A DNA stretch of 64,000 bases from Chloroflexota bacterium (lineage in GTDB: Bacteria > Chloroflexota > Anaerolineae > Anaerolineales > Anaerolineaceae): positions 1-64,000 of the forward strand of contig JAAYUC010000018.1 of the NCBI GenBank assembly GCA_012517865.1, written 5' to 3'. Both the position numbers and the translations under genes were made by a program. The first letter of the stretch is position 1. The number at the start of each line of letters is the position of its first letter. This document shows positions 1 to 64,000 of the stretch, piece by piece. The notes beneath the pieces were generated by a model that searched no databases, was not told the DNA's origin, and was given only the letters and a program-made list of their open reading frames with translations.

Positions 1-1378
1 CTCTCACTTCCGCGTGGACGCGAGGCATCTGTTCCCAGGTCACCGCGCATTCCAGCGTGTCTATCAGGACGCCAAAGTCCTGCAGGTCTTCACGCAGGTA
101 CGGGTCTCTAAAGCGGTCTTTTTCCCAGCGTTTGGTCACGCCAAACAGGGAAAGCTCAAAGGCGTGGTATTTTCGGCAAATGCGGCGGATTTTGCGGTCC
201 AGGTTGGCGCAGAAACCTTTTTCTCCATCCGTGAAACCCAAAAAGAGGCATTTTTGCATCGGCTGATAACCGAATTTTTGCAGCAAAGCATCCGCGGCGG
301 TGCCCTCAATGTGGTAGAGCTTCATCGCCACGTCGGTTTCTTCGGGGTCGGAGAGACGGAAAACAGAGGGGAAACCAATCTCCGCCTGCATGATTTCGCG
401 GCAGGCTGCCTGTGCTTCTTCCCAATTTCGGAACATGTAGCTGAAGCGCTTGCGGTTTTCAGGCATGTAGCGAAAAACGCGCAGGGTAGCGCTGACGAGA
501 ATTCCGAACGCGCCTTCGCCGCCCATCATCACCTGGTCAAAATCCGGCCCGGTGGCCGCGCGCGGCTGCGGACAGGTGCGAAAATCACCAATGGGCGTGA
601 CATAATCCTGCGCGATAACCAGGTCTTCAATTTTGCCGTAATAAGTGGAGTTCTGACCGGCTCCCCGCGTGACAATCCAACCGCCGACGCTGGAATACTC
701 AAAGGACTGCGGGAAGTGCCCGCAGGTGTAAGCCCGCGCCGCGCCAAATTCCCTGACGGCGTTATTCAACAGGGCTTCCAGTTTTGGGCCGCTCATGCCG
801 GCTTCCACGGTGATGGTCTGGTCTGTTTCGTTAAAGGCAATCACGCGGTTCATGTGCTTGCTCATGTCCACGCAGATGCCGCCCAGCGTAGCTTCCATCC
901 CGCGGGTGACTGTGGAGCCGCCTCCGAACACCGTCACTGGAATGCGGTGCTCGTCCGCGTAAGCCACAAGGCGGACAATTTCATCGCGGCTGCGAGGGGA
1001 GACCACAATTTCGGGTAGGTTTTCCACGATTTTTCGACGCAGCCGAAGCGCGTCGAGCATGCCTTTGCCGTACGAGCGGCTGATGCGCGCATAAGCATCG
1101 GTGCGCACATTTTCCTCTCCGCATAAATCCCGGAAGAACGCCAGGTGCTCAGCAGGCAGACGGCAGGGCAGGTTGTCTTCAACCGGCTCCAGAGACAAAT
1201 TGATGGGCGCACTCAGGTCAGCTTCAGTTAGATGGAATTTGTCCATGATTAAGCGAACCAATCCGCTGTTGGGATGTTTGATGCCGGCAGGGTCGCCCCA
1301 TTTGATTAAGGAACGGTAGGTACCAGCCGGGGTTACGTCTTCGTACCAATTCGGTCTGAAGTGTTCTTTTTTGGGCAT
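1..1378 (-). CDS. FAD-binding oxidase, alkyldihydroxyacetonephosphate synthase (AGPS)-like, C-terminus beyond window
   Basis: Minus-strand frame open from ATG at 1378 to the window edge (absent from the ORF track because no stop lies in the window); translation MPKKEHFRPNWYEDVTPAG...YTCGHFPQSFEYSSVGGWIVTRGAGQNSTYYGKIEDLVIAQDYVTP...TGPDFDQVMMGGEGAFGI matches the FAD-binding type 4/AGPS pattern. Confidence 0.85.
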   Translation of the reverse strand, partial: MPKKEHFRPNWYEDVTPAGTYRSLIKWGDPAGIKHPNSGLVRLIMDKFHLTEADLSAPINLSLEPVEDNLPCRLPAEHLAFFRDLCGEENVRTDAYARISRSYGKGMLDALRLRRKIVENLPEIVVSPRSRDEIVRLVAYADEHRIPVTVFGGGSTVTRGMEATLGGICVDMSKHMNRVIAFNETDQTITVEAGMSGPKLEALLNNAVREFGAARAYTCGHFPQSFEYSSVGGWIVTRGAGQNSTYYGKIEDLVIAQDYVTPIGDFRTCPQPRAATGPDFDQVMMGGEGAFGILVSATLRVFRYMPENRKRFSYMFRNWEEAQAACREIMQAEIGFPSVFRLSDPEETDVAMKLYHIEGTAADALLQKFGYQPMQKCLFLGFTDGEKGFCANLDRKIRRICRKYHAFELSLFGVTKRWEKDRFRDPYLREDLQDFGVLIDTLECAVTWEQMPRVHAEVR

Positions 1379-1395
1379 GGCATTCCTCCTTGCAG

Positions 1396-2985
1396 CTAAA
1401 TCCCCGCGGGCGCGGAGCTGTAAAAACGCTTGTAAATCTCCGCATAGCGCGCTGCTTCCTGCTCCCAGCGCGCGTCCTCCCAGCCCAGTTCCTCCTGCGC
1501 GATTTCCCTTACCGTTGGCAGTTCAGCGCGCGCTCCTTCCGGCAGGAGCAGGCCCAGGCGGGTGCGGCGCAGCAGCAAATCGTCCAGGTGCTGAACGCTT
1601 TCGCTGCGGGCGGCGTAGCGCAGTTCGGCGCGGATGGTTGGAAGGTCCCCCACGGGGCTGAGTTCGGCAGGCCTGGCGGTGGATAAGAAGGTATCGAGCG
1701 CGGGTCCGTATCGACCGGCCAGGTAAAACAGCTCCGCCGGATTCAGAGCGGAGTATTCCGGCTTTGTTTGCTTTGGGAGAGCGCGGTAGTATCGTTTCAG
1801 CGGATTAAGCTGGACACCGAGTCTTGGCGCGGCTGCCTGCAGCGCGTCGGCAGCCATCTTGCGGAAAATGGTGAATTTTCCGCCGGTAATGGTAATCAAT
1901 CCGTTCTCTTCCCAGACCACATGCGCGCGGGATTCCGCGGAGGGGTCTGCCGCGCTGCCGCGGATGATGGGGCGCAGCCCGGCAAAGCTTGAGAGCGCGT
2001 CGGCCTGATTGAGCTTTACCGATGGGAAAATCGCGTCCGCGGCCTCCAAAATGTAATCAATTTCTGCCTGGGTGCAGTAGGGTTCGCCGTTATCCAGGGA
2101 AGAGGGGTGGTCCAGGTCTGTGGTGCCAATGATTGTGGCGCCCTCCCAGGGAATCGCAAACATGGCGCGCCCATCTTTTGGGTGAAGCAGCGTTACCGCG
2201 TGCGGAAGCGAAAGTTTTTCTTTCGGGAAGATGAGATGCGAACCGCGCTGCGGACGCAGGCGCCCCGGCGCATTCACCTGACGGCGCAAACCATCGCACC
2301 ACGGTCCGGCAGCGTTGATGACAACCCGGGCGCGCAATTCCTGGCTTCCAAGCGCTGTTGGCGATTGGTCGCTGAGCGCGACGCCGCAAACTGTGCCGTC
2401 GCGAAGGGTAAGCAGCTTCTCCACCCGCGCGTAATTAAGGGCGGTCCCGCCCTCCTGGCAGGTTTCCTGGATTAACCGCAGGACCATGCGCGCGTCATCC
2501 ATCACCGCATCGTAGTACAGATACGCGCCTGCCAGCCAGGGGGCGCTCAGCTGCGGTATCAGCCTGTGAACTTCCTGAAGCGAGAGTCCGCGGTGCTTCC
2601 ATTTTGGGGCCAACAGGTCGTACAGGATTGTCCCCAGCCGAAACATTTCGCGCTGTCCCCGCGCAGTGCTATATGGCAAGACAAAACCCAGTTCGCTGAC
2701 CAAGGACGGGGCTTCCCGCAGCAGAGCTTCCCGCTCCCGCACGGATTCCCGGGTGATGTCGTATTGCCGGTTGCGCAGGTAGCGGATACCTCCGTGGATG
2801 AGCTTGGAGGAACGGCTGGATGTGCCGCTGGAAAAATCATTTTGCTCGAGCAGCAAAACGCGCAAACCCTGCGCGACTGCCAGCCGGAAAACACCAGCTC
2901 CTGTGATACCGCCGCCCACGATGATGACGTCCCAATCCTGCTGCAGGGACTGCAACGTTACAGCCCGGTTATTGTCTAAGTTCAT
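1396..2985 (-). CDS. glpD: FAD-dependent glycerol-3-phosphate dehydrogenase
   Basis: 529 aa; DVIIVGGGITGAGVFRLAVAQGLRVLLLEQNDFSSGTSSRSSKLIHGGIRYL is diagnostic of GlpD. Confidence 0.93.
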   Translation of the reverse strand: MNLDNNRAVTLQSLQQDWDVIIVGGGITGAGVFRLAVAQGLRVLLLEQNDFSSGTSSRSSKLIHGGIRYLRNRQYDITRESVREREALLREAPSLVSELGFVLPYSTARGQREMFRLGTILYDLLAPKWKHRGLSLQEVHRLIPQLSAPWLAGAYLYYDAVMDDARMVLRLIQETCQEGGTALNYARVEKLLTLRDGTVCGVALSDQSPTALGSQELRARVVINAAGPWCDGLRRQVNAPGRLRPQRGSHLIFPKEKLSLPHAVTLLHPKDGRAMFAIPWEGATIIGTTDLDHPSSLDNGEPYCTQAEIDYILEAADAIFPSVKLNQADALSSFAGLRPIIRGSAADPSAESRAHVVWEENGLITITGGKFTIFRKMAADALQAAAPRLGVQLNPLKRYYRALPKQTKPEYSALNPAELFYLAGRYGPALDTFLSTARPAELSPVGDLPTIRAELRYAARSESVQHLDDLLLRRTRLGLLLPEGARAELPTVREIAQEELGWEDARWEQEAARYAEIYKRFYSSAPAGI

Positions 2986-3692
2986 TCAGTTTGCTCTCCT
3001 TTATTGCGTATAGTCTCCCAGATGTGAATGCTTTCAGTCATCATTTCGAGGGTCAATCGTTCTCCCGCGTCCGCGTCCCGCTGCCGGGCAGCCTGATACA
3101 GCTGCTGATAAAAACGGCGTGACCGGTTTCTGGCGGTTTCAAGGGAGAAATAGAGCGGACCCATCACCCGGTACAGCTCTTCGAAACCATTAAAAATCAA
3201 AGTGTAGATTGGATTTCCGGAAAGAATCGTCAGAACGCGCTGAAGTTCGATATCCGTGGCGGTAAAATCCTGCGCGGTATCCGGCAGGGCTTGCATCTGA
3301 GCGAGCTTTCGCTCCACAGCTTCAGGATCGCGCAAAATCGCCAGCCTGGTAAAGACGGGGGCGATTGTGGCGCGCACATCCAGCAGATTAGGAACGAAGG
3401 AGGGGGGCTGCGCCTGGGGCGTTTTGGCGAGGTAGTTGAGGATCAGCAGGTTGCCCTCCTGCCAGTAATTTCTTACGCGCGTTGACCTTCCATGATGAAT
3501 TTCAATCCAGCCCTCCCGCGAAAGTCTCTGCAGCGCTTCGCGCAGGGTGGGGCGGGTGACGCCCAGCATTTCAGCCAATTCCCGTTCAGGGGGAAGTTTG
3601 CTGCCGACCGGAAATGTGCCGTCCAGGACAGCGTCAAGCAGGCGGCGCTCAGTGATTTCAGCTGCTTTTTGTGGAGCGCTCCACTCGGGCAT
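2982..3692 (-). CDS. FadR/GntR-family transcriptional regulator
   Basis: 236 aa; N-terminal wHTH GSKLPPERELAEMLGVTRPTLREALQRLSREGWIEIHHGRSTRV; overlaps glpD start by 4 nt. Confidence 0.9.
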   Translation of the reverse strand: MPEWSAPQKAAEITERRLLDAVLDGTFPVGSKLPPERELAEMLGVTRPTLREALQRLSREGWIEIHHGRSTRVRNYWQEGNLLILNYLAKTPQAQPPSFVPNLLDVRATIAPVFTRLAILRDPEAVERKLAQMQALPDTAQDFTATDIELQRVLTILSGNPIYTLIFNGFEELYRVMGPLYFSLETARNRSRRFYQQLYQAARQRDADAGERLTLEMMTESIHIWETIRNKGEQTE

Positions 3693-3903
3693 TGTTTCCT
3701 CCGCGCAAGGCTAATTTGGTAAGAGGTCATACCACTTATAGTTTATTATACACGGTTTTTTACTACCTGGTATTTTTGACGACCCTGGCGGAGAACGCGG
3801 TCATAGGTGCCGTAAATATGAACAGGCTTGGGGCGCATTGCAGGGCGGCTTTATGGGATAATAACCATGCTCATCCTTCCATCTCGCATGGGCTTGTCAG
3901 GGA

Positions 3904-4608
3904 GTGGTGAGGATGAAGCAGTGGACAGCAATGGACGACAAGCAGGGCCTGATTAGGATTCTTGGTAAGACCGCCGTGTTCTCTGCGCTTTCAGTGCAGG
4001 AACTTGGTCTCATCGCGGAAACGAGCGTGCTGCGTACGTACAGCCCGGGGGCCCCGATTTTCTTCCAGGGTGATGAGATTGCCAGCATCCTGGTCGTTCT
4101 GGAAGGTGACATCGCAGTATTTCAGTGTTCCTCCGACGGCAGGGAACAAATCCTCTCGCATCTGCGGGAGGGCGAGATCATTTCTGTGGTTCCACTGTTA
4201 TTGTACAAAAATGCCTGTCATGCCGCCAGCGGGAGAGCCGTCCGGGCGACAAAAATCGTTTCTCTGCCGCTGCGTCTATTTGATGAATTGTGCGCCAAAA
4301 ACGCGGCCTTCGACCGAACACTGCTCCGCTACCTGGCAGGGAAGCTGGAACAAATCAGCAGTCTGGCTGGCAGCCTCAGCCTGAGGACCGCCCGCTCCCG
4401 GCTGGCTGCCTTTCTGATAAAAAGGGCAGACGAGCCCGGACAATCGGTAGGCATCACGCAGGAAGAAATCGCCGCCGAAATCGGCACTGTCCGCGAGATT
4501 GTCGCCCGCCTGCTGCGGGATTTCGCGCAGGCAGGCTGGCTGAAACGTGAGCGCCAGAACCTGGTCTTGCTAAACAGGGAAGCGCTCGAAGAAGAAGCGC
4601 GGCGCTGA
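3904..4608 (+). CDS. Crp/Fnr-family transcriptional regulator (HcpR-like candidate)
   Basis: cNMP-binding-like fold plus HTH ITQEEIAAEIGTVREIVARLLRDF; start could be GTG 3904, ATG 3913 or ATG 3931. Confidence 0.9.
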   Translation: MVRMKQWTAMDDKQGLIRILGKTAVFSALSVQELGLIAETSVLRTYSPGAPIFFQGDEIASILVVLEGDIAVFQCSSDGREQILSHLREGEIISVVPLLLYKNACHAASGRAVRATKIVSLPLRLFDELCAKNAAFDRTLLRYLAGKLEQISSLAGSLSLRTARSRLAAFLIKRADEPGQSVGITQEEIAAEIGTVREIVARLLRDFAQAGWLKRERQNLVLLNREALEEEARR

Positions 4609-4641
4609 TTGTCGGCACGTCGGTCAAACTGACATATGTAA

Positions 4642-4657
4642 TGTGACTTAAGTCACA
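4642..4657. promoter_or_regulatory. Predicted CRP/HcpR-type operator, perfect palindrome TGTGACTTAAGTCACA
   Basis: 16-nt perfect palindrome of the form TGTGA-N6-TCACA between the Crp/Fnr gene and the ferredoxin gene. Confidence 0.8.
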
Positions 4658-4678
4658 GCGCTTGCAAACAGAACCAGG

Positions 4679-4684
4679 TAAACT
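4679..4684 (+). promoter_or_regulatory. Predicted -10 element TAAACT for leaderless ferredoxin transcript
   Basis: TAAACT followed by 6 nt then ATG at 4691; no Shine-Dalgarno in the gap. Confidence 0.5.
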
Positions 4685-4690
4685 CAACTC

Positions 4691-4915
4691 ATGGTAAACG
4701 ATTTCGCTCTTCCAATTATTGACCTCACGTTGTGCAGCGGCTGCGGCGCCTGCGCGGCAGCCTGCCCCGAACACGCGCTGATGATGACTGTCGACAGTCA
4801 GCAGCCGGCCTTCGTGGAACCATACGCCTGTACTTACTGCACGGAATGTGAGGCGGTCTGTCCGGAAAACGCGATTCATTGCCCATTGACCATTACATGG
4901 AACACTGAAGATTAG
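4691..4915 (+). CDS. 2[4Fe-4S] ferredoxin
   Basis: 74 aa with CSGCGACAAACP and CTYCTECEAVCP cluster motifs. Confidence 0.93.
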   Translation: MVNDFALPIIDLTLCSGCGACAAACPEHALMMTVDSQQPAFVEPYACTYCTECEAVCPENAIHCPLTITWNTED

Positions 4916-4929
4916 CAAAAGGAGAAATC

Positions 4930-6117
4930 ATGAGTGAATTTATCAACAACGCGTCGAAACGCAAAGAGGCCCTGAAAGCTATCATCCGCAAATTACATGC
5001 CGGAGAAAGCGTGGAGTCTTTGCAGGAAGAATTCAATGAAATCATCGCCGAAGCCACCGCCTCGGATATCGCCCAGGCAGAGCGCGAGGTCATCGCCGAA
5101 GGACTGCCAGTCGCTGATATTCAGAAGCTGTGCGATTTGCATGTGGCCGTTTTTCAACGGGGGTTGGAGAACCAGGCCGCTCCGGAATCCGTACCTGGCC
5201 ATCCGGTGCACAACTTCCGTTTGGAAAACGAGATTATCGGGCGCGTGCTTGAATCTGTCGAAGGCAGCCTTGCCCGGCTCCTGGCTGGTGATAAAGACGC
5301 GCTGAAATCCCTGCGCATGGCGGCAGGCAACTTACAGTTGATTGAGCGCCACTACGAGTGGAAAGAGAATTTGCTCTTTCCTGTGCTCGAGAAGTACGGC
5401 TTTGAAGGACCCTCCAAAGTGATGTGGGGCGTGCACAACGACATCCGCAAAGCAATCCGAAACCTGCAGGCATTGATTAACAGCGACCCGCTTGACCTTG
5501 AGACCATTGACGCCGAATATCTTGACCTGGCAAAAGCAGTTAGGGATATGTTCTATAAAGAAGAAAAAGTGCTGCTGCCGGAGTCTTTAGCCCGCCTGAG
5601 CCAGGAGGATTGGGACATGATTAAGGCGGAGAGCCTGAGCCTTAAAAAGGAACCGGAAGCTGCCGAGCCGGCGGAAGGCGAGCCTGAACCAACCCCCGCA
5701 ACCAATGGCAAAATTCCGCTTTCCACTGGCGCGCTGACGCAGGAACAGATTAATCTGATGCTCAGCAATCTGCCGGTAGATATCACCTTTGTGGATGAGA
5801 ACGATAAGGTGTGTTTCTTCTCTCAGACGCCCGACCGGATTTTCGTCCGCACGGCCGCCATCATTGGCAGGGCTGTCCAAAACTGCCACCCGCCGCAAAG
5901 TGTGCACGTTGTCCAGCGCATCGTTGATGATTTCCGAGCCGGAAAGCGGGATGTAGCGGAATTTTGGATTCAGATGGGTCCCAAATTTGTTCATATTCGC
6001 TACTTCGCGCTGAGAGACGCGCAGGGTACTTACAAGGGCGTCATTGAGGTGACCCAGGATGTCAGCGGTATCCGCGCGTTGGAGGGAGAACGCCGATTGC
6101 TTGAGGACGATAAATAA
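4930..6117 (+). CDS. DUF438-like protein with hemerythrin (HHE) and C-terminal PAS domains
   Basis: 395 aa; N-terminal small helical domain, HPVHNF...ERHYEWKENLLFPVLEKYG...HNDIRKA hemerythrin-type His/Glu pattern, PAS-like C-terminus. Confidence 0.85.
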   Translation: MSEFINNASKRKEALKAIIRKLHAGESVESLQEEFNEIIAEATASDIAQAEREVIAEGLPVADIQKLCDLHVAVFQRGLENQAAPESVPGHPVHNFRLENEIIGRVLESVEGSLARLLAGDKDALKSLRMAAGNLQLIERHYEWKENLLFPVLEKYGFEGPSKVMWGVHNDIRKAIRNLQALINSDPLDLETIDAEYLDLAKAVRDMFYKEEKVLLPESLARLSQEDWDMIKAESLSLKKEPEAAEPAEGEPEPTPATNGKIPLSTGALTQEQINLMLSNLPVDITFVDENDKVCFFSQTPDRIFVRTAAIIGRAVQNCHPPQSVHVVQRIVDDFRAGKRDVAEFWIQMGPKFVHIRYFALRDAQGTYKGVIEVTQDVSGIRALEGERRLLEDDK

Positions 6118-6193
6118 GAGTCAGGCAACCGCGCATAAATCGCGGGCATACTCTGAGAGTGCGTAAGACCATCCTCTTGAAAAACCAAAATAG

Positions 6194-6225
6194 GAGCTCC
6201 GGAAACCGGAGCTCTATTCTTTTTC
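6194..6225 (+). terminator. Rho-independent terminator
   Basis: GAGCTCCGG-AAA-CCGGAGCTC followed by TATTCTTTTT, after the DUF438-like gene. Confidence 0.8.
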
Positions 6226-6345
6226 GGGCTGGAAAGGATGGCTTTCTACCTGCATTGTTAATGAAGCCGGCAGCATGTTGCCCTGTGTTTTCCTGGCGCG
6301 GTGGTTATCCTGTTGAACAGGTTTTCGGAAAGCAATCCTTGAGAA

Positions 6346-6383
6346 TAAAAAAGCCGTGGGATACGATTCACCACGGCTTTTCC
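6346..6383 (-). terminator. Rho-independent terminator for the kelch gene
   Basis: AAAAAAGCCGTGG...CCACGGCTTTT inverted repeat just past the minus-strand kelch ORF. Confidence 0.75.
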
Positions 6384-6407
6384 AGACGAATTTTTAAAGA
6401 CTGCTCT

Positions 6408-8210
6408 TTACTTCAGCTGCGAAAACTTTGAGGCGCAGGGAATGTAGAGCCCAAATCCAATGTATTTATCCGCTTTACCGGCATAATTGAAGCCGCCAAG
6501 CGAACCGCCGACATGATAAACCACATTATCGAGCGTGACAGCCGATGTGCGGAAGAAGTCTCCACTTTGCAGCGGCCCGGCGCTTGCCCAGGATTTGGTC
6601 TTGGCAGAGAAAATCCAGGTTTCGGGGCTGATTTTAAATTCGCCGTCCGCGCCATTCACCAACCAGAGCCGGACCTGGCCGGAGATAATATTTTGCGCGT
6701 AGCCCATGCCCCACAGCGCAATCGGCAGCGGCCCAAGGTCAATATCCTCTTCGTTCCAATTCTGCTTGGAAAAGTCGTAGCACTGGGTGCTGCGGAGCAC
6801 CGGTCCTGTGGTTACACCGCCTGCGACGCAGAGCAGTTTATGGCTGTCGCTCGGGCGGGTAAACAGGAATGCGGCGTGATAATTTCGGACGCTGTCAAAA
6901 GCGCGGAGGGGAGTAAGCCATTTATCCTGAACTGTGTCATAGGCGTAAACCGTGTTTAAAGTCCCGCCGCCCGGTGCAGCAGCGCCTCCGGTGAGGTAAC
7001 AGATTTTCGTTGCTGGGTCAGCCACCCAGGCTGGCGCCCAGATGCCTTGATAGGCTGGCGGGGTGCCGGTTGGAGTCTCCTGCTTCCACACGTTGGTGCT
7101 GATGTTGTAGCTCCACAGCCCGGTAAAGCCCTGTGTCACGCCGTCGCCGTAGACAAACACTTCGTTGCCTACCTGACATCCCGACCTGGCATAGTTGTTG
7201 CCGAAAGGCGGCGTGGAACCGCTCACAAGCGACCAGATTCCGGTAAGCGGATCAAATGAAGCGACGCCTGTCTCGCCGCGCCCGGTGATATCCCAGATTT
7301 TTCCGTTGTAGGCGGCCAGAACATTATCCATCCGGTCGACCTGGCTGTTCGGGAGCTGCTGCCAGGGACCCTGTTCACGGCAGCCGCGGATGATAAATGG
7401 CAGGTCCTGACCTGTACCGGTGCCAGCGTCCAGCGCCGGCTGCCATGAATCCTTAAACACCTTGGCGTTTCCAGTGCTGTTCTGGCCAAGAATTGTCACG
7501 GGGGGCACCCACGGACCGGTGGTCATACTGCCTTTTGTGGCCCAATCCAGCCAGTATGTGCCGGCAGGCAGGAAAGCGCCTACATACACAACATTTTCCA
7601 TGATTGGCATGCTGTCATCCAGCAGATTGGTGTCGGCCACGCGGTAGGTTTTGGTCCAGGAAGTAGAAATCAGTCGGTTGGTAGAGAGGTCGCCAAAAAC
7701 CACTTTGCTGTTGGGATCATTAGGCGGGCCGTCCCAAATCTGCAGGTAAACCTCCACGATTGGAGAAGAAGGTGGATAAGCATAATCGCCATCCTGATAC
7801 GCAAAGAAGGAAATGTTATCCACCTGCCAGCCGCGGGTATCCGTGATGACAAAGTCATCGGCAGTATGGTAGCCCATGGAAAAATATTGGTTGGTGAAGC
7901 CGTAAGTCTGCATTCCCAGGGCGGTCTGCAGCGCGCTGCCATTCACACCCTGATACGCGCCGCCTGGGTTGGTGATAAATTCTCCGTTATCCCAGAATTC
8001 CTGATTACAGCTTGTTAGTGAAAACGCGGACGAGCCCGCAGTAGAATTCCGCGGTTCGGTGCCAAGCAGCCAGGCGTTCTCTTGGATAAGTTCAGAATTG
8101 GGGGGATTCTCGTCTTCAGCTTTGGCAGTCTGAAGTCCGTAAAACCCTGCCATGGCAACGAACACCAGGCTGATTACCAGCGTGATTGAAAATACTTTTA
8201 ACTTTCTCAT
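6408..8210 (-). CDS. Secreted kelch/galactose-oxidase-like beta-propeller protein
   Basis: 600 aa, N-terminal signal peptide, kelch-type repeats (NVLAAYNGKIWDITG, NNYARSGCQVGNEVFVYGD, VTLDNVVYHVGGSLGG); SD GGAGT upstream. Confidence 0.8.
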   Translation of the reverse strand: MRKLKVFSITLVISLVFVAMAGFYGLQTAKAEDENPPNSELIQENAWLLGTEPRNSTAGSSAFSLTSCNQEFWDNGEFITNPGGAYQGVNGSALQTALGMQTYGFTNQYFSMGYHTADDFVITDTRGWQVDNISFFAYQDGDYAYPPSSPIVEVYLQIWDGPPNDPNSKVVFGDLSTNRLISTSWTKTYRVADTNLLDDSMPIMENVVYVGAFLPAGTYWLDWATKGSMTTGPWVPPVTILGQNSTGNAKVFKDSWQPALDAGTGTGQDLPFIIRGCREQGPWQQLPNSQVDRMDNVLAAYNGKIWDITGRGETGVASFDPLTGIWSLVSGSTPPFGNNYARSGCQVGNEVFVYGDGVTQGFTGLWSYNISTNVWKQETPTGTPPAYQGIWAPAWVADPATKICYLTGGAAAPGGGTLNTVYAYDTVQDKWLTPLRAFDSVRNYHAAFLFTRPSDSHKLLCVAGGVTTGPVLRSTQCYDFSKQNWNEEDIDLGPLPIALWGMGYAQNIISGQVRLWLVNGADGEFKISPETWIFSAKTKSWASAGPLQSGDFFRTSAVTLDNVVYHVGGSLGGFNYAGKADKYIGFGLYIPCASKFSQLK

Positions 8211-8312
8211 GCGATACTCCTTCTATGCCGAAAATGATTAATTCCTAACCTTATATGAATGCCTGCAAGAAAGCTGTAATCCTCTCATGATGATGGCTGC
8301 CGTTCTTGTCTT

Positions 8313-8359
8313 CCCGCTCAGGTGAGGCGGGGAAACGCGAGTGCCGAAAGGCATTGCGC
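8313..8359. other. Candidate structured element: two adjacent hairpins, one GNRA-capped
   Basis: CCCGCTCA-GG-TGAGGCGGG followed by CGCGAGTGCC-GAAA-GGCATTGCG in an ORF-free ~490-bp intergenic region. Confidence 0.3.
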
Positions 8360-8704
8360 TGATTTCATCTGGCCGGCGGCCCAATAACATGGTGAATAAA
8401 TGCCAATTCACCACTGAGTTTGTTGCAATAATCGCGCCAGAATTACGGGAGTTTATGGGTTTTGGCCCCTTTATCCCCAGTTAATTGTTGAATTCGCTGC
8501 TCAGATTATCAGCCAAGCATTTTTGGTATCCGCTGCAAGCCATATTCTGCAAATTTCAGGCTGGATTGGGACAGCGTTCGGCAAAGTTTCCCCTTTGGCT
8601 GTTGATGCGGTTGCTTATTTTTATGAATGACCGGAAAGAACGAAAACGAGAGGAAAAATCGCTGCCGGGCTTCGAACAAACCTCAAAGGAGTGAATTAAA
8701 CGTT

Positions 8705-8728
8705 GAAAGCACCGGTTACGGTGCTTTC
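8705..8728 (-). terminator. Hairpin downstream of tRNA-Ser pair
   Basis: GAAAGCACCG-GTTA-CGGTGCTTTC; U-tract weak. Confidence 0.45.
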
Positions 8729-8745
8729 TCACGAAAAAACTCAGG

Positions 8746-8834
8746 CGGGGAAGGAGGGATTCGAACCCTCGGTTGGATTTTACTCCAACAACCACTTAGC
8801 AGGCGGCCCCAATCGTCCACTCTGGCACCTCCCC
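8746..8834 (-). tRNA. tRNA-Ser(GCT)
   Basis: Reverse complement GGGGAGGTGCCAGAGTGG...CTGCTAA...GGGTTCGAATCCCTCCTTCCCCG; acceptor pairs, long variable arm, anticodon GCT. Confidence 0.93.
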
Positions 8835-8855
8835 ATATTCGGTTGTCAACCCGAG

Positions 8856-8940
8856 CGGAAGGAGTGGGATTCGAACCCACGATGGGTTTCCCCATACCTG
8901 TTTTCAAGACAGGCGCCTTGAGCCGCTCGGCCATCCCTCC
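8856..8940 (-). tRNA. tRNA-Ser(TGA)
   Basis: Reverse complement GGAGGGATGGCCGAGCGG...CTGTCTTGAAAACAG...GTGGGTTCGAATCCCACTCCTTCCG; anticodon TGA. Confidence 0.95.
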
Positions 8941-9040
8941 GTAGGGAAGCTATTCTAACATAAATCGATTCTTCGGGCAAGACGATTTTAGCCGATTTCG
9001 GCGCTCCCCAAGTGATGGGCTGAGGTTTGGCATGCTCCCG

Positions 9041-10939
9041 CTATTCCGGGTTGGGTTCGTCAGGGTTTATTTGCAGCTGGCTGCTGCTGGCGGTTGCGAC
9101 GCGCGTGCCGCTGCCAAAACGGAAAGTGAGAGAACCAATTTGTATCAGGTCGCCGTGTTGGAGGCGAATGCCTTTTCCTCCCACAGGCGCGTAATTTACC
9201 CAGGTGCCGGCTGTGCTGCGGAAATCAGTCAGGCGAAATTCGCCGTCGGCGAACATGCGCAGCTGGCAGTGCATCGGCTCAACGGCCGGGTCATCCAGAA
9301 CGATATTGCACAGGTCCGGGTCGCGGCCAAGAATGCTGATTTCCTGTGTAATCGCGATGGGTTTTTCCGGTAAGGGCACATTGTCGATGCTGAGCTTCGT
9401 CAGGCTTGCCAGTAATTTTTGCGGAACCGCCGGCGCTGGCACCAAAGCATCCGCCGAAGTCTCCGCAAGCGGCTTTACCCTGGCTTTTTGCAAAGCTGGA
9501 CGCGCGGCCAGCAAGGCTAAGGCCGCCAGGAGCACTCCAAGGGCGGCAATCAACCATGGGCTTTTCAGGAAAGACAGACTGCTGGAGCCCGCCGAGGGAA
9601 TGGTGGTAATTCCAAGTTCTGTCGGGGCTGTGCTGGCTGTGAGGCCGAGCGCGTCCACCATCAACACTTGCAGGATCAATTTTTCAGCACCGGCAAATTC
9701 TGCCAGCTTCAAAATGAAGCTTCCATACGGCGCTTGGATGTTTTCCTGCACAAGTTTTCCGTTGGCAAGCAGACGCGCCGTTGCAATATTCCGCGGGTGT
9801 CCATCGACGAAATCTATCAGTACTTCCAGGGGCAGCTCTGCCGGCGTCACGCTGCCGTCCTCAGATTGCTGCAGCGAAAGCGAATCTGGCAGATTGAGGA
9901 ATCTCAGGCTGGCAGGTTCCACCACAATGTCAAATTTTCCGCTCGCGGAGCTGACTGCCTGGTCCTCTAATTGCAGACTGACTGAAAGCGTTTGGCTTCC
10001 GCTTTTGCGCACCTGAGAAAGATAGGAGACAGTATATGTTTTACCCAGATTCTGAACACAGGTCTCTGCATCGGGCAGGGGTTCGCTCCCGGAATAGATA
10101 AAGAGGCTTCCGCCGCTGCTCTCCGCCAGGTCCTGAAGGTAAGGAATCTGAGGATAACCAGCGATAAAAGCTTCGCCCGCCAGCCAGATTACGACCTTGA
10201 TTTTTTTCTCCCGCGCGATTTCGGCCAGAAGCTGAAGGTTTTTGGCGTCCTGCACTGTGGGAAGACCTGTAATGTACAGCAGGACCTTGTCTTTGCTGCT
10301 TTCGTCAATGCTCAAAGCGTCCAGCGCGCGCGTCAGGCTGGCAAGGTCGGATTTCATGGAACGGAAGTTCCCGCTGTAAGCCTCCAGCGCTGTGAGGAGG
10401 GAGCTGAAATCTGAGAGCTGCTCATAAACATAATCGGGGTTGATGTACAGGCTGAAGCGGTCTTTGCCCTCCGATGAAAAAATATTGGAAAGCAGTTTAA
10501 ATGCACCTATTAGCTTGGAATAGCGGGAAACTCCTTTGGGGTCGCGTGAATCAAGCGCGAAATCCGGATTGACTGCCAATGCGAGATGGATGCCCAGATA
10601 ATTCTCCTGGACATCCCGCGCCGGAACCGTGTTTCCATTTTCCAGAATGGTGAAAGCATCCGTGGCAATTGGCGCGGCTTTTCCCGCGGGCAGGTTGCGT
10701 GGTTTAACTTCGAAGCGGATGAGCGGAAATTCCCGTTTATCTATGTTGAGTATTTCCAGCGAAGGCACGGCCTGGGCTCCCGCGGCCGCGTTTACTGGCA
10801 GCATGGCCCGCAGGCAGAAACCCAGCAGGAGCAGCCAGACGCAGACCCAGGACAGCCAGGCGCGGGAAGAAGCCTGCCTGCCGCAGCGGGCAGCAGCTGG
10901 AGAACCTGCCCCCAGTGGTCGAAGCTGTCGCGAACGCAT
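9041..10939 (-). CDS. VWA-like/FHA domain membrane protein
   Basis: 632 aa; C-terminal FHA ISILGRDPDLCNIVLDDPAVEPMHCQLR...FRLTDFRSTAGTWVNYAPV, TM segment before it, N-terminal VWA-like extracellular region. Confidence 0.8.
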   Translation of the reverse strand: MRSRQLRPLGAGSPAAARCGRQASSRAWLSWVCVWLLLLGFCLRAMLPVNAAAGAQAVPSLEILNIDKREFPLIRFEVKPRNLPAGKAAPIATDAFTILENGNTVPARDVQENYLGIHLALAVNPDFALDSRDPKGVSRYSKLIGAFKLLSNIFSSEGKDRFSLYINPDYVYEQLSDFSSLLTALEAYSGNFRSMKSDLASLTRALDALSIDESSKDKVLLYITGLPTVQDAKNLQLLAEIAREKKIKVVIWLAGEAFIAGYPQIPYLQDLAESSGGSLFIYSGSEPLPDAETCVQNLGKTYTVSYLSQVRKSGSQTLSVSLQLEDQAVSSASGKFDIVVEPASLRFLNLPDSLSLQQSEDGSVTPAELPLEVLIDFVDGHPRNIATARLLANGKLVQENIQAPYGSFILKLAEFAGAEKLILQVLMVDALGLTASTAPTELGITTIPSAGSSSLSFLKSPWLIAALGVLLAALALLAARPALQKARVKPLAETSADALVPAPAVPQKLLASLTKLSIDNVPLPEKPIAITQEISILGRDPDLCNIVLDDPAVEPMHCQLRMFADGEFRLTDFRSTAGTWVNYAPVGGKGIRLQHGDLIQIGSLTFRFGSGTRVATASSSQLQINPDEPNPE

Positions 10940-10943
10940 TGGC

Positions 10944-11921
10944 CTACTTAATCTCTTCCCGCGGCAAAGACTGCGAACCGAGCGGTACGGCGAGAGACTT
11001 TTCCTTCAGCTGCCGGAATGCCAGCACGCGGGCAGTCAGCTCGTACGCGTTCAGCAGCCCCAGCGCTGCCAGGAGCAGCGGAAGCAGCAGCAAGAACAGC
11101 AGGCCGGAAATCAGGCCCGCGGCCGCGGTGATACCGGCAGTGGAAGCGCGCAGCGTGAGGAGGAGCGGCAGCGCCGCGGCAATAAAGGGGACGCTGATTA
11201 TCAACCCGGCGACAAAGCGGATGATGCCCAGCACAAGGTGCAGCACCAGCAGCGGCCCAAAGTTTTGGAGGGTCAGCTCCCAGGCGCGTTTTATGGCCTG
11301 AAGCACGTCGAGATTCTCGTCCACCAGAGCGATGGAAGCATTGTGCACCAGCACGCGCGCGCCCCATCCGACCGGTATGAGCAGGATGAAGAACGGGATC
11401 AGGCAGCACAGCCCCACACCCAGGGTGCCGATGATAAAAATGACAATAGGAAAAGCGAGCAGACCGGCGATAAGCGCTTCAGCGAAGATTACCAGCAGCC
11501 GCAGAAGCACCAGGCGCCAGTAGAACGGCTTTAGCGCGCGGTGTACAGCCGTGAAGTCGATTTTTTCGCCTGGCTGGTCTTGGGTCAGCGCGGAACCTTT
11601 TATGAGGCCGCCCAGGCCGTACTCGCGCAGAAAGAACGCCGCTAGGCTGACCAAAAGCACGCAGATTACAATCCCGGCGGCCAGCAAGAACCAGGCGTAT
11701 GTCGGCAGGTTCCGGAAAAAATCTGCCATGCGCCCAAACATTGGAAAGTTTTTTGGCCCGCCATCAAACCACCGGTGCCAGGAAACATCCCGGGAAGAGA
11801 ACCGGTAACTTAAACCCTGGCCGCCTCCAAGCGCGAATCCAGCCAGGAGGCCAAACAGCCAGAGGATTTTGTGCTTCCACACAATATTCCAGGCTTTCTT
11901 CAGGATTTCGGAGTAGTTCAT
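10944..11921 (-). CDS. Polytopic integral membrane protein of unknown function
   Basis: 325 aa with multiple hydrophobic segments; abuts FHA gene. Confidence 0.8.
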   Translation of the reverse strand: MNYSEILKKAWNIVWKHKILWLFGLLAGFALGGGQGLSYRFSSRDVSWHRWFDGGPKNFPMFGRMADFFRNLPTYAWFLLAAGIVICVLLVSLAAFFLREYGLGGLIKGSALTQDQPGEKIDFTAVHRALKPFYWRLVLLRLLVIFAEALIAGLLAFPIVIFIIGTLGVGLCCLIPFFILLIPVGWGARVLVHNASIALVDENLDVLQAIKRAWELTLQNFGPLLVLHLVLGIIRFVAGLIISVPFIAAALPLLLTLRASTAGITAAAGLISGLLFLLLLPLLLAALGLLNAYELTARVLAFRQLKEKSLAVPLGSQSLPREEIK

Positions 11922-11942
11922 GATTCCTCGCTTATTCCAGGA

Positions 11943-13505
11943 TTATTCCCATTCTATCGTCGCAGGGGGTTTACTGGTAATATCATACACCACCCGGTTC
12001 ACCCGCGGAACTTCGTTCACAATCCGACTGGCGGTTCTTGCCAGCAATTCGTGCGGCAGCCGCGCCCAATCCGCGGTCATAAAGTCGGTCGTGGTGACCG
12101 CGCGCAGGGCAACGACCTCTTGATAGCTGCGCTGGTCGCCCATCACACCGACCGACCGGACGGGCAGCAGGACGGCAAAAGCCTGCGAACTGCCTTCCGC
12201 CAGCCCTCCGGCGGTCTCAACCAGCTGCAGCAGACCCTCTTTTTCAAGTTCCGAGGTAAATATCGCGTCCGCCTGCCGCAGCGTGTCCAGCCGTTCGCGC
12301 GTAATTTCGCCCAGGCAGCGCACCGCCAGCCCCGGACCCGGGAACGGCTGCCGCCAGACCAGCGCGCGCGGTAAGCCCAGAGCTTCGCCAACCGCCCGCA
12401 CCTCATCCTTAAACAGCAGGCGCAGGGGTTCGATGAGTTCGAATTTCATCTCAGCAGGCAGAGCGCCCACATTGTGGTGACTTTTAATGCGCTGCGCTTG
12501 CTGCGCGCCAAATCCCTGCGATTCCACGACGTCCGGGTAGATAGTGCCCTGAACTAAAAACCCAGGATTTCCCACTTCCCGCGCAAAAGCTTCGAATTCG
12601 CGAATGAATGCCTCGCCGATGATTTTCCGCTTTTCTTCCGGGTCTGTCACGCCCTTCAGTTTGGTTAAAAACCGCTCCGAAGCGTCCACGACCCGCAGAG
12701 GTTCGCCAGGGAGATTTTCGAAGGCTCTGACCACCTGTTCCCTTTCCCCCAGGCGCAGCAGGCCGGTATCCACAAAAACGCTGCTTACATTCGCGCCAAG
12801 CGCTTCGCGCGCCAGCGCCGTCGCGACGCTGGAATCGACGCCGCCGCTGACCGCTGAAAGCACGCGTTTTCCGGCAGCTTGCTGCCGGATACGGGCGACA
12901 CTTTGTTGAATGATTGATTCGGGCGTCCAATCCGGCGCGCAGCCGCAGATTTCCAGAACAAACCGCCGCAGGATTTCTGTTCCCAGCGGTGTGTGGCGAA
13001 CCTCCGGGTGGAACTGCAAGCCAAACCTTTTTTTTGTTAAATCCCCAACCGCCGCAATCGGGCAGTTCGCCGAGCTTGCCAGCACTTCCCAGCCTTTGGG
13101 CGGCCGGGTAATGCGGTCGCCGTGCGACATCCAGACCGTGAGATTGCCCTGAGGTAGAAGCGGGTTTTCTTTAATAACGGTTATCTCCGCCAGTCCATAT
13201 TCGTGTTCCCCCGCGCGGCTGACCTCGCCTTCAAGCGCCTGCGCGAGCGCTTGCATGCCGTAGCAGATGCCCAGGATTGGCAGCTGGCTTTTCAGCAGCG
13301 CGCCGGTAATGCCGGGCGCGCCTTGCGCGTAGGCAGACATTGGGCCGCCCGACAGGATGTACCCGCGCGTACCAACCTCGGGTTCGGTAAGTTTCGGGTC
13401 GTTCCATGCCAGAATTTCGCTGTAAACCCGGGCTTCACGGACGCGCCGGGCAATCAGCTGGGTGTATTGCGATCCAAAGTCTACAATGATGATTTTTTCT
13501 GTCAT
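11943..13505 (-). CDS. guaA: GMP synthase (glutamine-hydrolysing)
   Basis: 520 aa; ILGICYGMQ glutaminase motif, [13 protein letters not shown]-loop, C-terminal [17 protein letters not shown]. Confidence 0.97.
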
Positions 13506-13519
13506 GCCTGCGTGCCGGA

Positions 13520-14092
13520 TTAGTCCGCGAAAATGATCTTGCCTTCATCCATCGAAGTGATGGTGACCAACGCGTGAATCGGAATATTGAGATACGAAAG
13601 TAAGCTCCGACCGCCTTCAAAGGATTTCTCAATCAGAGTCCCAATCCCTACAACCTGCGCGCCGGCAACCTGCGCGAGCCGTACCAGTCCGGCAATGGTG
13701 GCGCCTGAGGCAAGAAAGTCATCAATTATCAGGATGCGCTCGTCCCTTCCGAGATATTCCGGCGAGACGATTAATTCCACATTGTTGCCTTTGGTATGGG
13801 AAGGGGCGACGGTCAGGTAAACCTCATTGGGCATGGTAACCGGCTTGGTTTTTCGCGCGTAGACCACCGGGATGCCCAGATACTTGCCTGTCATTAACGC
13901 GGGAGCGATGCCCGATATCTCCGCAGTCAGCACTTTTTGGGCGTTAATCCCAGCGAAAAGGCGGGCAAATTCCGCGCCGCACGCGTCCATCAGCTTTGGG
14001 TCTACCTGGTGATTGATGAACCGGTCCACTTTCAAGATTCCCGAACCAAGGTTTTTACCATCCCGCAATATTCTTTGTTTGAGCAGTTCCAT
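13520..14092 (-). CDS. xpt: Xanthine phosphoribosyltransferase
   Basis: 190 aa from [25 protein letters not shown]-binding motif; ORF-track start at 14143 is an extension. Confidence 0.92.
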
Positions 14093-14235
14093 GCAATGAC
14101 TCCTTAAGACCCTGGGTGTGAATAGATGATAAGGGGCGTCCATCCGCTTGCTCGCGACACCGCGGAGACGGACCCAATTTCGTGAAAATTGCTCTGCTTA
14201 GCAGGAGCGCAAAATCAGCCAGGTAATCCGCGCGG

Positions 14236-15036
14236 TCAGTCCTTTTGGTGAAGCAAATCACCCTGGGATACTGTGACGGCCTTGCCGCCAATATATGCCC
14301 GGTCCGTTCCCAAACGCACCCAAATTTCGCCGCCGCGTGCTGAGGCTTGATAGGCGAAAAATTTGGTTTTGTTCAAGCGTTCCGCGTAATAAGGCGCCAG
14401 TGTGCAGTGGGCCATTCCGGTAACCGGGTCCTCGGGGATGCCGGTGACAGGCGAAAAGAAGCGGGAAACAAAATCGTACTTTTCTTTGCAGGGAGCTGTG
14501 ATGATTAAGTCCGGTTGGGGCAAGGTCGCGATTTTCTTGAAATCGGGCACAAAATTCCGGACCGCTTCTGAATCTGCCAGTTCCGCCAGGATGACCTGGT
14601 CTTTAACGACGGCAGCCGCAAGCGGCTTCTGGCCGAGAACTTCAATCAGTTCATCCGAAACTGGTATGGGAACAGGGTCTCGCCGGGGCATGTCCAGTTC
14701 AATCGTTCCGCGAGAAAAACTGGCCGTGATTGTTCCGCTCAGGGTCTGAAATTTGATGGTTTCATCCGGTTCGTAAAAACCGAATTCATAGAGGATGTGC
14801 GCGCTGGCCAGCGTGGCATGGCCGCAGAGCTCTACTTCTGTTTTGGGAGTAAACCAGCGCAAATGATAGCCCTCGCCTTTCGGATAAAGAAACGCGGTTT
14901 CGGAAAGCGCCATTTCAGCAGCGACATTTTGCATCCATTCCGCACTGCGCGGCGATTGCAGGAGGCATACTGCCGCGGGATTTCCCCGGAAGGGTTCCAC
15001 AGCAAACGCGTCTACATGATAGATAGGTATCTTCAT
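14236..15036 (-). CDS. PhzF-family isomerase
   Basis: 266 aa; VDAFAVEPFRGNPAAVC...LRWFTPKTEVELCGHATLASA. Confidence 0.92.
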   Translation of the reverse strand: MKIPIYHVDAFAVEPFRGNPAAVCLLQSPRSAEWMQNVAAEMALSETAFLYPKGEGYHLRWFTPKTEVELCGHATLASAHILYEFGFYEPDETIKFQTLSGTITASFSRGTIELDMPRRDPVPIPVSDELIEVLGQKPLAAAVVKDQVILAELADSEAVRNFVPDFKKIATLPQPDLIITAPCKEKYDFVSRFFSPVTGIPEDPVTGMAHCTLAPYYAERLNKTKFFAYQASARGGEIWVRLGTDRAYIGGKAVTVSQGDLLHQKD

Positions 15037-15214
15037 GGCGAACTCCTCTATTCAGGTTTTGTTGATTCTATCCTAATTCAAGCCGTCTGTGGAGAGAATT
15101 TCGCCTGAAAAAAGGAAAAACCTGCCAGGCGAAAGCCCGACGCTGTCGCACAATACCGGCCTGATTATCCTTCCGGGAGCTTATACCTGGCGCGGCACAT
15201 TTGCTGAGAACAGG

Positions 15215-15220
15215 TATAAT
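15215..15220 (+). promoter_or_regulatory. -10 element TATAAT, leaderless configuration
   Basis: TATAAT-N6-ATG(15227). Confidence 0.65.
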
Positions 15221-15226
15221 GCCGCT

Positions 15227-16411
15227 ATGAAAATTTATGGTAAGCTCACCGCGCTGCTGCTCGCGAGCGCGCTGCTGTTCAGTTTTTATCCAGCCGCGAA
15301 GGTGCAGGCAGCCTCTGCCGAGACAGATGGCTCGTTCTATTACGACTTACCCTTGTGTCTACCCGGCTTATACAATGACGCCCCGGAAGACTGCCTTCCT
15401 TTGGGGGCTTCCCTGTCATTAAAAAACCTGGCTGAAGAAGGAATCCCTTACATCCTCGAGGAACTTCCCGCGGCTTCTCCGGATTATTCCCTCACTGAAC
15501 TGCCTGTTTGGGTGGCAAAAATCGTCGCCGGCAGCTCCGAAGCCGTGCCAGTCTATGCCAGCCTGGATGAAGCCCGCAACGGCGGGACGCCGCTGCGTAC
15601 GCTGGCCGCAGGGCCGATGCGCTACGTCTCCATGGTCAATCAGGTCAGCGACGGCAACCGCATTTTGGTGCAGTTGGAAAGCGGCGAGTGGATGCAAGCC
15701 CAACCCATTTATTCCTGGACGCGCTTTCAGGGGCTGCGTTTTTCCCGCACGCCTAAAAATGACTTTGGCTGGATTGTGAATGACGCGGAAGGATACACAG
15801 CGCCGGGCTACGCCTCCCCAAAAACCGGCCGTGTGCATGCCAAGTATGAAGTGATTCAGATTTTCCAGATGGCGGAGGCTGATGGATATGAATGGTACCG
15901 CATCAGTCAGGATGAATGGGTTTCGTCGCATAAATCCCGCCGGGTGGTGGTGGATACCACTCCCCCGCCGGGTGTGACCGGCGACCGTTGGATAAACATT
16001 GATTTAGGCAACTATACCCTGGCAGTCTACGAAGGCGGCGAATTGGTTTTCGCCAGCCTGATAGCCACCGGCCTGCCGCCTTTCTATACCCAGCCGGGGA
16101 CCTTTCAGATATACAAGATGTACGAAACTGTAACGATGCAGGATGCTTACGAGGCGGACCGCTCCGATTTTTATCACCTGCAGGCGGTGCCCTGGGCGAT
16201 GTTTTACGACCGCAACACGGCCATACACGGCGTTTATTGGCCGGTGGTGTTGGGATTCAATCAATCGCACGGCTGTGTCAATATGTCTCCCGGCGACGCG
16301 AATTGGGTGTATCACTGGGCCAGGGAAGGTGATTGGGTTTATGTTCACGACCCCAGCGGCAAGACTCCGACAGACCCGGCTTATTACGGCGGAGTCAGCA
16401 CCGGTCCTTGA
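15227..16411 (+). CDS. L,D-transpeptidase (YkuD domain) with signal peptide
   Basis: Start at MKIYGKLTALLLASALLF; YkuD motif HGVYW...NQSHGCVNMSPGDANWVY. Confidence 0.88.
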   Translation: MKIYGKLTALLLASALLFSFYPAAKVQAASAETDGSFYYDLPLCLPGLYNDAPEDCLPLGASLSLKNLAEEGIPYILEELPAASPDYSLTELPVWVAKIVAGSSEAVPVYASLDEARNGGTPLRTLAAGPMRYVSMVNQVSDGNRILVQLESGEWMQAQPIYSWTRFQGLRFSRTPKNDFGWIVNDAEGYTAPGYASPKTGRVHAKYEVIQIFQMAEADGYEWYRISQDEWVSSHKSRRVVVDTTPPPGVTGDRWINIDLGNYTLAVYEGGELVFASLIATGLPPFYTQPGTFQIYKMYETVTMQDAYEADRSDFYHLQAVPWAMFYDRNTAIHGVYWPVVLGFNQSHGCVNMSPGDANWVYHWAREGDWVYVHDPSGKTPTDPAYYGGVSTGP

Positions 16412-16434
16412 ACGGATTCCATGAACGACAACGC

Positions 16435-16470
16435 AAAAAAACACGGCCGCGACAAGCGGCCGTGTTTTTT
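16435..16470. terminator. Bidirectional terminator between convergent genes
   Basis: AAAAAACACGGCCGC-GACAA-GCGGCCGTGTTTTTT. Confidence 0.9.
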
Positions 16471-16485
16471 CCTCAATTCATGCTC

Positions 16486-17997
16486 TCAGAAACGGTAAAT
16501 ATCGCGATATTTGGTGTTTAAGTAGCGCAGATATGGTTCCGGGTCAATGGGTCCGCCTGTAATTCTCCGCACAAGGTCCAGAGGGTCATACCGGGCGGAA
16601 AGACTGTGCACATTTTGGCGCAGCCAGGCGAGAATCTGGCTGAAATCGCCCGCGGTCATCGCGTCCGGGATGCCGGGATAGTCCTGCAGCATTTTTTCCC
16701 ATAATTGCGCGGAAATTAGATTGCCGAGGGCGTAAGTGGGGAAGTACCCAATTAATCCACTTGACCAGTGGACGTCCTGCAGGACGCCGTTGGTGTCGTC
16801 CGGCGGCGTGATGCCAAGGTATTCCTGCATGCGGGTATTCCAGATTTCCGGCAGGTCCCGCGCGCGCAAGCTGCCGTCCAGCAGGCCGGTTTCAATCTCA
16901 AAGCGCAGCATGATGTGCATGTTGTAGGTGGCTTCATCCGCCTCGACTCGGATGAAGGAAGGTTCCACGCGGTTGATGCCGCGATAAAACTGCTCCAGAG
17001 TGATATTGCCAAGATGCTGCGGAAAGAGCATTTGCATCACCGGGAAGGCGAAGCGGCAGAATTCACGCGAGCGGCCGACCATATTTTCCCACAGTCGGGA
17101 TTGGGATTCGTGTATCGCATACGAGGCAGCCCGGTCCAGGCTGGTTTCCCGGTACTTGGGAGAGAGGCCCTGGTCGTAGAGCGCGTGTCCGGTCTCATGC
17201 ATCATGCTGAAGAGCGCGGACATGCCGTCTTTCTCAAGGAAACGGGTTGTAATGCGCACATCCCCGGCGCCAAAGCTGGTAGTAAAGGGGTGCGGCGCCA
17301 GGTCGAGGCGGCCGCGCTCCCAATCGTAGCCGAAGCGGCTGGCGATGAAGCTGCCAAGTTTGCGCTGGTCATCAAAGGGGTAATACTGCTTGACGAACGT
17401 GTTGTCTACCTGCTCGGAAGCCGCGATCGCGCGTAGCAGTTCCACCTGGCGCGGCCGCAGAGCTTCAAAAATCGCGCGGACGTCCGCCGTTTTCATGCCG
17501 GGTTCGTATTCTTCCAACAGCGCGTCATAGGGATGCTCGTAAGGCTGAAAGAGCTCGGCCTGCTGCCGACGCAGGTCAAAGATGTGGGTCAGATGCGGTT
17601 CAAAGCTCTTAAAATCATTGTCCTGACGCGCTTTCACCCACACTTCGTGGGCTGCCGAAGTGGCCAGCACAAACTCAATAATCTTTTCCCTGGGGATGCG
17701 CGCGCTGCGTTCAAAATTGCGCCTGGCCACTTTTATTTCCCGGGCGTACTCATCATCCGCGTCCAGGTCTGTCACCTCGGAGGCCAGGTCCGCAATCAGA
17801 GTGCCAAGTTCGTCGGACGTGCTCTTATCAAAAGCCAGTCCGGCAATTAACGCTGTCTGATTGCCGCGGTCCTCGGCGCCGCCGCGCGGCATATTCACCT
17901 GCTGGTCCCATTCCAGCAGCGCCTGTATGGAATTCAGTCGGCTGATTTCAGCGGTTATTTCCCGCAGTCTTTTTAATTTCTCTTCAGTGCCGGCCAT
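16486..17997 (-). CDS. M32 family carboxypeptidase (Taq carboxypeptidase-like)
   Basis: 503 aa; HETGHALYDQGL HExxH motif, ...GRSREFCRF, M32 architecture. Confidence 0.93.
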   Translation of the reverse strand: MAGTEEKLKRLREITAEISRLNSIQALLEWDQQVNMPRGGAEDRGNQTALIAGLAFDKSTSDELGTLIADLASEVTDLDADDEYAREIKVARRNFERSARIPREKIIEFVLATSAAHEVWVKARQDNDFKSFEPHLTHIFDLRRQQAELFQPYEHPYDALLEEYEPGMKTADVRAIFEALRPRQVELLRAIAASEQVDNTFVKQYYPFDDQRKLGSFIASRFGYDWERGRLDLAPHPFTTSFGAGDVRITTRFLEKDGMSALFSMMHETGHALYDQGLSPKYRETSLDRAASYAIHESQSRLWENMVGRSREFCRFAFPVMQMLFPQHLGNITLEQFYRGINRVEPSFIRVEADEATYNMHIMLRFEIETGLLDGSLRARDLPEIWNTRMQEYLGITPPDDTNGVLQDVHWSSGLIGYFPTYALGNLISAQLWEKMLQDYPGIPDAMTAGDFSQILAWLRQNVHSLSARYDPLDLVRRITGGPIDPEPYLRYLNTKYRDIYRF

Positions 17998-18936
17998 TTA
18001 GCAAATCTTCCAGCGAAGAGGCAGACCATTCAGCGCGTTCAGCACTTCCGTGGAAATGTCTTCCGCAGCCCGCAGTTGGGCTTCGGCTGTCTGCGCGCCA
18101 ATATGTGGAGTGGCAATGACCTTGGGGTGCTTTATCAACTCAAAACTAACCGGCGGTTCTTTTTCGTAGACATCCAGAGCCGCGCCGCGCACTTTGCCGC
18201 TTTCCAGCGCGCGGAGCAGCGCTTCTTCATCGATAATGCCGCCGCGGGCAGCATCCACGATGAGAACGCCGTCCTTCATCCTGGCAAAGCAGGCGTCGTT
18301 GAACTGGTGCCTGTTCTGGTCGGTTAGCGGAGTGTGAATGGTAATGACATCAGCTCTTTCCAGCAGCGCTTCAAGGCTGACCGCCTCCACGCCGCGTTCG
18401 TGCATGTACACGGCGTCCCGGAAAGGATCGTGCGCGAGTACTTTCATGCCCAGGGCTGTCGCGTAACGGCTGACGACCTGGCCGATATTGCCAAAGCCGA
18501 CCACACCCAGCGTCTTCCCAAAGAGTTCAATGCCGTTAAAATCCTTCTTCAGCCACTGACCGGCTTTCATACTCGCATCAGCGCGGGGCAGTTCCCGCAC
18601 CAGAGCAAACATCATGCCCACCGCCAGTTCCGCTACCGCGATCGTGGTTGCGACGGCCGCGTTCACAACGGTTATCTGATGCGCTTTGGCTGCGTTCAAA
18701 TCGATATTGTCAACTCCGACACCCATGCGGCCGATCACCTTGAGGTTCTTTGCCGCTTCAATTACTTCCGCGGTCATTTTTGTACGCCCGCGTATGATGA
18801 TGGCATCATAATCGGGGATTATCTGCAGCAGTTCTGCTGCTTCTATTCCCTTCCTGTCATCCGCAATGTCGTTTTTGGTGAGAATCGCTTTTCCGTTGCT
18901 TTCCAGCCCATCAGTAATCAATACTTTCCATGCCAT
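17998..18936 (-). CDS. D-3-phosphoglycerate dehydrogenase-like 2-hydroxyacid dehydrogenase
   Basis: 312 aa; GFGNIGQVVSRYA Rossmann motif, NAARGGIIDEEALL-type motif (VDAARGGIIDEEAL), no ACT domain. Confidence 0.88.
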   Translation of the reverse strand: MAWKVLITDGLESNGKAILTKNDIADDRKGIEAAELLQIIPDYDAIIIRGRTKMTAEVIEAAKNLKVIGRMGVGVDNIDLNAAKAHQITVVNAAVATTIAVAELAVGMMFALVRELPRADASMKAGQWLKKDFNGIELFGKTLGVVGFGNIGQVVSRYATALGMKVLAHDPFRDAVYMHERGVEAVSLEALLERADVITIHTPLTDQNRHQFNDACFARMKDGVLIVDAARGGIIDEEALLRALESGKVRGAALDVYEKEPPVSFELIKHPKVIATPHIGAQTAEAQLRAAEDISTEVLNALNGLPLRWKIC

Positions 18937-18973
18937 AGTTCTCTCCTATTAGTGGTTTGTTTGTTCTGTATTG

Positions 18974-20869
18974 TTATTTTACCTGTTTAAGCACCCGTAT
19001 GTCGCCTTTTCGGAGCGTCACGCCCATTTCATCCAGAAACTCCAGCAGCGCGGCCGCATATTTCCTGCTGGTACCAAAGTGGTCGCGGAATTCCGCCAGA
19101 GTCAGGCTTCCGCGCGCTTGAATATGAGCTTTTACCCAGGCGGTCATCTCCTGCACGGCTGACGGCGTGAACAATACCAGCCCTGAAGCCTGGACCAGGT
19201 CGCCAGCGGCTATCAGTGCTTCCATCAATTCAGGACCCAGCAGCGCGGAGACTTCTGAGGCATCCGGCGGCGAATAAGGGCTTTCAGCGAAGCGCTGCAG
19301 CAGGCTGGAAATTTGCGCGCGTTGGTCGGCAGTGAAACGAATTTCGTGGCTTGCCAGCGATATTAGCGCGCCCCGAACAGAGACTTCCCTGACAGCGCTT
19401 AATTTTACCAGCACCGCCTCAAAAAGCTGCGGCGGCAGCTTCAGGGCGGCGCGGAGGGATTCGCGGGACATACCCGGTTTGAGAGGATTGGCCGCGTGGA
19501 AATCTGACAGGGTTTTTAGAAGGCTGGCGCGAATTTGCTGCCAGGTTTCGTTTTCCATCAAAAGGCTGCGGACAGGTTCCTTCTCCGGCTGAAGCGTCAC
19601 GATGCTGCCCTCCGCGATCAGCCGGGCGCACAGCGCCAGGCCGGCCTGGGCATCCAGGCCCGCCCTGGCAACAGCCGCCTCACCCGTGGCTGCACGCAGC
19701 GCTTTCAGGCTTTGCAGCAGCACGTCAGCTTCTTTCCCGGAGAGCAGCCTTTCCAGGTTTTGCAGCACTGTCTCTTCGAAACGTTTGTGCAGGCGCGCGG
19801 GATGCGGCTCCAATACGATTCCACCGCCCAGGGTTTCCGCGGGCGAAGGCAGGCGAACAATCAGCCTGTCTCCGCGGGCAGCCACAACCGGACTGTCAAG
19901 TTTAATCTGAAGAAAGGCCTGCTCGCCGGGTTTCAAGATGTCTTTTCCCAACAGGCGCACATTTCCCGCTCTTTCCGCTGAACCAATAAAGATTTTTACT
20001 TGGGTATTGTGCCGCAGTTCAAACGGCGCATCCGGAAGATACCTGAAGTGCACATCAAGCAGCGCAGTCGGGCTGTATGTACCCGGCCTGGCAATGACAC
20101 TCCCGCGAATGAGCTGGCTTTTTTCAATTCCGACCAGGTTAAGTGCCGTCCTGGAGCCAGGGAAGGCTTTTTGCAACTTTTGGTTGTGAGTTTGCAGTCC
20201 ACGGATGCGTCCGTTGAGTCCCTCCGGTAGGCTCACCACTTCATCCCCCACCGAAAAACTGCCGTCCAACAGCGTTCCAGTCACAACGGTTCCAAAGCCT
20301 GTAAGCGAAAACACGCGGTCAATTGGTAGGCGCGGCCTGCCAAGGTCGGGTTTTGTGGCTGTGTTTTCCAGCAGCGTTTGCAGGTTTTCGAGCAGCGCCG
20401 GGATTCCGGCACCTGTTCGCGCGGAGACTTTGATGATCGGCGCGGAATCGAGGCTTGTGCCGCGCAGCGTTTCGCGCGCTTCAAGTTCCACCAGTTCCAG
20501 CCACTCCGGGTCGGATACCAGGTCGAGCTTGGTCAGCACCACCAGACCTCTGGTGATGTGCAGGAGGTCCAGAATGGCAAGGTGTTCCCGCGTTTGCGCG
20601 GCGACACCTTCATCGGCAGCGATAATGAGAAGAACGGCATCAATGCCCCCGATGCCCGCGAGCATATTGCCGATAAAATCGCGGTGACCGGGCACATCAA
20701 TGATGCCCACTTTTTCGCCGTTTGGGAGCGTGAGGGATGCGAAACCCAGGTCGATGGTCATCTCCCGCTCGCGCTCTTCTTTCAGGCGGTCGGGATTGAT
20801 GCCAGTCAGGGCGGTGACTAAAGTTGATTTGCCGTGGTCGACGTGCCCGGCAGTCCCAACAATGTGCAC
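18974..20869 (-). CDS. selB: Selenocysteine-specific elongation factor
   Basis: GTG start at 20869 giving [23 protein letters not shown]; GTPase motifs [13 protein letters not shown] and TKLDL, C-terminal winged-helix repeats; ORF-track start at 21007 overlaps the upstream gene. Confidence 0.92.
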
Positions 20870-20873
20870 GGAA

Positions 20874-22067
20874 CTACTGGGCTTTCTTCTCCGCCAGCGG
20901 AGCCATGCTCTGAATGGATTCCTGGTAAGCGCCCAAAATATTCTGAACAAACCTGAAGGTTTCGCGGGTGAGCTTATCCAGGTCGTCGCGGGTTCGGACG
21001 GAAGCATCTTTGACCGCTTCCAGGTCTTCGCGCGCGGCGTTCAACTGCTGATTGATGATGCGCAGCTGCTCTTCCTGACCGAGCAGGTAGTTCGTCCAGC
21101 GCTTCAGGTCGTCCGCTTTAAAAGAATTCCATTCCTGTCGGAAGCGTTCGTCATTCAATCGCTGAATTTCGCTGATTTCGTTGATGCGCCGTTCAAAACG
21201 GGCAATGACTTCCTCGGCGCCGCTGATGGATTTATCTACCGCTTTTCTGGCGTTTTCCAGTTCGTCCAACTGGGAATTAAGGTTAATGTTGACCTTGTCA
21301 ATATCTGCGAAACGTTTTTCCCATTCGCGGAAAGTCTTTTCCTTGTCCAGGAGGGCGCTGTTGACTTTCTCAATGAAGACGGACTGGGCTTCTTTTCGGT
21401 CTTTCTCAAATGTTTGAAGTTCCGCGATGCGCATATCCAGGGTCCGGAAGGTATCGCTGAAGACATCGAAGCGGCTGCGGGTCTCTTCCACGCGCTTACG
21501 GTGGGCGACCAATTCACCCTGGAAGTCGTTTAGGCGCTTATTCTCCTGGCGGTAGTTTTCTTCCAACAGATGCAAGGAGCGGCGGTATTCTTCATCAAAG
21601 CGGCTCACTTCCTGAATTTTGACCTTCAGCTCCTCCAGCAATCTGGCAAGGCGGGCATCTTCCACTTTATTGGCTTTGATTTCGTTCCGGATTGGTTCGA
21701 ATTGTTCAGAAAATTGATAGACCTCGTTGAGTGACCTTCTGATGGTGTTTGTCTCCAACTTAATACGTTTGACGGCTTCGTTTAAATTCATTTCCGCGCG
21801 TTCGTTCACGTCGCGCACCTGTTTTGTCAGGTCGATGTTCAGGCGCTCGATGCGGTTGTCATATTTATCCAGGCTGGCAAGTTGATTCTTTAATGCACTG
21901 ATTTCCTGCTCCAGTTCTTTCATCTGTTTTCGCAGGGCGATATTCTCACTCTCCAGCCCTGTCAGGCGGTTTTGCAGCGCGGCCAGGTTGGTCTTATCGT
22001 TGCGGCGTTCGTTATCCAGCCACTCCACTCTTTTTTCAAGTTGTTCAAAACTTGTAATTTCGTCCAT
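20874..22067 (-). CDS. Long coiled-coil protein of unknown function
   Basis: 397 aa, heptad-rich, almost no predicted globular region. Confidence 0.75.
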
Positions 22068-22126
22068 TTTTCACCTGTTCCGTATTGGGTTCTTGTACCT
22101 GATTATACACATTTCCCACAGCGGTC

Positions 22127-23545
22127 TTACGGCATGGGAACAAGCTGGCTGAAGGGAGAAAGTATCTCTAAGAAGCGCGGCACCAGTATCTGTGTGGACA
22201 GGCCCATGGTTAGCATCAACAAAAAGAGCGCTGCCATCAGGATGACAAAACCGGTCTTTTCTCGCACGGGGAGGGATTCAACAGCATCAGGTTTTTCGAG
22301 GGAGAATACCCGCATTAAGCGGGCAGCATTAATCAGCAAGCCAAGGCTGCCGGCAAGAACCCATCCCAGCAAATGCGGGTCCAGCCGGGCGGTCAGCAGC
22401 CAGAGCATTTGCTTGTGTGGGAAAAGCGGTAAAAGCGGCAGACCCAGCAGACTGAATGTTCCAATGAGTATCCCTCCGGTGACAAGCGGCCTTCTTTTGA
22501 ACAGACCCTCCTGGGCTTTGTAGTCCAGCGCCTCTGGATGCTGGTGCTGAGTCAGTGCCGAAAGCGCAAGGCCGACGACAGCATAGCTCAGGACGCGCGG
22601 AACAAAGAGCATTGCCAGATAATTCAAGCCTCCGGTGCGGGCAAGGCCGATGGCCAGCAGGGAATAGCCGGTTTCAAACAGTATCAGATACCCGAAAGCT
22701 TTACCCAAATTGTTTTGAACAGCGGAAAGCAGTCCGGCGACCGCGATCATAATCACCCCAATCCACCGCAGGCCGCTAAAAAGCACGGGCAGATTGCGCA
22801 GCCAGGCATATTGGTCCAGAAAATGAAGCAGAAAAACGGAAAGCGCGCTCTGCAGAGCGGCGAGCAGAAAACTTAATGCCCAGGGGTGGCTTTTTTCGCT
22901 GATCATGGGTATCCAGGAATGGAAAGGGAAAGCCCCAATCCACAGCGCGAAGCCAAAAAGAACCAGCATCGCTGAGCGTACAATCAGCGGATTCGCGGAT
23001 GGGGCGGAGCCAATGCCGGAAAGCATCCAACCGGTAAGCAAAATCAGCGGCAGCGCCAGCGTTTGAAAAACCAGATAGCGCAGTACTCCGCGCTCAGTAC
23101 GCACCCCCCGCGGTGAAAGCAGCGGTATGCTGAGCAGGGCAATCAGTTCTATGAATACCGCGGCATAGAGGAATGGGTTCACGGAAAGAGTTGCAATCCA
23201 CAGGACGCTAATTCCAAGCGAGAGGACATTAAACCACAGGCTCGGCCTAAAAAGCGTGCTTCCAAGATTCCATAGGAAGGTGATGCCGTACAATAAGGCA
23301 ACCATGGTCAGCTGGCTGCCTGTGATTTGCAGGCTTCTGCCGAAAATTACCAGCGTGCTCGCGATTTCCAGACGCCGGTCGGGCAGAAGGAAACTCAGGT
23401 CGCGCGGAAAAATCAGTGCCAGCACCGCGAGCAGCAAGCTGAAAACAGAAGCAAGGATGCCGGATAGTATGGGTTTTTTGCGCGTAAAAACCAGGAGTAG
23501 CGCAAATCCGAGCGGGATAACAATCCATATCAGCGGAGTGCTCAT
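22127..23545 (-). CDS. Proton-conducting membrane transporter family protein (NuoN/HyfB-like)
   Basis: 472 aa polytopic; FGFALWIGAFPFHSWIPMISEKSHPWALSFLLAALQSALSVFLL antiporter-like core. Confidence 0.82.
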   Translation of the reverse strand: MSTPLIWIVIPLGFALLLVFTRKKPILSGILASVFSLLLAVLALIFPRDLSFLLPDRRLEIASTLVIFGRSLQITGSQLTMVALLYGITFLWNLGSTLFRPSLWFNVLSLGISVLWIATLSVNPFLYAAVFIELIALLSIPLLSPRGVRTERGVLRYLVFQTLALPLILLTGWMLSGIGSAPSANPLIVRSAMLVLFGFALWIGAFPFHSWIPMISEKSHPWALSFLLAALQSALSVFLLHFLDQYAWLRNLPVLFSGLRWIGVIMIAVAGLLSAVQNNLGKAFGYLILFETGYSLLAIGLARTGGLNYLAMLFVPRVLSYAVVGLALSALTQHQHPEALDYKAQEGLFKRRPLVTGGILIGTFSLLGLPLLPLFPHKQMLWLLTARLDPHLLGWVLAGSLGLLINAARLMRVFSLEKPDAVESLPVREKTGFVILMAALFLLMLTMGLSTQILVPRFLEILSPFSQLVPMP

Positions 23546-24144
23546 GGTTCTCTCAACTCCGCGTCCTTAATCACGAAGAAGGCGCCAACCAAGGCCAGGC
23601 CCAGGTTCACCCCGGCAAAGAGCGCTTCGAGGAGGATGGAAAGTTCCAGGCTGGCATAGAGCAATTCCACGCCGGAAAGGAAGGTAAGAAGTCCGATGAT
23701 GACATAAAATGGTTCGGAAATCATGCTTGCCTGGAGCAGTCCCAGCACCGCCAGGCCAAACACAGCGAGCAGAATCGGCAGCGAAGTCTGTGGGAATACG
23801 AGCGACTGTAAACTGGGTGTAAATACAGCCAGGAAAGCAACAGCGAATAATCCAGCTGCCAGCCTGAAAACTTCCCCCGCGCTAAATTTGAAAAAGCCCG
23901 TCACTTTGCGCACTTCTCCTTCGGTGATGAGGGAAAGGAAGAGGGTCAGGGTCACCATCCAGCCAACTAAAAGCTTGACCACTGCCAGACTGGCAGGGCG
24001 CACCGTGCAGAGCAGCACAAATACTGCCAGGTACTGAACCGTGAGGGCTGCCGCGTTGACAATCCAGACGCGTCGGGTGAGATTGGTTCCAGCTGCCAGA
24101 AGGGCCAGTACCGCTGGAATGTACATCCAGGCCGCGCTGTTCAT
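23542..24144 (-). CDS. Hydrogenase-4 component E (HyfE)/NuoK-like membrane protein
   Basis: 200 aa from MNSAAWMYI; start overlaps stop of the upstream gene (ATGA); polytopic with conserved-looking Glu in TMs. Confidence 0.65.
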   Translation of the reverse strand: MNSAAWMYIPAVLALLAAGTNLTRRVWIVNAAALTVQYLAVFVLLCTVRPASLAVVKLLVGWMVTLTLFLSLITEGEVRKVTGFFKFSAGEVFRLAAGLFAVAFLAVFTPSLQSLVFPQTSLPILLAVFGLAVLGLLQASMISEPFYVIIGLLTFLSGVELLYASLELSILLEALFAGVNLGLALVGAFFVIKDAELREP

Positions 24145-25751
24145 GGGGTCACCCCCGAAAGGAAAAGTGTAATCAGGACGGCCAGGAACACAAGCGACCA
24201 AAGGATGCCGCCTTCACTGTCCATAATCTGGTTAACAAGACCCACAAGTGCGGCAAAGCGTTCCAACAACCAGGCAAATGCCTGATAGAGCCACCGCAAG
24301 CTGAGCACTTGTTGGAATGATTTAAGTAAAAAATTCCACAGGCGGAAAAACGGCAGGTTGTTCGCGATACTGGACAGCGGCAACCTGGCCGCCCATTTGC
24401 GATAAAGGAAGGTGCCAAGAAGGGTTAGAGCCAGGCTGGCAAGGCTTGCCCACCAGACTCCCAGGGTCAGAATGCCCGGCCATCCGGCCAGCCCGATGAT
24501 GATGATGGTCTGGACAATCAGAATAAGACCCAGCGGATAGGTAATGCGGGCGTGTTTTTCAAGGCCGGTAACCGTGCCGCTGATTTCAAAAGCGTGGCGT
24601 ATAAAACCAAGCACCAGGAGGGCGTGCGAAAGGAGCATGACTGCTCCACTGAGCGTGAACTTCTCCCCGAGCAAACCGTTCCAACCGCTGGCTGCGAGCG
24701 TGTAAGGCAGAGCGCTTAGGCCAATCAGACCGAGCAGCGGGAGAAAACGAATGCGCCGGATGGGTGGGTCGAAAAGAAAAAGCACCCCACCGCTCAGCAA
24801 AAGAGCGACGCCCCAAACCCGGCTGGTTTCCGCGCGGTCATTCAACGCGCAGGTAATCGCAAAGGACGCCAGAGCGACAATCCAAAAAGGGAGGGTTTCG
24901 TGCTGGCTTTTGCCGGTCAGCCACATGGCGGAAGCATAGAGCGCGGCAATGCTCGCGAGTACCAGCAGGAGAGTGTGCAAGCTGCTTTTAGCGGGCAAAA
25001 AACCCTCTGGAAGCCGCGCGATGAGCGCCAGGCTGGAAGCAACCGGCGCCAGGCGGATAAGCAGCGCCGAGCCCTGTTTGGCGGTTCTGCTGTTCAGCGC
25101 GGGCAAGTTCAGGGGCAGTACTCCCAGACGCAATCCGGCTGCCAAAAGGAAATAGATGCCGGCGTTCTGGGGTATCTGTGCCAGTCCGAAGGCGGGCAAG
25201 GTTTTCCAGCCTGCCACTGTTCCTGCCGCGAGGGCTATCACGCTCAGGATGCGCACACTTAGAAAACCTGCCAGTCCGGCGTCTGTGTTTCGTTCAGGAC
25301 GGTTCTGATAGAGGTGAATGAACTCGATGGTATCGATGACCACCCAGGCAAACATCAAAGTGAGCGGGTCGCCGGCCAGCAGCCCCACCAAATTAAGGGC
25401 AGTAATCGCGATCGCGCCTGCCCAGGAATCTGGGGATGACGGCAAAAAGCTGCGGGTGGAATCCGTCAGGATTACCGCCGTGCAAAGCGTCACCAGGGAA
25501 ACAGCGTACGGCCAGTTTTCATAATTGATCGCGAGGCTGGGGGCTGAATAAAAAAGGGCGTCGGGTTTCCACGGCGGCAGTGCGAAATCCAATGGTAGGT
25601 AGAGCCTGAGCACAAAAAAAGCCAGCCAGGCAGCCAACGCGCTGATTAAGGCGATCATCCAGGCGCGCGAAACCTTGGGTTTTACGGCGTTGAAGATTGT
25701 GATGGCAGCCGACGCAGCCAGCAGCACCAGGATGAGCAGGGGGATTACCAC
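24141..25751 (-). CDS. NuoL/M/HyfF-like proton-conducting membrane transporter
   Basis: 536 aa polytopic; FAWVVIDTIEFIHLY, LRLGVLPLN, LGEKFTLSGA segments in antiporter-like order. Confidence 0.75.
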   Translation of the reverse strand: MVIPLLILVLLAASAAITIFNAVKPKVSRAWMIALISALAAWLAFFVLRLYLPLDFALPPWKPDALFYSAPSLAINYENWPYAVSLVTLCTAVILTDSTRSFLPSSPDSWAGAIAITALNLVGLLAGDPLTLMFAWVVIDTIEFIHLYQNRPERNTDAGLAGFLSVRILSVIALAAGTVAGWKTLPAFGLAQIPQNAGIYFLLAAGLRLGVLPLNLPALNSRTAKQGSALLIRLAPVASSLALIARLPEGFLPAKSSLHTLLLVLASIAALYASAMWLTGKSQHETLPFWIVALASFAITCALNDRAETSRVWGVALLLSGGVLFLFDPPIRRIRFLPLLGLIGLSALPYTLAASGWNGLLGEKFTLSGAVMLLSHALLVLGFIRHAFEISGTVTGLEKHARITYPLGLILIVQTIIIIGLAGWPGILTLGVWWASLASLALTLLGTFLYRKWAARLPLSSIANNLPFFRLWNFLLKSFQQVLSLRWLYQAFAWLLERFAALVGLVNQIMDSEGGILWSLVFLAVLITLFLSGVTP

Positions 25752-25772
25752 AAGTCCTCAGCAAGAAACAAT

Positions 25773-27188
25773 TTAGATGACCTCTCCACGCTGGCGGCGC
25801 AGGAACTGCCCCATCCCCGCGCGTCCGCGCCATTCTCCATCCCTCACTATCCATTCTCCGCGCAGAAAAACCTGCCGCGGAAAGCCGGTCAGCTGCCAGC
25901 CTTCATAGAGGTTGTAATCCGTGCGGTGTTTGGCGGTCCCAACGCCGTAGTTGACGCGCATTTCCGGGTCCCAAATGGCGATATCTGCGTCGGAGCCGGG
26001 CTTGAGGCAGCCTTTTTTGGGGTAGAGACCAAAAATCCGAGCGGGGTTGGCCGCGGTGAGCGCCGCGAACTGATTTGGGGTAATGCGACCCGAGCGCACG
26101 GCATGCGTCCAAAAAACCGGCAGGCGGTCCCCAACGCCTGGAACGCCGTTGGGCACGCGCGTGAAGCATCCCCGGCCCAATTCCTTGCCAGGCAGGGCAA
26201 CGAGTTCGTCTTCATACGCGATTGCTTTTGTCCCATCATAAAAGAACGGACAATGGTCGGTTGCCAGCACCTGGATAGTGCCGTTTTCCAGACCCTGCCA
26301 AAGGCCTTGCTGGTCCGCGGGGCTTCGCAGCGGCGGCGAGCACAGCCATTTGGTTCCGTCAGGCCGCTCAAGGTCCTGCTCGGTAAAAAACAGGTATTGC
26401 GGGCAGGTTTCACCCATCACGCGGACGCCGTGGGCGCGTCCGTACGCCAGCTGGTCCACTTCGCCGGCCACATTCATATGCACCAGATACACCGGTGCCT
26501 CCGCCTGGGCTGCCAGCGCGACAGCGCGCAGGCTGGCTTCCACTTCGCCCCAGGCAGGGCGTGTGCGCGCGTGCCAAACCGGCGAAGTGCGCCCCTGTTC
26601 GAGCGCCTCGGCTGTAAGCACTTCAATCACATCGCCGTTTTCGGCATGAACGAGCGTGAGCAATCCAAGCCGCGCGGCCGCGCGCATGGTTTGGAAAATC
26701 TCCCCGTCGCCGAGCCGCAGGCGATTGTTATAAGCAGTGAAGACTTTAATGCTGGTGATGCCCTGACCTGGAAGGTCTGCCAGCTCTTCCAGCACCTGAC
26801 TGGAAAAGCGGGTGATGTTCATGTGCAGGCCGTAATCCACGCTGGCAGTTCCCCGGGCTTCCGGCAGCTTTCGGCTGATGTTCTCCGAAAGGCTGCCTTC
26901 GTCCTGCGCCACAAAGTCAATCAGGCAGGTAGTGCCGCCAATAGCAGCAGCTTTGCCAGCGGTGTAGTAGTCATCACTGGAACGCGTTCCCATCATGGGC
27001 AGGTTGATATGCACATGCGGGTCGATGCCGCCGGGCAGCACAACCATGCCTGCCGCGTCAATCACTTCCGCGTCCGGGCAGGAAAGGCCGGGTTCCACAC
27101 GCGCGATTGTCTCGCCTTCAATCAGAATATCCGCTTTCAGGCTGTTTTCGGCGCTGACAATTGTTCCGTTTTTAATGAGTTTTCGCAT
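25773..27188 (-). CDS. Dihydropyrimidinase/hydantoinase
   Basis: 471 aa; GGIDPHVHINLP, GITSIKVFTAY, ATDHCPF; cyclic amidohydrolase family. Confidence 0.92.
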   Translation of the reverse strand: MRKLIKNGTIVSAENSLKADILIEGETIARVEPGLSCPDAEVIDAAGMVVLPGGIDPHVHINLPMMGTRSSDDYYTAGKAAAIGGTTCLIDFVAQDEGSLSENISRKLPEARGTASVDYGLHMNITRFSSQVLEELADLPGQGITSIKVFTAYNNRLRLGDGEIFQTMRAAARLGLLTLVHAENGDVIEVLTAEALEQGRTSPVWHARTRPAWGEVEASLRAVALAAQAEAPVYLVHMNVAGEVDQLAYGRAHGVRVMGETCPQYLFFTEQDLERPDGTKWLCSPPLRSPADQQGLWQGLENGTIQVLATDHCPFFYDGTKAIAYEDELVALPGKELGRGCFTRVPNGVPGVGDRLPVFWTHAVRSGRITPNQFAALTAANPARIFGLYPKKGCLKPGSDADIAIWDPEMRVNYGVGTAKHRTDYNLYEGWQLTGFPRQVFLRGEWIVRDGEWRGRAGMGQFLRRQRGEVI

Positions 27189-27245
27189 TTTTGCCCCGGT
27201 CTGGTAAATGAGCTGGCAATTTCTGATTTCGAAATTGCATCAGCG

Positions 27246-27824
27246 CTAATCGGATTTTTGACTAAGGAAGCCTCCGCTGAAAAGCGCGAGAATTGCTGGG
27301 TCTACTGGTATTTGCGGCAGTTCAGCCGCCTGGTATTCATTGGCTTTTAACGCGCGTTCCCGCAGTGACTGCCAGAGAACGGCGCGTTCCTCGTCGTGAA
27401 CCGGTAAATCTGCCAGCACCGCTGCTGTTCGTACGCGCCCGTAGGTGGTGTAGAAAAAAGTGATCCGTTTCCAGCTGTCCGCCAGGATGGGATTGGGGAG
27501 TTCCTGCAGCGGACCGAGTTGAAGTTTAAAGTACTCCTCCAGCGCGCGGGGATGGTCCGGCTGGTCGCGCAGCAGTTCTACGCGGGTGGTCAGCTCGTGC
27601 CCCAAAATCGGAGCAATCCAGCGAATTTGCCAGCGGTCCTCCGGCCTGAACGCGCCCGTCTGGTAGAGCGCCAGGTAATCCACCGAAATCACCTTTGGCG
27701 CGCTCTTCAGCGGAATGCGGTACCACCCCAACAGTCTGGCAATTTCCAGGTCGCGTTGGTCCCGCGCAATCGCGACAAGGACCAGCGCGGTATCAGGCGG
27801 AGCTGCGGTTTTCGGGCTCATCAC
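27246..27824 (-). CDS. Conserved hypothetical protein
   Basis: 192 aa ORF in a tightly packed operon; no confident family assignment. Confidence 0.7.
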   Translation of the reverse strand: MMSPKTAAPPDTALVLVAIARDQRDLEIARLLGWYRIPLKSAPKVISVDYLALYQTGAFRPEDRWQIRWIAPILGHELTTRVELLRDQPDHPRALEEYFKLQLGPLQELPNPILADSWKRITFFYTTYGRVRTAAVLADLPVHDEERAVLWQSLRERALKANEYQAAELPQIPVDPAILALFSGGFLSQKSD

Positions 27825-27832
27825 AGGTATTA

Positions 27833-29293
27833 TCAGGCCGCGGCGCGGTTGAATTCCTCAATCAGGGCGTCAATTTCCGGCGCCTGAGCCTGGATTTCCA
27901 GCCAGTAATCCGGGTCGTACCACTGCGCCTGGATTTCTTCATAAGTTTTGCCTTGCTGCTCCACCCAGGTGTAGTACTTCAGGTTGTGGATGCGTTTGCG
28001 GTCGTAAAAGCTCAGTTCCTGCATGTAATCAATCGGCTGACCTTTCAAATACCGGGCATCGTCGGCCACGGCGTTGGCGGAGGTGTACTCACCGTATTGC
28101 TCATGCATTTCGCGCAAACGACTCTGATAGAGGTCCATGGAATCGGTCAGGACGGTCACAACAATATCCTTGTTCGTGAGTTCGTTGTATTTCGCGAACT
28201 TTATCGAAGAAAGCAGATTGGAGATGCCGGAAAAACCGAGCATATCCAACTGACTCACCAGTGCTTCATCCACGCCGCTGTCTATCAGGTGCTGCCGGCC
28301 GGCAGGCTCATTGAATAACCGGGCAAGATTGACCACAGCCTGGTCATTGATGGCCGTAATGAAATCGGTATTGCGCACGTTGTGAATCCAGGGGACATGC
28401 TTATCCCCGATGCCTTCGATGCGGTGCGCGCCAAAGCCGTTGTTCAGCAGAGTCGGGCATTCCTGCGCTTCGCTGGCCACGATTTTGCTGGCCGGGAAGC
28501 GCTGTTTAAGGTAGTCCCCGGCCGCGATAGTGCCAGCCGAACCGGTGGCGGAAACAAATCCGCGGTATGCGTTTCCTGGCCGGCTGATATCGCCCACCAC
28601 TTCCTCAACCGCGCTGCCGGTTATCGTGTAGTGCCACAGGTAGTTGCCAAATTCCTCGAACTGATTAAAGATGACCAGGTCCTCGCCGCTGCGGCGCAGT
28701 TCCCAGCATTTGTCAAAGATTTCTTTGACATTCGATTCACTGCCCGGGGTAGAAATCACTTCGCTGGCAATCTTGCTAAGCCATTCAAAGCGCTCGCGGC
28801 TCATGCCCTCCGGTAAAATCGCGATGGATTCGCAGCCCAGCAGATAGGAGTCATACGCGCCGCCCCGGCAGTAATTGCCCGTGGAAGGCCAGACCGCTTT
28901 CTGACGGGTCGGGTCAAATTGACCGGTCACCAAGCGCGGGACCAGGCAGCCAAAGGCCGCGCCCACCTTGTGGCAGCCGGTCGGAAACCACTTGCCAACC
29001 AGCGCCACAATGCGCGCCGGCACGCCTGTGAGTTCGGATGGAAATTCCAGGTAGTTGACCTTCCCAAACAACCCTCCCTGGGAGCGGGGTTCGTTATGCC
29101 AGGTAATCCGGAACAAATTCAGTGGGTTCAAATCCCACAACCCCACTTCCCGCAGTTGTTCCAGGATTTTGGCTGGAATCAACGCGGGGTTTTTTTGTTG
29201 GGCAAGCGTCGGGATGTAAAATCTCTTCTCGCGTACGCGTTTGAGTGTGCGCTGCAGGTTTTCCGTATTGGTGGTCAGGTCAATTTTGGTCAT
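27833..29293 (-). CDS. PLP-dependent enzyme, cysteine synthase-like fold
   Basis: 486 aa from MTKIDLTTNTENLQ; WFPTGCHKVGAAFG (likely PLP Lys), PSTGNYCRGGAYDS, SATGSAGTIAAGDYL. Confidence 0.85.
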   Translation of the reverse strand: MTKIDLTTNTENLQRTLKRVREKRFYIPTLAQQKNPALIPAKILEQLREVGLWDLNPLNLFRITWHNEPRSQGGLFGKVNYLEFPSELTGVPARIVALVGKWFPTGCHKVGAAFGCLVPRLVTGQFDPTRQKAVWPSTGNYCRGGAYDSYLLGCESIAILPEGMSRERFEWLSKIASEVISTPGSESNVKEIFDKCWELRRSGEDLVIFNQFEEFGNYLWHYTITGSAVEEVVGDISRPGNAYRGFVSATGSAGTIAAGDYLKQRFPASKIVASEAQECPTLLNNGFGAHRIEGIGDKHVPWIHNVRNTDFITAINDQAVVNLARLFNEPAGRQHLIDSGVDEALVSQLDMLGFSGISNLLSSIKFAKYNELTNKDIVVTVLTDSMDLYQSRLREMHEQYGEYTSANAVADDARYLKGQPIDYMQELSFYDRKRIHNLKYYTWVEQQGKTYEEIQAQWYDPDYWLEIQAQAPEIDALIEEFNRAAA

Positions 29294-29306
29294 TTTTGCT
29301 CCAGGT

Positions 29307-30299
29307 TCAGGAATTTGGATTGTGTTTGTAGGAATCTGCCGGAAGGTCCAGGCGGATGGGATTAAAAGGTTCCCGCGGACCCTCCGCGACAATGTAAAGG
29401 GGGCGGTTCTTAGCTTCGTCATAAATCCTGCCAAGGTACTCACCAATGACCCCCAGAAATACCAGAATTAACGCGCTCAGGAGCGTCATCAGGATAGCAA
29501 GGGAAGCCAGTCCGTGGAACTGAACCTTGGCCGCGTTGTGGAGGACAATGACGACAGGGATGGCAAGCACACCCAACGCGCCCAGAAGGAAGCCCAGACG
29601 CGTGGCAAGCTGCAAAGGCCACATGGAGAAGCCAGTGACGGCATTCATCGCCAGGCGCAGCATTTTCTTCAGCGGATATTTCGTCACACCGGCATGGCGG
29701 GCTTTGCGCTTATACTCCACGCCAATCTGACGGAAGCCCGCCCAGGCGCTCATGCCGCGCAAAAAGCGGTTATGCTCGCGCATGGATACCATCACGTCAA
29801 CCACTTTGCGGTCCATCAGGCGAAAATCGCCTGTATCCAAAGGAATCTTGATATCGGTGATGCGGTCAATAAGGCGGTAGAACAAAGCGGCGGTTTGAGT
29901 TTTAAATTTGGTTTCGCCTTCCCGCTCGGTGCGCACCGCGTAAACCACTTCGTAACCTTCGCGCCATTTCGCGATTAGCTCGCCGATGACTTCCGGCGGG
30001 TCCTGCAGGTCAGAATCGATGATGATTACCGCATCTCCGCGGCTGTAATCCAACCCGGCGCTGACGGCGATTTGGTGGCCGAAGTTGCGCGCAAAAATGA
30101 CCGGGCGGACGCGTTCATCGGAGGCTGCCAGCTTGCGGATAACCTCTGTGGAGCCGTCCTGGCTGCCGTCATCGACCATGATCAGTTCCCAATCCTGCTC
30201 GGTTTTATCCAGTTCCTCACGCACGCGGGCGTAAAGCAAGGGCAGGTTTTCGAGCTCGTTAAAAATTGGCGCAATAATCGTGAAAACGGGTTTAGTCAT
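29307..30299 (-). CDS. Family 2 glycosyltransferase, DPM1/GtrB-like
   Basis: 330 aa; TIIAPIFNELENLPLLY...MVDDGSQDGST...DSDLQDPPEVI, two C-terminal TMs. Confidence 0.92.
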   Translation of the reverse strand: MTKPVFTIIAPIFNELENLPLLYARVREELDKTEQDWELIMVDDGSQDGSTEVIRKLAASDERVRPVIFARNFGHQIAVSAGLDYSRGDAVIIIDSDLQDPPEVIGELIAKWREGYEVVYAVRTEREGETKFKTQTAALFYRLIDRITDIKIPLDTGDFRLMDRKVVDVMVSMREHNRFLRGMSAWAGFRQIGVEYKRKARHAGVTKYPLKKMLRLAMNAVTGFSMWPLQLATRLGFLLGALGVLAIPVVIVLHNAAKVQFHGLASLAILMTLLSALILVFLGVIGEYLGRIYDEAKNRPLYIVAEGPREPFNPIRLDLPADSYKHNPNS

Positions 30300-31548
30300 G
30301 AATCACCTTCATCAGTGCCTGTATGGTAGGTTCAATAATTGGCGCCGGAGGCACAGCGTTTGCCGCGGCGCGAACATCCTTCAGGCCGCTGCCCGTGCAC
30401 AAGACCAGCGCCGGGCTTTCCGGGGTCAGGGCGCCTTCCCGGATGTCTTTGCGCAGGCCGGCAAAAGCCGCGGCAGCGGCCGGTTCGACAAAGATGCCGA
30501 CCTTTCCCAGCTGCGGGATTTCTTTCAGGATTTCGTCATCCGATACGGTGGTGTAGTGCCCGCCAGTCTCGCGGACGGCGCGCAGAGCCCGCAGTCCGTC
30601 GCGCGGCAGGTCCACGCTGATGCTGTCGGCCAGGGTGGTGGCGCGCACCGGCGTGATTTCTTCCGTTCCGGCAAAAAACGCGTTCGCGATGGCCGCGGAA
30701 TTTTCGGATTGGACGCCAATCAGCATGGGAGGTTTCTCTATCCAACCAAGGGAAAGCAAATCCAGAAATCCTTTATGGATGCCGGAGATAATGTTGCCGT
30801 CGCCCACAGGGATGTAAACCCTGAGCGGTTCAGACCCGGCAGGCAGCGTGCGCAGCACCTGTTCCCAGATTTCAAAGGCGGCCGTTTTCTTGCCTTCCGC
30901 CGTGAATGGGTTGTGCCCGGTGTTGCGGTTGTACCAACCAAAAGTCTCAGAGGCCGCCAGGCTCAGGTCAAAGGCCTGGTCGTAATTTCCATCCACAAGG
31001 ATGACCTGCGCGCCAAATGTGAGCAGCTGCGCGATTTTGGCTGGCGGAGCGGAGCGCGGCGCGAAAATCACGGCGCGCATGCCTGTGCTGGCAGCCATGC
31101 AGGCAGTCGCCGCGCCGGCGTTGCCAGTGGAGGCCGCGACAACAGTCTCCTGGTTAGTGGTTTTCATGCGCGCCGCGACCAGCGCGCTGGCGCGGTCCTT
31201 GAATGAAGCGCTCGGATTGCGGCTCTCATCTTTTATCCACAGCTGGCGCAGATTTAATTCCTGCTTTAGAAGTCCGGGCTGATAGACCGGCGTCCAACCA
31301 ACCTGCCGCAGGGGGGTATGCCAATAGCCGGGGTCTTCCACCGGCAGCAGCGGGAGGTAGCGCCAGATGGAGGCTTCTTTGGACTCAAGGATATCGGCAG
31401 GGTTAGGTTTCCGTGCCGCGGTTTCATATTCCAGGTGGACGGTGAGATTTCCGCCGTCGCGCGGGCAGACGTACTGCACCTCGCCGCTGGAATATACCGC
31501 ACCGCAAATAGAACAGGAAAAATACGCAATGTTCATAAAGAGCCTCAA
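30292..31548 (-). CDS. Threonine synthase-like PLP-dependent enzyme
   Basis: 418 aa; N-terminal CSICG zinc-binding-like motif, NPSASFKDRAS PLP lysine, AASTGNAGAATA; start may be 31536. Confidence 0.88.
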   Translation of the reverse strand: MRLFMNIAYFSCSICGAVYSSGEVQYVCPRDGGNLTVHLEYETAARKPNPADILESKEASIWRYLPLLPVEDPGYWHTPLRQVGWTPVYQPGLLKQELNLRQLWIKDESRNPSASFKDRASALVAARMKTTNQETVVAASTGNAGAATACMAASTGMRAVIFAPRSAPPAKIAQLLTFGAQVILVDGNYDQAFDLSLAASETFGWYNRNTGHNPFTAEGKKTAAFEIWEQVLRTLPAGSEPLRVYIPVGDGNIISGIHKGFLDLLSLGWIEKPPMLIGVQSENSAAIANAFFAGTEEITPVRATTLADSISVDLPRDGLRALRAVRETGGHYTTVSDDEILKEIPQLGKVGIFVEPAAAAAFAGLRKDIREGALTPESPALVLCTGSGLKDVRAAANAVPPAPIIEPTIQALMKVIHD

Positions 31549-31586
31549 GCTTTCCTGGCAGCTTCGCGCTTGTTTGCCAAATTCTC

Positions 31587-32534
31587 TCAGGGCAGAATCC
31601 AGGTTCCGGTTTTCCCGTCCAAAGCGTCTTTGATGTGTTCCGGGTCAGTAATCAGGGCTGCTTTTCCGCCGCAGTCCAGATACTTGAGGATAGCCTCGAT
31701 TTTTGGAAGCATGCTGCCCTTGGCAAAGTGCCCTTCTTTGATATACTGCCGCGCCTCCGCCGCGGTCAAGCGGTCCAGCCAGCGTTGGTCGGGTTTATTA
31801 AAGTTGATGGCAACCTTTTCCACGGCCGTGCTGATCAGGAACAAATCCGCTTTAATCATACAAGCCAGGATGGCTGAGCCAAAATCCTTGTCAATAACCG
31901 CTTCGACGCCGACAAGTTTGCCCTCAGGCGTACGCATGACAGGGATTCCGCCGCCTCCAACCGCCACAACCACAAAGCCGTGGTCAATCAGGCTGCGAAT
32001 CGCGTCAGCTTCCACGATGGTCTGCGGGATGGGCGAAGGCACCACGCGGCGCCAACCGCGGCCGGCGTCCTCTACCATAGTCCAGCCGTCGTGTTCCATC
32101 TTAACTTTGGCCTGGGCTTCATCGAGGAAGGAACCAATTGGTTTGGTCGGGTGCTTGAAGGCCGGGTCTTCCCTGTCCACGATGGTTTGGGTCACGATGG
32201 TCGCAGCGGATTTCTTAATTCCGCGCTTATAGAATTCGTTTTGCAGGGCTTGCTGGAACATGTAGCCGATCGCGCCCTGGGTATCCGCGCCGCAATAATC
32301 CAGCGGAACTTCGTGCAACTCATGGGCCGCGAGTTCGGAACGGCGCAAGATAAATCCGACCTGGGGGCCGTTTCCATGGGTGACAACTACATCCCAACCA
32401 TCTTCAATCATGGTGGCGATGTGCGCCATGGTATCAACTGCGGCTTGATACTGATCGGGGACTGTCTGATGGTCTTTGTCCTTAATCAGGGCGTTTCCAC
32501 CGACCGCGACAACTGCTAAACCTTTTTTTTGCAT
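31587..32534 (-). CDS. arcC: Carbamate kinase
   Basis: 315 aa; VVAVGGNALIKD, VVTHGNGPQVG, VVAVGGGGIPV, EAVIDKDF. Confidence 0.95.
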   Translation of the reverse strand: MQKKGLAVVAVGGNALIKDKDHQTVPDQYQAAVDTMAHIATMIEDGWDVVVTHGNGPQVGFILRRSELAAHELHEVPLDYCGADTQGAIGYMFQQALQNEFYKRGIKKSAATIVTQTIVDREDPAFKHPTKPIGSFLDEAQAKVKMEHDGWTMVEDAGRGWRRVVPSPIPQTIVEADAIRSLIDHGFVVVAVGGGGIPVMRTPEGKLVGVEAVIDKDFGSAILACMIKADLFLISTAVEKVAINFNKPDQRWLDRLTAAEARQYIKEGHFAKGSMLPKIEAILKYLDCGGKAALITDPEHIKDALDGKTGTWILP

Positions 32535-32564
32535 ATGCTATCCTTTGCGTTTATGGAGTGAATT

Positions 32565-33950
32565 TCAGCCCTGGATCATCTTCCTTGAGGCTGTGTTGTG
32601 TTTTTCAATATGGCGGGGCAGGTCAAGGCTGACAAGCTCGCCGGCCTTCACGACTGCCTGCCCACCGACGACGGTCCAATCCGCTCTGACGGGCGCGCAA
32701 AAAACTACCGCCGCGACGGGGTCTTGCCACGCGCCGGTGTATTCCAGCCGGTTCAGGTTCACGGCAAAAAAGTCCGCGCACTTGCCAACTTCCAGCGACC
32801 CAACATCCTGCCTGCCAAGGACGGCTGCGCCGCCGCGCGTGGCAATCGATAACGCCTGCCGGGCGGTCATCAGCGGAGGCGCGTCGGGGGCGGAACGGCT
32901 GGCTCCGTGCACACCGCTGTTCAGGCGCGAAAGCAGCATCGCCTGCCGGGCTTCCGCGAGCATGTGTGAGCTGTCGTTGCTGGCGGAACCGTCCACGCCC
33001 AGCCCCAGCTTCACTCCGCGGGAGAGCATTTGCATTACTGGCGCGATGCCGGAGGCAAGGCGCATATTTGAGCTGGGGCAGTGCGCCACACCGCAGCCGT
33101 GCCGGGCGTAAAGGTCTATCTCTGCTTCATTCACGTGCACGCTGTGGGCGAACCAGACATCGTTCCCAATCCAATCTACCGTTTGCATGTAGGCGACCGG
33201 CTTGTAACCAAATTTTTGCAGGCAAAAATCGTCTTCGTCTTCCGTTTCCGCCAGGTGCGTGTGAAGGTGAACGCCGTATTCCCGCGCGAGCGCGGCCGAT
33301 TCACGCATCAGGTCGCCGGTGACGCTGAACGGGGAGCAAGGCGCCAGCACAATTTGCAGTCTGGAGCCGGGTTTGGGGTCGTGATAGCGCTCAATCAGGC
33401 GCTGGCTGTCCCGCAGGATGGCTTCCTCGCTGTCGACCACTGAATCGGGCGGCAGGCCGCCTTTAGATTCGCCCAGGCTCATGGAGCCACGGGAAGCGTG
33501 CAGGCGCAGGCCGATTTCGGCCGCCGCATCAATCTCATCATCCAATCGGGAACCGTTTGGGAATAAGTACAGATGGTCTGAGGCTGTTGTGCAGCCGGAA
33601 AGGGCCAGCTCCGCCAGGGCGGTTTGCGTGCTGATGAACACCGCTTCGGGGTCCATGCGCGCCCATATCGGGTAGAGCGTTTTCAGCCAGTTGAACAGAT
33701 TCGCGTCCTGCGCGGCAGGCAGAGCGCGGGTAAGCGTCTGGTAAAAGTGATGATGGGTGTTAATCAGTCCGGGAAGTACCACATGGTCTCGCAGGTCCAA
33801 CACTTCATCTGCCTGCGTGGGGAGGTCTCCGGCCGGGCCGATTTGTTCTATGAAGCCGTTCCGACAGAAGATGGCCGCGTCCCGCAGTTCTCGGTTTTCC
33901 GAGTCCATCGTGACAATGAGTGAGGCGTTGTTTACGAGCAGCGTTGACAT
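32565..33950 (-). CDS. Amidohydrolase, 8-oxoguanine deaminase/SsnA/TrzN-type
   Basis: MSTLLVNNASLIVTMD start; VVLPGLINTHHHFYQTLTRALP, HLAETEDED, HSVHVNEAE, GLGVDGSASND. Confidence 0.9.
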   Translation of the reverse strand: MSTLLVNNASLIVTMDSENRELRDAAIFCRNGFIEQIGPAGDLPTQADEVLDLRDHVVLPGLINTHHHFYQTLTRALPAAQDANLFNWLKTLYPIWARMDPEAVFISTQTALAELALSGCTTASDHLYLFPNGSRLDDEIDAAAEIGLRLHASRGSMSLGESKGGLPPDSVVDSEEAILRDSQRLIERYHDPKPGSRLQIVLAPCSPFSVTGDLMRESAALAREYGVHLHTHLAETEDEDDFCLQKFGYKPVAYMQTVDWIGNDVWFAHSVHVNEAEIDLYARHGCGVAHCPSSNMRLASGIAPVMQMLSRGVKLGLGVDGSASNDSSHMLAEARQAMLLSRLNSGVHGASRSAPDAPPLMTARQALSIATRGGAAVLGRQDVGSLEVGKCADFFAVNLNRLEYTGAWQDPVAAVVFCAPVRADWTVVGGQAVVKAGELVSLDLPRHIEKHNTASRKMIQG

Positions 33951-33973
33951 GTCTGCCTCCAATTAATTAACGA

Positions 33974-34858
33974 TTAAGCCGCATTATCAGCGAGCTCGCG
34001 GGCTCGCAAAGTGTTCTGCAAGAGCATGGCTATCGTCATGGGTCCGACGCCGCCGGGCACCGGCGTGATGGCGGACGCGACTTGAAGGGCTTCTTCAAAG
34101 GCAACGTCCCCAACCAGGCGGGAACCTTTGGGCGCGGAAGCGTCTTCCACGCGGTTGATACCCACATCTATCACAACAGCCCCGGGTTTAAGCCAGTCTC
34201 CGCGCACCATTTCCGGTTTTCCGATTGCCGCGATGAGCACATCCGCCTGCCGAACCACCGCGGGCAGGTCCCGGGTTTTTGAGTGGCAGATAGTCACGGT
34301 AGCGTCCGCCCGCACCAGCAGAAGCGCGACGGGCATGCCGACAATATTCGAGCGCCCCAGCACAACGGCATTGGAGCCGGCCAGCTTTGTTCCCGCTTTT
34401 TCCAGCAGCACCATCACACCCGCCGGCGTGCAGGGCACAAACAGGGGTTCGCGTCCCTTTTGCGCGAGCCTGCCGATATTGACCGGATGGAATCCGTCGA
34501 CGTCTTTGTTCAGTTCAATTGCACTGAGGACGCGTTCTTCATTCAGATGGGATGGCAGAGGCAGCTGCACCAGGATGCCGTTCACGTTGGGGTCCGCGTT
34601 CAGCCGGCGCACCAGTGCTTCAACTTCTTCCTGGCTGGCGTTCGCCGGCAGCTCGTAACCAAAAGAGCGGATGCCGACTTCGGCGCACATTTTTTGTTTG
34701 CTGCGCACATACACCTGCGACGCTGGGTTATCTCCGATCAGAACGGTTGCCAGACCGGGGACGGGCAGACCCAGGCGCGCGCGCTCTTCCACCTTTTGTT
34801 TTACATTTTCTCGTATCTCTGCGGCGATTTGTTTACCATTGATCAGGTGAGCTGTCAT
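33974..34858 (-). CDS. folD: Bifunctional methylenetetrahydrofolate dehydrogenase/cyclohydrolase
   Basis: 294 aa; YVRSKQKMCAEVGI, GILVQLPLP, VVLGRSNIVGMPVALLL, PVPGGVGPMTIAMLL. Confidence 0.97.
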   Translation of the reverse strand: MTAHLINGKQIAAEIRENVKQKVEERARLGLPVPGLATVLIGDNPASQVYVRSKQKMCAEVGIRSFGYELPANASQEEVEALVRRLNADPNVNGILVQLPLPSHLNEERVLSAIELNKDVDGFHPVNIGRLAQKGREPLFVPCTPAGVMVLLEKAGTKLAGSNAVVLGRSNIVGMPVALLLVRADATVTICHSKTRDLPAVVRQADVLIAAIGKPEMVRGDWLKPGAVVIDVGINRVEDASAPKGSRLVGDVAFEEALQVASAITPVPGGVGPMTIAMLLQNTLRARELADNAA

Positions 34859-34884
34859 GTTTCCTCTATGCAGTTGGTGATGAG

Positions 34885-34909
34885 ATTATACCCGAATCGA
34901 CGGTATAAT
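34885..34909. promoter_or_regulatory. Symmetric divergent promoter: ATTATACC-N9-GGTATAAT
   Basis: Perfect 8-nt inverted repeat whose arms are the -10 boxes of folD (minus) and udk (plus). Confidence 0.65.
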
Positions 34910-34915
34910 TTCGTT

Positions 34916-35563
34916 ATGGATAAGACCGCGCTCCCATTGGTGATTGGCATTGCCGGAGGTTCCGGCTCCGGAAAGACTACCCTCGCGCAGTCCATTTTGG
35001 ACGCGATTGGGCGGGACCGGATTGCTTTTCTACCGCACGACGCGTATTACCGCGACCAGACGCAGCTCAGCTTTGAGGAGCGCCTGAAAGTCAATTATGA
35101 CCACCCCGACGCGTTGGAGACCGATTTGCTAATCCGGCACATCCTCGCGCTCAAGGCTGGAAAGGTGATTGAACGGCCGGTTTATGATTTTAAACTCTAC
35201 ACGCGCGCCTCGGAAATCATGTTGATTGAACCACGTCAGATTATTATGGTGGAAGGCATCTTGCTTTTCTATGAACCTCAGCTGCGGAAACTTTTCGATA
35301 TGAAGGTATACGTGGACGCGGACCCGGATATCTGTTTTATCCGCAGGCTCACCCGGGATATCGAAGAACGCGGGCGGTCGGTCGAATCGGTCGTGCAGCA
35401 GTATCTGAGCACGGTCCGCCCCAGTTATATTGAATTTGTGGAACCCTCCAAGCGGTTCGCGGATATCATTATTCCTGAAGGCGGGAAGAATACCGTCGCT
35501 TTGAATATGGTCATTGCCCGCTTGCAAGGGCTGCTTGATGATGCAAACAAGCTCACCAGCTAA
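34916..35563 (+). CDS. udk: Uridine kinase
   Basis: 215 aa from MDKTALPLVIGIAGGSGSGKTTLA; FLPHDAYYRDQ, YDHPDALETDLL. Confidence 0.95.
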   Translation: MDKTALPLVIGIAGGSGSGKTTLAQSILDAIGRDRIAFLPHDAYYRDQTQLSFEERLKVNYDHPDALETDLLIRHILALKAGKVIERPVYDFKLYTRASEIMLIEPRQIIMVEGILLFYEPQLRKLFDMKVYVDADPDICFIRRLTRDIEERGRSVESVVQQYLSTVRPSYIEFVEPSKRFADIIIPEGGKNTVALNMVIARLQGLLDDANKLTS

Positions 35564-36101
35564 TAACGCGCTTAAGCCTGCCCAGGTAGTCTGGCGGGTC
35601 GTCCTGCTGATTGTCCTCATCGCGGCCACATTCACATTAATTATCTTCAGGGAACAGGTGCAGAAGCTGCAGGCCTTCGGCTATCCCGGCATTTTCCTTT
35701 TTTCTCTACTTTCCAACGCGACCATTCTGCTCCCTTTGCCAGGGGTGGTCTTTACCTCCTCTATGGGGGCGGTCTTTAATCCTTTTTGGGTAGCTCTCGC
35801 GGCTGGTTTAGGCGCCGCTCTTGGCGAAATTTCCGGGTATCTGGCGGGGGTAAGCGGGCAGATTTTGTTTGAAAACAAGGCCAATTATTCCAAAGTGATG
35901 GATTGGATGCGGAAATACGGCTTGTGGACCATCCTCGTGCTGGCATTTATCCCCAACCCGCTCTTTGATATCGCCGGGTTCGCGGCGGGTTCTCTAAAAA
36001 TCCCGGTCTGGAAATTCCTGCTGCTTTGCGCGATTGGAAAAATCGCGAAAATGCTGTTTTTTGCGTATCTCGGAGCGGGGCTTTTTTCCATCTTCAGCTG
36101 A
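35538..36101 (+). CDS. VTT/DedA (SNARE-associated)-family membrane protein
   Basis: Start MMQTSS overlapping udk end; LPLPGVVFTSSMGAVFNPFWVALAAGLGAALGEISGYLAG. Confidence 0.88.
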   Translation: MMQTSSPANNALKPAQVVWRVVLLIVLIAATFTLIIFREQVQKLQAFGYPGIFLFSLLSNATILLPLPGVVFTSSMGAVFNPFWVALAAGLGAALGEISGYLAGVSGQILFENKANYSKVMDWMRKYGLWTILVLAFIPNPLFDIAGFAAGSLKIPVWKFLLLCAIGKIAKMLFFAYLGAGLFSIFS

Positions 36102-36170
36102 CCATGGGCTCTGTTCATGAATACAGGCTTACTGCTCCCGCGTAGAATCCTTTAAGTTATAATGCCGGTT

Positions 36171-36887
36171 GTGGAAAATTTCGTGCAAAACGCGCGCCAG
36201 TTATTAGGGCTGCAGCTCAGCCGCGAACAGATTGCGGCGTTTAAACTCTTTCAGGATGAACTGATAGAGTGGAACAGCCGATTTAACCTGACCGCAATCC
36301 GGGATAAGGAAGGGATTGAGACCAAGCATTTTCTGGACTCCCTGACCTGTTTGATGGCTTTGGACCCAGCCGCTTCTCCGCGCAGCTTGATTGATGTCGG
36401 CACTGGCGCTGGCTTCCCTGGCATTCCTCTCAAATTAATTCTCCCGCAGTTGCGCCTGACCCTGGTCGAATCCATTCAAAAAAAGGCCGGCTTTTGCGTG
36501 CATATCGTCGAGAAGCTTGGGTTGCGGCAGGTGCAGGTGCTGGCGGAAAGGGCGGAGGACGTCGGGCAGAACCCTGAACACCGCGAAAGCTACGACCTGG
36601 CGACAGCCCGCGCGGTCGCCGCGATGCCCACACTTGTGGAATACCTGCTGCCTCTGGTGCGCATAGGCGGACTTGTGATTATGCAAAAAGGGGAAAGCGC
36701 TCAGCTCGAAGCCCTGCAAAGCGAAAAGGTCATCCAGCGTCTGGGCGGAAAAATCAAGGTCATCCTGCCTGTGGTGCTGCCCGGAGTCGTTGATGAACGC
36801 TATCTGGTGGTGCTGGAGAAGGTCGCGCGAACTTCCGCTGAGTTTCCTCGCCGAACCGGTCTGCCTTCCAAACAGCCGCTTGCTTAA
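36171..36887 (+). CDS. rsmG: 16S rRNA (guanine-N7)-methyltransferase RsmG
   Basis: LIEWNSRFNLTAIRD, HFLDSL, LIDVGTGAGFPGIPLKL; GTG at 36171 preferred because the ATG at 36162 lies inside a TATAAT box. Confidence 0.93.
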   Translation: MENFVQNARQLLGLQLSREQIAAFKLFQDELIEWNSRFNLTAIRDKEGIETKHFLDSLTCLMALDPAASPRSLIDVGTGAGFPGIPLKLILPQLRLTLVESIQKKAGFCVHIVEKLGLRQVQVLAERAEDVGQNPEHRESYDLATARAVAAMPTLVEYLLPLVRIGGLVIMQKGESAQLEALQSEKVIQRLGGKIKVILPVVLPGVVDERYLVVLEKVARTSAEFPRRTGLPSKQPLA

Positions 36888-36940
36888 TTCTATCTGCCCA
36901 TGTCCGCAACTCTGAGGCAGCACGCGGGGTTAATTTTTAT

Positions 36941-37882
36941 ATGACAGCCACTACAATAAACCCATTACCCAATCTCATGTTTCTTTGCGCGCCTGAGCCT
37001 AAAACGCTGCGCGCGCTTTTTGAAAACCGCTTCGTATTAGATGACCTGAAAAGCCTTGGCGCGGGGGTAGCTTTGGGGGTGCGGGATTTTTCTGAGGAAC
37101 ATGCCTTGGCGGTGCGTCTGCTGAACCGGTTGAACATTCCGGTTTCGGCGTGGCTGATGCCGTCGGGTGAGGAGAGCGGCCGCTGGGACTGCGCCCGGGT
37201 TGCTGAACATTATGATACCCTGACGCGCTGGTCGGAGCGCAAAGGCCTGCGCTGGTCGGCGGTTGGTTTTTCGGCCTGCACTCCTGGTAAAACTGAGGGG
37301 GCGGGCAAGCCTGCTGGAAATCCTGAAAACGCGTTCATTCAGCTGATTGAGCGCGCGCACGCGGACGGACTGGCCGTCGAGGTCTTTTACAACTGGCCAA
37401 AGGCTGACAAGCAGCCGGCAAAATATCTGGGGAGCCCCCGGTTCTCGGCGCGGATTCCGACCAATGTGGAACGCTGTGTAAACCTGGAGCCCTGCCGCCT
37501 GAAAGCAGGCGGCGAGCTTTCCGCTCCTCGTGAGCGCAGCCAGGCAGTATGCGTCAGCAGTACGCGGGCAGGCCAATATCCAGCAGAAGGGGCAGGCGGA
37601 GAAGCGAAGACCTGGCCCGAATTCGCGCAGGAACTGCGCCTCGCCCGGCAGGAGAGCGCCGCGCTGTACATACTGTCGCTGGAAAGCTGCGCGAAGCAGG
37701 GCTTTTTGGACCGCATGGTTACACTGGAATGGAACGGGGAAATTCCAGGAGCGGAAGGCAGAAAAGCCGGCGGCGTCCGCAAAATTCAGGGGGAACTCCG
37801 GAAAAGGCCCTGGCTGGTGGTTACCGCGCTGATGGGTTTTGTGGGTGGAGCGTTCCTGATCGCCGGCAAGAAGAAAAAATAA
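36941..37882 (+). CDS. Hypothetical protein with possible degenerate TIM-barrel N-terminal region and C-terminal TM anchor
   Basis: 313 aa; LGVRDFSEEHALAVRLLNRLNIPVSAWLMP..., C-terminal WLVVTALMGFVGGAFLIAGKKKK. Confidence 0.65.
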   Translation: MTATTINPLPNLMFLCAPEPKTLRALFENRFVLDDLKSLGAGVALGVRDFSEEHALAVRLLNRLNIPVSAWLMPSGEESGRWDCARVAEHYDTLTRWSERKGLRWSAVGFSACTPGKTEGAGKPAGNPENAFIQLIERAHADGLAVEVFYNWPKADKQPAKYLGSPRFSARIPTNVERCVNLEPCRLKAGGELSAPRERSQAVCVSSTRAGQYPAEGAGGEAKTWPEFAQELRLARQESAALYILSLESCAKQGFLDRMVTLEWNGEIPGAEGRKAGGVRKIQGELRKRPWLVVTALMGFVGGAFLIAGKKKK

Positions 37883-37900
37883 TCAATTCTGCCGCGTAAG

Positions 37901-37982
37901 GCCCCTTTTTTTCAGTGGGTGCCCGCCCCGGAGCGGGCTTGAGCTACAGTTTTTTTCTACGCAGTTATTTGGAAAAAGGGGC
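37901..37982. repeat. Nested inverted repeats in intergenic region
   Basis: Outer arms GCCCCTTTTT (37901-37910)/AAAAAGGGGC (37973-37982) enclosing GCCCGC-CCCGGA-GCGGGC (37921-37938). Confidence 0.7.
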
Positions 37983-38209
37983 TTTACCGTCTTTCCCCTG
38001 GCAAGGCCAGACAGCCCCGGGAGAGATACCATAATTCACTCGCGCGGCTGCGCGGCCTGAACAAAAAACCAGCCTGTTTTTCCTGTTAATCGTTTTTCGT
38101 CCGCGTAAATGGCAAAACCTGGCAAACCTTAATGGCTGTAAAAGCCCGCCCGGACTGGTAGGGAAATCCGTGTTAAACTTAAAGATTGCAAACTACGGAA
38201 AGCTTAACC

Positions 38210-38797
38210 ATGGACTCTACAAACGACACCGCGATGATTATCGGCCTGGGGAATCCCGGCGTGCAATACCGCTATACCCGCCACAATGCCGGGTTCATGG
38301 TGGCGCAGGCTCTGGCGGATAAACTTGGCATCAGTCTTACCAGGGTTAAGTTCCGCAGTCAGGTGGGCAGCGGCCGGCTGGACGGCATCCCTGTGATTAT
38401 CGCGAAACCGCTGACCTATATGAACGAATCGGGCAGCGCGGTATCCTCTCTGCTGCACTACTTTAAGGTGCCGCTGAATCGCCTTTTGGTAATTCACGAT
38501 GACCTCGATTTGCCCCTGGGAACGCTGCGCCTGCGCCCCGGTGGAGGCAGCGCTGGGCAGCGCGGTATGCAGTCTATCGCCGACAAGTTGGGCACCAACG
38601 CTTTTCCCCGCTTGCGTTTTGGTATTGGCAGACCACCGGGCAGAATGGACCCGGCCGACTATGTGTTGGAAAAATTTGGCGCCTCCGAACAGGAATTGCT
38701 CAAAATGACGCTGGACCAGGCCGCAGCTGCTGCCGTGACCTTTATTCGCGAAGGTTTAGAAAAAGCAATGAACCTATACAATGGTGAAGTCGGCTGA
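38210..38797 (+). CDS. pth: Peptidyl-tRNA hydrolase
   Basis: IIGLGNPGVQYRYTRHNAGFMV, LTYMNESGSAV, HDDLDLPLGTLRLRPGG; alternative TTG start at 38186. Confidence 0.96.
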   Translation: MDSTNDTAMIIGLGNPGVQYRYTRHNAGFMVAQALADKLGISLTRVKFRSQVGSGRLDGIPVIIAKPLTYMNESGSAVSSLLHYFKVPLNRLLVIHDDLDLPLGTLRLRPGGGSAGQRGMQSIADKLGTNAFPRLRFGIGRPPGRMDPADYVLEKFGASEQELLKMTLDQAAAAAVTFIREGLEKAMNLYNGEVG

Positions 38798-41700
38798 CCA
38801 CCCTCTTTTAAAACATCTGAGCGGTCTCAGCGCTTATCAGGATTTGCTCTCCCGTCTCTCGGAAGGGCAATTCCGGGATTCTGAGCGTTTTGGTATGGGT
38901 CTTCCGCGCGCTTCCCGCCTCGCGCTTTTGGCGGCGCTGCGAGCGGACCTGGAAGTGCCGATTTTGTTGCTTACCAACCGAGCGGACCGCGCGCTGGGAT
39001 TGTATGATGAGCTGAATTTTTGGTTGGGTTCCGAACGGAATTATTACTTCCCGGAGCCCAATCCCCTCTTTTATGAAGCACTGCCCTGGTCGGAATCGAC
39101 CCGCAAAGAACGGCTGGCAGTGCTCTCCGAGCTCTCGAAGCTGCTGCTGCCGGGAGCGGAAAAGGACCCTGTTCCGCCGGTCGTTGTCGCTCCCATCCGG
39201 GCGGTGATGACCCGCACCGTTCCCCGGCGTGAATTCCTGCGCGCGGCCCAGCGCCTGAAGGTGGGTGACCAGCGCGACCCGCAGGAGTTGGTTCAAAGCT
39301 GGGTGGGTTTGGGTTACCAGTACAGCAATATCGTGGTGCAGAGCGGGCAGTTCTCCCGCAGAGGCGGCATACTCGACATCTGGTCTCCTTCCGAGGCGCT
39401 GCCTGTGCGCGTGGAATTTTTCGGAGATGAGATTGACACGCTGCGGCAGTTCAACCCTGCCACGCAGCGCACACAGCAACCGCTCGAAAGCACCCTGATA
39501 TTCCCGGCCTCAGAAGCGATGCCCTCCGCTGCCGAAAAAATGGGAATCCCGCTCGCGAATCTAAGCGAATTCCGGCTGCCGGAGATCTATGCTTTCCCGT
39601 CCAGCCTGATGGATTACCTGCCAGACAGCGCGCTCATCCTTCTGGATGGTGAAGAATTTATCACCGCCGCGGTAAATGATATTGAGGAAGAATCAATCGC
39701 GCGATTTAAAGCCCTGGTGGAACAGAAAGCGCTTCCAGCGGATTTCCCTGTGCCTTACATCACCTGGTCCGAAATCGAAGACAGCTTCGCGCGGCGTCAG
39801 GTGCTCGAACTTGGACATACCAACGCGGTCGGGGGCACTCCGCTCGCTTCCGCTTTTGAACCCGGACCGCGTTTTGCCGGGAAGTTGAAGGATTTTCAGG
39901 CTCACGTTGCTAACCTTGAGCGCAAAGGCCAGGATTGGACCGTGGTTTCCCGTCAGGCTGCCCGCCTGCGCCAGCTTTGGCTTGAAAGCAGCCCTGATTT
40001 CCCGGCGCAAGAAGCCGCTTCGCGTTTTATGGAGGGCTCATTAAGCGGCGGGTGGGTGCTTCAGCGCGGCGGGGGCAGCGCGCACCACCTATTAACCGAC
40101 AGTGAAATTTTTGGGTGGGGCCGCCCTCAGGTTCGCCGGAAAGCCCCGGTAATTTCTGAAGCGCCGGAACTGGTCTTTGGCGACCTGAAACCAGGGGATT
40201 GGGTGGTCCATGTGGACCACGGCATCGGCCAGTTTGTCGGGCTGCTCAGCCCGGTTATCGACGGCGTGCAGCGGGAATACCTGACCATCCAGTATAAGGA
40301 TAATGACATCCTGTACGTGCCTATCCATCAGGCTGACCGGGTTTCGCGTTACATTGGCGCTGAAGGAGGCCCGCCGTCTATCAGCCGGCTGGGCAGTCAG
40401 GAATGGACGCAGACCAAACAGCGCGTGCGGCGCGCTGTGCAGGAGGTCGCCGCTGAACTCTTGGACCTGTACGCCAAACGTCAGGTCGCCGAGGGGTTCA
40501 GCTTCAGCCCGGACAGCGACTGGCAGCGAGAGTTGGAAGCCAGCTTTCCCTATATCGAGACCCCGGACCAGTTGAAAGCGATTGAGCAGGTCAAAGCAGA
40601 TATGGAATCACCCCGACCGATGGACCGGCTGCTTTGCGGTGACGTTGGGTACGGCAAGACGGAAGTGGCTCTGCGCGCGGCTTTCAAGGCGGTCGCGGAC
40701 GGCAAGCAAGTGGCGGTGCTGGTGCCGACGACCGTCCTGGCGCAGCAGCATTACGACACGTTCCGCGAACGGCTGGCAACTTTCCCGGTGAACGTGGAAA
40801 TGCTCTCGCGCTTCCGCAGCCAAAAAGAACAGACAGATATTATCAAGCGCCTGGCCAATAAACAGGTGGATATTGTTATTGGCACGCACCGCCTGATTTC
40901 CAGCGACGTAGGATTTAAGGACCTGGGGCTGGTCATTATTGATGAGGAGCAGCGCTTTGGCGTTTCCCACAAAGAGCACCTGAAAAGACTGCGCAACTCG
41001 GTCGACGTCCTGACGCTGACTGCCACGCCAATCCCGCGTACCCTCTACATGGCGCTGACCGGCGTCCGCGATATTTCCAACATCAATTCGCCGCCGGAAG
41101 AACGGCTGCCGATAATCACGCACATCGGTCCTTACGACCCGAAACTGGTGCGCGAGGCGGTCATCCGCGAACTGGACCGCGGCGGCCAGGTTTTCTTTGT
41201 GCACAATCGCGTGCAGTCCATACCAGCGGTTTACAACCATTTGCAGAACCTGGTCCCGGAAGCGACAATCGGGATCGCGCACGGCCAGATGGATGAGGAG
41301 CAGCTGGCGGATGTGATGCACGCCTTCACCTCCGGACAGTTTGATATCTTATTGTGCACCTCCATTATTGAGTCCGGCCTGGATATCCCCAACGCCAACA
41401 CGCTGATTATTGACCGCGCGGATACATTCGGCCTGGCACAGCTTTATCAGCTGCGCGGCAGAGTTGGGCGGGGTGCCCAGCGCGCGTTCGCGTACCTGTT
41501 CCGCAGCGCGCGCCACCAACCAACGCCGGAAGGGCAGGAACGCCTTGAGGTGCTGGCGGATAATTCCCAGCTTGGGGCGGGCTATGCCATTGCCATGCGC
41601 GACCTGGAAATGCGCGGTGCTGGGGACTTGTTGGGCACGCGCCAGTCCGGCTACATTGCCGCGGTGGGTTTCCAGCTTTATACCAGGCTGCTTTCCCAGG

Positions 41701-42209
41701 CGGTGCGTTCACTTCGGGCAGCGTCCGGGCTGGAATCGGAATCTGAGAGCGGTTTACCCTGGTTGGACGCTCCCAGCCTGACCATCAACATCGAGCTGCC
41801 TCTCTCCAGCGAAATTCCGGCCAGCTACATCCCGGACCAGGAGCTGCGGCTGACGCTCTACCGCAGAATCGCGTCCATTCGCAGCGAGGAAGAGCTGACC
41901 TCCACCGAAATTGAGTTTGCCGACCGCTTTGGCGAACCCCCTCAGGGTGTGAAAGACTTGTTGTTTCAGATGAAAATCAAAATTCTGGGTGAGCGGGCTG
42001 GCCTGGAGTCCATCAGCATCATCAACAATCAACTGGTGCTCAGTTACCCGCCGCTGCCCAAAGGTGCGGGACAGCGCGGGCTTCCGGAGGTGGACCCTGC
42101 CGCGCGGGCTGGAAAAAATGCTTATTGGATTAATCTGGCCGGCTTGAAGAACGAAAGCTGGCAGGAAGTGCTTATGCGCGTGCTGCGAAAACTGCCGGAG
42201 AGGGCCTGA
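38781..42209 (+). CDS. mfd: Transcription-repair coupling factor
   Basis: 1142 aa; CarD-like RID DWVVHVDHGIGQFVGL, RecG-like helicase motifs LLCGDVGYGKTEVALRAAF, DEEQRFGV, TLTATPIPRTL, QLRGRVGRG. Confidence 0.98.
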   Translation: MVKSADHPLLKHLSGLSAYQDLLSRLSEGQFRDSERFGMGLPRASRLALLAALRADLEVPILLLTNRADRALGLYDELNFWLGSERNYYFPEPNPLFYEALPWSESTRKERLAVLSELSKLLLPGAEKDPVPPVVVAPIRAVMTRTVPRREFLRAAQRLKVGDQRDPQELVQSWVGLGYQYSNIVVQSGQFSRRGGILDIWSPSEALPVRVEFFGDEIDTLRQFNPATQRTQQPLESTLIFPASEAMPSAAEKMGIPLANLSEFRLPEIYAFPSSLMDYLPDSALILLDGEEFITAAVNDIEEESIARFKALVEQKALPADFPVPYITWSEIEDSFARRQVLELGHTNAVGGTPLASAFEPGPRFAGKLKDFQAHVANLERKGQDWTVVSRQAARLRQLWLESSPDFPAQEAASRFMEGSLSGGWVLQRGGGSAHHLLTDSEIFGWGRPQVRRKAPVISEAPELVFGDLKPGDWVVHVDHGIGQFVGLLSPVIDGVQREYLTIQYKDNDILYVPIHQADRVSRYIGAEGGPPSISRLGSQEWTQTKQRVRRAVQEVAAELLDLYAKRQVAEGFSFSPDSDWQRELEASFPYIETPDQLKAIEQVKADMESPRPMDRLLCGDVGYGKTEVALRAAFKAVADGKQVAVLVPTTVLAQQHYDTFRERLATFPVNVEMLSRFRSQKEQTDIIKRLANKQVDIVIGTHRLISSDVGFKDLGLVIIDEEQRFGVSHKEHLKRLRNSVDVLTLTATPIPRTLYMALTGVRDISNINSPPEERLPIITHIGPYDPKLVREAVIRELDRGGQVFFVHNRVQSIPAVYNHLQNLVPEATIGIAHGQMDEEQLADVMHAFTSGQFDILLCTSIIESGLDIPNANTLIIDRADTFGLAQLYQLRGRVGRGAQRAFAYLFRSARHQPTPEGQERLEVLADNSQLGAGYAIAMRDLEMRGAGDLLGTRQSGYIAAVGFQLYTRLLSQAVRSLRAASGLESESESGLPWLDAPSLTINIELPLSSEIPASYIPDQELRLTLYRRIASIRSEEELTSTEIEFADRFGEPPQGVKDLLFQMKIKILGERAGLESISIINNQLVLSYPPLPKGAGQRGLPEVDPAARAGKNAYWINLAGLKNESWQEVLMRVLRKLPERA

Positions 42210-42246
42210 TTTCACCTTTTGGCGCTGTGTTATACTGCAAAAACAG

Positions 42247-43638
42247 ATGCAAAACGACCACCCAATCAAATTGGCTTTCAAGTCGCTCTGGCTGCCTGCG
42301 CTTTTGGTTGTCTGCGGGCTGCTCCTCATCCTCGCCCAGTTTTATGGGAATTACACCTTGCTCGTGAACGGCGGGGTCCGCGAAGCCCGCGCCGCGGCAT
42401 TCACTTCCGGGCAGCTTTTGCAGGCAGCCGGATACGCGCTTCAGCCTGAAGACCGCGTTTTTCCTTCCCCTAACAAGTTAAATCTTACTCACCGGACTAT
42501 CGTTCTTGACCAGGCCCGAACGGTTACCATTCAGGTTGGGAACGAGCAAAAAACTGTATTTTCTGCAGATACTTTGCCGGCCAATCTGCTGGCGGAAGCC
42601 CAACTGCGTCTATATCCCGAGGATTTGCTGCTCTGGAACGGTGCCCCAATTGACCCGGCTCAGTCCCTTCCACCAGGGGAAGAATTACAGCTGGAATTTG
42701 TTCCCGCGAAAAAGGTAGCGCTGCAGATAGAAGATTCTATCCAGACCTTTTTTACCCAGCAAAAAACCCTGAGCGGCGCGTTGGCAGAAGCCGGCATCAG
42801 GCTGCGCCCTGAGGACGCGCTTTCTCAGCCGCTTGATTCAGAGCTGAGCGGCGATACTCAGGTTGCCGTCCGGTTGGCAAGGGAGATTACCGTTCAGCAG
42901 GCTGGCAAGCAATATACCGGTTTAAGTGCCGCTGAGACGGTCGGCGAAGCGCTGCGCGACCTGGGATTGCCGCTTCAGAATCTGGATTATTCCCTGCCGG
43001 ATGAAAAAGAACCCATTCCGGCGGATGGACAAATTCAGGTCGTGCGGGTGAGTGAAGAAATTCTTTTACAGACCGAAGAGACGGCCTACAGCAACACCTA
43101 CCAGGATGACCCCAATGCCGAACTGGATACTATTTCCGTGCTCGTACCCGGGCAGATTGGGTTGGTGGTGACCCGCGAGCGCTTGCGTCTGGAAGACGGC
43201 GTGGAAAAAGGAAAAATGGTGGAAGGTCCCTGGAAAGCCAGCGACCCGCAGGACGGTGTGCTTGGCCGCGGCACTAAGGTGGTTGTGCGGACCGAGACAA
43301 TCAACGGTGAGACCATTGAGTACTGGCGCAAGGTGACCGTTTATGCCACATCGTATAAACCAAGTTCTCAGGGCGGGGGCACTGGTACAGCCTCTGGTAT
43401 CCCTTTGACCAAGGGAATCATCGCGGTGACGCGGGCGTGGTACCTGGGTATGAAATTTCAGCCTGTGTATGTGCCGGGGTACGGCCGCGGCATCATTGCC
43501 GATACCGGCGGAGGAATTCCTGGAAGATATTGGATTGACCTTGGTTACGATAACGAGAATTACGAAAGCTGGCACTTTTGGACGACCCTGTACTTCCTGA
43601 CGCCCGTACCCAGTTATATTCCGGTGGTGCTTCCATGA
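42247..43638 (+). CDS. YabE/RpfB-like cell-wall protein: DUF348 repeats, G5 and 3D domains
   Basis: 463 aa; ubiquitin-like DUF348 repeats, GTKVVVRTETINGETIEYWRKVTVYATSY, C-terminal GRGIIADTGGGIPGRYWIDLGYDNENYESW 3D domain. Confidence 0.88.
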   Translation: MQNDHPIKLAFKSLWLPALLVVCGLLLILAQFYGNYTLLVNGGVREARAAAFTSGQLLQAAGYALQPEDRVFPSPNKLNLTHRTIVLDQARTVTIQVGNEQKTVFSADTLPANLLAEAQLRLYPEDLLLWNGAPIDPAQSLPPGEELQLEFVPAKKVALQIEDSIQTFFTQQKTLSGALAEAGIRLRPEDALSQPLDSELSGDTQVAVRLAREITVQQAGKQYTGLSAAETVGEALRDLGLPLQNLDYSLPDEKEPIPADGQIQVVRVSEEILLQTEETAYSNTYQDDPNAELDTISVLVPGQIGLVVTRERLRLEDGVEKGKMVEGPWKASDPQDGVLGRGTKVVVRTETINGETIEYWRKVTVYATSYKPSSQGGGTGTASGIPLTKGIIAVTRAWYLGMKFQPVYVPGYGRGIIADTGGGIPGRYWIDLGYDNENYESWHFWTTLYFLTPVPSYIPVVLP

Positions 43639-44471
43639 CCAGGCAGTACCTGAACGTCCCTGCGCTGCTGCGGGAATATGGGCTGCAGCCCAAAAAATCG
43701 CTTGGGCAAAACTTTTTGATTGACCCAAACGGACTGGATAAGGTGATGCTGGCGGCCGGGGTGCGGCCGCAGGACACAGTGCTGGAAATTGGCGCGGGGC
43801 TCGGCAGCCTGACCGTGCTCCTGGCGCAGGCTGCCCGGCAGGTTGTGGCCGTAGAGATTGACCGCAGTCTGATTGCCCCGCTTACAAAAGTTCTTGAGCC
43901 TTACCAGAATGTGCGGATTGTTGAAGGGGATGTGCTGAAGCTTCCCCTGGAAGATTTGCTGCCGGAGGGAGAATATCTCGTGGCGGCCAATATTCCTTAC
44001 TACATCAGCTCGGCGATTATCCGCCGCTTGTTGGAGTCAAAAATCCGGCCCTCGCGCGTGGTGCTGACTGTACAACAGGAAGTCGCGGAAAGAATTTGCG
44101 CCAGGGATGGCAAGCTCAGCCTGCTCGCGCTTTCCGTGCAGGTTTTCGGGCAGCCGCGTGTGGAAGCGCACATCCCGGCGGGCTGTTTTTATCCGGTGCC
44201 GGATGTCGACTCGGCCGTTCTTTCCATCACACTGTATCCCCAGCCGCTCATCGCGCTTGAGGAACTGGACGATTTCTTCAGGCTGGCCCACGCGGGCTTT
44301 TCACAGAAACGCAAGACGCTGCGCAACGCGCTCTCGGCCGGGTTGGGTCTGCCGGCAGGCGAGATGGAAGCCTTGCTGTTGCAAGCGGGTATCGATGCCC
44401 GGCGGCGCGCTGAGACGCTTGGCATCCCGGAGTGGGGACGGCTGACCTCTGTGTTGAAAAGTGGAAAGTAA
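43635..44471 (+). CDS. rsmA: 16S rRNA dimethyladenosine transferase
   Basis: MTRQYLNVPALLREYGLQPKKSLGQNFLID; LEIGAGLGSLT, AANIPYYISSAI; 4-nt overlap with the upstream gene. Confidence 0.96.
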   Translation: MTRQYLNVPALLREYGLQPKKSLGQNFLIDPNGLDKVMLAAGVRPQDTVLEIGAGLGSLTVLLAQAARQVVAVEIDRSLIAPLTKVLEPYQNVRIVEGDVLKLPLEDLLPEGEYLVAANIPYYISSAIIRRLLESKIRPSRVVLTVQQEVAERICARDGKLSLLALSVQVFGQPRVEAHIPAGCFYPVPDVDSAVLSITLYPQPLIALEELDDFFRLAHAGFSQKRKTLRNALSAGLGLPAGEMEALLLQAGIDARRRAETLGIPEWGRLTSVLKSGK

Positions 44472-44487
44472 AGTGTTTTTACCGGAA

Positions 44488-44522
44488 ACAAAGAAACTGC
44501 CCGAAGAGGGCAGTTTCTTTGT
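44488..44522. terminator. Bidirectional terminator between convergent genes
   Basis: ACAAAGAAACTGCCC-GAAGA-GGGCAGTTTCTTTGTGT. Confidence 0.88.
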
Positions 44523-44533
44523 GTGAACGGTGC

Positions 44534-45004
44534 TTACATAACCAAAAGCAGCAGAGCTGAATTTTGCCATGCCGTTGAGAAAAATCCCAGGAAAATCGCA
44601 ATCGGGCAAACGCAGCACAGCAGCAGGACAAGTAGCACAATCAGAACAATCGCCCATACCGGGAATTTTTTCTTGTCGGTTTCAGGCGCTCTGACGGTCG
44701 GACCGGTGGTTGGTACGTCCACGACCACAGACTCGGCGGGTTTAGCCGGGGGAACCTCGGCAGCCGTTTCTGCTCCGGGAGTGTAGAGTTCGCCTGACCA
44801 GCGTCCGGCGTCATCCGCAGCTGAGGGCTGCGCGGCGCCCCAGCGGTCTGTCTCTGTGGGGGGCTCGGGAGGAATAGGCGCGGGAGGTACTTCTTTACTC
44901 CATTCCTCCGCCGAAGCGGACGGAATCTGCTGCCATTCATCACCGAAGGATTTTGCGGCGTCTTCAGGTGTTTCTTGCGGGGTGGGGTTGGTGTTATCGT
45001 CCAT
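44534..45004 (-). CDS. Small membrane protein with Pro/acid-rich N-terminus
   Basis: 156 aa from MDDNTNPTPQETPED; single strong TM VWAIVLIVLLVLLLCCVCPIAIFLGFF. Confidence 0.7.
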   Translation of the reverse strand: MDDNTNPTPQETPEDAAKSFGDEWQQIPSASAEEWSKEVPPAPIPPEPPTETDRWGAAQPSAADDAGRWSGELYTPGAETAAEVPPAKPAESVVVDVPTTGPTVRAPETDKKKFPVWAIVLIVLLVLLLCCVCPIAIFLGFFSTAWQNSALLLLVM

Positions 45005-45122
45005 GAAATCCTCTTTTCTCTTGGCTAGACTGGTCTTATTATACAGCAAACCTGAGAGTTCAATCCCGGCTTATGGGGTGTGTGCGGTTATAATCGGGAT
45101 TAATTATATTCAGGAGTAAATT

Positions 45123-45608
45123 ATGAAAAAGTTGTTGGGAGAATTTAAAAATTTCATCACCAAAGGAAACGCACTGGACCTCGCGATTGGCGTGATTATT
45201 GGCGGCGCGTTCGGGTCGGTTGTCAACGGCCTGGTGAACGACTTGCTGATGCCGCCCCTGGGTTTGCTGCTGGGCAATGTGAATTTTTCTGACCTGTATA
45301 TTCAACTTAACCGCAAGGCAGTAGCGCTCGCGCCGCATACCACCCTGGCAGCCGCCAGAGAGCAGGGTGCGGTGGTGCTGGCTTACGGCAGTTTTCTCAC
45401 AACAGTTTTGAATTTCATCATTATCGCGTTCTGCATCTTTCTGCTGGTCAAGGGAATCCAGAAGCTGAGGGAAAGCGCTGCCAGGTTACATAAGGAAGAA
45501 TCCCCGCAGGCTGCTGAACCAACGGAAAAATTATGCCCTTTCTGCCAGACAAGCATTCCGGTAAAAGCAGTGCGCTGCCCGCACTGCACCTCTGAATTAG
45601 CGGAATAA
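45123..45608 (+). CDS. mscL: Large-conductance mechanosensitive channel with C-terminal zinc ribbon
   Basis: FKNFITKGNALDLAIGVIIGGAFGSVVNGLVNDLLMPPLGLLLG plus CPFC-x10-CPHC tail; TATAAT at 45089 and SD CAGGAG. Confidence 0.95.
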   Translation: MKKLLGEFKNFITKGNALDLAIGVIIGGAFGSVVNGLVNDLLMPPLGLLLGNVNFSDLYIQLNRKAVALAPHTTLAAAREQGAVVLAYGSFLTTVLNFIIIAFCIFLLVKGIQKLRESAARLHKEESPQAAEPTEKLCPFCQTSIPVKAVRCPHCTSELAE

Positions 45609-45647
45609 AGCCTGCCACGCCGATTTGTTCCAGGAAATGCGGCCTCG

Positions 45648-46493
45648 GTGACTAACATAATTTACTTTGGCGATAACCTTCCCATCCTGCGTCGGCTCCC
45701 TGATAAGTCGGTGGACCTGATTTATATTGACCCGCCTTTCAACACCGGCAAAGTCCAGGCGCACAAACGCCTGAAAACCGTGCGGGATGACCAGGGAGAC
45801 CGCATTGGTTTTGGAGAGAACAGCTACCGCACAGAAGTCCTTTCTGAGCTGGCTTACGCGGATGCCTTCAGTGATTACGAAGCGTTTCTACTGCCAAGAA
45901 TGCAAGAGGCTCATCGCCTGCTGAAAGACAGCGGCAGCCTATATTTCCACATCGACTACCGGGAAGTGCATTACTGCAAAATCCTGCTCGACCAGGTATT
46001 TGGGCGCGAAAACTTTTTGAATGAAATTATCTGGGCTTACGATTTTGGGGGGCGCGCCCGGGATAAGTGGCCGGCCAAACACGACAACATCCTCTACTAC
46101 GTTAGGGACAGGCGTAATTACATTTTTAATCGGGACGCGATTGGCCGCGAACCATACCTTGCCCCCGGCCTGGTGGGGAAAGACAAAGCTGAGCGTGGAA
46201 AGCTGCCCACCGATACCTGGTGGCACACCATTGTAGGTACCAACAGCCGCGAAAAAACCGGTTACCCCACCCAAAAACCGGTCGCCATTCTTGAACGCAT
46301 TCTGCGCGCTTCTTCCAATCCCGACGACCTGGTGCTGGATTTTTTCGCTGGCAGTGGCACCACCGGTCAGGCCTGCCTGAATTTGGGGCGGCGTTTTATT
46401 TTGATTGACAACAATCCCCAGGCACTGGAAACCATGCGCAGGCGTTTTGCGGGCATCCCTGATATTCAATGGGAATTGGAGCCGACCCGATGA
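45648..46493 (+). CDS. DNA adenine/cytosine-N4 methyltransferase, beta class
   Basis: 281 aa; motif IV DPPFNTGK near the N-terminus, motif I FFAGSGTTGQACLNLGRRFILID near the C-terminus. Confidence 0.92.
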   Translation: MTNIIYFGDNLPILRRLPDKSVDLIYIDPPFNTGKVQAHKRLKTVRDDQGDRIGFGENSYRTEVLSELAYADAFSDYEAFLLPRMQEAHRLLKDSGSLYFHIDYREVHYCKILLDQVFGRENFLNEIIWAYDFGGRARDKWPAKHDNILYYVRDRRNYIFNRDAIGREPYLAPGLVGKDKAERGKLPTDTWWHTIVGTNSREKTGYPTQKPVAILERILRASSNPDDLVLDFFAGSGTTGQACLNLGRRFILIDNNPQALETMRRRFAGIPDIQWELEPTR

Positions 46494-47269
46494 CAGATTA
46501 TTCGCAATTTCCTATCCTCGATTTTGACCCGGAGCGCAAAGCCATTATTTCCCCTCCCACTAAGGAAATTCCCGGAGGTTTCCCGCGGCGCGCTGTGATT
46601 TGCTTTTTTAAAGAAGTGATTGAAAAAGTCGCCCTGGAGCACAAGGCCAGGAAGATTGCCAGTCTGTCTTCTGAGGGTGGGGAGCACCCAATCTACGAAA
46701 TTGAGCACCGCGGTGAGCGTCTGGTTTTCTTTTTCCCGGGAGTGGGAGCGCCGCTGGCTGCCGGACTGATGGATGAAGTCATTGCGCTGGGGGCGAGCGC
46801 GTTTATCGGCTGCGGAGGTTGCGGCGTGCTGGATAAATCACTCGCCGTCGGGCATTTGCTCGTTCCAACGGCGGCAATACGGGCGGAGGGCACTTCGTAC
46901 CATTACCTGCCGCCTGCCAGAGAAGTGCAGGCAGACCCGGAGGCGCTCCAGGCGATTGAAGCGGCGCTTCGCGCGCGCGGGGTTGCTTATCAACTCACGA
47001 AAACCTGGACAACCGACGCTTTTTACCGCGAAACTCCCGGAAAAGTGCGCAAATACCGGGCGGAAGGCTGCCTGGCGGTGGAAATGGAAGCCGCGGCTTT
47101 TATGGCGGTCGCCCAGTTCCGCGGGGCGCGCTTTGGAATGCTCCTGTACGGCGGGGATTTGGTGCAGGCGGAAGGCTGGGACCACCGCGATTGGCACAGG
47201 CGCGAAGAAATCCGGGAAAATCTTTTTTGGCTGGCCGCGGATGCCTGCCTGATGCTTAAGACGGAATAA
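46490..47269 (+). CDS. Nucleoside phosphorylase (uridine phosphorylase-like)
   Basis: ATG at 46490 overlaps MTase stop; LVFFFPGVGAPLAAGLMDEVIALGASAFIGCGGCGVL, AVEMEAAAFMAVA. Confidence 0.85.
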   Translation: MTDYSQFPILDFDPERKAIISPPTKEIPGGFPRRAVICFFKEVIEKVALEHKARKIASLSSEGGEHPIYEIEHRGERLVFFFPGVGAPLAAGLMDEVIALGASAFIGCGGCGVLDKSLAVGHLLVPTAAIRAEGTSYHYLPPAREVQADPEALQAIEAALRARGVAYQLTKTWTTDAFYRETPGKVRKYRAEGCLAVEMEAAAFMAVAQFRGARFGMLLYGGDLVQAEGWDHRDWHRREEIRENLFWLAADACLMLKTE

Positions 47270-47282
47270 AACGGAGATAACC

Positions 47283-48569
47283 ATGCCCGATTACAGCGAC
47301 TCAATACTCCCCAAACTGCTTTCCAGGAAAAGCCCCCTGCTTGAAAAATCACAGCAGATTGTGCTTCCGGATATTGCGGGGCATTCCCTTAGCAACATCC
47401 CTGGAACTGTGAGCAAACTTTTGGGAGGCCCGGAAATGAGCCGCCCGGCACTCAGCCCTGAGATACTGGACAAATTTGACGGCCGCTATCGCAATGTGAT
47501 TGTGCTGCTCGTTGACGCCCTGGGCTATGACCATTTTCAGCGGCTGATGGCTGAGGGAAAAGCAGAGTTTTGGAGCCAAAATCTGGAACGGGCCAGTATG
47601 TTCCCCCTTACCAGCATTTGCCCCAGCACGACTGCCACAGCGCTTTCCACCGTATGGACCGGCGCGGAGCCGATTGAACACGGCTATATTGGCTATGAAA
47701 TGTGGCTTAAGCGCTACGGTATGGTCATCAACACCATCTTGCATATGCCGGCTTCTTATTTTGGGGATACTGGCAGCCTGGTGAAGAGCGGTTTCGTTCC
47801 GGAAAGCTTTCTGGGAATCAGCCCATTGGGAGCGCGCTTTGCCGACAGGGGCATCGAGAGTCACGTCTTTCTGCCTTATTCTATTGGCGGCTCGGGGCTT
47901 TCGCGGATGCATCTGGAACAAACCAGCGTGCACGGTTATGTCGCTGAAAGTGACATGTGGGCCAACTTGAGGGACATTCTCAATACCCCCGCGCGCGGCT
48001 CGCGCTTTCTGTACGTTTACTGGAGCACCTTGGATACATTGATTCACCGCTACGGACCGGCAGACGAACGCGTGGACAATCAATTCGCTGACCTTTCCCG
48101 TTCACTGGCTGTAAACTTATTTGGCCGTCTGGAGAAAAAAGCAGCTGAAAATACGCTGCTGCTGCTCACCGCGGACCACGGCGCAATCGCGACGCCTGTT
48201 TATGAACAATACAATTTGCGCGGCCATCCGGAATTAACAGCCATGCTGCACCTGCCCCCCACCTGCGAAACGCGGCTGCCTTTCCTGTTCATCAAACCGG
48301 GAATGGAAACAAACGTGCGCGCTTACTTTGAAAACGCCTGGCCGGGAAAATTCACCCTCATCACCACCGAACAGGCGCTTTCGATGCGTCTGTTTGGGAA
48401 CGGCCCGGAACACCCTGACCTGCGCGACCGCCTGGGTGACATAATGGTTATTCCTCATGAGGATGCTTATTTGTGGTGGCCGGAAAAGCCGAATGTGATG
48501 CAAGGCAGGCACGGCGGCCTGAATCGTCTGGAGATGCTCATCCCGCTCTACGCGCTGCCGCTCGGCTGA
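47283..48569 (+). CDS. Alkaline phosphatase-family/nucleotide pyrophosphatase-like phosphodiesterase
   Basis: 428 aa; VIVLLVDALGYDHF, PSTTATALSTVWTG, YWSTLDTLIHRYGP, TADHGAI. Confidence 0.85.
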   Translation: MPDYSDSILPKLLSRKSPLLEKSQQIVLPDIAGHSLSNIPGTVSKLLGGPEMSRPALSPEILDKFDGRYRNVIVLLVDALGYDHFQRLMAEGKAEFWSQNLERASMFPLTSICPSTTATALSTVWTGAEPIEHGYIGYEMWLKRYGMVINTILHMPASYFGDTGSLVKSGFVPESFLGISPLGARFADRGIESHVFLPYSIGGSGLSRMHLEQTSVHGYVAESDMWANLRDILNTPARGSRFLYVYWSTLDTLIHRYGPADERVDNQFADLSRSLAVNLFGRLEKKAAENTLLLLTADHGAIATPVYEQYNLRGHPELTAMLHLPPTCETRLPFLFIKPGMETNVRAYFENAWPGKFTLITTEQALSMRLFGNGPEHPDLRDRLGDIMVIPHEDAYLWWPEKPNVMQGRHGGLNRLEMLIPLYALPLG

Positions 48570-48579
48570 GCGGGTGTTA

Positions 48580-49221
48580 TCAATCCTGAGATAAGGGCCA
48601 GCTTATTTCGCGAAACCCATAGGCGTTCACAACCAGGGTTTGCGCGAAGCGGGTTTTCCAGGGTTTGATAGGGGTATAGAGGTGGACGTGCCCGTGCAGG
48701 TGCAAACGGGGATTAAAAACCTTAATCAGCCAACGAAACGCCCTGATACCGCGGTGCGGCAGGTCGGTGTCATCCTGAATCTTCTCCGGTGCGCTGTGCG
48801 TGACGAAGATATCCAGGTACCGCCCGCGTAGCAGCTTATTCCAAAGCAACGCGGGGATTAATCCCAGCACCATCCACCACATACGCGCCTGCGAATATTG
48901 ATGCGGATTCTGGCTGTATCGCAGGGAGCCTTCAATCCCGGCAAGGATTAAATCCAATTTACGGTCGTAGACAACTTTGCGGTGCAGATTCACGGCGCCC
49001 CAGGGTTCCGCCCGCGTCTCTCCGCTGACCTGCAGCACTTCGGTTACATGGTTGCCGTGCACATAGTAGAGCGGTATGTCCAGCGAGCTGAGTACATATT
49101 CGAGATAGTAATAAGGCAGGTCTCCGCAGCTGATTACCAGGTCTACGTCCGGAAACCGTTCGCGAATGCGGGTGCTGTATACCGCTGGCAGTTCCACATC
49201 GCTCAGAGCCAGGATTTTCAT
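48580..49221 (-). CDS. Calcineurin-like metallophosphoesterase
   Basis: 213 aa; LALSDVE, VISCGDLPYYYLEYV, YVHGNH, THSAP, HLHGHVH. Confidence 0.88.
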   Translation of the reverse strand: MKILALSDVELPAVYSTRIRERFPDVDLVISCGDLPYYYLEYVLSSLDIPLYYVHGNHVTEVLQVSGETRAEPWGAVNLHRKVVYDRKLDLILAGIEGSLRYSQNPHQYSQARMWWMVLGLIPALLWNKLLRGRYLDIFVTHSAPEKIQDDTDLPHRGIRAFRWLIKVFNPRLHLHGHVHLYTPIKPWKTRFAQTLVVNAYGFREISWPLSQD

Positions 49222-49228
49222 GGGGGGA

Positions 49229-49591
49229 CTATCCCTGGGCGACTACAAAGGCCGCAGCAATTCCACCGTCGTGTGTGATGGAAACCGTCCACTCGTGCAG
49301 GCCGCGGGCGAGGGCGGCGCGCAGCGCTTCTCCGTGCAAGCGCAGTTCGGGTTCTCCACTTTGCGCGTGGACAATCTCAAAATCCTGCCAGCGGACCTTA
49401 CCGATACCTGTTCCCAGCGCCTTGGAGGCGGCTTCTTTAGCGGCAAAGACGCCTGCCAAAGCCTGGCTTTCCGTGCCTGACTGGCTCAGCTCGAGAGGAG
49501 TGAATACGCGTTGAAGAAAGCGGGCGCGGATGGCAGGCTGAATGTTATCCAGACGCTGAATCTCAACTATATCCACACCGCATTTAATCAT
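49229..49591 (-). CDS. acpS: Holo-[acyl-carrier-protein] synthase
   Basis: 120 aa; GVDIVEIQRL, FAAKEAASKALGTGI, WTVSITHDGGIAAAFVVA. Confidence 0.94.
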   Translation of the reverse strand: MIKCGVDIVEIQRLDNIQPAIRARFLQRVFTPLELSQSGTESQALAGVFAAKEAASKALGTGIGKVRWQDFEIVHAQSGEPELRLHGEALRAALARGLHEWTVSITHDGGIAAAFVVAQG

Positions 49592-50877
49592 GAGAGAGCC
49601 ACTCCCGCGGACGCGATAACCATATTGTCCAGCTGCCAGTAAGTCTGAGCCACGCGTAGAATGTCTTCACGGGTAACGGCCGCGATGCGGGTAGGCAGCT
49701 CGCGGATGTAATCCAGGCTGTGCTTATACCGTTCCAGGTTCAGGAGCGCGCTGGCAATTCCGGCGTTGGATTCCAGGGAAAGGGGCAGCCTGCCAACCAC
49801 CGCGGAACGGACATCTGCGAGTTCTTCTTCTGTTACCAGTTCTGTCGTAAAACGGGACAACTCCTTGCGAATGAGGGCTATGGCTTTATCCACATTGTTT
49901 GGATTTACCCCGGCAACAACCTGCCAGGTGATGGGTCCCAGCCCCATGCCAAGCTCGGATTGCGCGTAGTAAGCAAGGCCTGCCTTTTCCCGCACGGCTT
50001 CACCAATGCGTCCCATCATGCCAAACTGTCCCAATATTTCATTGCCCAACTGCGCCGGCAGGAAGTCCGGACCGGTAGTTTTGGGCGCGAACGTTCCCAT
50101 CACCAAATCCGTCTGGCTTTTCTCTTGCAGGGTGACGTGTTCGCGGATAATTCCCGTCAGCGGTTCCACCGGCGGTAATTCCGGCTGCGCCTGCTGGTCT
50201 ATATTCACCCAGGTTCCCAAGGTCCGTTCAAAGGCATCCAGCGCTTCAGCGGGTTGGATTCCGCCGGAAATGGCCGCGACCAGACCTTTTGGTCCCATAT
50301 AGCGCTGATGGAAGGCCTCAAGGTCTTCCCGCGAAATCATCTGCACAGTCTCAGGGAAGCCGAGTTCTGGTATCGCGTACGGGTGGGCGCGATAAATAGC
50401 GCGGTCAAAAGCCTGGTCGGCCATGGCGGCAGTATCCTGAGCCTGGATTGCAATAATCGTCAGGATTTGCGTTTTTATGCGCTGAAATTGTTTGGCCGGG
50501 AAGCTGGGTTCGGAAAAAACTTCTTTCATGATTTCCAGCATCCGAGGCAAATCCTCCCGCAGGCACTGCGCGGCGAAGGATGTTGCCAGCCCTCCGGCGC
50601 CGATGCTTAATGAAGCTCCCATGGATTCAATTTCATTGTGAAGCTCGCGAAAGGTCCGTCTGCGTGTGCCGGCAGTCAGCATGCTGGCCAGAAAATTGAC
50701 CAGGCCGTATTTTTCGGGTGGTTCCGCGGCAGAACCCGGCGGCAAATATCCCCGGATGGAAACTGCCGGGCTGCTGTTGTTGGGGCGGGTGAGCAGGATC
50801 GCGCCGTTGCCGAATTGTTTTCGGGTGATATCATCTGAACCTGGCAGTTTTGCGGTTGAGAAGAGCGACTCAGGCAT
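49588..50877 (-). CDS. M16 family peptidase-like subunit lacking the HxxEH catalytic motif
   Basis: MPESLFSTAKLPGSDD start; M16 fold but NFLASML in place of HxxEH. Confidence 0.85.
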   Translation of the reverse strand: MPESLFSTAKLPGSDDITRKQFGNGAILLTRPNNSSPAVSIRGYLPPGSAAEPPEKYGLVNFLASMLTAGTRRRTFRELHNEIESMGASLSIGAGGLATSFAAQCLREDLPRMLEIMKEVFSEPSFPAKQFQRIKTQILTIIAIQAQDTAAMADQAFDRAIYRAHPYAIPELGFPETVQMISREDLEAFHQRYMGPKGLVAAISGGIQPAEALDAFERTLGTWVNIDQQAQPELPPVEPLTGIIREHVTLQEKSQTDLVMGTFAPKTTGPDFLPAQLGNEILGQFGMMGRIGEAVREKAGLAYYAQSELGMGLGPITWQVVAGVNPNNVDKAIALIRKELSRFTTELVTEEELADVRSAVVGRLPLSLESNAGIASALLNLERYKHSLDYIRELPTRIAAVTREDILRVAQTYWQLDNMVIASAGVALS

Positions 50878-52165
50878 CCCGGGCCTCCTCTCCATTGGGG
50901 GTGTATACCCCAATCACGCGTGCGTCCGGCCGCAGGTATTTCCGCGCGATATTTGTGACCTGTTCCGGGCTAACCGCGGCAAGGCGCTGCACGTACTCTG
51001 TAAACCAGGAATAATCCGCAAAACTGTTGGCGTACCCCATCCAAAAACCGTGATTGGTGATGTTGTCGCTGCCGTACGCGAAAAGAGCCTTCGCTTGCTT
51101 CACCGCACGGTCAATCTCTGCCAGTGCGATGGGTTTGGACTGGATTTTTTTAATCTCTCGGTCCAGGGCTGCAAGGAGCTGGTCCACACTGCGGGCCGGA
51201 TGTTTGGTCAGATTGATGGAAAACGTGCCCGGGTCAATACTGGCGTTCAGGCTTCCGTTCACGCTTACTGCCAGCTCTTTTTCCACCAGCGCCAGGTACA
51301 GCCGGCTGGTCCTGTTGCTAATGCCGCCGCTGCCAAACATGTTCAGACTGGACGGCCCTGTGAGCAGGCTCTCCAAAATAGTGAACGCGAAGAATTCCTC
51401 GGAGTTTCCTTTGGGCGCGCGCCAGGCGATTTCGATAAAGGTCGTGTCTCCCGGCCCGCGCAAGTCGACGCGTTCAAATTCAGGCAGGTCTTCTTCTGGG
51501 GCGGGTTGATGCTTGTTGAATGGCGAACCTTGAATCCCGCCAAAAAACTTCTGGACCAGGTCCAGCGCGCGCCGCGGCTCGATGTCTCCCGCCAGGCAGA
51601 GCAGCGCATTCGCGGGTTGGTAATAGTTCTGGTAGTGTCCGTACAAATCCTCGCGGGTGAGCGCCAGCAAGTCTTCTTTAGCGCCGATTACCTCTCCGCG
51701 GTAAGGGTGGTGCTGGTATGCCCGCAGCTGCACCGCTTCGTTGAGCAGAAACAGCGGGTCATTCTCCAAACCTTCCCTTTCAGAAAGAATTACAGTCCTC
51801 TCGGTCTCGACCTCGGCCGGGTCAAATAAACTGCCGCGCATGCGGTCAGCCTCCAAGGCCAGCGCCGTTTCCAGTGCGCTGGCAGGCAGGGTTTCAAAGT
51901 AGGTTGTCCAGTCCGGGCTGGTGAACGCGTTCCAGTGCCCGCCCAGGCGCGCCACCGCGTGGTCCATCCAGCTAGCGGAGCGTTGAGCGGTTCCCTTGAA
52001 CTGCATGTGTTCCACCCAATGGCTCAGGCCGGTCTTGCCGGGAACTTCGTTGCGGAAGCCAACGCCGTACCAAATCCAGCAACTCGCGATGGGGGCTGTA
52101 TGAATTTCACGGATTAACAGCCTCAGGCCGTTATCAAGTGTGTGCGTAATGAGTGTTTCAGGCAT
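50870..52165 (-). CDS. M16 family zinc peptidase (catalytic subunit)
   Basis: 431 aa; GVGFRNEVPGKTGLSHWVEHMQFKGT contains inverted zinc motif HxxEH. Confidence 0.92.
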   Translation of the reverse strand: MPETLITHTLDNGLRLLIREIHTAPIASCWIWYGVGFRNEVPGKTGLSHWVEHMQFKGTAQRSASWMDHAVARLGGHWNAFTSPDWTTYFETLPASALETALALEADRMRGSLFDPAEVETERTVILSEREGLENDPLFLLNEAVQLRAYQHHPYRGEVIGAKEDLLALTREDLYGHYQNYYQPANALLCLAGDIEPRRALDLVQKFFGGIQGSPFNKHQPAPEEDLPEFERVDLRGPGDTTFIEIAWRAPKGNSEEFFAFTILESLLTGPSSLNMFGSGGISNRTSRLYLALVEKELAVSVNGSLNASIDPGTFSINLTKHPARSVDQLLAALDREIKKIQSKPIALAEIDRAVKQAKALFAYGSDNITNHGFWMGYANSFADYSWFTEYVQRLAAVSPEQVTNIARKYLRPDARVIGVYTPNGEEARDA

Positions 52166-52212
52166 TCTGGCAGATTTCTGGTGGAATTTGATGTTTAAGA
52201 AAGAAGCGGCGT

Positions 52213-52695
52213 TCAGCGCTGTTCATGTTTAAAGGGCAGCATCATCACGAAGCCGGCGCCAATGATGACCATTCCGATAATCAACCCCTGAGATTGCAGC
52301 CTGCCAAGGAACACATTTGGCATGGGATTGGTGCCGAAGCCAAAGGCATCCGCCAGCGCGGTGAAAAAGCAAATCACATACCCTGTCGCGATAGTGCGCG
52401 TGCCAAAATCTGCCAGGAGTGATTTTGTCGTATTCCCCCACAGAGAGAGAAGGACAAGCGCGCCGCCCCAGGTCAGTATGCCCAGACCCAGGAGGATAAC
52501 GATAATCTGAACGAAACCAATGGAAACGCCACGGTTGAGCCCAAAAACCTCCGGCTTAGCGCCAATGATAAAGATGAGGAAACCGATGATGAGCAGCGTC
52601 AGCCCAAAACGTCCGCGAAACGTGGTAGAGCCATTTTTCTGGCCGTTCGGTTTCTGGGAGAGTTCAGGGGTGGGAGCGGGACAGTTTTGTTCCAA
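52213..52695 (-). CDS. Integral membrane protein, unknown function
   Basis: 160 aa, about four hydrophobic segments. Confidence 0.7.
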   Translation of the reverse strand: MEQNCPAPTPELSQKPNGQKNGSTTFRGRFGLTLLIIGFLIFIIGAKPEVFGLNRGVSIGFVQIIVILLGLGILTWGGALVLLSLWGNTTKSLLADFGTRTIATGYVICFFTALADAFGFGTNPMPNVFLGRLQSQGLIIGMVIIGAGFVMMLPFKHEQR

Positions 52696-52720
52696 TGGGT
52701 AAACCGCCTTTCATCCAATT

Positions 52721-53821
52721 TCAGGGTAATGCAGATTGTAACACACGCAAAAAATTTCCGTGCGCGATTTTTTCGAGTTCAGGCTCCGCGTATCCCTTGG
52801 CGCTTAAGAATGGCAGCAAAAGGGGTAAATCCGCGATGGAATCCAGTTCCCTTGGGACAGATTGCAGTCCAAAACCGCCGTCAAAATCGGTGCCAATTCC
52901 CACGTGGTCGGCATCGCCGGCAATCTGGCACAAATAATCCACCTGGTCCGCGACCATGCTGAGGCTGACAGACTGACGCCCGCCGTTCATCCTCCAGTCT
53001 GCCGCCAGGAAATTGTTAAAGGGGACTGCGCCAATCACGACGCCGCGCTCGAACATCGCACGGATAAGGTCATCGTCCAGCAAGCGGTTTCCACTGTAAG
53101 CTCTCACAGGGCGGCTGGCATTGGCGTGGCTGGTGATGATGGTACCGGGGTAGCACTCCAGCGCCTGAAAAGCGGCAGCCGCATCCATGTGAGAAAGGTC
53201 CAGAATGAAACCCAGCTCAGCCATTGCGTCCAGAAGCGCTTTCCCTTCTTTGGTAAGCGGCCCTGGTTCGCGCGTCCCGCCGCAAAAACGCGTGCCAGTC
53301 CAGGCTGGACCTATCACGCGCAAGCCGGCGTCCCACCAACGGGGGAGTTCATCCAGGTTCAGGATGCCCTCCGCGCTTTCCATCAATGGAATTAGACCCA
53401 CCGGGCGATAATTGCTGCCCTCTTGTTCCGGGGGATTCTCCTCCCAGAGTTGGAGGTGCTGTTGCAGCTGTTCCTGGTTGCCAATCAGGCGGAAGGCGTG
53501 CGGTTTCTCATCGCATAGGCGGTGATAGCTGCCGAGCTGGTTCCAGGCGATTTGATTGGCCTCCCGCGGAGTGCTGTACATCTGTTTGTCCATGGGGTCA
53601 ACGACGCCGGGATGGGTGGGAGCAGCAAATAGGGTTCCGAAGACCAGCGCGACCCCAGCCAGGTTGTATTCAGGCCAGCCGAGCATGGTGTCCCCGGCGT
53701 AGGCAGGGATGGGCGTGCCTTGTTCCATCTGGCGCGTTTGATACGCCGAGCGGGAATAATCCCGGCCAAAACAGGCCATGTTCCAGGCTAAATCTTCGTG
53801 CGCGTCTATGAACCAGTTCAT
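52721..53821 (-). CDS. Membrane dipeptidase-like (peptidase M19)
   Basis: 366 aa; FIDAHEDLAWN, LDLSHMD, ITSHANASRPVRAYSGN, HVGIGTDFDGGFG. Confidence 0.9.
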   Translation of the reverse strand: MNWFIDAHEDLAWNMACFGRDYSRSAYQTRQMEQGTPIPAYAGDTMLGWPEYNLAGVALVFGTLFAAPTHPGVVDPMDKQMYSTPREANQIAWNQLGSYHRLCDEKPHAFRLIGNQEQLQQHLQLWEENPPEQEGSNYRPVGLIPLMESAEGILNLDELPRWWDAGLRVIGPAWTGTRFCGGTREPGPLTKEGKALLDAMAELGFILDLSHMDAAAAFQALECYPGTIITSHANASRPVRAYSGNRLLDDDLIRAMFERGVVIGAVPFNNFLAADWRMNGGRQSVSLSMVADQVDYLCQIAGDADHVGIGTDFDGGFGLQSVPRELDSIADLPLLLPFLSAKGYAEPELEKIAHGNFLRVLQSALP

Positions 53822-53831
53822 CCAAATGAAA

Positions 53832-53862
53832 AAGCGCCGGAATAGAGATTACTCCGGCGCTT
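53832..53862 (-). terminator. Rho-independent terminator after rpsA-like gene
   Basis: Minus strand AAGCGCCGGA...TCCGGCGCTTTTTC. Confidence 0.82.
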
Positions 53863-53875
53863 AGGGGTCAAATTC

Positions 53876-55186
53876 TTATGCCTCAGGCTTTTCGGTTTCA
53901 GGGGTTTCCGGCGCGGAATTTTCGTCAGCGGGTTCCTGAGGAATATTGCCAACAATATCGCCGAGTGTTTCGCCGGAGGAGGAACCAACGACATCCAAAT
54001 CCTGGGCAAGCGATTTCCAATCCTGGTCGGCATACTGCGCGGAATCCACGCGGCGCATGCTCAGGCCGATGCGGTGATTTTCTTCCTCAATGCGCAGGAT
54101 GCGCAGGGTGACCTTGTCGCCAACCTTGAGGATCTCTTTCGGGTGTTCCACGCGCTTATCGCTCAACTCGGAAATGTGAATGAGGCCTTCCATATCGCCC
54201 GGGATATTTAGCTTGGCGAAAGCGCCAAAGTTGGTGAGCCTGGTAATTTCGCCTTCCACCAGTTGGCCGACCTTGAGGGCGTTCACCTGGCTGGACCAGG
54301 GGTCGTTCTGCAGTTGGCGGATGGAAAGGCCGATGCGGCGGCGTTCTTTATCCACACTGATGACCTTCACTTTGACTTCATCGCCAACCTTGAGAGCTTC
54401 GCTGGGATGGGTGATGCGGTCGTAAGAAATTTCCGAGACGTGCACGAGGCCGTCCGCGCCGCCAATGTTCACAAAGGCGCCGAAATCGGCCAGGCTGGTA
54501 ACGCGGCCGGTGCGGACATCGCCTTCTTTGAGATTGTCCAGAATCTTTTCGCGCACCATGTCGCGCGTCTCGGTGCTGGCCGCGCGTTCGCTCAGAATCA
54601 GGCGGTGGCGTTCACGGTCCACCTCGATGATGCAGCACTGGATTTTCTCGCCAATCATCGCTCTGTATTTTTCTTCCGGGGTTTCGCCGGAGATTTCAGA
54701 TCGGCGGGTGAGGCTGAGCTGCGAAGCAGGGACAAAACCGCGGATGGTGCTGAACGGTACAAGCAGACCGCCCTTGTTGTAACCAACGATTTCGGATTCA
54801 AAGCTTTCGCCGGAGCTTTTCATGGCTTCAGCGTCCAACCAGCTTTGTTCCTCTACAGCACGGATGAACGAGAGAACCAAATTGCCATTTTGATCTTCGG
54901 GGGTAACCACATAGACCGGGATAGCCTGTCCAACGGTCAGAGTCGCAAGAATATCAGCGGGGATGCTTTCGTATTCTTTCCCTGAAATGATACCTTCGGA
55001 TTTGGCGCCGACACTGACCAGAATCTGGTTTTCACCGATGCTGGCAATGATGCCGTCCCGAATTTCCCCGGCTTTGGGGAAGTCAATATTGAGATTGGAC
55101 TCGAGCAGATCCCCCATTTGTTCCATGGTTTGAGGTTCGTTCTCTTCCGTCTTCTCCTGCTTGCTTACATCGTCAATGTCAGTCAT
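53876..55186 (-). CDS. rpsA: 30S ribosomal protein S1 (four S1 domains)
   Basis: 436 aa; tandem S1 motifs GRVTSLADFGAFVNIGGADGLVHVSEIS, GEITRLTNFGAFAKLNIPGDMEGLIHISELS. Confidence 0.92.
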   Translation of the reverse strand: MTDIDDVSKQEKTEENEPQTMEQMGDLLESNLNIDFPKAGEIRDGIIASIGENQILVSVGAKSEGIISGKEYESIPADILATLTVGQAIPVYVVTPEDQNGNLVLSFIRAVEEQSWLDAEAMKSSGESFESEIVGYNKGGLLVPFSTIRGFVPASQLSLTRRSEISGETPEEKYRAMIGEKIQCCIIEVDRERHRLILSERAASTETRDMVREKILDNLKEGDVRTGRVTSLADFGAFVNIGGADGLVHVSEISYDRITHPSEALKVGDEVKVKVISVDKERRRIGLSIRQLQNDPWSSQVNALKVGQLVEGEITRLTNFGAFAKLNIPGDMEGLIHISELSDKRVEHPKEILKVGDKVTLRILRIEEENHRIGLSMRRVDSAQYADQDWKSLAQDLDVVGSSSGETLGDIVGNIPQEPADENSAPETPETEKPEA

Positions 55187-55341
55187 GAATAAATTACTCC
55201 AGCATTAAATTTGGAGGTGATTATAGTAGACAATACCTACTTTTGCAAGCTTGCTCGCTTCTTTTTCCCCGAATTGACCTGCACGAAAGAAAATTAACCG
55301 GAAAACATGAATTTCCCCTGACAATATCAGCAATTTCCGGG

Positions 55342-57705
55342 TCAATCTTCCTTCAGAGGACCGTACTCCCCATAATCCAGTACTTCCCGGGTTCCAGTCT
55401 GCGGGTTTGGCGCTCCGATAATTCCCTTTTCTTCCAGGCTTTCGATGATGCGGGCTGCCCGTGAGTAACCAATGCGCAGTTTGCGCTGCAGCAGCGACAC
55501 GGACGCCCGGCCTTCCTGCCGGATGATGCGAATGACCTCGTCAGTGAGCGGGTCATCATCGGGGTTTTTACTGGTTTCTTCCCAAAGCGAGAGCTGCGGC
55601 TGGGAATCATCGAGTAAAGGAGGCCTGGATTGCGAGGTAAAAATCGCGGTATCCGGGCGTTCCTCCCCGGATTTTTGCAGCGCCTGAGCGCGCCAGAAAT
55701 CCACCAATTGATTCAGCTCTTCTTCTGACACATACGTGCCTTGCAGGCGCACCGGCGCGGGGGAGTCCGGCGCCTGGAAAAGCATATCTCCCTTTCCAAG
55801 CAGCGTTTCAGCGCCGGTCTGGTCGATAATCACGCGGCTGTCCGTCCCGGAGGCTACCGCGAAAGCGATGCGCGCGGGGAAGTTGGCCTTGATCAGACCC
55901 GTGATGATATCCACCGAGGGACGTTGGGTGGCAAGGATAAGATGAATGCCCGTCGCGCGGGCCAGCTGGGCCAGCCGCGTGAGCAGCCGTTCTGTTTCTG
56001 TCGGTGCCAGCAGCATCAAATCCGCGAGTTCATCAATCACAATCAGAAGATACGGCAAAGTCTTTCCGCCTGCCGCGCTTTGCTTGTTGTTGTATTCGTT
56101 GATATTGCGCGCGTTTGCCTCGGCGAACATACGGTAGCGCAGGTCCATCTCGCGCTGCATCCACTGCAGCGCGCCCACCACCTTCTCCGCGTCGACGATG
56201 ACCGGCGCGAGCAGATGCGGAACGCCGTTATAGCCCGTCAGCTCCACGCGTTTGGGATCTACCAGCACAAAACGGATTTGGTCGGGGGTGAGGGTGAGCA
56301 GGTACGATGCCAAAATCGCGTTCACGCAGACCGATTTTCCTGAACCTGTGGTGCCGGCGATGAGCAGGTGGGGCATATCCGCCAGGTCCGTTATGTACGG
56401 CTGGCCGGCGACGTTCTTGCCCAATGGAAACTTAAGCGGACTTGCGTTGGCGGCGAACCCGGGGCTCTCCACGAGCTCCAGCAGCGAAACGATTGAGGTT
56501 TTATTGTTGGGCACTTCAATGCCGACGTAACCCCGGCCAGGCACAGGGGCTTGAACGCGGATGCGGGAGGCTTTTAGCGCCAGGGCCAGGTCATCGGCAA
56601 GACTGACAATGTTGCTGACCCGGACGCGCTTTTTTCCATTCCGCGATTCCACAAAATCCGGTTCCACCCCAAACATCGTCACCGCCGGTCCGCGCCGGAT
56701 TTCCACCACGCGCGAAGGGGTATTGAACGAACGCAAAGTCTCTTCAATCACCCGGGCGCGGTCCTGATCATTTTCCTGGTCCTGCGACTGGGTGGGGACA
56801 GGCATGAGCAGCTCTTCAGGATCCGGCAGTACCCAGGAATGGGCAGCGCCGTGTGTGCCGACAGGCGCCTGCGGAGCCGGTATCGTCGGGCGCTTTGGAA
56901 GGGGAGCGGCAGTCTGGACCGCCGGTTCTTCCTCTGTCTGGCCCGCTGTTTGGGGCGGGGCGGCTCTTTTTGCCTGCAGTTGGGCAGCCTTGGCCTTGAT
57001 GAAACGTGCGAAGCGCGCCTGATTATTCTTTAATTTTTCTGCCAGCCAGAGTGTCAGGTCGGACATTGAGAAATCCACCAGCAGCACTAAACAGATGAGC
57101 AGCCATGCCACCAGCCAGATGAGCGCCCCGGGGGTGCCAAACCAACGCGCGAGCAGGTCAAGGATAAATTTCCCTGCCGCGCCTCCTCCGGAACCTCCGA
57201 GGGAGTCAGTGCTGCGGCCAATCAATTGAAACCAGGCCAGGGCGTTGAAAAAGGCCAGAACAATGCCGATAATACGTTCCCCTGAGAGTTCGGGGAATTG
57301 GTCCATCTTTCGCAGCAGGAACCAGGTTCCCGTCAGGGTGAGGATTACCGGGATGGCGTAGGCTCCCCAGCCGGTGAATTTGTACAACGCGTCTGACCAC
57401 CATTTTGATACCACTCCGGAATCGCCAATCATCAGACTGAGCAGAGTCAGGACGCCAATGACTATCATCACAATGCCAGTGATATCTACCTTGCGGTCGG
57501 GCGAGATGGAAAATGACTGTTTCGAGGGCGTTGGTTTGCGCGGGGCGGTGCGGGCGGCGGCGCGCTGGCTGGTGCTGCGGGGCGCGGTTTTTTTTCTCGT
57601 CCCGGAGGAAGATCTGCGCGTTGTACCGGCCGACCGAACGCTTCTTGAGGCGTTCTTTGGCGCGATTTTTTTGGTTTTTGGTTTTGCTCTGGCGCTCGTC
57701 GCCAT
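55342..57705 (-). CDS. ftsK: FtsK/SpoIIIE DNA translocase
   Basis: Start MATSARAKPKTKK with SD GGAGG and TATAAT upstream; 4-TM N-terminus, HLLIAGTTGSGKSVCVNAI, VLVDPKRVELTGYNGVPHLL, C-terminal gamma domain. Confidence 0.95.
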   Translation of the reverse strand: MATSARAKPKTKKIAPKNASRSVRSAGTTRRSSSGTRKKTAPRSTSQRAAARTAPRKPTPSKQSFSISPDRKVDITGIVMIVIGVLTLLSLMIGDSGVVSKWWSDALYKFTGWGAYAIPVILTLTGTWFLLRKMDQFPELSGERIIGIVLAFFNALAWFQLIGRSTDSLGGSGGGAAGKFILDLLARWFGTPGALIWLVAWLLICLVLLVDFSMSDLTLWLAEKLKNNQARFARFIKAKAAQLQAKRAAPPQTAGQTEEEPAVQTAAPLPKRPTIPAPQAPVGTHGAAHSWVLPDPEELLMPVPTQSQDQENDQDRARVIEETLRSFNTPSRVVEIRRGPAVTMFGVEPDFVESRNGKKRVRVSNIVSLADDLALALKASRIRVQAPVPGRGYVGIEVPNNKTSIVSLLELVESPGFAANASPLKFPLGKNVAGQPYITDLADMPHLLIAGTTGSGKSVCVNAILASYLLTLTPDQIRFVLVDPKRVELTGYNGVPHLLAPVIVDAEKVVGALQWMQREMDLRYRMFAEANARNINEYNNKQSAAGGKTLPYLLIVIDELADLMLLAPTETERLLTRLAQLARATGIHLILATQRPSVDIITGLIKANFPARIAFAVASGTDSRVIIDQTGAETLLGKGDMLFQAPDSPAPVRLQGTYVSEEELNQLVDFWRAQALQKSGEERPDTAIFTSQSRPPLLDDSQPQLSLWEETSKNPDDDPLTDEVIRIIRQEGRASVSLLQRKLRIGYSRAARIIESLEEKGIIGAPNPQTGTREVLDYGEYGPLKED

Positions 57706-57821
57706 TTTTCCTCCGACGGCTGCTAAGGTATATGCGATTATAGCATTAATGTTCTTAGCCGACTTTGGACCTGCCAGTAAGCTTACGGGCGTATGTTTAT
57801 AAATCGAAGGCTTGACAAATG

Positions 57822-57849
57822 TTGCACGTTTTTGGAAAGCTGTTATAAT
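57822..57849 (+). promoter_or_regulatory. Predicted rho promoter TTGCAC-N16-TATAAT
   Basis: -35-like TTGCAC and consensus -10; about 180-nt untranslated leader to rho. Confidence 0.55.
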
Positions 57850-58039
57850 CGGGTTATAACTCATCATGTAAAAATCACTTAGAAAGTTTTAGAGCTCTTT
57901 TTTTTACGAGAGCAAAATCCTTCATCATATCGAAATGAAATTTATTAACAAACCAAGAATTCACTTGACAGTTTTATTAACGTCGGAATCATCGCGGGCC
58001 TGCACAAAGCCCTTATCTTTGGCATATTAAAGGGACAAC

Positions 58040-59311
58040 ATGGACATATTCGAACTTGAAAAGAAATCACTCAAAGAACTGCGGCGCATTGCTGAGGACC
58101 TGAACTTTCCCAAGCCAATTCGTCTGAAGCGTGAAGGGTTAATCGTGAAGATTGCCCAGGTGCTGGCTGAACAAGAAGGCCTGGAAATGCGCGGCGGCGT
58201 TCTGGAAATCATGAATGAAGGTATCGGGTTTTTGCGGTCCAATTATCGTATTGGCCCTGAGGATGTGTATGTGTCTCAGGCGCAGCTGCGTCGGTACGAC
58301 CTGCGCTCCGGGGACCTCGTAATCGGGCATGTTCGGCCGCCGCGCGAGTCTGAGCGGCACTTTGGCCTGCTGAAAGTGGAATCCATCAACGGCCTTTCGC
58401 CCGACGAAGCCCGCAAACGCGTCCGCTTTGAGTCTCTGACCCCAATTTTCCCAAATTACCGCCTCAATCTGGAGCACGACTCCAAGAACCTTTCTACCCG
58501 CCTGATAAACCTGATCGCGCCCATTGGCGGCGGTCAGCGCGCGATGATTGTCTCGCCGCCCAAAGCGGGCAAGACCACCATCCTCAAGGATATCGCCAAC
58601 GCGATTGCCATTAACCACCCGGAAGTGCGTCAGATTATGTCTCTGATCGGCGAGCGCCCTGAGGAAGTGACGGACATGGACCGCTCCGTGGAAGCGGAAG
58701 TGGTTGCCAGCACTTTTGACGAACCCGTCAACGCGCATGTGCGCATGGCGGAAATCGCCCTGGACCGCGCCAAGCGCCTGGTGGAAAACGGGCTGGATGT
58801 GGTGATTTTGATGGATTCCCTGACCCGCCTGGCGCGCGCCTACAATATGGTCGTCAATCCGTCCGGCCGCACGCTTTCCGGCGGTATGGACCCGTCCGCG
58901 CTGTATCCGCCCAAACGCTTCTTTGGCGCCGCACGCAATCTTGAGGACGGCGGCAGTCTGACTATCATCGCTACTGCCATGGTGGATACCGGTTCGCGTT
59001 TGGATGATGTGGTGTACGAAGAGTTTAAGGGCACCGGCAACATGGAACTGCACCTTTCCCGACGCCTGCAGGAACGCCGCATTTTTCCGGCGATTGATAT
59101 TGAGCGGTCCTCCACCCGACGTGAAGAACTGCTGCTGGAACGTGAGACTCTCCAGCGCGCATGGTTGATGCGCCGTATGTACCTGCAAATGGTGGCAAAC
59201 CCGCCGCAAGGCGCGGGAATGGATACTGCCGTGGCAACCGAAGCCATTCTCCAGCGTATGGAAAAAACCAAGACTAACGCGGAGTTTCTTGAAAGTCTGA
59301 CCGATAATTAA
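58040..59311 (+). CDS. rho: Transcription termination factor Rho
   Basis: 423 aa; LKELRRIAEDLNFPKPIRLKREGLI, MIVSPPKAGKTTILKDIA, LIGERPEEVTDM, LSGGMDPSALYPPKRFFGAARNLEDGGSLTIIATA. Confidence 0.98.
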   Translation: MDIFELEKKSLKELRRIAEDLNFPKPIRLKREGLIVKIAQVLAEQEGLEMRGGVLEIMNEGIGFLRSNYRIGPEDVYVSQAQLRRYDLRSGDLVIGHVRPPRESERHFGLLKVESINGLSPDEARKRVRFESLTPIFPNYRLNLEHDSKNLSTRLINLIAPIGGGQRAMIVSPPKAGKTTILKDIANAIAINHPEVRQIMSLIGERPEEVTDMDRSVEAEVVASTFDEPVNAHVRMAEIALDRAKRLVENGLDVVILMDSLTRLARAYNMVVNPSGRTLSGGMDPSALYPPKRFFGAARNLEDGGSLTIIATAMVDTGSRLDDVVYEEFKGTGNMELHLSRRLQERRIFPAIDIERSSTRREELLLERETLQRAWLMRRMYLQMVANPPQGAGMDTAVATEAILQRMEKTKTNAEFLESLTDN

Positions 59312-59338
59312 TCGGTCCGTCAGAAAAACTGAGGAAAC

Positions 59339-60433
59339 ATGACAGAACAAAACCAGAGCCCAAGCAAAGGCAGTCTGCGCCAGCGAAGCCTGATTTCGTG
59401 GGTGCTCACTGTGCTTAATTGCGCCGGGCTGATTTCCGTGCTAGCATGGCAGCCAAAAATCGCCCGATCAATGGCGGAGCAAAACCTGCCTTTGGTCACG
59501 GCAGAGCCAGCGACTGTTGAGAGAGTCAGCGGCTCGGCGCTGCAAAGCACGCCGCAATTCACGCTTGCCCCGACCGCGGAAGTATTAATCCGAGAACCAA
59601 ACCCGCACACGGAAATTGATACAAGCCTGCGGACGACCGCGATTGAATACACCGTCACGGAAGGCGATTCGGTGTTTAGTATCGCGCAGAAATTTGATAT
59701 TTCCCCGGAAACGGTACTCTGGTCCAATTATGATGTGCTCAGCGATAACCCGCACGAACTTTCCATTGGACAGGTGCTAAAAATCCCGCCAACAAATGGA
59801 ATCTGGTACAAATGGACCTCCAAAGATACCCTCGAAAAAGTGGCGGCGAAATTTTCTGTGACCGTGGACGATATCAAGCTCTACGTCGGCAACAACCTGG
59901 ATTTGAGCAATCCCGTCATTGAGCCGGGACAATATGTTATGGTGCCGGGCGGGCAGCGCGAGTATATGCAGTGGGTCATCCCCGAAATTCCCCGCGGTGC
60001 GGCAGGGGTAGCCACCTCACCGTTCTTTCAATGCGATACAAGCGGCATGTACTACGGCGGCAGTGGATATTTCATCTGGCCTTCCGCGGTGCATACAATT
60101 TCCGGGAATAACTACTGGTCCGGGCACCTGGCCATCGACATCGGCGCCGGGATGGGGTCGCCGATTTACGCCGCGGACGGCGGTGTGGTGGTATACGCTG
60201 GCTGGATGAACGGCGGTTACGGCAATGTGATAATCATTGACCACAATAACGGTTACACAACCGTGTACGCTCACCTCAGCGCGATTTATGTAAACTGCGG
60301 CAACGCGGTTTCTCAGGGAACCCAGATTGGCTCAGCCGGCAGCACCGGCAATTCGACCGGCGCACACCTGCACTTTGAAATTCGCTACATGGGTGGTTTT
60401 ATCAATCCACTAACGGTACTGCCGTTCGGATGA
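59339..60433 (+). CDS. LysM + M23 peptidoglycan endopeptidase
   Basis: 364 aa; YTVTEGDSVFSIAQKFDISPETVLWSN LysM, GHLAIDIGAGMGSPIYAADGGVVVYAG...GAHLHFEIR M23. Confidence 0.92.
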   Translation: MTEQNQSPSKGSLRQRSLISWVLTVLNCAGLISVLAWQPKIARSMAEQNLPLVTAEPATVERVSGSALQSTPQFTLAPTAEVLIREPNPHTEIDTSLRTTAIEYTVTEGDSVFSIAQKFDISPETVLWSNYDVLSDNPHELSIGQVLKIPPTNGIWYKWTSKDTLEKVAAKFSVTVDDIKLYVGNNLDLSNPVIEPGQYVMVPGGQREYMQWVIPEIPRGAAGVATSPFFQCDTSGMYYGGSGYFIWPSAVHTISGNNYWSGHLAIDIGAGMGSPIYAADGGVVVYAGWMNGGYGNVIIIDHNNGYTTVYAHLSAIYVNCGNAVSQGTQIGSAGSTGNSTGAHLHFEIRYMGGFINPLTVLPFG

Positions 60434-60449
60434 TATAATCAGAGCGCGC

Positions 60450-60523
60450 GCTCCAGTAGCTCAAATGGACAGAGCAAGGCACTCCTAACGCCTAGGTTGG
60501 GGGTTCAATTCCCTCCTGGGGCA
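60450..60523 (+). tRNA. tRNA-Arg(CCT)
   Basis: GCTCCAG...CTGGGGCA acceptor pairs; anticodon loop CTCCTAA; TATAAT at 60434-60439 overlaps preceding stop codon. Confidence 0.9.
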
Positions 60524-60539
60524 TCAATAAGAATGGTTT

Positions 60540-60572
60540 GGGCAGCTTTCGGGCTGCCCGAATTGTTTCTTA
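60540..60572 (+). terminator. Hairpin after tRNA-Arg
   Basis: GGGCAGC-TTTCGG-GCTGCCC followed by GAATTGTTTCTT. Confidence 0.55.
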
Positions 60573-60705
60573 AGGTCCGCCTGGGGAGGATGGGCAGATT
60601 TTTTAATTTGGTTCTCAGGCGGGGTCTGCTAATTGCCTGCGCAGAAAAAAATAGGCTCAGCAAGACACGCGTGGGCGGGAAATGCCGGGTTTCTTCTAAA
60701 TGAAA

Positions 60706-60735
60706 AGCCCCTCCTGAAGGAGGGGCTGCTTTGCT
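60706..60735. terminator. Hairpin terminator
   Basis: AGCCCCTCC-TGAA-GGAGGGGCT downstream of minus-strand gene. Confidence 0.65.
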
Positions 60736-60737
60736 TC

Positions 60738-61148
60738 TTAGAAGGGCGGGTCGTCGGTAAAGTCGTCGTCCTCACCGTCCTCGTCGTCGGCGTTCAGGTC
60801 CTGGCCTGAATGCTCACTTTCTTCAAGATCCCGGCGGACCCAGAGCTGCAGGATGTCGCCTTCTTCCACAGTCAGGGCTTGTGCCGCGATGATGAGCGCT
60901 TCTTTTCTCAGCCCGATTTCATCGCGGTATTCCAGAAACATGGTTTGGTTCTGCTTCCAGGCGCGCGTGCAGCGCTCCAGAAGCGCCTGGCTGTTGAATG
61001 CGCGCACGCTTGTGGTCGCGACGCGATAGAGCAGCGGGCCTTCCAGCACGCCTGCTGTCCAGGCGGACGCGCTGCCTTCTTCCTGCGCGTCCTCGATGAG
61101 GTCAAAATCCGGTGTGGGACCTTCAATGATGGTGATTTTGTTGTCCAT
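60738..61148 (-). CDS. Conserved hypothetical protein with acidic C-terminus
   Basis: 136 aa from MDNKITIIEG; SD CTGGAG; tail NADDEDGEDDDFTDDPPF. Confidence 0.75.
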   Translation of the reverse strand: MDNKITIIEGPTPDFDLIEDAQEEGSASAWTAGVLEGPLLYRVATTSVRAFNSQALLERCTRAWKQNQTMFLEYRDEIGLRKEALIIAAQALTVEEGDILQLWVRRDLEESEHSGQDLNADDEDGEDDDFTDDPPF

Positions 61149-61230
61149 TTTTCTCCAGCCGCTATGATACCATAAACGCCCCGAAAAAAGGCGGGAAAAT
61201 TGATGAGTTTTTGTTAAAACGACAGGGAAA

Positions 61231-61263
61231 AACGGGCTGATCAAGGAGATTGGTCAGCCCGTT
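61231..61263 (-). terminator. Rho-independent terminator
   Basis: Minus strand AACGGGCTGA...TCAGCCCGTTTTT. Confidence 0.8.
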
Positions 61264-61280
61264 CGTGCGTAAAAATTTGC

Positions 61281-62312
61281 TTAGTTGGCAGTGTTATTCC
61301 AGAACCAGTTGTAGGCGTAGTAATAATCACCTTGCAGTCGAATCGAGATGCGCTCCAGGCCGACCAGGTCGGAGGGAATGTCAAAGGTAGCCGTCTGCGT
61401 GCCGCCTTCGCCGGTTTCCAGGGTTGCCACTTGGATGCCGCCGATTCCGCGGGTCCACATCTTGCCCATCAAGACCTTGAACTCATAGTCCTTGGGCAGG
61501 TTGTAGGCTTTAATGGTTACTTTGCTGTCCTTGACCACGGATTCGATGAAGAAATACGGGTAGCCGGTATAGCCGTCCGCGGGCGGTACAGGCGGTTCGC
61601 TGCCGGTGTTGTTCCAGAACCAGTTGTAAGCGTAATAACCGCCGGTGCCTTCCAGACGAATTGAGACCCGTTCATCATTGGCCAGCTCCGCGGGAATATC
61701 AAAAGTGGCTTCAAAACTGCCGCCTTCACCGGAGTTCAACTTGGCGACCTCGATGCCCTTGATGCCGCGCGTCCACATCTTGCCCATCAAGACTGTAAAC
61801 TCTACATTTTTGGGGAAGTTGTAGGTGTGGATGGTGACATCTTCACCTTTCACAACGCTTTTAATTGAGAAGGTGGGGATAGTGCTGCAGCCGCAGCCCG
61901 GGGTGCCTTCATCCGGTTCGGTGGGTTCCGGCCAGGTGCCGTTGGGGTCATTCCAGAACCAGTTGTAAGCGAAATAGGGATTATCTGTGCCCTGGATGCG
62001 AATGGCAATCTGCGCGCGGGTCTTTAACGCGGCCGGGATGTTAAAGGTGGCGGTAAACGCGCCTCCTTCTCCGGAACCAAATGTTGCCACTTCAATTCCG
62101 CCAATTCCTTTCGTCCCGATTTCACCCATCAGGGCTTTAAAGTTCTTATTGGCGGGCATATCCTTGGTGAGGATTGTGACGCTGACGCCTTTCTCCACCG
62201 CGGTGATGGTAAAAGTGGGATACGTGGAGGCTTGCACTTTTCCGACCCCCAGGAACAGGGAGAGTACGAGAACAAGTGCCGCTGCCTGTAGTACAAGACG
62301 ATGCTTTTTCAT
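61281..62312 (-). CDS. Secreted protein with three ~90-aa tandem repeats ending in YNWFWN
   Basis: 343 aa; signal peptide MKKHRLVLQAAALVLVLSLFLGVGKVQA; three homologous repeats aligned by eye. Confidence 0.88.
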   Translation of the reverse strand: MKKHRLVLQAAALVLVLSLFLGVGKVQASTYPTFTITAVEKGVSVTILTKDMPANKNFKALMGEIGTKGIGGIEVATFGSGEGGAFTATFNIPAALKTRAQIAIRIQGTDNPYFAYNWFWNDPNGTWPEPTEPDEGTPGCGCSTIPTFSIKSVVKGEDVTIHTYNFPKNVEFTVLMGKMWTRGIKGIEVAKLNSGEGGSFEATFDIPAELANDERVSIRLEGTGGYYAYNWFWNNTGSEPPVPPADGYTGYPYFFIESVVKDSKVTIKAYNLPKDYEFKVLMGKMWTRGIGGIQVATLETGEGGTQTATFDIPSDLVGLERISIRLQGDYYYAYNWFWNNTAN

Positions 62313-62485
62313 GCTTTTCTCCTTCGATAATACTCGGGTTCAAGAGGACGATGAGCCCGATTGCTGTTATTCACTCGGACTCAGGACGAAGAATCTGCTG
62401 GAAAAGTTCCATATTCAGGTGAGTTTTAAGATTATAGCATTTTCGTAGTCTGAATCAAATATTTGCGACAGGTTTTGGTAAAAAT

Positions 62486-62516
62486 TAAAAAAAGCACCTT
62501 CAAAGGTGCTTTTTTG
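62486..62516. terminator. Bidirectional-looking terminator
   Basis: AAAAAAAGCACCTT-CA-AAGGTGCTTTTTT. Confidence 0.85.
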
Positions 62517-62533
62517 GGTCGATAAACCCCATA

Positions 62534-62950
62534 TTACTTTTGGGTAATTTTGATGGACTTCGGTTTCGCTTCTTCGGCCTTGGGGATGTTCAAGGTCAGA
62601 ATTCCGCTGTCCAGGACGGCTTCCACTTTGCTGCTGTCCAGCGGAGTGGGAAGCGAGATGACGCGGTGGAAACGGCCGGCGGGCAGTTCTGCCAGCAAAT
62701 ACTCCGCGCGCGCGTCCCTTTCCAGCTTCACTTCACCGCTGATGGTCACGACTTCGTTCACAATCTGAATATCTACATCTTCTGCGCGGACGCCCGGTAA
62801 GTAGGCTTTCAGCTCGTATCCTTCCGGTGTGGCTTTCACGTCCATCGGGAATGAAACCTGGGGTTCAAATTCTCTTTCCAATTCGCTCATCGCGTCGGCA
62901 AGCGCCTGCATTCTAAATCTGCGGCCGTAAGGGTTTAAGTAGAAGGTCAT
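62534..62950 (-). CDS. Hsp20/alpha-crystallin small heat-shock protein
   Basis: 138 aa; YELKAYLPGVRAEDVDIQIVNEVVTISGEV...GRFHRVISLPTPLDSSKVEAVLDSGILTLNIPKAEEAKPKSIKI. Confidence 0.95.
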   Translation of the reverse strand: MTFYLNPYGRRFRMQALADAMSELEREFEPQVSFPMDVKATPEGYELKAYLPGVRAEDVDIQIVNEVVTISGEVKLERDARAEYLLAELPAGRFHRVISLPTPLDSSKVEAVLDSGILTLNIPKAEEAKPKSIKITQK

Positions 62951-63061
62951 TTCTGGCTCCTTTTGTTAGTGATTTTGATGTGTTTACTTTATGCGCGGGA
63001 TATTAGATTTTTGCTTACAATATGTAGGCAAATCATTAGAAAAACAAAGGACCCATACCTG

Positions 63062-63772
63062 ATGAAAAAAAGCGGCAAAATTGTGCTTGGCGCGGCAGCG
63101 GCCGGGCTTGTTGTTCTGGCCGGTTTGTACCTGTATCGCGGTTATCTTTCCGGACCGAGCACTGCCGTAATGACTTTCTTGCGCGCTCCTGAAGCCCATT
63201 CGGATTGGAAAACGAGCGCGCTTTCCCGCTGCGGGGACGCGCCTTTCAGCTTCCCAACCGATGGTTTTATCGGATATTTGTGGGGCGATAGTTTTCGGCT
63301 GCTGCACAAGCACCAGGGCATTGATATCTTTGCCGGCACCGATGTGGGTCAGACCGCCGTGTACGCTCCCTATGACGGCTATCTCACCCGTCTGGATAGT
63401 TGGAAAAGCAGCCTCATTATTCGAATCCCCAGCGACCCCCTGCACCCCGGCAACCAAATCTGGCTGTATATGACCCATCTGGCAGACCCGCAGGGAACCT
63501 CTTTGATTGTTGCCGACTTTCCACCCGGCACAGCGGAAAAAGCCGTCCGGAAGGGTGAGTTACTGGGGTATCAGGGTAATTATTCCGGCGATCCTAATAG
63601 ACCGACAGGGGTCCATCTGCATTTTTCGATTGTCCGCGACGACGGCAGCGGCAGGTATCTGAATGAACTGGAATTCGAGAATACCATTGACCCATCACCA
63701 TACTTCAATTTGCCCTTAAACGCCAGCGGCAGCCGGAGCTCTATACCAAAGTGCGCGTCCCCGGCGAATTGA
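63062..63772 (+). CDS. M23 peptidase-like membrane-anchored protein
   Basis: Start MKKSGKIVLGAAAAGLV; HKHQGIDIFAGTDVGQTAVYAPYDGY...GVHLHFSIV. Confidence 0.85.
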   Translation: MKKSGKIVLGAAAAGLVVLAGLYLYRGYLSGPSTAVMTFLRAPEAHSDWKTSALSRCGDAPFSFPTDGFIGYLWGDSFRLLHKHQGIDIFAGTDVGQTAVYAPYDGYLTRLDSWKSSLIIRIPSDPLHPGNQIWLYMTHLADPQGTSLIVADFPPGTAEKAVRKGELLGYQGNYSGDPNRPTGVHLHFSIVRDDGSGRYLNELEFENTIDPSPYFNLPLNASGSRSSIPKCASPAN

Positions 63773-63908
63773 GGACCGACAGGCCGCGCCTGGGCCTGCG
63801 GTCTGGGAAGTGACGAGCACCGCGCGGAAAAAAACATACCTGGTAGCATTCGGCAGGCGCGCTGCTTGCAGGTCTATTCATCCGTTTGGAAATAATTTAA
63901 ATATTCGC

Positions 63909-63936
63909 TATAATACCGACAGGAAAACGTAGGAGG
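63909..63936 (+). promoter_or_regulatory. -10 TATAAT and SD AGGAGG for the final gene
   Basis: TATAAT 63909-63914, AGGAGG 63931-63936, ATG 63946. Confidence 0.7.
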
Positions 63937-63945
63937 TATTCGCGA

Positions 63946-64000
63946 ATGCAAGAAATCGCCCCAAACGTGTTTATTGAACACAACTCCCTTGGGTTGGTAA
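63946..64000 (+). CDS. Metallo-beta-lactamase-fold hydrolase, N-terminus only
   Basis: MQEIAPNVFIEHNSLGLV... runs off window; typical MBL-fold opening. Confidence 0.55.
   Translation, partial: MQEIAPNVFIEHNSLGLV

Follow-up and report, generated by a model that had tools for sequence, protein, structure and literature searches.

The stretch of DNA analysed here (the window, 64,000 nucleotides) comes from an uncultured, anaerobic member of the Chloroflexota. Its 1.9 Mb genome, in 51 contigs, is 99.8% complete, and its nearest named relatives are metagenome-assembled genomes of the Anaerolineaceae (Chloroflexota). Three genes lie on one strand of the window, coding for a Crp/Fnr-family regulator, a small ferredoxin and a DUF438-hemerythrin-PAS protein, and the series is closed by a terminator (Table 1). 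Between the regulator and ferredoxin genes is the sequence TGTGACTTAAGTCACA, which is self-complementary at 16 of 16 positions. The ferredoxin start codon is separated from a -10 element by the six bases CAACTC, and the ATG of the second gene of the operon is preceded by AGGAG. Upstream of the module, in the opposite orientation, a FadR-type GntR regulator gene (2982-3692, minus strand) adjoins a glycerol-3-phosphate dehydrogenase/oxidase-like gene (1396-2985, minus strand).

Table 1. Features of the regulator-ferredoxin-hemerythrin locus, in window coordinates.
Feature	Position	Strand	Remarks
Crp/Fnr-family regulator	3931..4608	+	ORF opens with GTG at 3904; ATG 3931 is the likely start by alignment to relatives
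Operator TGTGACTTAAGTCACA	4642..4657	.	Centre 4649.5; unique in the genome, position kept in relatives
-10 element TAAACT	4679..4684	+	21 nt downstream of the operator; -35 element absent
Predicted transcription start, A of the ATG (leaderless)	4691..4691	+	Suggested by -10 spacing in four own-genus loci
2[4Fe-4S] ferredoxin, 74 aa, FrdX-like	4691..4915	+	Pfam Fer4; homologues directly 5' of hcp in G109 and G122
DUF438-hemerythrin-PAS_10 protein, 395 aa	4930..6117	+	Pfam; relative of PDB 3cax; alignment; AlphaFold2
Intrinsic terminator, end of operon	6193..6215	+	10-bp stem then T-run; strong

The regulator matches the Pfam families cNMP_binding and HTH_Crp_2 (61.6 and 54.5 bits, above the cut-offs), which places it in the Crp/Fnr superfamily, and this copy is the only homologue found in the genome. 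Its recognition helix, GTVREIVARLL, has the R-E-x-x-x-R spacing that the initial annotation had pointed out, and is of the same R180/E181/R185 type as that of E. coli CRP. The cAMP-contact residues, in contrast, are not kept: E72, R82, S83 and T127 of the CRP pocket correspond to V, H, A and I in the window protein, which is moreover predicted to be a dedicated and local regulator whereas CRP is global. There is no FNR-type cysteine cluster (no Cys is conserved in half of the orthologues and none is present in the N terminus of the window protein), and no His or Cys of the sensor domain that might serve as a heme ligand is conserved in half or more of 41 orthologues. The earlier description of the regulator as NO/O2-responsive thus finds no footing in an FNR cluster, a conserved heme His or a cAMP pocket; a response to NO or O2 would have to be argued not from the regulator but from what the target operon contains and from a Desulfovibrio hemerythrin-PAS protein that NO induces.

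The ferredoxin contains two complete CxxCxxCxxxCP motifs. (Its gene contains another perfect 16-bp palindrome, TGACTGTCGACAGTCA at 4786-4801, which is taken to be a chance occurrence.) In the protein encoded downstream, the three Pfam domains follow one another in the order DUF438, hemerythrin, PAS_10, an H/E/H set of residues is present, the AlphaFold2 model has a pLDDT of 81, and the fold matches that of a solved relative, PF0695 (PDB 3cax). The candidate diiron ligands are H141, E146 and H169; the first two are invariant in the alignment, and the third position is His in most of the aligned proteins and Asp in some. Our search for literature on DUF438 (COG2461) yielded nothing useful, and the closest described parallels are PF0695 and the Desulfovibrio proteins Ddes_1165 and DVU2590, which share the combination of hemerythrin and PAS domains and the H/E/H spacing. 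According to the available text of the relevant report, the D. desulfuricans protein Ddes_1165 is NO-induced, with H234, E239 and H262 as proposed ligands, and its D. vulgaris homologue responds to nitrite but shows no response to oxidative stress (PMC5701242). In our alignment the spacing of these proposed ligands equals that of H141, E146 and H169. Unlike the window protein, Ddes_1165 and DVU2590 are not described in that text as part of a dedicated Crp/Fnr-ferredoxin operon.

The coordinates and symmetry of the palindrome between the regulator and ferredoxin genes are exactly as first described. By itself such a palindrome would be weak evidence, as chance alone would give 1.27 TGTGAC-N4-GTCACA sites with 2 mismatches per 64-kb window, and it gains significance only through conservation. 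The sequence is unchanged in the two nearest relatives and differs by one base in a third. A scan of the whole 1.9-Mb genome for TGTGA-N6-TCACA, which the initial annotation had called for, returned this one site, and there are no further sites within 3 mismatches of the 16-mer. A looser scan of the same genome (GAY-W4-RTC followed by a -10 element) gave four other matches, about the number expected by chance, none of which resembles the operator outside the core. The module therefore appears to be self-contained, with a single site and one predicted target operon.

Comparison across the family reveals a regularity of promoter geometry. In Anaerolineaceae triads the operator between regulator and ferredoxin reads GAC-WWWW-GTC, an invariance that is partly by construction because the 30 loci compared were chosen by the GAC/GTC pattern. 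The distance to the -10 element played no part in that choice, and in 27 of the 30 a TAnnnT hexamer is located exactly 21 nt past the operator (P ~1e-49 against the local TAnnnT rate, a value that ignores the relatedness of the loci and overstates the evidence because some are close relatives). Even so, the effect as judged from these sequences is far beyond doubt; in five genomes whose loci the strict pattern had missed, a variant site is present and the -10 element again lies at exactly 21 nt. The combined pattern of operator, 21 nt and -10 element occurs 32 times in 147 genomes and 7 times on the reversed control, many of the 32 matches being directly 3' of the regulator gene. For four matches (L113, L115, L117 and L118, in G128, G108, G056 and G120) no plausible target lies within operon distance, and these may have arisen by chance.

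No -35 element rises above the random level in the 35 promoters tested, with a mean of 2.46 matches to TTGACA for the real and for the shuffled sequences alike. The centre of the window operator (4649.5) is 41.5 nt upstream of 4691, in agreement with the distances first given for the operator and for TAAACT-N6-ATG. In all four loci of the window's own genus the -10 hexamer is 6-7 nt before the ATG, which argues for a leaderless ferredoxin transcript with +1 at 4691, as had been proposed; in most other genera a leader is present between promoter and start codon. (TATAAT also stands 6-7 nt ahead of in-frame starts of two other long ORFs of the window, at 15089-16411 and 36162-36887, so that leaderless genes may be no rarity here.) Given the fixed 21-nt spacing and the random-level -35 region, the arrangement has the predicted geometry of a class II activator promoter, centred at -41.5 from the predicted start, a position and a lack of -35 element shared with the class II promoters of E. 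coli CRP. The activator position suggested at the outset is thereby borne out at the level of promoter architecture.

Three lines of evidence tie this operator to the regulator. The triad of regulator, ferredoxin and DUF438 genes is conserved in the Anaerolineaceae, including the cultured Ornatilinea apprima and Leptolinea sp. HRD-7, and where the regulator gene is unlinked (G111, G109 and G135) the operator is still found at the ferredoxin-DUF438 or DUF438 genes. Conversely, around the DUF438 loci of own-genus genomes that have no regulator gene, operator and ferredoxin are both missing. Finally, operator and recognition helix vary together. The usual operator of the family is TNNGAC-N4-GTCGTA and is accompanied by an R-D helix: most members combine R-D-x-x-G-R (or S) with GTCGTA, GTCCTA, GTCTTA or GTCATA half-sites, and the window regulator and those of three genus mates combine R-E-x-x-A-R with GTCACA. 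The regulators of G122 and G033, fetched after this pattern had been seen, also have R-E helices, and G122, G033 and G109 have TCACA half-sites at ferredoxin-hcp or ferredoxin-DUF438 promoters. The E-type regulators form two separate, well supported clades in the regulator tree. There is one exception, a second site in G109, at DUF438, which has a GTCGTA half despite the E-type helix. The residues that change with the operator are 181 and 184 (E. coli numbering); positions 180 and 181 have been tied to operator bases by Rodionov et al. (PMC1274295). Since unlinked operators, co-loss and covariation all agree, we attribute the operator to this regulator. The designation of the protein as a TGTGA reader is therefore apt for the window's clade and one other, but not for the family, which mostly pairs GTCGTA with an R-D helix. 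This operator type and the 21-nt spacing recur in a separate Crp/Fnr subfamily whose helix is D-type (L120, L121, L122 and L126). There the site lies upstream of a DUF1858 gene, next to which comes a PEMT-type methyltransferase gene, or of a UbiA-family CtaB-like prenyltransferase gene (G139, G142 and G143; G035). Outside the Anaerolineaceae a ferredoxin or regulator gene is mostly absent from the vicinity of DUF438, and a deltaproteobacterial locus with a divergent Crp/Fnr gene (L077) was set aside as it has no matching operator.

The same operator is associated with hcp in related genera, which supports the suggested link to HcpR-type regulation of hcp and frdX. In genus g5, the sister group of the window's clade in the tree of regulators, eight of nine hcp promoters carry it (scores 18.1-21.6; the ninth scores 15.6), and six have the -10 element at a distance of exactly 21 nt, against a background of 2 such matches in 966 kb. 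In G109 the order is regulator, TGTAACTTTTATCACA, 21 nt, TACGCT, ferredoxin, Hcp, the order familiar from hcpR-frdX-hcp systems. In the window genome hcp is absent altogether, and the hcp genes of two own-genus genomes (G099 and G100) have no operator, so that within the window's own clade there is no sign of the hcp link. One own-genus genome with the triad has an hcp match of 114 positions only (G085:C14:18459-18773), which may be a fragment, a decayed gene or a contig end.

HcpR regulates hcp and frdX (PMC1274295), and in C. difficile the sole HcpR site among the affected genes is at frdX-hcp (PMC12915319). The window module resembles these systems (Desulfovibrio HcpR1, clostridial HcpR2 and C. 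difficile hcpR; PMC1274295, PMC12915319) in having a Crp/Fnr gene beside a small ferredoxin gene, a TGTGA-N6-TCACA-like site, few targets as in C. difficile, and, in g5 and G109, orthologues linked to hcp. It differs in that a DUF438-hemerythrin-PAS protein takes the place of hcp, in the usual GTCGTA operator and D-type helix of most family members, in the lack of a heme-ligand candidate, and in that the regulator sequence groups apart from hcp-adjacent Crp/Fnr proteins of G079, G089, G114, G060 and one Bacteroidota, the hcp-adjacent proteins that were sampled for the comparison. Among other phyla a single candidate hcp-adjacent regulator was found, and the literature searched holds no report of HcpR in Chloroflexi. 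Predicted sites of the orthologues point to control of hcp and/or frdX, and in the window of the ferredoxin only. Because it does not group with the sampled hcp-adjacent regulators, we call this Crp/Fnr protein HcpR-like, by the predicted targets of its orthologues, rather than HcpR.

We consider it likely that the regulator is an HcpR-like nitrosative-stress activator that acts through a class II operator on one ferredoxin-DUF438/hemerythrin/PAS operon. A dimer would bind 4642-4657, centred at -41.5, and recruit RNA polymerase to a promoter with a -10 element and none at -35, and the leaderless operon would be transcribed from 4691. Since the operator also serves orthologues at hcp, the signal would be nitrosative stress (NO or nitrite) or a redox stress akin to it. 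The ferredoxin may pass electrons to the diiron protein, which could remove NO, O2 or nitrite, or repair damaged iron centres, and would thus fill the place of Hcp in hcpR-frdX-hcp systems.

Other readings of the locus differ in how well they accommodate these observations. That the palindrome arose by chance or is purely structural, with no tie to the regulator, is hardly credible: perfect 16-bp palindromes and two-mismatch matches do arise randomly, but the idea is already contradicted by the conserved place and spacing of the site, by operators kept without a linked regulator, by the joint loss of operator and regulator and by the covariation with the helix. The regulator might instead be a repressor, its site covering the -35 region and blocking polymerase until a signal releases it, and Crp/Fnr proteins are capable of repression. 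The constant 21-nt spacing, however, is expected for contact between activator and polymerase and would be unneeded for blocking, and since the -35 test came out random we regard repression as very improbable.

A closer competitor keeps the class II activator and the operon and changes the signal to oxygen or a general redox cue, with the hemerythrin and ferredoxin as an O2 scavenger of an obligate anaerobe. Hemerythrin domains bind O2; the genome has no Pfam rubrerythrin match and one flavodiiron-type match above cut-off, so O2 defence could be needed; and a CtaB-like prenyltransferase gene follows a paralogous regulator whose promoter geometry is the same. On the other hand, orthologous operators are found at hcp in g5, and G109 joins regulator, ferredoxin and Hcp. 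The reported nitrite response of the D. vulgaris homologue, with none to oxidative stress (PMC5701242), also speaks against oxygen, and we think oxygen the unlikely choice.

A more tentative proposal is that these loci form a rewiring series. A single orthologous HcpR-like activator would govern frdX-hcp or hcp in certain lineages and frdX-hemerythrin/PAS elsewhere, the diiron protein having perhaps taken over the task of Hcp in the window lineage. Residue 181 of the helix (D or E) and the promoter-proximal half-site (GTCGTA or TCACA) would then have shifted in step on two or more occasions, while the class II promoter stayed fixed. Most members of this family are uncultured anaerobes, and the analysis predicts for them a regulator with its operator and promoter geometry and names a candidate for the stress signal. 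Through the shared regulator, DUF438-hemerythrin-PAS proteins, which are poorly understood, would be tied to the stress response of Hcp and FrdX. What the regulator controls, how it acts and which stress it probably answers to become directly testable, and a compact system of one regulator and one to few sites would suit the study of how Crp/Fnr specificity and target sets change jointly.
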